This document shows, in pieces, positions 1-30,145 of a DNA stretch of 30,145 nucleotides (the stretch's first letter is position 1; each line of letters starts with the position of its first letter). The stretch comes from Chrysochromulina parva. Its lineage: Eukaryota; Haptophyta; Prymnesiales; Chrysochromulinaceae. A model generated the notes under the pieces. It did no database searches, was not told the origin of the DNA, and worked only from the letters and a program-made list of their open reading frames with translations. The stretch covers positions 1 through 30,145 of the forward strand of contig PJAB01000307.1 in the NCBI GenBank assembly GCA_002887195.1. The letters are read 5' to 3'. A program made the position numbers and the translations under genes.

Positions 1-861
1 AGGCCGGGCGGGCTGGGGGGTCGCGCGAGCGTGAGAGGGCGAGCTGGGCCCGCGCTGGCGGGCGGGTTCGAGCGTAGATGGGCGGGCTCCACCGACATTT
101 TTAAAGTTTTGTCAAACTTGCGAGACGCGCGAATAGAGTGTGAACATCAACATGTGTGAATTGGCTAGTTGTGAAAACAGTGATTTTCCGAACTCCAAAG
201 TGCACGACACGCCTCGCGGTTCCGCTGTTCTGAATGCGATGATGCGCGCGGGGCCTGGCACCATACGCATGCGCTGCGCGCACTTCCGGCAGACGACTGC
301 TCCGGTCCCGCGCCCGGTACTCAACCCTACAGAACCTCTCTTCACAACAGCACGCGAAGCCTGCATGTCCGTACCATCCGTTCGACCCTCTGAGGGCTCG
401 CCTTGTCGGACACCGCCGGCGCTGCGCTCTCTCGGACTCGCCGCTTCACATGCACGGCCGCGCACACATGGCACGCCCCATGCGCGCGAGATCCACCGCG
501 CGTGCTCACCTCTCGTCGCCGCGCCCGCTCTCCCAGCCGCCTCGCGCCGCGTCCCTCATAGTTTTGCTTCTGGTCTGCTGCAGAGCCGAGTGCGCCCGCC
601 GCCACGTCCCCAATTGGACCCGACGGAATCTCGGCGGTATCTCGGCGGTCGCCCATGGACCCGACGGAATCTCGGCGGTATCTGGGCGGCCGCACTGCCG
701 CCGCCGCCTCGTCTGTTCGGCTCGAGCCGCTGCGCCCCTCCCACTGAGCCGCAATGCGTGCCTTGTGCCCCGTGCCGCCGAAATGGCGTCCCACTCCCCA
801 CGCGCCTGCCCAGGATGTATCCAAACGAAGCCGTGCGCACTCCGGCATGGCGCATGCCTTA
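1..861. other. Gene-free GC-rich stretch at the window start
   Basis: Open frames exist on both strands (for example 140-865 plus and 342-848 minus) but they overlap one another, are rich in Arg, Pro and Ala, and show no domain or plausible hydrophobic pattern. I read them as chance frames in GC-rich DNA. The stretch lies downstream of the minus-strand MYB gene, so it may hold that gene's 3' UTR. The only structure seen is the direct repeat at 615-683. Confidence 0.55.
615..683. repeat. Direct repeat, two 28-nt copies
   Basis: Copies at 615-642 and 656-683 are identical over 28 nt and begin 41 nt apart. Each holds a smaller repeated core, ATCTCGGCGGT. The repeat is non-coding as far as can be told. 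Confidence 0.85.
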
Positions 862-2733
862 CTAGGCCGACGACATGGGCGGCGCCGGCGGCAGTACGAG
901 CCCCGGAGCCGGCAGAATCGGCATCGCCGTGGCAGTCGCCATCGGCATCGGCACGTGTCCGCTCAAGCTCACTACGTTGGTCAGCGTAGCGAGCGGCGCA
1001 GGGCTGTTGGCAGCCGTCGCCGCGGCGTGCGCGGCGGCGGCGGCGGCCGCGGCGGCAGCGGCGGTGGCCGCTGCGGTCGAGGCACCGCTCGAGGCTGGCG
1101 CAGCGGCGGCTGCTGCAGCCGTCGCGGCGGCGGCCATCGCCGAGGGGCTGTAGCTGTTGCTGCTGCTACCTCTGGCCAGGTTGAGAGCCGCCACGTTGAA
1201 GGCGGAGGAGACGGCGCCTGTGATGGCGCATGAGACGCCGTTGATCGCTCCAAGCAGATGTGACGCACGGCCCGCGCTGGGTGTCGTTACAGGTACGGGG
1301 ACCGAGGTCGCAGCGTTCGCGGCGGCCGCCGGCGCAGCGGCGGCCGCCGCGGCGGCCGCTGGCGCGGCGGCGCTGGCGCTGCCTCCTGCCGCAATGGCCG
1401 CCGCCACGGCCGCTGCGGCGGCGGCCGCCGAGGAGGAGCCAGGTGTGCGAGCCAGGCTTTCGAGCAGCGCCGCTGTGAGGGGTGAGCGGCCATGGGGCGA
1501 ACGGCCATGCGGCGACTTGGTGCCGCCGATCAGGGCGCGCAGCTGGTGGCGAAGCGAGGGTGTAAGGATGGGCGAGAGTGACGTGTCCAGGTCCTGGTCG
1601 TACCACTCGGGCGCGCTAGTCGTATTCCCGAAAAGGACGCTGCCCGCGCTCGGCGCTCCCAGCCGCGAGATTGGGCGAGATCGCACCTTTGACGATCCGA
1701 CTGGCGATGAGATCTGCGAGGGCGACGCGACGGTGGCGTTCGCGAGGGGCAGGAAAGCGTCCACGTCAAAGTTATCGGCCGAGATCTCGCCGCCCACGAG
1801 CATGCGGCACGCCTCAGCCTGCCCGCCAGGCGAGAACTCAATCTCGGCGTCCGCGGCGCGCGCCTCGGCCTCAGCCGCGTCGGCCGCCGCCTTGGCCTTG
1901 CCGCCCATCTGGCGCCCGAACTCCTCGGCCACAGCGGCAGCGGCCTGCTCGGCCTCGAAGCCCGAGAGCTGCATCGGCTCGGGCTCCACGTCGACGTCGC
2001 CATCCTCGCCGAGCACCGGTGAGCCGAAGAGCTTGCGGCCCGGTTGGGGCGAGTCTTCCTCGCCCGACGAGAGCCGCGCCGCCACCGCCGAGCCCATGCC
2101 ATCGCCGCTGCCATCGAAGCTCGCCGCACGTGGACCGCTCGCGCCGTTGCCTTGCAAGCGCGGCACTTGCCGCGGCCGCTTGCGCGGCGGCTGGGTGACC
2201 CCGTCCTCAGACGACGTTGCCGGCTGCTTCTTGCCGGCGAGCGTGCGCGAGGCGGAGCCGAGGATGACCGCGCGCGCCTCGTTCTCCTCGGGCAACCAGT
2301 CGCGCCCCGCTGGGTGCTGCTGCTTGCGAATGATCGAGTTCCATCGGTTCTTGATATCATTGTCTGTCCTCTGCGACATGTACAACTCCGAGATCTGCGC
2401 CCACTTTGTGCCCATCTCTTGCACCTTGTCCCAGATGTCAATGTCCTCCTGCACGGACCACTCGCCTTTGTTGAGCTGCGGCCGCAGGTGGTTGCGCCAC
2501 CGCTCGCGGCACTGCTTGCCGTTCCGGTTGGTCAGGTTCGTGGCGATCTGGGCCCACGACTTTATACCATACTGGTCCACGAGGCTCCGTAGCTGCTCGT
2601 CCTCATCAGGGTTCCACGGCCGGCGCTTGGCGTTCGGCGCGCCGTCGTCATCGTCGAGGAGCGGGTCCTCGTACTCCTCCGCCTCGTCCAGGGAGCTCTT
2701 GAGCGCCGACCGCTTGGTAGCGGTACGCATCAT
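862..2733 (-). CDS. R2R3-type MYB transcription factor
   Basis: A probable nuclear sequence-specific DNA-binding regulator of 623 aa. After an acidic leader (DEAEEYEDPLLDDDD), two MYB repeats lie at about residues 37-88 and 90-139. The helix-turn-helix tryptophans are present in both: W40, W60, W79 in the first and W92, W111, W131 in the second. The second repeat ends with RTDNDIKNRWNS, a near match to the recognition helix of animal-type MYB R3. Its first position is Trp, as in animal c-MYB, rather than the Phe/Ile typical of plant R2R3 proteins. The C-terminal two thirds is disordered, with long poly-Ala tracts (encoded near 1020-1145 and 1315-1440), typical of an activation or repression region. 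The open frame extends to 2760 only through a GTG; the tandem ATG at 2733/2730 is the likely start. The target genes cannot be inferred. Confidence 0.9.
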   Translation of the reverse strand: MMRTATKRSALKSSLDEAEEYEDPLLDDDDGAPNAKRRPWNPDEDEQLRSLVDQYGIKSWAQIATNLTNRNGKQCRERWRNHLRPQLNKGEWSVQEDIDIWDKVQEMGTKWAQISELYMSQRTDNDIKNRWNSIIRKQQHPAGRDWLPEENEARAVILGSASRTLAGKKQPATSSEDGVTQPPRKRPRQVPRLQGNGASGPRAASFDGSGDGMGSAVAARLSSGEEDSPQPGRKLFGSPVLGEDGDVDVEPEPMQLSGFEAEQAAAAVAEEFGRQMGGKAKAAADAAEAEARAADAEIEFSPGGQAEACRMLVGGEISADNFDVDAFLPLANATVASPSQISSPVGSSKVRSRPISRLGAPSAGSVLFGNTTSAPEWYDQDLDTSLSPILTPSLRHQLRALIGGTKSPHGRSPHGRSPLTAALLESLARTPGSSSAAAAAAAVAAAIAAGGSASAAAPAAAAAAAAAPAAAANAATSVPVPVTTPSAGRASHLLGAINGVSCAITGAVSSAFNVAALNLARGSSSNSYSPSAMAAAATAAAAAAAPASSGASTAAATAAAAAAAAAAAHAAATAANSPAPLATLTNVVSLSGHVPMPMATATAMPILPAPGLVLPPAPPMSSA

Positions 2734-3229
2734 GAGGTCCAAAGGACTCCGTTGGCGCACGCGGGAAAGTCAGCGCGTCGTTTTGAGCGTCGAAATATGA
2801 AACATCCAATCTTTGGACATCGACCACACTGAATACGTACGTGTTATGACTGTTCGGCTGTGTTCGGCCTGTTCTGCTCGGAGGGTCCTACATGTACGTT
2901 GTAACGAACGGACTACGGTGTACGGAGAGACGCGCGGATGCATGGACACGGAAATCCAAATCGTCATGCAATGATACCATTGTAAGGATGCAAGTGAACT
3001 CCATGCCAGCTCCACATAAGCTCCACATACTGTAGGCGCAATGCACTTCGGCACCGGAGCATGCCTTTTGCCAGTTTTGCCTCCTCGTCTCAGCGGCTCT
3101 ACGATCTCTCCTCATGTCCACGTACATGATTGTGAGCGCACTGAACGGCATGCCTGGTTTAGGAAGTTTGCGCTGTGTCGTGGGCGCCGCCGCTCAAGCA
3201 GCCCCATCCGTGGCAGCCACAATCAGCGA
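2734..3229. other. Intergenic region upstream of the MYB gene
   Basis: No credible ORF. It should contain the MYB promoter. Small repeats are visible: TGTTCGGC at 2851-2858 and again at 2861-2868, and the exact 11-nt tandem duplication at 3008-3029. An ACGTACGT palindrome sits near 2835-2842. Confidence 0.5.
3008..3029. repeat. Exact 11-nt tandem duplication
   Basis: AGCTCCACATA occurs at 3008-3018 and immediately again at 3019-3029, about 280 nt upstream of the MYB start. It could be a duplicated regulatory element or simple slippage. Confidence 0.8.
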
Positions 3230-3724
3230 TCACGCCTGCGGTCTCGGGCGCGGATTATCAAATGGCGTTTTGGCCTGGCGAGGAAAGCTGAACGACGGGG
3301 CGGCCAGCGGCCCTATGGGTGGAGTCAGGTGCAGCGGCACCAACAAGCCACTAGAATGTGAGAGCGGGCTGCGCGAGAGCGGAGCGAACGAGCCATAGCT
3401 CCGTGACGTCAGCCGGAAGCGCTGCATCGCCATGTAGTCGGGCTCGCGGTTCATCCTTTTGCTGCTGGCGCCAAGATGGGTCAAAGAGTCGTTCTGTAGG
3501 CCCAGCGTGAGGCTGCTGCTGCTCGGTTGAAGACTGATCGGCCCCGACGGTTGCAGTGGCTCCAACTTCAACAGGCTCGGGCTGGAGGGCAGCGGATAAC
3601 GGGAGCCAAAGGGCTGCAACCTCCGAGCGTTGAAGGGACCCTCGCTCGAAACGCCCATGCTCATGGCATTTATTCCGACGCAGCCGTCTGGAGCTTGAAG
3701 CCCGAAGTAGTTCGGCGGGATCAT
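3230..3724 (-). CDS. Doubtful hypothetical protein, Ser/Pro/Leu-rich
   Basis: An ATG-initiated frame of 164 aa that I do not recognise. It is rich in Ser, Pro and Leu with repeated short hydrophobic patches (SLLKLEPLQ, SSSLTLGLQ), has no membrane segment and no known motif. Its composition is more protein-like than that of the overlapping frames, and the same strand is used by both neighbours (MYB downstream, DUF1825 protein upstream). It could be a small gene, an upstream exon of the MYB gene, or non-coding. No splice model was tested successfully. Confidence 0.33.
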   Translation of the reverse strand: MIPPNYFGLQAPDGCVGINAMSMGVSSEGPFNARRLQPFGSRYPLPSSPSLLKLEPLQPSGPISLQPSSSSLTLGLQNDSLTHLGASSKRMNREPDYMAMQRFRLTSRSYGSFAPLSRSPLSHSSGLLVPLHLTPPIGPLAAPSFSFPRQAKTPFDNPRPRPQA

Positions 3725-3940
3725 GGGCCCAGATGGCGCTTCGCGCGCACTCTGCAGGAGACCTCAGCGAGCGCAGCTTCAATCCAGAGGAACGTCACTC
3801 CTGGATTCCTGTGAAGATGAATGAAGCTGTGAATAATACACGCGTCGTGGTACACGCTTCACATTGAGAGACAACCATACAGTACAAGCGTGCGGATGCG
3901 CTTGACCTTGAACATTTATAATAATCGGCTCTAGGTCGGC

Positions 3941-4926
3941 TCATGCCAACCTCTCCTTCTCGGCCTCCGCCCGCATCAACGCGTGTGCCTCTGCAAGAAT
4001 CTCCCGGAACTGGGCCGCATCCATCCCCATCGACTTCAAAAACGCACTGGTCTGGCTCTCAAACTCGGGATTGAGCGCGCCGAGAAGGGCAAAGCGGGCG
4101 TAAAAGACCTCCCAGCGCTCCTCGATGGTCTGAAGCTGATCGAGGAATGCAAGCTTGCCCATGGCGTCGAAGGTGCCGTACCGCTCACCCAAGGTGATGG
4201 TGCTGGCGTGATCCTTGCACAGCTTGACGTACTCGTCGCGCACGACGGGCGAGTCGAAAGCCGACTCTTCACCAGTGAATGGCTTCGAATTGATCGCTTG
4301 AGCCCTCGTCATCACCTGACCCATGACCGTCGGGGATTGCTGCTGCTGCTTTGCCGAAAGCTTCGCGAGGTCCACCCCCGCGGGCGGGTCGGGCGGCATC
4401 CTGTTGTCGGCGAAGGCGAGCATGCAGTCGGCCTGCCATCGCATCATGATTCCGATGGACTCGAGCGACTCGCCCTGTCGCTCTGCCCAGGCTGCCGTGA
4501 GCTTGTAGTATTCTCGAGCCTGGAAATCACTCACCAGCGACATGCGCAGGAGCACTTGCCGCCACTGGCGAGGGAGCCACGAGTCACAAACTTCGTGTCA
4601 GCTCGGGCCCGGGAATCAACTTCAGACTGGTGCCGCACCTGTGCTTCCGCCTCTACGAGATCGGTAGCAAGCCGACGAATCCGTGCAACATCTGGAGTGC
4701 CTTCTGGATTGGCGGCCGCCTCGAGCTGCAGCCGCTGCATTTCTGTTGCAAACTTAGGCATCTTGACTTGCGTGAGAGCGGACATTGATTCGTCGAGTGG
4801 TGAGCCATCTCGGCACACCTTGGATCGGAACGGACAAAACGGTCCGATGGGCAAGAGACGCAGGGCGTCGGTCGAGCACACGAAGAGAACGATCACGAGT
4901 CGTGCCAGTGCCGGCCGTGTCTCCAT
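3941..4926 (-). CDS. Plastid-type DUF1825 protein, one intron
   Basis: Two overlapping minus-strand frames join cleanly if a 74-nt GT-AG intron (4565-4638) is removed, giving exons 4639-4926 and 3941-4564 and a 303-aa protein. Residues 198-300 match the cyanobacterial/plastid family DUF1825 in pattern (FDSPVVRDEY, LGERYGTFD, GKLAFLDQL, WEVFYARF). DUF1825 proteins are short cyanobacterial proteins of unknown function. Residues 56-150 form a second helical block (MPKFATEMQRLQ, then SDFQAREYYKL, RWQADCM) that I cannot name. The N-terminus (residues 1-22, ARLVIVLFVCSTDA) is hydrophobic and signal-peptide-like, as expected for import into a secondary plastid through the ER. The ATG at 4926 is preferred because this leader follows directly; an earlier in-frame ATG at 5112 begins a longer version. 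Family assignment is from memory of the sequence pattern. Confidence 0.72.
4565..4638 (-). other. Predicted 74-nt spliceosomal intron
   Basis: On the minus strand the donor is CACAG/GTGCGG and the acceptor CGCCAG/TGGCGG. Its length (74, not divisible by 3) moves the reading from the upstream frame, which stops at 4531, into the downstream frame, and gives a smooth join: EAEAQ then WRQVLLRM. Without splicing the two halves of one protein lie in different frames. Confidence 0.65.
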
Positions 4927-5230
4927 CGTGCTGTGCGGCCAATGTCTCGCCCAGCCAGGGCACGTCCGTCCACGCACCACAACGCGACGCACATCCGACC
5001 CGCGCGAGATTCCGCAATCACAGGCATTCATTATGAATACCACAACACATAAAAGGCACAACAGCAATACGAGACTTTCATTCATGCTGGATGCACACGA
5101 CACGTCTTTCATTCACAACACACCAACACGTACAACGCAATATCTAAAAAACGGGTTCTCACCGCAAACACTGCGGAAGTAACGCGTGTGAATACAGTAC
5201 CGAAGTTACTTTGTGACGGTATGCTCAGGG

Positions 5231-5541
5231 CAAGTCCGTCAGTCCGTGTTGAGCTAAGTCCGTGTTGAGGTTATGTTTTTTCGCGGCTCAACACGGACTT
5301 AGCGCAGTGTTACTGTGAATTCACACAGGAAAAGTCCGTGTTGACAGCACAAGTTTTTCCGAATCACAACCTGGACTTACATGTAGTAAGTGTGAATCAC
5401 ACTTACCACATAGACGACCTCAACACGGACTTTGTATGTTGAGCACGTTCACAGTTTACACACCGGGTTCTGTTGTGAATGATCTCAACACGGACTTTTC
5501 GACTTAGCTTCAATTGAGCGGAGTGTGAGTGTGAATTCACA
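5231..5541. repeat. Cluster of inverted 14-nt motifs and palindromes
   Basis: The motif AAGTCCGTGTTGAG or its complement CTCAACACGGACTT occurs repeatedly. Forward copies are at 5241-5253, 5256-5269 and 5332-5344. Reverse copies are at 5287-5300, 5419-5432 and 5484-5497. A degenerate reverse copy lies at 5366-5378 and a truncated forward one at about 5232-5239. Between them lie two copies of the perfect palindrome TGTGAATTCACA (5314-5325, 5530-5541) and an inverted repeat GTAAGTGTGA/TCACACTTAC (5386-5406). The cluster fills the gap between the adenylyl cyclase 3' end and the region upstream of the DUF1825 gene. Confidence 0.9.
5253..5303. repeat. Perfect 17-bp inverted repeat (stem-loop)
   Basis: Arms at 5253-5269 (GCTAAGTCCGTGTTGAG) and 5287-5303 are exact reverse complements and enclose a 17-nt loop containing a T6 run. 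It is made of two of the clustered 14-nt motifs plus three more paired bases. It could fold in DNA or RNA, read from either strand. Confidence 0.88.
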
Positions 5542-5604
5542 GTTGCAACAAGCCTGAAGCCCCAGCGGTCCGCTGGGACTACCCAATCGACACTTCAACG
5601 GATA

Positions 5605-8600
5605 TTACACTACCTGGCCCAGGTAGACAGAAGACAGGTTGATACTTGCAGTTCGCGCGCTGTCCCTCAGCCCCTCAGGCAGCTTAAGCAACGCATCGCG
5701 CGCGCGAGTGGCCTCGACGTGTGCGCCCATCTTCGTAAGCGCTGTCGCAGTCTTCTCGAGCCCATCGCGGTGGCTCTCGAGCGTGTACAGCTCTAGCGAG
5801 GCGAGACCGACCTCGTACAGCATCGAGCGTGAGCCCGCCTCGTCCCTAGCACGCGCAAAGTAGTCCAACGCTTCGGCTTTTCGGCCGTAGAGCAAGCGCA
5901 GCCGCCCCTCGTATAGGAGCTGACGTGGCAACGCGGCCGCGTGCTGCTTTGCAAAGCGCGCAAAGACCTCGAGGGACTCGACGAGCAACGCAAACGAGAA
6001 CTGGTCTTTGTCTGGCATCGCGACCGCAAAAGCGAGCTTCTGGTTGGGACCTGGCGGTGGAGCCGTACAGACGCACTGCTCGGTGCCCTGGCGGTGGAAG
6101 AGCCGCCTGGTTTCCGTAAGGTCGAAGGCGCTCTCGGCGGCCGTCGCGAGCGCGCCGAAGAGCGCTTCGATGGCAGCGGTCAAGCCCCAGAAGCTGACAA
6201 GTTGAAAGGAGGTGCTCAACGTGATGGAGGCGAGTGCCTCGATGGCGAGCGCGCGTGCACTCTCAAAGTCAGGCGCCTCAGTGCGAGTGTGCGCGAACGC
6301 TTGGAGACCGAGCATGTTGAGCGAGGTCGAGGTGCTTTTCATGTACTGGGGCATCGTCTCCAGCATCACGTGGAGCAGCTCGAGCGCTTCGTCTGCGCGT
6401 CCAAACGAGAGCAGTGGTACGCATAGCCCGACAGTGAGTAGGCAGAGCATCGGCACGTCGTGCCGGGCGGCGCACGTCTCGCGCGCGTCGGTAAAAACGC
6501 GGTGCGCCTCCTCCAATTGACCCGACATGTAGAGGACCAGCCCGAGCTCGTGAGACACCTCCTCCCCGCGCCGGCCTGAGTACACCGCGTCACCCGCCAC
6601 GGCTGCCGCGCGCAGCGCCGCCTCGGCACGCTTCCAATTGGCTTCGCGCATCGCTGACTGGCCGAACCTCATGTTCGTGTACAGCGTAAGGCTTGGCGGA
6701 TTGTCGAGTTCGCTGACCAGACGATTGGTGCGCCCAAGGAAGCGCGCTGCAAGCGGCGCGTCGTGCGCAATCCGCTCGATGATGCACGCGGCGGCGTACG
6801 CGCGCGCAAGCTGCTCCGTCTGCGGCTGGAGAGCCTTGTCAGCGCCGATGACGGTGGCGCGGAGCGACTTGGCAGCTTGGTGCCGCCGGAGCAGCTCGGA
6901 CAGATTGAGGCAGCGGAGCACCGCCATGTCGTGCAACTCCACCTCCTCAAGCAAATAGGCGGTGCGCCCTAGGTTCTCGTACAGCCGCGCGACCATGAGA
7001 GCGCACCCCTCATCGAGTGGCTTGCGGAAGTAGAGGCGGCGCCACTCCTTTGCCACGAGCGGCCGGCGCAACCAGCGCAGCTCGTAGCGCTGCCGCGCGC
7101 GCATGAGCTCCTTGGAGCCCTCAACCGGCCGATCGAGCACCTCGAGCGCGTTCATGATGACCTCCTTGGCCTCGGGCAGCTCGCCCACGGCCAGGTGCGC
7201 CTCAGCTAGCATCGCGTTTGCGAGCGCCTGCTGCGTCTCCGTGTTGCTCGCCTGCAGCCGCTCGCGCAGCACGCGCAGCTCCTTCTTGATGAGCCCGATG
7301 GCCTCGCGGTGCATCGATGCCTCGAGGGCCGCCTTGGCCGCGCGGTCCAAGTACGAGACGGCCAAGATGGCTGCGTCCGCACCCGTCATCTGCAGCCAGT
7401 GGTCGCTGAGCATAGGATAGAGCCATAGCCGGTCACGTGGGTCGGGGTCGCCCTCGAGCACCGTTGCGATGGTCTTCTCTATCCACTTGGCAATGGCAAA
7501 GTGCTTCGCGCGCCGCTCCTCAAAGGGCAGAGAGTTGTATGCCACCTCGCGAAGCATCCACGACTGGAAGCGGTACACGCCACCTGAAAGTGACTCGCCT
7601 GCCACACCGCCGTCAAGGAAGCGCCCCCAGCCGTTGGACAGCTGCACCTTCTCTATCATTCGGGCCACGAGCAGCGTGCTGAGGAGCGCCTCGCGCTCGG
7701 CGGCCGTCTGCATGCCATCGAGTCCGAGAGCTGCGAGCACGACGGCCGGGAACTCCATGCCCATCACCGCCGCAGCCTTGATGCACGCTGCGCACTGCGA
7801 AGAGAGATGATCAATCTTGTTGGATATGGCCGCGTGCATCGAGATAGGTACCATCGTTTCGAGTTGGTCGGGTCGGATGGCGAGCCGGCACACATCGTTG
7901 TGCACGGTGATCACCTGCTGCTGCACCATGGTCGTGGCGAGCTCGATGCAGTAGAGCGGGTTGCCCAGGGTGCGCTGGAAGACGGCTTGGACCACGTTGT
8001 CGACGACCATCTGCGCACCCACGCAGTGGCACAGCAGCTCGTGCACATAGCGCGTGTCGAGCGGGCGCACCTCGTGCGTCAATACGCGCGGAAGCTGCAG
8101 AAACTTGAGTGCCTCCGGAGGCATCTCGCCCATTGCGCTGCCGCCTTGAGTTGTACCCAGCGCGCCGCCGTACTTGGCCGGACAGCCCAGCACAGAGCTC
8201 GCCAGGTCACCAGCCCCGCCAAGGACGCTCGTGCTGCCGCCCATGCCGCTCACGCCGGTCCCCATGGTGAGAAAGATCGCCATGTTCTCGATCTTCTCGG
8301 CCACATGTGCGAGGAGGGTCCACGAGACCGAGTCCATCGCCTGCGCATCCTCGATAATGAGCAATGCGCGCTTCGAGAGCTTCGCCTCGAGGTCGCCGAG
8401 GGCTGCCTCGAGCATGTGTGCCAGCATGTGCCGCGTGAGCGCCTGGCGAGACTCCTCCGACAAGCTGAGCGTCTCGTCGCTCATGGTGAGGCCACAGTCG
8501 ATCACGGTGTTGAGCAAGCCCTCATGCTTCTTAAAACGCTCCAGCTGCTCCATTTCCATCATCTCGGCTGCCGCCTGCCCCTGCCAGTCATAGCCGTGCC

Positions 8601-11136
8601 GCTCCTTGCCATCGAGCGTCGCGCTCAACCGAGGAGGTTGGCCACTGCCGCCGACCGCTGCGGTCGGATCGTCATCCACGCCGGCGGAGATGTTGGTGGC
8701 GGCGACGATGGTGGCGGCAAAGGTGGAGATGGTGGCGGCAACATCGTGCGCGTCGGGCCGTCCCTCTTGAATTGGACCGTTCGAGTGAGTGCATGAACGC
8801 CTGCAACCACGCGGCGGGCGTGTAGAATGGGACAGAGAGTGCGTGAACCAAGGGCGCTCCTTGCGCAAGGCAGCGAGCGGCATGAGCAGCCAGCCGCGAT
8901 AGACCTGCCGCAAGGCCTTGAGCGCTTGACTCTGCTCCGTTGAGGAACCTCTGCCGCCATCGCAACGGCGGCCAACAGCCTCGACCGCATCCACATGTCC
9001 GAGGAGCCGCGGCAGCTGTGGCAGGACCTGCCGCCAAATCGACAAGTAGTCGGCCACCTCATCCCGCTGAGCGGCCGTCTTGATCGGCAGTATGTCGTAC
9101 TGGGGGCAGAGCGACGCCACAATCTCTTCGATGAGCCTCGTCTTGCCCACTCCCGTCTCGCCGCGCAGCACGACCACGAAGCCCTCTCTGCTCTTGTGGA
9201 AGCCCCTCAGCGCCTGCTCGCACGAGTGCATCAGGCTCTGCTGGCCCACAAGCGCATTCTCGTACAAGAGGTTGCTCCCACTACTGCAGTGAGACAAGCC
9301 GCCAGATCTGCCGCGCGTTACCTCGGTCCGAAGCTCCGGCTCGTAGTAGTTCGAGTCGATCTTGTCGACCACGCGGAACTTTATTACGGGATCTTCGAAG
9401 CCTTTCATGACCACCTTGGGCAGCTCATCAAAGTCGAACTTGTCCGTCACGAGCGCCTTGTCGTGTGTCGTCTGGTTGACGAGCACCTCATTGACTGCCT
9501 GACTCATGAAGCGCGCCGCCATGTTGACCATCACGCCGTACTCGGTGTACTCGCCGCGCGAGCTCGAGCCCACATAGCCGATGAACACGGTGCCTGTCGT
9601 GATGCCGATGTTGGCCTTGAGGCGCATCGGGCGGATCTGGTCGCGGATGAGCAGGGCGCACCGGATGGCGCGCGCCGGGTCGTCCGAAAAGTACAGCGGT
9701 GGCAAGCCGAAGGTGATCTTCACGCACGTGCCCTTGTCATCGATGGAGACGCGCGAAAGAGAGCCCTTGTACACGTATACAGCGGACAGGATCAGGTACA
9801 CGACTCTCTGGAAGCGCTCGACGAAGTCGCCGTCTGAATAGTGCAGACCACCGATGCGGCAGAACATCATCGTCACCTCGCGGAACTGCGAGGCGGCCTG
9901 CAGCTTGCCTGTGACCAGGTGCGGGCGCAGCGGACCGGGCGCGTACACGTAGAAGCTACGCAGTGCCTCCTCGGGCACCACCGGCGACGACTTGAGCTGC
10001 TCCTCGAGTACGGCGCGCCAGTGCGGCGGCAAAGGCGGTTGCCGATGGCACTTGGTGATGATCTTGAAGCCGGGCCCGAACTTTCCCGTCTTGTCGTTGG
10101 GCACGGCTGTCCCTACGCAATGCGGCTGGACCAGCACCCATGCTTCTGGCGAGACGCACAGTTGACCTGTTTCGGCCTGCTGCTCGGCGTCTGAGAGCTG
10201 CCGGAGCGCATGCCCGGCCACGACGAACTCGCGGCGCAGAAAGTTGCCGAGGTCGACACCCTGCACGGCGCCCGCTCCCAGCCCGAGGTGCAGCTGGAGC
10301 ATGACACCCTCCTTGGTGTCCCAGTTGTTGAGCTGCTGCAACTGCTCAAGCCCGCACGCGACCGCTCGGTGCGTGAGCGTCTCGAGCGACTCGCCGCACG
10401 TGTTGGACGACCAGATGGACATGATGGCGTCACCGCCAAACTTGATTACGTCGCCGCTGAAGCGCGTGACCATATTGATGAGTTCCTCGAAGAATCGGTT
10501 GATGATGCTGTTGAGGATCTCAGCCCCCTCATTCCCACGCTCCTTGAGCAACTGGTTGGTCAGCTTCGTGAAGCCAGAGATGTCGCTGAAGAGCACGGCT
10601 GCGTTGAAGTCTTGCGCGTAGCCCTGATCGCCCAAATGCTGGAGCGAGTCGGAGCTGCAATTCACGTACGCCTTTTCGCCGTTCGGACCTACGAGCGGCT
10701 CGCTATAGTAGCGAGTGGCCACCTCGACGGGTACGAAGCGCAGCAGCGACATGACGTACTTGCTCATATCCTCCTTGGTCATCGTCGAGGTGTCAAATCC
10801 GCCGGCCGCGCGAGCGTCGGCAACCGTGAAGTTGCCAGCCGCTGTCTTGAGGCGATGCCTCTCGATGGCCGTGCGCCAGCCGGTTGGGCGGCTACCGGCC
10901 ACCGGGCTCGACAGCTGCTCGACCATCGCACTCGACGCTGTCGTGGATGGGCCCGCGTTACTGCCGCCGCCTGTGTTGCTGGTGCTGGTGCTGGTGCTGG
11001 TGCTGGTGCTGGTGCTGGTGCTGGTGCTGGTGTTTATGCTGGTGATGCTGCTGCTGGTGCTGCTGCTGCCGAAGCGGCTGCTGAAGCTGTCTAATGCCGC
11101 TCCTACCCAGTCCCCCGACGAGGTGGCGTCCACCAT
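5605..11136 (-). CDS. Soluble-type adenylyl cyclase (ADCY10-like), giant
   Basis: About 1843 aa, predicted to make cAMP from ATP in the cytosol. The order is that of animal soluble adenylyl cyclase: two class III catalytic domains, a P-loop ATPase, then a long helical TPR-like C-terminus. C1 (about residues 178-340) has the two metal-binding Asp residues, D185 in FSDISGFT and D236 in KFGGDA. C2 (about 418-590) has the adenine-contacting K468 (DDKG) and T531 and the transition-state pair N538 and R542 (EYTEYGVMVNMAAR), spaced exactly as in human sAC. K232 matches human K95, which binds bicarbonate. Walker A is GETGVGKT (659-666) and Walker B ALLIIEDAQ (about 924-932). A Thr-Ser repeat lies at 36-53. 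The ATG at 11136 is used; the frame continues upstream only via GTG. About 30 codons near residue 762 look out of frame (see findings), so the assembly or splicing there is suspect. Confidence 0.9.
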   Translation of the reverse strand: MVDATSSGDWVGAALDSFSSRFGSSSTSSSITSINTSTSTSTSTSTSTSTSTSNTGGGSNAGPSTTASSAMVEQLSSPVAGSRPTGWRTAIERHRLKTAAGNFTVADARAAGGFDTSTMTKEDMSKYVMSLLRFVPVEVATRYYSEPLVGPNGEKAYVNCSSDSLQHLGDQGYAQDFNAAVLFSDISGFTKLTNQLLKERGNEGAEILNSIINRFFEELINMVTRFSGDVIKFGGDAIMSIWSSNTCGESLETLTHRAVACGLEQLQQLNNWDTKEGVMLQLHLGLGAGAVQGVDLGNFLRREFVVAGHALRQLSDAEQQAETGQLCVSPEAWVLVQPHCVGTAVPNDKTGKFGPGFKIITKCHRQPPLPPHWRAVLEEQLKSSPVVPEEALRSFYVYAPGPLRPHLVTGKLQAASQFREVTMMFCRIGGLHYSDGDFVERFQRVVYLILSAVYVYKGSLSRVSIDDKGTCVKITFGLPPLYFSDDPARAIRCALLIRDQIRPMRLKANIGITTGTVFIGYVGSSSRGEYTEYGVMVNMAARFMSQAVNEVLVNQTTHDKALVTDKFDFDELPKVVMKGFEDPVIKFRVVDKIDSNYYEPELRTEVTRGRSGGLSHCSSGSNLLYENALVGQQSLMHSCEQALRGFHKSREGFVVVLRGETGVGKTRLIEEIVASLCPQYDILPIKTAAQRDEVADYLSIWRQVLPQLPRLLGHVDAVEAVGRRCDGGRGSSTEQSQALKALRQVYRGWLLMPLAALRKERPWFTHSLSHSTRPPRGCRRSCTHSNGPIQEGRPDAHDVAATISTFAATIVAATNISAGVDDDPTAAVGGSGQPPRLSATLDGKERHGYDWQGQAAAEMMEMEQLERFKKHEGLLNTVIDCGLTMSDETLSLSEESRQALTRHMLAHMLEAALGDLEAKLSKRALLIIEDAQAMDSVSWTLLAHVAEKIENMAIFLTMGTGVSGMGGSTSVLGGAGDLASSVLGCPAKYGGALGTTQGGSAMGEMPPEALKFLQLPRVLTHEVRPLDTRYVHELLCHCVGAQMVVDNVVQAVFQRTLGNPLYCIELATTMVQQQVITVHNDVCRLAIRPDQLETMVPISMHAAISNKIDHLSSQCAACIKAAAVMGMEFPAVVLAALGLDGMQTAAEREALLSTLLVARMIEKVQLSNGWGRFLDGGVAGESLSGGVYRFQSWMLREVAYNSLPFEERRAKHFAIAKWIEKTIATVLEGDPDPRDRLWLYPMLSDHWLQMTGADAAILAVSYLDRAAKAALEASMHREAIGLIKKELRVLRERLQASNTETQQALANAMLAEAHLAVGELPEAKEVIMNALEVLDRPVEGSKELMRARQRYELRWLRRPLVAKEWRRLYFRKPLDEGCALMVARLYENLGRTAYLLEEVELHDMAVLRCLNLSELLRRHQAAKSLRATVIGADKALQPQTEQLARAYAAACIIERIAHDAPLAARFLGRTNRLVSELDNPPSLTLYTNMRFGQSAMREANWKRAEAALRAAAVAGDAVYSGRRGEEVSHELGLVLYMSGQLEEAHRVFTDARETCAARHDVPMLCLLTVGLCVPLLSFGRADEALELLHVMLETMPQYMKSTSTSLNMLGLQAFAHTRTEAPDFESARALAIEALASITLSTSFQLVSFWGLTAAIEALFGALATAAESAFDLTETRRLFHRQGTEQCVCTAPPPGPNQKLAFAVAMPDKDQFSFALLVESLEVFARFAKQHAAALPRQLLYEGRLRLLYGRKAEALDYFARARDEAGSRSMLYEVGLASLELYTLESHRDGLEKTATALTKMGAHVEATRARDALLKLPEGLRDSARTASINLSSVYLGQVV
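10981..11028. repeat. Hexanucleotide microsatellite (GGTGCT)8
   Basis: Eight tandem GGTGCT units inside the adenylyl cyclase gene, read on the minus strand as alternating Thr-Ser in the disordered N-terminus. Its length is likely to vary between strains, by whole dipeptides and so without frameshift. Confidence 0.92.
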
Positions 11137-11479
11137 TAGATTACTTCTGAGGTATGCCTTCCAAAATCGGAAACGCGCGACGCACCTTTTGGTTCCGCCC
11201 GATTTCTCGTCTCGGATAAGATTCCGCACCCCTAAAGGATCCGTGCTGTGCACTAGCTCCTGGTAAGTGGCGTGTGTGAGTACGTGTCAGAAATCACACG
11301 TACGTTCCCACCATAAACATTTGTACACACAGCCAATGGATTTAACACCACAGACACCGGACAGGCGTACATACGGATTCGGTTACCATTAGCTTAGGGA
11401 CCCTGGACCCCCTTACCACAGCCATACTCGCTTAGCCGCCGGTCCGGGCCACATTCACATTCACACTGACAAACAAATC
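11137..11479. promoter_or_regulatory. Shared upstream region of divergent cyclase and D27 genes
   Basis: 343 nt separate the two divergent ATGs (11136 minus, 11480 plus). No coding frame belongs here. By position it must carry the start-site regions of both genes. No canonical TATA box or named element was identified. Confidence 0.5.
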
Positions 11480-12232
11480 ATGACGCTGATGAGCATATTA
11501 TTGGCCACGCGCTCGCTGTCGCTTCCAACAGCTGCATCGGCACCTGCTCAACGCGCAACCGCCGCCAATCTGTGCCGTCCACCGCCTGTGTTACATCCAT
11601 CTGTGGCATCGCCCGTGGACCAAGCGTTGCTCTCCCTCTTTCGGTGGCAGCTCCGGCAGCAGACGGGCTTTTACGATCCGACGCCCGGCTTCGAAGGAAT
11701 GATGATCGAACTTCGCGCGTATCAGCGGAGCCACACCGTTGAAGAGCAGGCAGACTGCTCTTCGCGGATCATGGCTGCCATGGCCGGCCCACTGCCGGAG
11801 ATCTTTCGAGTGCTGGGCTCGCACGCCGATTGGGCTCCTGCAGCGCTGGCCTTCTTCACACGCCCATTCCTACACTTTCTCGTAGGGAACATGACCTTGA
11901 CTCAGCGTGCCCTCGGCGACGAACGCGCCGGCGGTGTCCTCGTCGAACGCTGCGCGGTGCTCGAGCACGGCGGGTGCAAGGGATTGTGCTTGCACATGTG
12001 CAAGATTCCGACGGAGCGGATGTTTGCCGCTCGGTGGGGCCTGCCGCTGACCATGCGACCCAATTTCGAAACTTACGAATGCCAGCTCAGCTTTGGGCTC
12101 GCGCCACTTCCCATCGATCTCGATCCTTACATTCCGATTGGATGCCTCTCGCACTGTCCCGCGGCCGGTGCCATCCACGGTGATGCGCGGCTGGCAGGCC
12201 AGGCTCAAGATCAGCCTCTAGATGGCACATGA
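11480..12232 (+). CDS. D27-like beta-carotene isomerase family protein (DUF4033)
   Basis: 250 aa. Residues about 150-228 carry the DUF4033 signature of plant DWARF27: VLVERCAVLE, CKGLCLHMCKIPTE, MRPNFETYECQLSFG and GCLSHCPA. The seven family cysteines are present (C158, C166, C170, C174, C201, C222, C226). Plant D27 is an iron-containing plastid enzyme that isomerises all-trans to 9-cis beta-carotene, the first step toward strigolactones; algal members are less well characterised and may act on other carotenoids. Residues 1-24 (MTLMSILLATRSLSLPTAAS) are Ser/Ala/Leu-rich without acidic residues, compatible with plastid targeting. The start is the ATG at 11480. It sits between two cyclase genes, head-to-head with the first and 298 nt upstream of the second. 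The exact substrate cannot be told from the sequence. Confidence 0.88.
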   Translation: MTLMSILLATRSLSLPTAASAPAQRATAANLCRPPPVLHPSVASPVDQALLSLFRWQLRQQTGFYDPTPGFEGMMIELRAYQRSHTVEEQADCSSRIMAAMAGPLPEIFRVLGSHADWAPAALAFFTRPFLHFLVGNMTLTQRALGDERAGGVLVERCAVLEHGGCKGLCLHMCKIPTERMFAARWGLPLTMRPNFETYECQLSFGLAPLPIDLDPYIPIGCLSHCPAAGAIHGDARLAGQAQDQPLDGT

Positions 12233-12452
12233 GATAGTGCAGGCTGCGGTGCAGCTTAACGATAAATCTGTGCAACCCTTTTTCATCACCATACCTACTG
12301 TCGTCGTCTCTCCGCTCCGTATTCGGAACTCGCAGACCTTGGACGCCTCCCCCGCACCGTGTTCTCCCCACTGCCCCCATTCGCAGACCGCGCGGCTCGG
12401 ACCGCGATCCAACACGCATCCGCGAGGATAAACGTCGTCTCATTCGGACACC

Positions 12453-12528
12453 TCCAATCAGAACTTACCTGAACTTTGTGAGAAATCGAGCGTCCCGTAG
12501 TGCGGGACGCGGTCAGCCTCTGATTGGA
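12453..12528. promoter_or_regulatory. Inverted CCAAT pair and hairpin before a cyclase start
   Basis: TCCAATCAGA at 12453-12462 and its exact complement TCTGATTGGA at 12519-12528 flank a hairpin GCGTCCCG (12490-12497) / CGGGACGC (12503-12510) with a 5-nt loop. The right arm ends 1 nt before the ATG at 12530. The CCAAT cores suggest a NF-Y-type site, but the whole array could instead fold in the 5' UTR of the mRNA. Confidence 0.6.
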
Positions 12529-12529
12529 C

Positions 12530-14090
12530 ATGGGTTGCGCGGCGAGCTCCGACCGCCGCCCGAACCCTCCAGACGATGATGCCACATCCACCGGTGACGC
12601 TGAACCCTATTTGCTCTCTGCTGACGTACTCCTTGCCGCAAGCGAGGCTGATCAGCAGAGGATGGCTGAGCTCGTGCAGCTCGGATTGGACCTATCGCTT
12701 CTAGCCATCGATGGCAGGCACGCCAAGGAGTGCTCCTTTGCCCGTGCCGCCGTCGAGGCGCGCGTACGTGTGTGCGCTTTCGACGCTCTTATCTTTTGGA
12801 AGCTGCAGCGGTCTGAGGGTGCGCATTCAGAGACACTCGTGTGCTCCGCGGCTGATGGCGCGGGGACAGATGGTCTGATTGGTCGCACCCAGAGCACTGG
12901 CAACGTCGGCGATACGGGCAAGGGCGCGCCAACCGCGTGCGCTGCAATCATGCGCAGTTCGAAGGTCGACGCGCCACTCGTCGTCGTCGAAGTCTCCAAC
13001 CGGACAACGAGCGCCGAGCTGCAGTCTCGCTACGGTCGTGCCGTGAGCACCGCGGTTTATGTTCCCGTCAACGCGCCTTCAGTGTGGGAGGCAGGCACGA
13101 TAGTCCATTATGGCGTACTCGAGGCAATCATGCACGCACGCCCCGAGAAAGTGAGGGCCGTGGAGGCCGCGACTACACCAGGTGCACCAGCAGCCGCTGA
13201 AGCCGCTGCAGCCGCTGCCTCCACGGCACTGTCTGATGTGACGCTGCAGCAGCTCCGCCAGTTGGGCAGCCACCTCGCCGCAAGCCTACAGACGTTTGCG
13301 CTGCTACACTCTGAAGAGCAAGGCGAGCGGCTACTCTATCGGATGATGCCCAAGCACATCGTCGCGCAGCTGCAGCAGCGGCGTACGGTCAGGGCCGCCG
13401 CCGCCGCCGCCGCGGCAGCTGCCACCAGTCCGCGATCACCCACTCCGAAGCCAGCCTCCACCTTTGCGCCTGCCTCCGCCTTCGCCGCCTTCGCCTCGGT
13501 CTCTACCTCTTCTTCCTCCTTGCCCATATCCCCCTCGACCGCCTCCGATGAGAACTTCATTGTCGACTCTTGTGAGCGCGCTTTCGTGCTCTTCTGCGAT
13601 CTCGAGGGCTTTACATCGTACTGCGCGCGCCGGCAGCCTTCCGAAGTCGTGACGACGCTGAATTCGCTCTTCGCCACCTTCGACGCGCTGCTGCCCCAGC
13701 ATCGCGTACACAAGGTGACGACTATCGGCGATTGTTACGTGGCCGCGGCGGGGCTGAGCTTCATGAGCAGCTCCACGCCGCAGCGCGACATTCTCGCGTT
13801 CGCCCTCGACCTCATCGCTGCGGTCCACGGGTTCCACACCGCCGATGGCGAGGTGCTACGCGTGCGCATTGGCATCCATGTCGGACCGATTGCGGCGGGC
13901 GTCGTGGGCGTGGCGATGCCGCGCTACGCGCTCTTCGGTGAGACGGTGACGGTGGCGGAACATCTCGAGGAGCGAGCTCTCCCCAACCGCATCCTTATCT
14001 CACGCGCCGTTCACCGTGCTCTCCTCGAGCCCCTTGACATTGCCAAGTCGCATGCTCACCATAGCGTGGGCGACGGTCATGAGGGCGGCT

Positions 14091-14121
<31 letters not shown>

Positions 14122-14911
14122 TGGTGGCGGTGTGTTCAGAGCCGACTTCGACAGTGGCGACGCGACTCGGGCGCCATGTCGGGCGCACTCGGCTGCAGAC
14201 GATCTGGGCATCACATTCGAGCCTCTTGAGGCACTTTCAGAGGGCCTCGAAGATCCAGCCACCTCGTCCGCCTCCAGTGATGCCTCGACAACCTCGACCA
14301 CCTCCGCCGTGTGCGCGGTGGAGGTGGACGAGGTGGACGCAGCCGCCGCTCCTTTGCTCGTGATGGAGGCATCGGAGCGACAGAGATCAGCGCGGCGGAT
14401 GCTGCTAGGAGACCTGACCACCGCTCATCTGAGCTACTTCCGCGGGCGCATACAGCCGACGGGTCATCGGGCTCGGGGCAGCCAAGAGCCGATGAGGCGC
14501 AAGGGGGCCACTAGCTCCGAGAGCTCGTGGGAGTTGCCGCGCCGCATCTCGTCCAGCGTCAGTGCGCGCGGCTCGAGCTCGCTCTCGAGCTCACTCGAGG
14601 CCTCACGCACAGGCGCGATGCCTGTGCGTGACGTGTGCAACTGCCTCTCCCTCTCGCGCTGTGAACGCGAGTCGCGCGGGTGCTCATCGAGGGAACTGCC
14701 GTCCGCTGCGCCGCATGATGGCTCGCACGCTCCAGAATATAAGGGCGACGCTGCTGGAATGTCCGTCCTGCCTGGGGTGGCGGCATCAGATAGGTTCAAA
14801 GATCGGGGGCCATCCAGCAGCACCACAGATACCGGTAGGTCCTCGGGGACCTCGGGGTCGGGCGGGAGCGCCCCATCTTCCACATCGGCGCGCGGTGACA
14901 TGAATGTGTGA
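12530..14911 (+). CDS. Membrane-anchored class III nucleotidyl cyclase-like protein
   Basis: 793 aa from the ATG at 12530 (two in-frame codons earlier there is only a TTG). The protein begins MGCAASS, a strong N-myristoylation plus palmitoylation pattern, so membrane attachment is likely. Residues about 40-210 form an unassigned, possibly GAF-like sensor. A helix with LLYRMMPKHIVAQL (about 268-281) resembles the linker before guanylyl cyclase domains. The catalytic domain spans about 350-500: metal-binding D357 (FCDLEGFTS) and D401 (TIGDCYV) are present. However, the usual transition-state Asn and Arg (VNTASRMES in other cyclases) are replaced by T474 and H478 (VTVAEHLEE), and the guanine-recognition Glu and Cys are T397 and A467. 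It may be catalytically weak, inactive, or unusual. The C-terminus is disordered, with poly-Gly from a GGC run near 14090-14122 and Ser-rich segments. A poly-Ala run lies near 13394-13423. Confidence 0.87.
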
Positions 14912-14991
14912 GTACGTTTATGAATCGCTCGTTGTAGGCAACGTATGTACTCTAAGTAGACTTTTTGACAATCACTCCTCTCACTGTACAC

Positions 14992-15957
14992 TCACAGCTC
15001 CTGGGCCTCGGCTTCCCGCTGACGCTGCTTAGCCTGCTTGCGAGCCACATGCTTCTTGAGCCCATTCAGGTTGGCCTGCGCACTCTCTACCAGCTTCGGA
15101 TCCATCTCGGGATCGGCGCTCACGACTGCTTGTGCCGCGTCGAGCGCCTTGGCCATGTACGTCACCGCCAACTCGTCGCGTCCCAGTTTCTCAAGCACGC
15201 CAGCCACGCCGTTGAGGCTCGCCGCGTGCTCCAGGCTGTGCATGAGGCTCGGCTCCGATGCGTACGCCTGCTCGGCCTGCAAAGCTTGCTCCAAGGCGTC
15301 GGACAGCTCGCCAACGGCCGCCAAGGCCTGTGCATACTGCACGCGCAGCTGCGCCACCCCAGCAATCGTCGGCACCTCCTGCCCCTTGGGAGCTGGCCCC
15401 TTTGCCTCCTGAATCCCGAGGAGCTCTGTGTAGCCCTTGATCGCGGCCCTCGGCTGGTTGGCCTGCAGCGCCGCGTAAGCCGCCTTGCCGAGCGTCATCT
15501 CGTAGCCGGGATGGCTTGAGCCGGAACTCTCGCGCATTGCCTCGAGCAGGTTGTTGTACACCTTGCGCGCCAGGTCATAGTCGCTGGCCTGCATGTGCGC
15601 ATCTGCCATCTTGTCAAGCGCCATCGCGTATCGAGGGTCGCCGCGGCCGTGCAGCGCCATGAGCACTTCGGAGCCCTCCTCCAATGCTGCGATCGCCTCG
15701 GACTGCTGATTCAGCTGCCTATATATCCCACCAAGATCGACCAACAGGTCAGCCGCCCACTGCGTGGGCTTCGTCTCCTTTTGCCGCAGCTCATGCAACG
15801 CCTCCCTTAGCAGCTTCCGCGCGAGCGTCAGCTTGCCCTCGGTGGTGGCTCGGCGAGCTTCCGCACGCACGGCTTCGAAGTCTACCGAGCGTGACGAGCT
15901 ACCGAGCGCGAGCGCGACGATTGCAAGGACGAGCACGAGGGCCGTCACGCCTCGCAT
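14992..15957 (-). CDS. Secretory-pathway TPR protein, kinesin light chain-like repeats
   Basis: 321 aa from the ATG at 15957. Residues 1-20 (RGVTALVLVLAIVALALGSS) form a clear signal peptide or signal anchor. The rest is alpha-helical with several 42-residue TPR units of the kinesin light chain type (LLVDLGGIYRQLNQQSEAIAALEEG; ALDKMADAHMQASDYDLARKVYNNLL; ASLNGVAGVLEKLGRDELAVTYMAKAL). It ends in a basic helix (KKHVARKQAKQRQREAEAQEL). TPRs bind other proteins, so a scaffold or chaperone role in the ER lumen, secretory pathway or plastid is plausible; the last four residues (AQEL) only faintly resemble an ER-retention tail. The gene converges with the cyclase-like gene, 80 nt between stop codons. 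The frame runs on to 16056 only through a GTG. Confidence 0.8.
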   Translation of the reverse strand: MRGVTALVLVLAIVALALGSSSRSVDFEAVRAEARRATTEGKLTLARKLLREALHELRQKETKPTQWAADLLVDLGGIYRQLNQQSEAIAALEEGSEVLMALHGRGDPRYAMALDKMADAHMQASDYDLARKVYNNLLEAMRESSGSSHPGYEMTLGKAAYAALQANQPRAAIKGYTELLGIQEAKGPAPKGQEVPTIAGVAQLRVQYAQALAAVGELSDALEQALQAEQAYASEPSLMHSLEHAASLNGVAGVLEKLGRDELAVTYMAKALDAAQAVVSADPEMDPKLVESAQANLNGLKKHVARKQAKQRQREAEAQEL

Positions 15958-16583
15958 GAAGAAATCACCGAATCGGGAGATGATTCCCTTGGCGCACTTC
16001 CATTCACACGACCGACACGACGCGTTCGATCGACACACGACCGACCTCCAGTTCACCAGTAGTCGCAGATAAAGCCGAAGCTAGCCGACCGCAGCCTGTC
16101 CTCGAAAAGGCGCATTACCTCGCGCGCTCCAACCTAAGTTATCCTGGAGGAGAAAGAGGCTGATATCGTGATATGAAGGCTGCGAAGCCAGCCGACCGCA
16201 AGCGCATGCTTATCCACCTGACGCTCGGCGCTGATGAGAAAGAGTTGGTGGAGGGCGAGGAGGGGGAGGAGGGAGAGGAGGGCGATGATGGCGAGGAAGA
16301 CAACGAGGGAGGCGTGAGCAGAGCCAGCGTCAGAAAGCGAGGCCGAGGGGTCTCGAGGGCGACGGGAAGACGCTAGACGGCGTCTTAAAGACGGCGAGGA
16401 CGACGGCGAAAAGGGCGAGCAAGAGAGCGATGAGAATTCGCGCGTGTGATACAGCTATTTGCACGTGCTCGTGTGGTAAACACATGTTCCGTGCAAGCCA
16501 CGAGATTAGGTAAATCCTTCTCGATCCTGAACTCGGCGTGCCGATGCACAGCCGAGCGGTTATCGAACGTGACAGACACATAT
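15958..16583. other. Intergenic region between TPR and K+ channel genes
   Basis: A small plus-strand frame (16173-16376, 67 aa) is made almost entirely of Glu/Gly/Asp from a GAG/GGA purine run and then Arg; I do not regard it as a gene. The region also carries a repeat (16461-16520) that recurs upstream of the K+ channel gene. The purine-rich block at 16246-16310 is the other visible structure. Confidence 0.5.
16461..16520 (+). repeat. Diverged direct repeat, copy 1 (3' flank of K+ channel)
   Basis: Begins GCACGTGCTCGTGT (16461-16474), continues to GCAAGCCACGA and ends AAATCCTTC (16512-16520). The same landmarks, in the same order, occur at 18864-18915. The start contains a CACGTG (G-box) core. 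Confidence 0.65.
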
Positions 16584-18608
16584 TCAGAAGCGGAGTTTGT
16601 GCTCCTCTGCGGAGTAGCTATACTCTTCGTCCGCAGAGGAGCTTGTGGTTTTGTTCCTCCTCTGCATCTGGCGAGGGTCGGAAGGGTCCTCGACCTCGTC
16701 ACCAAGAGTTGAGCCACCGTGGCCCATCCCGATGGATTTCGGTCCGTCGATCATCGGGATGCTGTCGGCGAGTCGGCCGATGGCCTTCATGGTGACCGTT
16801 GTCGCATGCTTGAGGCGTGTCCATGGGTTTGGGGACACCACCGGGATTTTGTTGACCGTGTCGCCAATGGCCGTTGTCGCCAGCTCAACATGCCGCTCGA
16901 GGGCCGTTTCCCAAAACCCATGAACACTCGAGCCCACTTCCTCCTCGCTGATCGCCTTGGGGAGATTTGCTTGCGAAGTAAGCCGCCCCTTGACGCCTGC
17001 CACCATGTCTTCCTCGGTGAGCACTCCCGATCCGTCCTTGTCCATCGACTCGAATAGCTTGGTGAAGAGGCGGACGTTGTCCATATCGATCACCCCGAGC
17101 CGGTCCATCATGCCGATGACGAACTCGAACTTGTCCACGCCGCTCTGGTCCTTGTCGAGGCTTCTGAGCATGTCCAAGTCGAGCGTGCTTCGGAACATTT
17201 TGAGCTTCGCCAGTGCCATACTGCGCTGCCTCCTCAGCTTGTTGACGTCGCCGACGATCGCGGCGAGGAGTGAGACGGAGATGACGATGTGGAAGAAGGC
17301 CCACATGTGGCCACCACTGGTGTTGATACGCACGTCTCCGTACCCGACGGTCGTCGCCGTGACGAGGCAGTGATAAAGGGCCAGACCAAAGTCCCAGCCT
17401 TCGAGTACGGAGAAGACGGCGGAGAAGCAGCACTGGATGGTGACGATGATGAGCGCGGGTACGAAGAGGTTCTTCGAGTAGAAGGCGAGAGGAGGGCGAG
17501 GCACTTTGAAGTCGGCTGTGCCATCGCCATCGATGTCGATCCCCTTTTGCGGGAAGATGCGCTCGAAGAATTCGCGTGAAGCTTCAAAGAGCGGGCTGAA
17601 CAATTTCGAGATCAGCGAGGAGAGCTGCGCGAATACGATGCAGATGCCGAAGAAGATGTAGAAGATGGTGAAGGCCCTGGACCAGGGGGTGGTGGGATAG
17701 ACGTCGCCATAGCCGACGGTCGATGCGGTCACCATCAAGAAGTACAAGGACTTCCAGACATCCCATCCCTCTTCGGCCATGTAGTACGCGCAGCCCGTGC
17801 CAAAGTAAAGGGCGCACCAGACGAGACAGACGATTGCCTGAGTGACAGCACGCTTTTGGAGGCGTGCTCGGTGCACGTTACGGACCTCGCTCTGTGTCTG
17901 CACGGCCTGCTTCGCCCCGTGCTTCGCACCAGGAGCCTCTATGGCCTTCGGCATCGTCAGCAGGCTAGGGGAATCATGAGGCTCGACTGTAGTCGTGACG
18001 ATCTCGTCGGGCTGCTCGTCGTCGAGCACATCCACCCCTTGTGAGGACTGCCACAGTCCACGCAAGCGAGCCACCGTGACGGGCGCATCGGCAGGTGCAC
18101 TGGATGCCGATAGGAGCCGACTGGCCGTTTTCGCGTCTTCCTCTTCCAATCTATTGGATGGGCTGGGCTCCTGCGATCTGCGATAGACCGATGACGAGGG
18201 GCTGACCGCCGCCGACCCGCCGAAATCGAGAGACGATTGGCTCGCCGCCGGCGATCCGCCGAAATCGGGTGGCAGCCTCTCCTGTGACAGCCTCCTCTCA
18301 CGAGCTTCGATTCCAGCCTCTATCCATGGCCTTAGAGGAGACCCGCCGTATTGGCCTTGGGAATTTGTCGAATGCAGCAGCGAGCCTTTTGCGTGCATCG
18401 CCTTCTCGGCTCGCTTGCGCGCGAGCGTCTGGATTGCGTTGGTCATCCGGCGCGCCTCCGCCCATTCAACAGCGTCGGCAGTAATCGGAGCCGTGTCTGA
18501 CACGGATTTCATCGAGCGACCGGATGTGTCATTGGTGGGAGGATGAGAATTCGAAATAAGCAGTTGAGACGTCGACGGCGCTGGCCGCTCGACAGTGACG
18601 CTCTTCAT
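16584..18608 (-). CDS. Two-pore K+ channel with EF-hands (TPK-like)
   Basis: 674 aa from the ATG at 18608. The N-terminal 255 residues are cytosolic and Ser/Pro-rich. Two pore units follow: a membrane helix (about 257-277), the K+ filter TVGYGD (297-302) and a helix (about 312-333); then a helix (about 381-402), the filter TVGYGD (420-425) and a last helix (about 434-453). This is the layout of plant TPK channels, which conduct K+ across vacuolar or plasma membranes. C-terminal EF-hand loops start at D485 (DKDQSGVDKFEF) and D523 (DKDGSGVLTEED), implying Ca2+ control. An extra DIDGDG loop at 358-363 lies in the linker between the pores. The C-terminus repeats SSADEEYSYSAEEH and its DNA forms a 13-bp stem. 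The frame continues upstream only to a TTG. The membrane in which it acts cannot be decided. Confidence 0.92.
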   Translation of the reverse strand: MKSVTVERPAPSTSQLLISNSHPPTNDTSGRSMKSVSDTAPITADAVEWAEARRMTNAIQTLARKRAEKAMHAKGSLLHSTNSQGQYGGSPLRPWIEAGIEARERRLSQERLPPDFGGSPAASQSSLDFGGSAAVSPSSSVYRRSQEPSPSNRLEEEDAKTASRLLSASSAPADAPVTVARLRGLWQSSQGVDVLDDEQPDEIVTTTVEPHDSPSLLTMPKAIEAPGAKHGAKQAVQTQSEVRNVHRARLQKRAVTQAIVCLVWCALYFGTGCAYYMAEEGWDVWKSLYFLMVTASTVGYGDVYPTTPWSRAFTIFYIFFGICIVFAQLSSLISKLFSPLFEASREFFERIFPQKGIDIDGDGTADFKVPRPPLAFYSKNLFVPALIIVTIQCCFSAVFSVLEGWDFGLALYHCLVTATTVGYGDVRINTSGGHMWAFFHIVISVSLLAAIVGDVNKLRRQRSMALAKLKMFRSTLDLDMLRSLDKDQSGVDKFEFVIGMMDRLGVIDMDNVRLFTKLFESMDKDGSGVLTEEDMVAGVKGRLTSQANLPKAISEEEVGSSVHGFWETALERHVELATTAIGDTVNKIPVVSPNPWTRLKHATTVTMKAIGRLADSIPMIDGPKSIGMGHGGSTLGDEVEDPSDPRQMQRRNKTTSSSADEEYSYSAEEHKLRF
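16601..16642. repeat. Perfect 13-bp inverted repeat in the 3' end of the K+ channel gene
   Basis: GCTCCTCTGCGGA (16601-16613) and its exact complement (16630-16642) enclose a 16-nt loop. The structure lies inside the last coding codons, just before the stop at 16584, so the mRNA would carry a GC-rich hairpin there. Confidence 0.85.
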
Positions 18609-19478
18609 CGAGACCGCAGAGTGATTAGGCGCGCCGGCCCAGTGCCGTGTCAACGGCAAGACTTGAACGTAGCAGCGGCAAGTCGAAGACTGTGATCAGC
18701 TTCAGCTTCCAGACGCGCGTCTCCCCCTCAGCCCTATCACTCCGGACTCGGACTTGCCCTGGCTGTGTCATCGTCTCAATAAAACTCTTCGGAAAAGTGG
18801 CCTAATTTGGGCATGCATCTGCCAGTCAATCACATCGGCTGCATGCAGTCGCGCGTTTGATATGCACGTGCTCGTGTAGTCGGATCCGCGCACGCCACGA
18901 TAAGGGGAATCCTTCGGGCGTCAAGGCGGGGTGAAGCGCGGCCGATGTGTTTCGTTAACAGGTGTTTCGTGGATCGCCTCCTCCACAGCCGGCATGCTTC
19001 ACGGCATGCTCTCATGTGCTCTCCCAACGCCTCGGCGGTGAGAAGAAGGTGGGCGTCGCCTTGCCCCCGAAGCTCAGAGTGCACGCGCGCTCAAACTGTC
19101 CACCGCCGCCGCGTGCGCGACTGCGGCGCGATTGGGGCGACCGGCATCGACAGAAGCCGCACGTTGCCGCGACGGATGCACGGATCAGAGTCGCTGCTCT
19201 CGTGCCCATCGAGCAGCTGGAACGACCACCAACGTAACTCGAAGCGCGCCTTGATGGTCGTGCGTTCGTAGTTCGTGAACTCGCCTGCGACGATCCGGGC
19301 AAATGTGCCCGTCTGCCCGATGGCCAGCCGCGGTTTTCCATATCGGTTTCACATAACGGTTTTCCATGGCTCATCGACCTCTCAGTGGAATTGTGGTTCG
19401 TGGTGCGCGGTACATGCTATAGCTCCTGCCGATATGATTGCCGCGGAGACCACGCCGCCCGTCGTCCAGGTACCGCCA
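18609..19478. other. Intergenic region upstream of the K+ channel gene
   Basis: 870 nt without a credible gene; frames on both strands overlap and look random. It should include the K+ channel promoter and the 3' UTR of the NYN protein gene. It carries repeat copy 2 (18864-18915). An 11-nt direct repeat, CGGTTTTCCAT, lies at 19331-19341 and 19357-19367. Confidence 0.5.
18864..18915 (+). repeat. Diverged direct repeat, copy 2 (5' flank of K+ channel)
   Basis: GCACGTGCTCGTGT (18864-18877), then GCACGCCACGA and AATCCTTC (18908-18915), colinear with 16461-16520 with small gaps. The two copies bracket the channel gene in direct orientation. Confidence 0.65.
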
Positions 19479-20603
19479 TCATACATGCACAGAGGCTGCA
19501 CGGCGGTTGCCCTTCTTGCCAAGCACGGCAGGCGGACCACTCCGATCATTCCTCTGCTCATCCATATGCGCTGGCGCGCGCGAGACAAGCTTGACATCGA
19601 TGGCGCAGGGCCCCTTGTGATTCGAACCGAGAGCATATGAGACCAGGTCACCAGGCCGCAGCGAACGTTGCTTGCCATCATGGCTGCAGGCAGCGCACAG
19701 CGCTTTGTGGTTCACATAGAGCTCTTTGCCATGCTGCACCGGCGACAAAAACCCAAAACCCTTGGGCCCGTTCCAGAAGGAACATCTGGCCTCATAGCGC
19801 ACTGGCTCAGCTGCGGCTTTATCGGCCGCCGCCTTCTCCGCTGCGGCCCTTTCGGCCGCCGCTTTCTCGGCCGCTGCCTTCTCCGCCGCTGCCTTCACCG
19901 CCGCAGCCTCCTCTGCCAAGCAGACTTTGCATCGACGCACGGCTGCGCTCTTCTTCAGCTGCGCTGATGTGAAGGCTTCTTTGGGACGTCGCTCCTTGCA
20001 CAGCGAGCAGAGCGACCCGGCGCTCTCGACCGCAGACGGTGGGGCTGGTGCTGGCGACTCTGCAGCCGCTGCTGGTGCTGGTGCTGGTGCGGTGCACACG
20101 ATATCACGCCACAAATGCGTCTCCGTCGCCGAATGCGCGAGTGCGTTGTAGTGTGCCGAGCCATGAAGCGCCGTTGTGAGCAGCACCGTCGGCCCGCCGC
20201 GCTCCTTGACTCGGCGTAGCTGTTCAATGAAGTCCATGTCCGCCGTTATAAAGACGACAGCGGTGGCCGCGCCGATCGGGAGCAGTGCAAGGTCTCGCTC
20301 TAGCCGAGCGTTCAGCTTGCGATCGGCGTCCTCGCGCTTGGACGACGCGAGCACCTGCTCCACATTTGCGCGGTTGAGCGCGTCGCGCATCCTCGTTCCA
20401 ACCGAATCCGGGTTAAAGAAGGCCGTGATCAACCCGACGACGCCCGCGCCCCACAGGCCGCGCGTCTCGAGCCAGCGCTCGAGCGCACGCACGGCCTCGA
20501 CGGTGTCGATGCCCGAGGGAACGCTGACATTCTCGATATCCCACAGCACGCGCGTGTGCCGCTGCTCCTCCGGCGTCGAGAAAAGCGAGAGAACAGGGCC
20601 CAT
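19479..20603 (-). CDS. NYN nuclease with Stc1-like zinc finger and cold-shock domain
   Basis: 374 aa from the ATG at 20603. Residues 16-170 resemble a NYN (PIN-like) RNase domain: VLWDIENVSVPSG with acidic D22 and E24, D93, and FITADMDF with D122 and D124, the usual metal-binding positions. A Pro/Ala linker leads to a CxxC...CxxC zinc module (C199, C202, C225, C228; CSLCKERRPKEAF...RRCKVCL) resembling the Stc1 family. Then comes a pentad (E/D)KAAA repeat (about 236-266), probably a rigid single helix. Residues 268-342 resemble a cold-shock domain, with the RNP-1-like GPKGFGFLSP. The whole suggests an RNA-binding endoribonuclease acting in RNA turnover or silencing; Stc1 in fission yeast links RNAi to heterochromatin. 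Function is inferred from the domains only. The C-terminus is basic and disordered. Confidence 0.83.
   Translation of the reverse strand: MGPVLSLFSTPEEQRHTRVLWDIENVSVPSGIDTVEAVRALERWLETRGLWGAGVVGLITAFFNPDSVGTRMRDALNRANVEQVLASSKREDADRKLNARLERDLALLPIGAATAVVFITADMDFIEQLRRVKERGGPTVLLTTALHGSAHYNALAHSATETHLWRDIVCTAPAPAPAAAAESPAPAPPSAVESAGSLCSLCKERRPKEAFTSAQLKKSAAVRRCKVCLAEEAAAVKAAAEKAAAEKAAAERAAAEKAAADKAAAEPVRYEARCSFWNGPKGFGFLSPVQHGKELYVNHKALCAACSHDGKQRSLRPGDLVSYALGSNHKGPCAIDVKLVSRAPAHMDEQRNDRSGPPAVLGKKGNRRAASVHV
19803..19898 (-). repeat. 15-nt coding repeat giving (E/D)KAAA pentads
   Basis: Six imperfect 15-nt units encode EKAAA, EKAAA, ERAAA, EKAAA, DKAAA and similar. This (EAAAK-like) composition favours a stiff isolated helix that would hold the nuclease and cold-shock domains apart. 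Confidence 0.8.
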
Positions 20604-21033
20604 CGTGCAGTAAAATTATTTTTAGTAGTTTGGGGGTTCAGCCCAATACTACCGGGTATTTGTTTACATAAGTGTGGTGTTGCACCGTGGGAATAGAAGT
20701 ATCCTGAGCACGAACAAAACATGGCGGACCCGACCGTCCGTCCGCCGCGGCGCGACCATGCGTCGCGGAATCGTTTCATTATTCATACCAATGTTTCATA
20801 CATCTATGAGATTGCTTAGGGAGAGAATCAACTCAGATCTCAGTGGCACTCGAGACCGTTCCATATGTGTACTGAAAAGGAGTAGGAGATTAGAGACGTC
20901 ATAGATCACAGATGCGACGGGGTCCCCGGACGTGACAAAGGTCGACCCTCACTCATCACTCTCCGTCTTCCTGCCATCTCCCCGATGACAAGCGTTGGAG
21001 AACACACAGGTTCTGGAGGGTTGGGGCTAATCC
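20604..21033. other. Intergenic region between NYN and elongase genes
   Basis: 430 nt with lower GC than its flanks. No credible ORF and no repeat was recognised. It should hold the NYN gene promoter and the elongase 3' UTR. Confidence 0.5.
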
Positions 21034-22041
21034 TTACTTGGCCTTTTTCTTCTTCTCACCTTCGCCGCCGCCGAGCACGCCGAAGAACTGGTAGAGCAGT
21101 GTCATGTTAAAGACGAAGTTGCCCACGAGGGCGTGTGAGCCGCGGCACTCGGCACCGGTAGCGAGCAGGTAGAGCGTGACGAAATAGCACGCAGCCGACG
21201 TGCCGAATTGGATGATCTGGAACTGCGTCACGAGACGCTTCCACGGCACGGGCAGGTTGAGCACGCGACGGAAGTAGTAGTAGTACATGACCACGTGGAC
21301 GGCTGTGTTGAAGAGGAGACCACCGAACTGCAGCGTCTGCACGTATTCGAGCCACGCCCACGCCATCACCAGCACGACCGCATGGTGATATACGTGGAGG
21401 AAGAAGTGGGGCGGCGGCCGGCCCTTGAGAAGCTGCAGCACGGTGTCGAGCAGCTCGTAGTACTTGGAGAGGTAATAAATGTACGACCAAAAGAAGAGCG
21501 CGCCGCGCGGCTCCGTCTTGGCCGCCTCGCAGAAGAAAAAGTACATGCCGCCGAGCGCGCCGGCTTCGGCTGGCGGCGCGACCGCCTCCTGCAGCACGCG
21601 CAGCACGAGCTCGCGGAGCGTGCCAACGAACATGATCAGCGAGCCGACGCACAGGATCATGTTGTGCACCGCTTGCAGCATCTTTGTCTCGACGCCCTTG
21701 CCGCCGCGCACCTTGCCCATGTAATAATTGAGGCAGAGCACGACAACGACGTACACGGCGCCGGCGGTGAGCGGCGCGTAGACTGACGAGAGCGGCGCGG
21801 CGTGGAAGTCAAACTCATCGAAGTCAAACAGGCCAGGTGGTGGTGGTGGTGGCGGTAGCGGTGAAGATGGCGATTGACCCTGCGCGGCGATGGGAACGAC
21901 GTCAGGGCTGCAGGTCGTGATTGGAGGGCACAGCAGGGGCGTCCAAGGCGCGGCGGGTTCTAACCATCTTTCGCGGGAAGCCGCACCATTTCGTTCCCGA
22001 AAGGAGAGCTGGGATGCGAGATCGCGATCTCTTTCAAACAT
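21034..22041 (-). CDS. ELO-family fatty acid elongase (3-ketoacyl-CoA synthase)
   Basis: 335 aa from the ATG at 22041; the frame runs on to 22143 only through a TTG. ELO enzymes condense malonyl-CoA with acyl-CoA in the ER membrane. The family core is intact: SKYYELLDTVLQLLKG (about 192-207), the histidine box HVYHHA (H216, H219, H220) and FNTAVHVVMYYYYF (about 244-257). Several hydrophobic membrane helices span residues 85-320. The C-terminus KKKKAK carries a KKxx ER-retrieval signal. The HVYHH form of the box resembles saturated/monounsaturated-type and plant ELO-like enzymes more than the QxxHH form of many PUFA elongases, so the chain length is uncertain. The first 75 residues, with a poly-Pro run, are unusual and could reflect a wrongly chosen first exon. 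Confidence 0.9.
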   Translation of the reverse strand: MFERDRDLASQLSFRERNGAASRERWLEPAAPWTPLLCPPITTCSPDVVPIAAQGQSPSSPLPPPPPPPGLFDFDEFDFHAAPLSSVYAPLTAGAVYVVVVLCLNYYMGKVRGGKGVETKMLQAVHNMILCVGSLIMFVGTLRELVLRVLQEAVAPPAEAGALGGMYFFFCEAAKTEPRGALFFWSYIYYLSKYYELLDTVLQLLKGRPPPHFFLHVYHHAVVLVMAWAWLEYVQTLQFGGLLFNTAVHVVMYYYYFRRVLNLPVPWKRLVTQFQIIQFGTSAACYFVTLYLLATGAECRGSHALVGNFVFNMTLLYQFFGVLGGGEGEKKKKAK

Positions 22042-22202
22042 CAGAAAAGTGTCAAGGAACTTCCTTAGTGTGAATTCATAACAAGAAAGTGTGGTAGTGG
22101 CTGGTCGGTACGTTGTGTGTCGATTCAACTGACCCTTTCTCAAGAAAGTGACTAACGGCCACTGTTGTGACTTGTGTAATCCATGGCGCTATGTATGGAT
22201 GC

Positions 22203-25200
22203 TCATGGTTTGCGCTTGTAAGCAATCAAGTATTCGGGATAGATGTACTCGCCATGCGTGACAATGATCTCGCGGAAGCGCATAATCTTGGGCCCCAACT
22301 CAGCCAGCAGTGAGTGGTGGCGCACTGGTGGGTCGACAGCGCCACCAGTGTCAATGTTGGCGAGCTCTCGGTCCTCTACCGCCCACACAGAACGTGACGT
22401 GTTGTCCATGTTCTGCTTCGCGTCTTGCGTCCGCACGGGCAGGCCGAGTGCGACGCGGCAGACGAGGCAATAGAAGACTGGGTCGCTTGTCGTGCCTGGG
22501 TGTGCGCCGCCCGCTGGGTAGAGCAGCTTGTGAAGCGCACTGAAATCCTTGTTCAGCTCCGGGTCCGGGTCCGGGAACACGTACTGGTCAATTTTGGCGG
22601 CATCCTCTGCTAAGTATGTGCCGTTGCCAAAAAGCCCGCCAGAGAAGCGCTCGTTGAGCCCATCGTTCAGCAGATCCGGCAAAACTTCTGGTTTCGTGCC
22701 GTGCAACAAGTAGTGCTCGTGCGACTGGGCGTCAACGCTTCCGGGCATTTTCTTGGCAAGATCCGCGAGCTCAATGTTCGTGCTCGGCGCCTTGTATGTG
22801 TTGCACCTTTCCACACGCTCGACGTCGTTGCCCACCTTGCTCCTCCCCGTGCGAAAGCGCTCGTACAGCCTGGGGTGCTCGATACGCCACGCGCGCTGCA
22901 GCTCGAGCTTAGTGTACTTGCCGGCCCACTTGACATCGCGCCCCACGCCCAACTCGTGCGGCTTGGTCGTGCACAGGAAGCGCTGGAGCAGTTCGTACGT
23001 CTTCCCGTCGTTGCCTGCGTTCACTTCATGCAAAGCGTAGCCGCGGTCCGAGCTGAGTGCCATCGCCTGCTCCCAGTACGAGGGTAGTCCAAACCGTTGT
23101 CCAAACCGTTGTCTCATAGAATCCTTGAACTTATCGACCTGCTGTCTCTTGTCTTGCAGCCTTGCCTCGTGTGTCGGACGAGCGGCTATGAGCTTGCTCA
23201 GTTCATTCTCGTATACGGCGCGCTCAGAGCCTTGTACCTTGAGCCGCTTCCCAATGCACATGCCGCCAGCGACGTACGAATCAAGCTCACTTTGCAGCAG
23301 CCGCGACTGCACGTTGATCGTGACAATCTCCGACTGGATCTGCACAATCTCCGAAGTGAACCTGTGCAGCTGGCCCACGGCGTCCGATACCTGAACCGCT
23401 GCCGACTCGAGGCTGTGAGCCTGCGCCTGTGCAGCTGCTCGAACCGCTACCTCGGCCGCCCGCAGGTTGTTCTCGCTGTCGTTGATTCTTTTGTTCGCTG
23501 CGTTGCTCTGCTCCTGCAGTTGCGCAATCAGCGCCTCTCGCGCCGCCGCCGCGTCACCATCACTAGCTGCAGACGCCTGCGCCTGCCGCAGCCGTTGCTC
23601 CACAGACGCCGCGGCTTCTTTGGCTTGCTCGAGCTCGTACTTCGCAGCTTCTTTGGCTTGCTCGAGCTCGAGCTCGTTCTTCGCATCCATGGCTACCATC
23701 GCTGCGTCTGCTGCCGCTGCACCAGCCGTTGCCGCGTCGATCTCGCTCGCACCCGCCATCACGGCATTGCACGCCGCGGCCGCCGCTTCCATCGCCACGG
23801 CCATCGGCATCCCATGCATGGTGGCCGCTCTGCTGGCAGCCACAGCGGCATTGAACGCCTCCGGGCTCGCGCCCCGAACGGAGGCATTGGCCGCCGCTTC
23901 GAACATGGCGACAGCCACCTTGGCCTGGTCGATCGGAGCAGGGGCCACCCTGCCGCTCCGCTTCGAAAACATGCGCAGCAGTGGCGGTGGCGTAGCAGTC
24001 GGCGGCGGAGCAGGCAGCGGCCGAGAATGCGCGATCGCCAGCGCCTCTCGCGCAATACCGAGCGGATCGCTGTGCGATCGAGAGCAGCGCAGCAGCTTAA
24101 GGCCATGCTTCACGAGCTCGTTCTCCGCCTTGATGCGCAACGCGGTCTCCGCCATCACCGTCTGATTGGCGCGCTCGAGCCGCGTGCGCAGCCGCAGGAG
24201 CTCCTGCTCGTGCGCCTCCTCAGCGTCCTTGAGCCGCTCGAGCTCCTCGAGCTGCGCGCGCAGCTCCTCTATCTCGGCCTTCTCCGCGCTCGAGCGCGCC
24301 TCCATCTCCGCCTTTAGCTCGGCGATAAGCTTTGAAATCGGGTCGCGGTTGATCACCGCGCGGTTCACAATCTTCTTGGCCGAAGCCGCGTAGCGAAGCG
24401 TCGAGACTGTCTCCTCATAGTCCGCCGCGCCCGGCGTGATCGCCGCGAGCATCGCCGCGCGCGAGTTTCCGCCGAGACAGTCCTTGAGCAGCCACGTGAG
24501 CATCGAGTCGCGGTGTGGAACGTGCCCGGCCTCCGCCCCTTCGGCCAGCTTGCGGATCACCATCGAGAGCGTCAGGAGCGACTTGTTGATTGCGCCGCCC
24601 TCCTTGAGCTGCTGCCCATGTGCTTCGGTGCGTTTCGCTCGCTCCGAGCCGGCGAGGTCGACGAGGTAGATCTTGGAGCGCACCTCGGTCACGACCTCCT
24701 GGCCTTCCGAGTTGCGCTGCAACCGCGCCTGCAGCAGCGACACTATGAACATCGCGTGCGAGCGCGACGAAGTCGCGTTCATCGCCGTCTCCGCGACGCG
24801 CCGCCGCCCATCGCCCTCCTCCATCAGCTGCGCCATTTGCTCGGGTCCGTCAACGGCGACGGCCTTGAGGCCTTCGACGTACGGTCCAAGCTTCTTGTGC
24901 TCGCGAACCTTCAGCGGCTTCGCATTCGCATCGGTGCCGCCGTCCGCCACCAGCAGGTCGCGCAGCTTCTCCATGTAGATCTCGAGGTACGAGACGTGCA
25001 GCTTGATGGTCACGCGCTCGTCGGCCGTCGAGGCGCCGACGAGAGCGGTGCGGCGCACGAACAGCTCCTCGATGAATTGGGGCGTGATGCCCGGCTCGTC
25101 GGCCGTACCCGCCATTGAGAACGTCTTGCCGGAGCCCGTGTGCCCGTACGCGAACAGCACGGCGTTGTAGCCCTGCAGCCCGTCGTCGAGCAGGCGGCGC

Positions 25201-25496
25201 CCGAGCGCCTCGTACACCTCCTTCTGGCTGCGGTGGTGGGCGTCGGCGGGATCGAAGCTCCAGAACGCGTGGTCGAAGAGAAATTCCTGCTCCTCGCCCG
25301 TCTGTGGGTGCCACACCACCACCTTGCCGTTCGGAACGCCCTCGTCCTCGTTCTGCATCTTAACGATCAGCTTCTGCTCGTCGGCGGTCTTCTCGCGAGT
25401 CCAGGGCCGGCAGCGGACGGCCACCACCACCTTCGCCGCCTCCTCCTGGCCAGCCGACGTCATCGTCAGCAAGCTGGGTTGGGTGGGTGGCGCCAT
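22203..25496 (-). CDS. Kinesin motor fused to PARP ADP-ribosyltransferase
   Basis: 1097 aa from the ATG at 25496; another ATG lies 11 codons on, at 25463. Residues about 22-380 form a complete kinesin motor: P-loop GHTGSGKT (118-125), switch I NATSSRSH (240-247), switch II DLAGSE (280-285) and a neck-side RAVINRDP that resembles kinesin-3. Glu/Ala-rich coiled coils follow (about 390-490 and 590-720). A linker at about 830-870 (LELQRAWRIEHPRLYERF) resembles the segment that precedes PARP domains in other proteins. Residues about 915-1097 form a PARP catalytic domain with the H-Y-E triad: H932 in LLHGTK, Y961 in GNGTYLAEDAAKIDQYV and E1088 in YPEYLIAYKR. It should bind NAD+ and, with Glu present, could make poly- as well as mono-ADP-ribose. 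One uninterrupted frame encodes everything, so a joining artefact would have to be in frame. A microtubule-borne ADP-ribosylating enzyme is the inference. Confidence 0.93.
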   Translation of the reverse strand: MAPPTQPSLLTMTSAGQEEAAKVVVAVRCRPWTREKTADEQKLIVKMQNEDEGVPNGKVVVWHPQTGEEQEFLFDHAFWSFDPADAHHRSQKEVYEALGRRLLDDGLQGYNAVLFAYGHTGSGKTFSMAGTADEPGITPQFIEELFVRRTALVGASTADERVTIKLHVSYLEIYMEKLRDLLVADGGTDANAKPLKVREHKKLGPYVEGLKAVAVDGPEQMAQLMEEGDGRRRVAETAMNATSSRSHAMFIVSLLQARLQRNSEGQEVVTEVRSKIYLVDLAGSERAKRTEAHGQQLKEGGAINKSLLTLSMVIRKLAEGAEAGHVPHRDSMLTWLLKDCLGGNSRAAMLAAITPGAADYEETVSTLRYAASAKKIVNRAVINRDPISKLIAELKAEMEARSSAEKAEIEELRAQLEELERLKDAEEAHEQELLRLRTRLERANQTVMAETALRIKAENELVKHGLKLLRCSRSHSDPLGIAREALAIAHSRPLPAPPPTATPPPLLRMFSKRSGRVAPAPIDQAKVAVAMFEAAANASVRGASPEAFNAAVAASRAATMHGMPMAVAMEAAAAACNAVMAGASEIDAATAGAAAADAAMVAMDAKNELELEQAKEAAKYELEQAKEAAASVEQRLRQAQASAASDGDAAAAREALIAQLQEQSNAANKRINDSENNLRAAEVAVRAAAQAQAHSLESAAVQVSDAVGQLHRFTSEIVQIQSEIVTINVQSRLLQSELDSYVAGGMCIGKRLKVQGSERAVYENELSKLIAARPTHEARLQDKRQQVDKFKDSMRQRFGQRFGLPSYWEQAMALSSDRGYALHEVNAGNDGKTYELLQRFLCTTKPHELGVGRDVKWAGKYTKLELQRAWRIEHPRLYERFRTGRSKVGNDVERVERCNTYKAPSTNIELADLAKKMPGSVDAQSHEHYLLHGTKPEVLPDLLNDGLNERFSGGLFGNGTYLAEDAAKIDQYVFPDPDPELNKDFSALHKLLYPAGGAHPGTTSDPVFYCLVCRVALGLPVRTQDAKQNMDNTSRSVWAVEDRELANIDTGGAVDPPVRHHSLLAELGPKIMRFREIIVTHGEYIYPEYLIAYKRKP

Positions 25497-25565
25497 GTGT
25501 GGGGCAGGCCGCGAGTACGACCCTGTTAATAGGAACTTCACATAAAACAGTACTTGACAAAATGT

Positions 25566-25655
25566 GGGGGGAGCCCGGACACACACGGAGCACACACGGG
25601 ACACACGGGCGCACACGGATCACACGGATCACACAGACGAACCTCACGACCATCC
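25566..25655 (+). repeat. ACAC-rich dispersed repeat, copy 1
   Basis: Opens with GGGGGGAGCCCGGACACAC, runs through CACACGG units and closes with GACGAACCTCACGACCA. The opening and closing phrases recur at 29876-29925. It lies just upstream of the kinesin-PARP start. Confidence 0.7.
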
Positions 25656-25695
25656 AAATCCTTTTGCCTCCGTGCTGTGTTTTGAGGGGGGGCTG

Positions 25696-25832
25696 CCAAA
25701 ACACGAAAACACAAAACACAGCTCACAGGCCCTGCGGGCCCGCCCAAAACACAAAAACACAAAACTCAGGCCCTGCGGGCCCGCCCAAAACACAAAAACA
25801 CAAAACACAGGCCCTGCGGGCCCGCGCAAAAC
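25696..25832. repeat. 41-nt tandem repeat array, about three copies
   Basis: Units begin at 25727, 25768 and 25809, exactly 41 nt apart. A partial unit (AAAACAC part only) precedes them from about 25696. Each unit combines an A/C-rich stretch (CAAAACACAAAAACAC) with a GC palindrome GGCCCTGCGGGCC that can form a 5-bp stem with a 3-nt loop. The third copy diverges after about 25832. Confidence 0.9.
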
Positions 25833-26611
25833 ACGAAAAGTACACGCAAAAAAGCAACATACAATAATGCTCTGGGCATGCTGTTATCCTTAAAAATCCA
25901 CCAAAACTTACCCACATGACAGCGCGACGACCAAGGCGACGACCGAAACCGCGGCCGACTCAACAGCCGCCGCAGCCCCGGAGCCGACCGCTCCCCGCGG
26001 CCGACTCAGAAGAGCCCCCCCCAGCGAACCCGACCCTGCCGCCACCCGCTCCCACAGAACCCAGAACGTCTCCCGCTCTCCCGCCGCGCGTCGAAGCACG
26101 AAGGCGGTCGGCGAAACATGTACCGGTACTGAATGAATTGTTTCTTCAAGACTGCGAAGCGGGAGTGTCACCTGAATGCTGAAAATGAGACGTTCAACTT
26201 GCCTTGTTTTCGCGGAGCGCCGGCGTGAGCGCGGCGCTTAGGATAAGGATTCCTACCTCGCACGTCATCTGTATCATGGGTCCGGTATGATGACTTGATG
26301 AGCTTCTATCATCTTCGATCTTCACCGTTCAGTATCCGATCATTCGATTCGATATCGATTGAGATAATTGCGTATGACCGGCGAAAGCACCCAAAACCTG
26401 GCCAACTAGAAGTGGGGCCAGGGCCACTTGAAGTGGAGCTACCGTGGTCTCTCTCTCTGGACTCTTGTGTGACATAGTCCGCAAGACTTGAAAGTCCTGA
26501 AGACTATGACTCATTTATTATAGCACCCGCCTCACCGACGGTCGGCCGCTGAAGGTGAAGCGGCGCGCATGTGCTCGCGGTTGAAAACCAACACCTTGCT
26601 CTCCAAGACAT
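25833..26611. other. Gene-free region with short hairpins
   Basis: A Pro/Arg-rich plus frame (25916-26182) and an overlapping Ala/Val-rich minus frame (25908-26171) compete for the same DNA. Neither has a recognisable domain, so I call neither. Further on is an inverted repeat CATAGTC (26473-26479) / GACTATG (26502-26508), with a nested GACT/AGTC. CCGCGGCCGACTCA occurs twice (25949-25962, 25995-26008). No gene is supported. Confidence 0.5.
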
Positions 26612-28555
26612 TCAGATGGCTGCTCCCCCGCGATCACCCTCGACACCGGTTTCGGAAGACGGCTGCGACTTTGGGTACGCCAAGCGCCACTCCTGGTTGG
26701 CGTAGAGCGCGGGCATCTCGGCGCAGAACGTCTCGAAGTCCGCGAGCGTCACCTTGCCGTCGCCATCCGCATCTGCGAATGAGTGGATGAAGGTCGCGAG
26801 GGACTGCTGGTCGGCGTCGACGGAGAGACCGACGACGACTTGCAGGGCGGTGTGAATGTCCTGCACCGAGATGTCTCCGGAGGCGTCGAGGTCGAGCGCT
26901 TCAAGGCGCCGCTCAGACTGGCAAGGCTCGTCGCCCAACTGGCACGGCGTGTCAACCGACCCGTCGACTGAGCGAGGCGCGATCGCCTCCCAAATCTTCC
27001 GCCACATGTTGCGTGCGAAGAAACCCATCAGCTCACTGTGAACGTTGACGTACGCCCCTTTCGGCGGCAGCAGGTTCATGTGCTGCGTGTAGTACACGGT
27101 GAGCGCTGCCGATTGCCCGTTGGTAAGGTCGCTCACCTTCGTGCCGACGCGGTAGATCCTATCTGGTTCGAGAGGCAGGCCGCCCACATCGACCACGCGC
27201 CCGCCCTCCTCGCGTACACCACTGTCATACTGGAGCCAGCCGGGGATAGGGTCGCCCGCGTGCGTCTGCGTGACGGCCTTATCGAGGAGCCACCCGGGCA
27301 TCTCTACCACCCCGAGTGACTCATCCGACTTGACTTCAGCCTCTAACATCTCGAGAGAGAAGTAGCTTCCAAGAGGATAGAGTGATCCGCCGCGGATGTT
27401 GCCTCCCATGAGCAAGACTGCATCGACGGCATGCGCACGCTGGCGGCGCACGGTGTTGAGCGACGACTTAAGCAGTGAGCAGATGTACTTTCCCATTGTG
27501 CACACCGTGCCACGCGAGTTGGACGAGGACAGAGGCTCGAAGGTGGGCGGTACCCGCGACAGCTCGGTGTTGCGCAGCGGCAGCAACGCAGAGTACGCCC
27601 GGCTCGTCTCACGGAGCAGAGCCTCGTCCGGTCGCCAGTTGGCCACCTCGACGAACGAGGCACGAACCTGCGGGCGTGACGGGCTGGTCGCACTGGGCCA
27701 TGAGAGCTGTAGTACGGTCGCTGCGATCGAGTCCAAGCCTGGCTTGAGCAGCCGCGTGCCCGCGATGATTTCGTCGACGCGGTGATGATCGTGGCCCGAC
27801 AGCACGACGGGGAAGTCAAACTCGCGGCAGGTACGGTGGTCATCGGGCACGTACATGTGCTGCAGCGGCAGCACCACGTCGCACCGCTCCTCGGGCCCCT
27901 CGAGCTTGCTCTTGTAAGATGAGAGTGTCTGCCAGGGGCACTCAATCTTGGCACCTCCAAAGGCACCCGGCGGCTTGAAGTGTGAGTAGAGAGCTGGGTC
28001 ATCGGAGAGCACGGCGACGAGGCCGATGCGGCGCGTCTGGCTGCCATCCTGCGAGATGAGCTCGACAACGTCGTAAGCCTTTTGCGCATCCATCGCCGCG
28101 TGGCTCTGCATGTTCGTGTTGAGCCATGTGCCCGGAAAGGCGCGCACGTGGCTGCACACGGTACGGTGATCGATGTCAGCCTCGTGGTTGCCCCAGGTAA
28201 GATAGTCGATTGGGCACTTGGCGAGTGCCGACATCATACCCGCGCCCTTGTCCACGGAGGAGAGCAGATACGGCGCGAGGAAGTCACCCGTGAGCACGCT
28301 GATTACCGAGCCTGGAAAATTTGCCGCTTTGGTCTCTGCAATCAACGTTTTCAACGAGGGTAAATTCGCGAGCGTGTAGACATCAGTAACCTGGATGACA
28401 GTGAGGCGTACCTCACAGGGCTTAGGCGGCACCGTTTCCGCCAGACCATCAAGCGAGGGCATGTTAGGCTGCATTGGCGTGCGTCCGCCGCCCGTGCTTA
28501 AGGCGCCCGACCGCGCCGAGTATGCAAGCAATATCAGACGAGCGAGTGCGGCCAT
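26612..28555 (-). CDS. 5'-nucleotidase-type metallophosphoesterase with EF-hands
   Basis: 647 aa from the ATG at 28555, which starts a signal-peptide-like leader (MAALARLILLAYSARSGALS). The calcineurin-like metallophosphatase domain shows the dimetal motifs VTDVYTL (D58), TGDFLAP (D91), WGNHEAD (N123, H124), LPLQHMY (H233) and SGHDHH (H255, H257). The UshA/5'-nucleotidase C-terminal domain follows (GGNIRGG, then YDSGVREEGGRV and YRVGT). The enzyme would hydrolyse nucleotide or related phosphate esters, probably outside the cell or in the secretory pathway. The first motif reads D-x-Y where most 5'-nucleotidases have D-x-H. Two EF-hand-like loops near the C-terminus (DLDASGDISVQD, DADGDGKVTLAD) suggest Ca2+ binding, an addition not usual in bacterial enzymes. 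The frame extends upstream only to a GTG. The exact substrate is unknown. Confidence 0.86.
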   Translation of the reverse strand: MAALARLILLAYSARSGALSTGGGRTPMQPNMPSLDGLAETVPPKPCEVRLTVIQVTDVYTLANLPSLKTLIAETKAANFPGSVISVLTGDFLAPYLLSSVDKGAGMMSALAKCPIDYLTWGNHEADIDHRTVCSHVRAFPGTWLNTNMQSHAAMDAQKAYDVVELISQDGSQTRRIGLVAVLSDDPALYSHFKPPGAFGGAKIECPWQTLSSYKSKLEGPEERCDVVLPLQHMYVPDDHRTCREFDFPVVLSGHDHHRVDEIIAGTRLLKPGLDSIAATVLQLSWPSATSPSRPQVRASFVEVANWRPDEALLRETSRAYSALLPLRNTELSRVPPTFEPLSSSNSRGTVCTMGKYICSLLKSSLNTVRRQRAHAVDAVLLMGGNIRGGSLYPLGSYFSLEMLEAEVKSDESLGVVEMPGWLLDKAVTQTHAGDPIPGWLQYDSGVREEGGRVVDVGGLPLEPDRIYRVGTKVSDLTNGQSAALTVYYTQHMNLLPPKGAYVNVHSELMGFFARNMWRKIWEAIAPRSVDGSVDTPCQLGDEPCQSERRLEALDLDASGDISVQDIHTALQVVVGLSVDADQQSLATFIHSFADADGDGKVTLADFETFCAEMPALYANQEWRLAYPKSQPSSETGVEGDRGGAAI

Positions 28556-28850
28556 CGGGCAGCGGTAGGGAAAGCATCTTTTGCAAGCATCACTGGCATC
28601 ATTGACGATTTTTGCATTACCCGATTCGGAAAGTTTAACTCGAAAGTTGAAGAACACGAGATTTTCGGTGCTTCGTCCAAACTTTTGTGCTGAGAATATT
28701 TTGTGCCACCCTCTCCGTTAGCTCCACGGCACTTCGCCCAGGCGCGTGGAGTGCGGGCGTCGGATCCCCCATTCACAACAAGGGGCTGGCCAGCCCCTTG
28801 TTCACAACGAGAAAGGCGGGGCTGATTTTGAGCTGCTTGTCGGCATCAAA
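28556..28850. promoter_or_regulatory. Shared upstream region of divergent phosphoesterase and ankyrin genes
   Basis: 295 nt lie between the two divergent ATGs. The region holds a perfect 24-bp palindrome (28778-28801) flanked by the direct repeat TTCACAAC (28772-28779 and 28801-28808). It lies 50 nt upstream of the ankyrin ATG. Confidence 0.55.
28778..28801. repeat. Perfect 24-bp palindrome
   Basis: ACAAGGGGCTGG is followed directly by its own reverse complement, with no spacer. Possible roles are a binding site for a dimeric protein or the footprint of a small insertion, since 8-bp direct repeats flank it. Confidence 0.9.
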
Positions 28851-29723
28851 ATGCCTTTCAACCCCGAGCGCATCACGTTGCCGCTTTACGACGAGAATGG
28901 CAACTCGTTGCCCGGCTGCTCGGACCGTCCACAGCTTCGGCTTGCGGCGATGATGTGGCACCTGGCCGCGCAGGACGAGCCTGAGCGCCTGCGCGAGGTG
29001 CTCCTGGTCGCGGCGCGCCAGGGCCTGGACTGGAGCCACCGAGGCGCACGAAACGGGATGGGCGCGTCGCCGCTCCTCGTCGCAGCGTTACACGGTCACA
29101 CCCAGTGCGTGCGACATATGCTTGAAGCCTATCGGCTGCCGACGACTACGGTCGATCTCTCCGATAGCTTTGGAAACTCTCCGCTGATGGCTGCTGTGTG
29201 CCGCGGCCGCGTCGCGTGCGTGCAGCTGCTGCTGGACGCGCTCGCCAATCCAAACCATCGTAATGCGCAGGGCTACTCGTGCCTCGAGGTGGCCGTCGAG
29301 TTTGCGCGCGTCGAGTGCACTCGCCTGCTTTTGCAGGCTGGTGCCATCCCGTCGCAGCCGCCAACTACGCATAAGCGCCCGACCAGCCGGGCACCCGACG
29401 GTTCGGGCTTGCCACTGACGCAGTGGGAGCGCCGTGGGTCCCTGCAGTGGTGGTACCACGAGCCCACGCTGCCCGCGCAGACGAAAGCAGCCCATCAGCT
29501 CAACGCTCAACTCATCAAGCACACGCTAGGCGGTCCTGACGTCACGCTGCTAGAGACGCCGCTCGATCGCTTCGAGACGGTTTCCCGCCGCCACGCGGCG
29601 CGGCGCGAGCTGGAGAACCATCGCGCACAGGCCGTGCACGAACGCGCGCGACGGCGCGAGGAGGCGCTCGAGGCGCACCGCCAGCGCGTGGAGCGGGCGG
29701 CGTTGCGGCCGCAGTTCGGGTGA
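28851..29723 (+). CDS. Ankyrin-repeat protein
   Basis: 290 aa from the ATG at 28851; the frame opens further upstream only through a GTG at 28746. About three ankyrin repeats fill residues 65-168 (GASPLLVAALHGHTQCVRHML; FGNSPLMAAVCRGRVACVQLLL; GYSCLEVAVEFARVECTRLLLQAGA), each with the helix-turn-helix core. Ankyrin repeats are protein-binding modules, so a scaffold or adaptor role is the inference. The last 60 residues are a basic, Arg/Glu/Ala-rich helix (HERARRREEALEAHRQRV), probably a coiled coil. No catalytic domain or membrane segment is visible. Confidence 0.85.
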   Translation: MPFNPERITLPLYDENGNSLPGCSDRPQLRLAAMMWHLAAQDEPERLREVLLVAARQGLDWSHRGARNGMGASPLLVAALHGHTQCVRHMLEAYRLPTTTVDLSDSFGNSPLMAAVCRGRVACVQLLLDALANPNHRNAQGYSCLEVAVEFARVECTRLLLQAGAIPSQPPTTHKRPTSRAPDGSGLPLTQWERRGSLQWWYHEPTLPAQTKAAHQLNAQLIKHTLGGPDVTLLETPLDRFETVSRRHAARRELENHRAQAVHERARRREEALEAHRQRVERAALRPQFG

Positions 29724-29875
29724 ATCCGTGCAAGTAATCGGCTACTCCCTACAATGTACATGTACTGTTCAGAAAAAAGTCGCTGGCTTCCGGAGCCCAT
29801 TCGATAGCGTGTCTGTTGTTTCCGAATGGACTTGACTTGACATAGACACGACTTGACTGTGGGTTCAAAAACACC

Positions 29876-29925
29876 GGGGGGAGCCGGACACACGAGTCAG
29901 TGAGACACACGAACCTCACGAACCA
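29876..29925 (+). repeat. ACAC-rich dispersed repeat, copy 2
   Basis: Opens GGGGGGAGCCGGACACAC and closes GACACACGAACCTCACGAACCA, matching the ends of the element at 25566-25655 but with a shorter middle. It lies downstream of the ankyrin gene. Confidence 0.7.
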
Positions 29926-30059
29926 CTTCAAAACTAACCCCACCCATCGACTCACGATCACACCCGAAACGCTCGCGTTGCCAAACTTGCGGAGATCTCG
30001 TCTGGTCTGTGACGCGTCTTGTCGGGAAAATTTACAACTCCTGGGGGACCCCCCCCTAT

Positions 30060-30090
30060 TCCTGGGGGGGGGCGGAGCCCCCCCCCAGGA
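30060..30090. repeat. 14-bp perfect inverted repeat in G/C-tract DNA
   Basis: Arms TCCTGGGGGGGGGC (30060-30073) and its complement (30077-30090) have a GGA loop. The surrounding 30020-30145 is made of C and G runs and CCCAGG units. No gene is present from 29724 to the end. Confidence 0.88.
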
Positions 30091-30145
30091 GCATTACTCA
30101 TACACTGGTGCAGCCCCCAGGCCCCCCAGGCGTTCCCAGGCGCCC

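What the first reader, a model, noticed from the sequence alone, without database searches (positions are those of the whole stretch)
22203..25496. Kinesin motor fused in one frame to a complete PARP domain
The sequence shows P-loop, switch I and switch II of a kinesin (residues 118-285) and, 650 residues later in the same frame, the PARP H-Y-E triad (H932, Y961, E1088). I know of no described kinesin-PARP fusion but could not search. Inference: a motor that carries ADP-ribosylation along microtubules, perhaps in DNA-damage, spindle or flagellar functions, or one that modifies tubulin or itself.
Basis: partly seen in the sequence, partly recalled or inferred. Interest (0 to 1): 0.92.

Follow-up and report, generated by a model that had tools for sequence, protein, structure and literature searches.

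The report
Kinesin motor carrying a PARP enzyme

The parts
22203..25496 (-). kinesin-PARP ORF, ATG to stop, 1,097 aa (frame stays open to GTG at 25616)
   Evidence: P0002 starts at the same Met
24369..25415 (-). kinesin motor domain, kinesin-3-related
   Evidence: Pfam PF00225 E 9.2e-98; PDB ranking; tree
25122..25145 (-). P-loop GHTGSGKT (residues 118-125)
24756..24779 (-). switch I NATSSRSH (240-247)
24642..24659 (-). switch II DLAGSE (280-285)
24108..24281 (-). long helix after the motor (406-463), predicted neck coil
   Evidence: AlphaFold2 full-length model, low overall confidence
23928..24107 (-). Pro-rich linker (464-523), predicted disordered
   Evidence: block pLDDT 24-42 over 461-530
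23745..23927 (-). Ala-rich short helices (524-584)
   Evidence: predicted; sequence
23091..23744 (-). three long helices (585-802), predicted coiled coil
   Evidence: weak coiled-coil-type hit to SMC, far below cut-off
22206..23090 (-). shared C-terminal ART module (803-1097): 'PSYWE' N-terminal part plus PARP catalytic domain
22215..22913 (-). PARP catalytic domain by Pfam
   Evidence: PF00644 E 4.8e-11
22701..22703 (-). triad His932
   Evidence: His in 25 of 25 rows of A2
22614..22616 (-). triad Tyr961
   Evidence: Tyr in 25 of 25 rows of A2
22233..22235 (-). triad Glu1088
   Evidence: Glu in 22 of 25 rows, Asp in 3

Best explanation
The minus-strand frame at 25496-22203 is one open reading frame of 1,097 codons that joins a kinesin-3-related motor domain to a tankyrase-like PARP domain, and its product is predicted to be a dimeric microtubule motor that would carry its own ADP-ribosyltransferase and likely tag proteins on the track, itself included. 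Shown: the frame, the two domains, all their sequence motifs, the same architecture in other contigs, and a shared C-terminal ART cassette on other proteins of the genome. Predicted by model: the tankyrase-like ART fold and the long helices between the two ends. Inferred: dimerisation through those helices; motility (ATPase motifs intact); transfer of ADP-ribose from NAD+ (H-Y-E intact); and that the N-terminal module of each cassette protein sets where or when the ART acts, so that the kinesin copy confines ADP-ribosylation to microtubules or their ends. The substrate (tubulin, a microtubule-bound protein, or the motor itself) is the least certain step.
Against: No transcript or protein seen. 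The position that is Ser in tankyrase (AENSSKS) is Ile969 here (alignment; Ser in only 3 of 25 rows), which may weaken NAD+ binding. The full-length model has pTM 0.40, so nothing is known of how the two ends sit. P0003, P0004 and P0006 begin after switch I and lack the P-loop; whether this is an intron, a contig end or real loss could not be seen. The high-low-high pattern of conservation fails against P0003 and P0004: there the second half of the motor is 88.9% identical, the middle 87.5-96.8% and the PARP parts 95-96%; against P0006 only the catalytic part (91.8%) and the motor's second half (89.6%) stand above the middle (80-84%), while the N-terminal part of the ART module does not (82.7%). 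No dN/dS could be measured: only proteins of the relatives were at hand. All kinesin-PARP relatives found are at least 85% identical, so conservation is shown only over a short distance. Only 120 of 7,228 hits of the motor search were listed, so distant fusions may have been missed.
Confidence: 0.47

Rival explanations
1. The ART acts mainly on its own chain: ADP-ribosylation of the neck or coil would switch the motor off or release it from the track, so NAD+ level controls transport.
For: Long predicted helices lie between motor and ART in one chain; tankyrase, among the closest solved folds, is known to modify itself (recalled, no call).
Against: Does not explain why the same ART module is attached to kinases, a dehydrogenase-type domain and a zf-CW protein unless each is self-regulated too. 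Domain contacts unknown (pTM 0.40).
Confidence: 0.2
2. The PARP part no longer transfers ADP-ribose and serves as a binding domain or adaptor that a cargo recognises.
For: Ile969 stands where tankyrase has Ser; three paralogues have Asp for the triad Glu.
Against: H-Y-E kept in 6 of 6 kinesin-PARP proteins; residues other than Ser at that position are the rule in this cassette family (22 of 25 rows); the catalytic part is 92-97% identical to P0005 and P0006 while the middle is 80-92% (not so against P0003 and P0004).
Confidence: 0.15
3. A functionally neutral fusion by cassette shuffling: motor and ART work separately and the link has no role.
For: The ART cassette sits on different partners in closely related copies; most kinesin domain architectures are specific to one organism (PMC2867816, passages read); the middle is not less conserved than the motor's second half against P0003 and P0004.
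Against: The kinesin-borne ART has its own long, fully supported branch (length 0.87, 100/100), so its lineage is not very recent; motif residues of both domains intact.
Confidence: 0.12
4. Assembly or gene-model artefact that merges two neighbouring genes.
For: The window is a draft contig of an unnamed assembly of 2,199 contigs.
Against: The frame is continuous through both parts; five other clusters on other contigs carry both domains and a similar linker.
Confidence: 0.03

Closest known systems
Kinesin-3 family (KIF1A, KIF13, KIF14, unc-104, Klp98A; family name recalled)
   Same: Motor sequence: the best PDB matches are KIF14, KIF13B and KIF1A (E 4e-93 to 1e-79) against 5e-64 for kinesin-2 (best 60 of 185 shown); groups with motors of these names at 99/99.
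   Different: No FHA domain found after the motor; loop 12 lacks a lysine cluster (read by eye); C-terminal PARP domain.
Tankyrase (PARP5a/b)
   Different: No ankyrin repeats or SAM domain, which characterise tankyrases (PMC2964712, passages read); Ile in place of a Ser; kinesin motor at the N-terminus.
PARP15
   Different: PARP15-type proteins carry macrodomains (recalled); none found here.
Protist kinase-PARP and NFX1-helicase-PARP proteins (within P0007-P0064)
   Same: Share the ART module at 25-45% identity; 15 of 63 hits carry a kinase domain and 9 of 63 a helicase domain (counted by eye).
   Different: N-terminal partner is not a motor; the kinesin copies form their own branch.
Kinesins and PARPs that act as partners in animals: tankyrase 2 with Axin and KIF3A; KIF4A with PARP1
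   Same: A kinesin and a PARP work together (PMC12402623, passages read; PMC12752079, passages read).
   Different: Separate proteins that bind each other; not one chain.

Membership tests
Kinesin superfamily | complete motor domain with P-loop, switch I, switch II | tested here: met
   Pfam 1-327 of 327, E 9.2e-98; GHTGSGKT, NATSSRSH, DLAGSE
Kinesin superfamily | microtubule-stimulated ATPase and movement | not testable with these tools
   needs protein
Kinesin-3 | motor branches within kinesin-3 | tested here: met
   with seven motors of kinesin-3 names at 99/99 in a 23-row tree; outgroups were unnamed kinesins of the same genome; PDB ranking agrees
Kinesin-3 | FHA domain after the motor (typical of the family) | tested here: not met
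   no FHA hit at E up to 1
Kinesin-3 | lysine-rich K-loop in loop 12 (recalled feature) | tested here: not met
   sequence there is EGAEAGHVPHRD (by eye)
PARP / ARTD | PARP catalytic domain and ART fold | tested here: met
PARP / ARTD | H-Y-E triad | tested here: met
   H932, Y961, E1088; kept in 6 of 6 kinesin-PARP proteins
PARP / ARTD | NAD+-dependent ADP-ribose transfer, mono or poly | not testable with these tools
   needs assay; triad alone does not tell mono from poly
Tankyrase | ankyrin repeats and SAM domain before the PARP domain | tested here: not met
   none at E up to 1

The most novel reading that the evidence does not exclude
This is the first self-propelled ADP-ribose writer: a kinesin that walks along microtubules and marks the track or its riders with ADP-ribose, one output of a combinatorial system in which an alga plugs one ADP-ribosyltransferase cassette into motors, kinases, TIR-like and dehydrogenase-like sensors so that each N-terminal module decides where and when NAD+ is spent.
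Probability: 0.38. Interest if true: 0.87.

Novelty: new variant of a known kind. Interest (0 to 1): 0.72.

Why it matters
If it works as predicted, it would be a motor that delivers a protein-modifying enzyme as part of its own chain, linking NAD+ status directly to microtubule traffic or stability, and a natural tool for writing ADP-ribose at microtubules. It also exposes an expansion of ART-cassette proteins in a phytoplankton genome, in which the partner domains suggest the inputs of each enzyme. Both points are directly testable with expressed protein.

Tried and rejected
Assembly chimera: rejected by five other clusters with both domains. Plus-strand reading of the stated span: rejected, stops. 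Plus-strand ORFs under the gene (for example 23097-24317) were not tested. A second kinesin-PARP gene in the same genome: none seen; the 75 contigs of 112 kinesin matches and the 31 contigs of 34 PARP matches share only C307 (recount). Two kinesin pieces at contig ends (C1668, C1896), suspected to be broken kinesin-PARP copies, have no PARP match on their contigs. A viral origin of the ART cassette: the scan of viral contigs with the module's alignment gave 60 pattern matches, none confirmed; weak evidence, only two patterns. A defence-system link: one weak hit in PADLOC, in the helical middle (E 0.0057). NCBIfam gave only hits far below cut-off, the best SMC-like in the helical middle. RuBisCO large subunit was not found in the assembly, so the organism could not be named that way. 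The neighbouring elongase gave as best-scoring named relative Calcidiscus leptoporus, a haptophyte (57% identity over 70% of the query), but 24 better hits bear no species name, and a lower-scoring hit named 'Probo...' (P0218) has 63% identity over 53%; with 58 light-harvesting matches a haptophyte is the tentative reading. The first regular expression for the PARP motif found nothing in the paralogues and was replaced by match coordinates. Orthologues in related genomes could not be searched: the genome has no relatives in the tool. In the fold comparison families not listed are not excluded.

Selection of rows: A2 used 13 of the 63 hits plus 11 of the 12 paralogue ORFs read (L059 left out because its PARP is split by an insert) plus the window; ORFs on 12 of the 16 other contigs were read (C950, C1941, C925 and C1072 were not). 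The tree used 43 rows: 4 kinesin-borne (of 6), 11 own, 28 other hits. The tree used 11 of the kinesins listed (P0002 and P0005 besides), and 9 kinesins of the own genome.

Full report
WHAT IS THERE. The finding's coordinates hold one minus-strand reading frame. Residue numbers below count from that ATG. Pfam finds the complete kinesin motor (E 9.2e-98) and the complete PARP catalytic domain (E 4.8e-11), each above its curated cut-off, and no third domain except a microtubule-binding model that overlaps the motor. The P-loop, both switches and the H-Y-E triad lie where stated. None of 2,000 base shuffles of the frame was free of internal stops, and third-position GC stays high through motor, linker and PARP part, as in five other ORFs of the window that were measured.

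IS THE FUSION REAL. A search of 5.8 billion proteins with the PARP region gave 63 hits; 5 of 63 carry kinesin and PARP together, and they are the only hits above 45% identity. P0002 is 1,097 residues long, starts at the same methionine and has 1,090 identical residues. P0005 is 1,094 residues long and 95% identical. P0003, P0004 and P0006 start after switch I; P0006's longest contig has 2,572 bases for 840 codons, so a contig end could explain it, while P0003 and P0004 lie on longer contigs, so an intron or a real loss of the motor's first half remains open. The motor search scored 7,228 proteins; the 120 listed hold the same five and otherwise kinesins without PARP, so more distant fusions further down the list cannot be excluded.

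CONSERVATION. Against P0005 the motor halves are 100% and 98.5% identical, the middle 84-92%, the two parts of the ART module 97% each. Against P0006 the motor's second half is 89.6%, the middle 80-84%, the first part of the ART module 82.7%, the catalytic part 91.8%. Against P0003 and P0004 the pattern is not seen: motor's second half 88.9%, middle 87.5-96.8%, ART parts 95-96%. Constraint on both ends is therefore suggested by some comparisons only, and DNA-level proof is missing.

THE MOTOR. Among solved structures the best matches are KIF14, KIF13B and KIF1A (E 4e-93 to 1e-79), far ahead of kinesin-2 (5e-64) and kinesin-1 (2e-58). In a 23-row tree the three complete kinesin-PARP motors sit in one clade with seven motors of kinesin-3 names (99/99), next to one kinesin of the same genome, C516 (96/96; 47% identity); a long-branched Aphanomyces kinesin, the best hit outside the fusions, fell outside that clade. 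There is no FHA domain and no lysine cluster in loop 12, so I call it kinesin-3-related, not a canonical kinesin-3.

BETWEEN THEM. The full-length model is weak (mean pLDDT 67.4, pTM 0.40), but predicts a long helix 406-463 after the motor, a disordered Pro-rich stretch, short Ala-rich helices, and long helices 585-802 ahead of the ART module. Dimerisation by coiled coil is an inference.

A CASSETTE FAMILY. The genome (45 Mb, 2,199 contigs) has 34 PARP matches on 31 contigs. With the PARP region as query there are 18 matches besides the gene itself, on 16 other contigs; 11 of the 18 cover most of the module at 42-44% identity, and the highest identity is 56% over 154 residues at the edge of C950. 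I read the ORFs on 12 of these 16 contigs. Partners by Pfam: protein kinase in 4; 3-hydroxyacyl-CoA dehydrogenase NAD-binding domain in 1; peptidase S51 in 1; zf-CW with DUF5710 in 1; ankyrin repeats with a PBZ finger in 1; a TIR-like domain just under cut-off (27.9 against 28.0 bits) in 1; none above cut-off in 3. In the tree of the module, close copies have different partners (3HCDH next to proteins without it; kinase and peptidase S51 in one unresolved group), so the ART part appears to be exchanged often; the kinesin copies form one long branch of their own (100/100). Kinesin and PARP matches share only contig C307, so the genome has one kinesin-PARP gene as far as detected. PARG (2 matches, one contig) and macrodomains (6 matches) are present as possible erasers and readers.

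ORGANISM. Unnamed. 58 light-harvesting protein matches mark a photosynthetic eukaryote; the best-scoring named relative of the neighbouring elongase is the haptophyte Calcidiscus leptoporus, below 24 hits without a species name. A haptophyte is likely, not proved.

MECHANISM. Best reading: a dimeric motor that carries its own ART and thereby places ADP-ribosylation at microtubules; the substrate is likely a track-bound protein, tubulin or the motor itself. A precedent for the chemistry is PARP-7, which mono-ADP-ribosylates alpha-tubulin and promotes microtubule instability (PMC7884071, abstract). Precedents for the partnership, as separate proteins, are tankyrase 2 with Axin and KIF3A in GLUT4 transport (PMC12402623, passages) and KIF4A with PARP1 (PMC12752079, passages). 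Rivals are self-regulation, a pseudo-enzyme adaptor, and a neutral fusion.

NOVELTY. Papers searched: 'kinesin' with 'PARP domain' and 'fusion' gave 1 paper, a review whose two passages do not describe a fusion; 'kinesin-PARP' and three like phrases gave 0 papers; five terms on kinesin and ADP-ribosylation gave 3 papers, one of which I opened without finding a fusion. Searches (15 of 572 papers listed; 12 of 177; 10 of 24; 10 of 551) listed nothing on such a fusion by title or start of abstract. The main text of the survey of 1,624 kinesins with 105 architectures does not contain 'PARP' or 'ADP-ribos' (PMC2867816; its additional files, which list the architectures, were not read), and the PARP family surveys do not contain 'kinesin' (PMC2964712; PMC10450202). 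So I found no description; most subscription papers are outside the library. The parts are known families; their union is a new architecture, hence 'new variant of a known kind'.

Noticed in passing
L058 1462-3213 (-) (G000:C297): TIR-like domain (27.9 bits, cut-off 28.0) fused to the same ART module: two NAD+-linked folds in one frame; its triad Glu is Asp.
   Followed up: partly
L049 1475-3796 (-) (G000:C911): NAD-binding 3-hydroxyacyl-CoA dehydrogenase domain (E 4e-21) fused to the ART module, a possible NAD sensor.
   Followed up: partly
L059 1309-4479 (-) (G000:C249): Ankyrin repeats and a PBZ finger before a PARP domain that is split by an insert with weak WW and CUE hits.
   Followed up: partly
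window 25706-25839: 41-bp tandem repeat, 3.3 copies, holding the motif GGGCGGGCCCGCAGGGCCTG, about 210-340 bp upstream of the kinesin-PARP ATG.
   Followed up: no
window 22144-22202: Only about 60 bp lie between the kinesin-PARP stop and the next same-strand ORF, a fatty-acid elongase (PF01151, E 7e-49); the elongase's true start may lie further in.
   Followed up: no
window 5605-11253 (-): 1,882-codon ORF with two class III nucleotide cyclase stretches, an AAA ATPase match and weak TPR hits.
   Followed up: no
window 16584-18659 (-): Ion channel ORF with two Ion_trans_2 stretches and weak EF-hand hits, possibly a two-pore potassium channel.
   Followed up: no
P0003, P0004, P0006: Three kinesin-PARP relatives start at the same Met after switch I and lack the P-loop: intron, contig end or motor loss unresolved.
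   Followed up: partly
G000:C1668 start and C1896 end: Two kinesin genes cut at the same motor position at contig ends, as if a shared motor half was collapsed in the assembly.
   Followed up: partly
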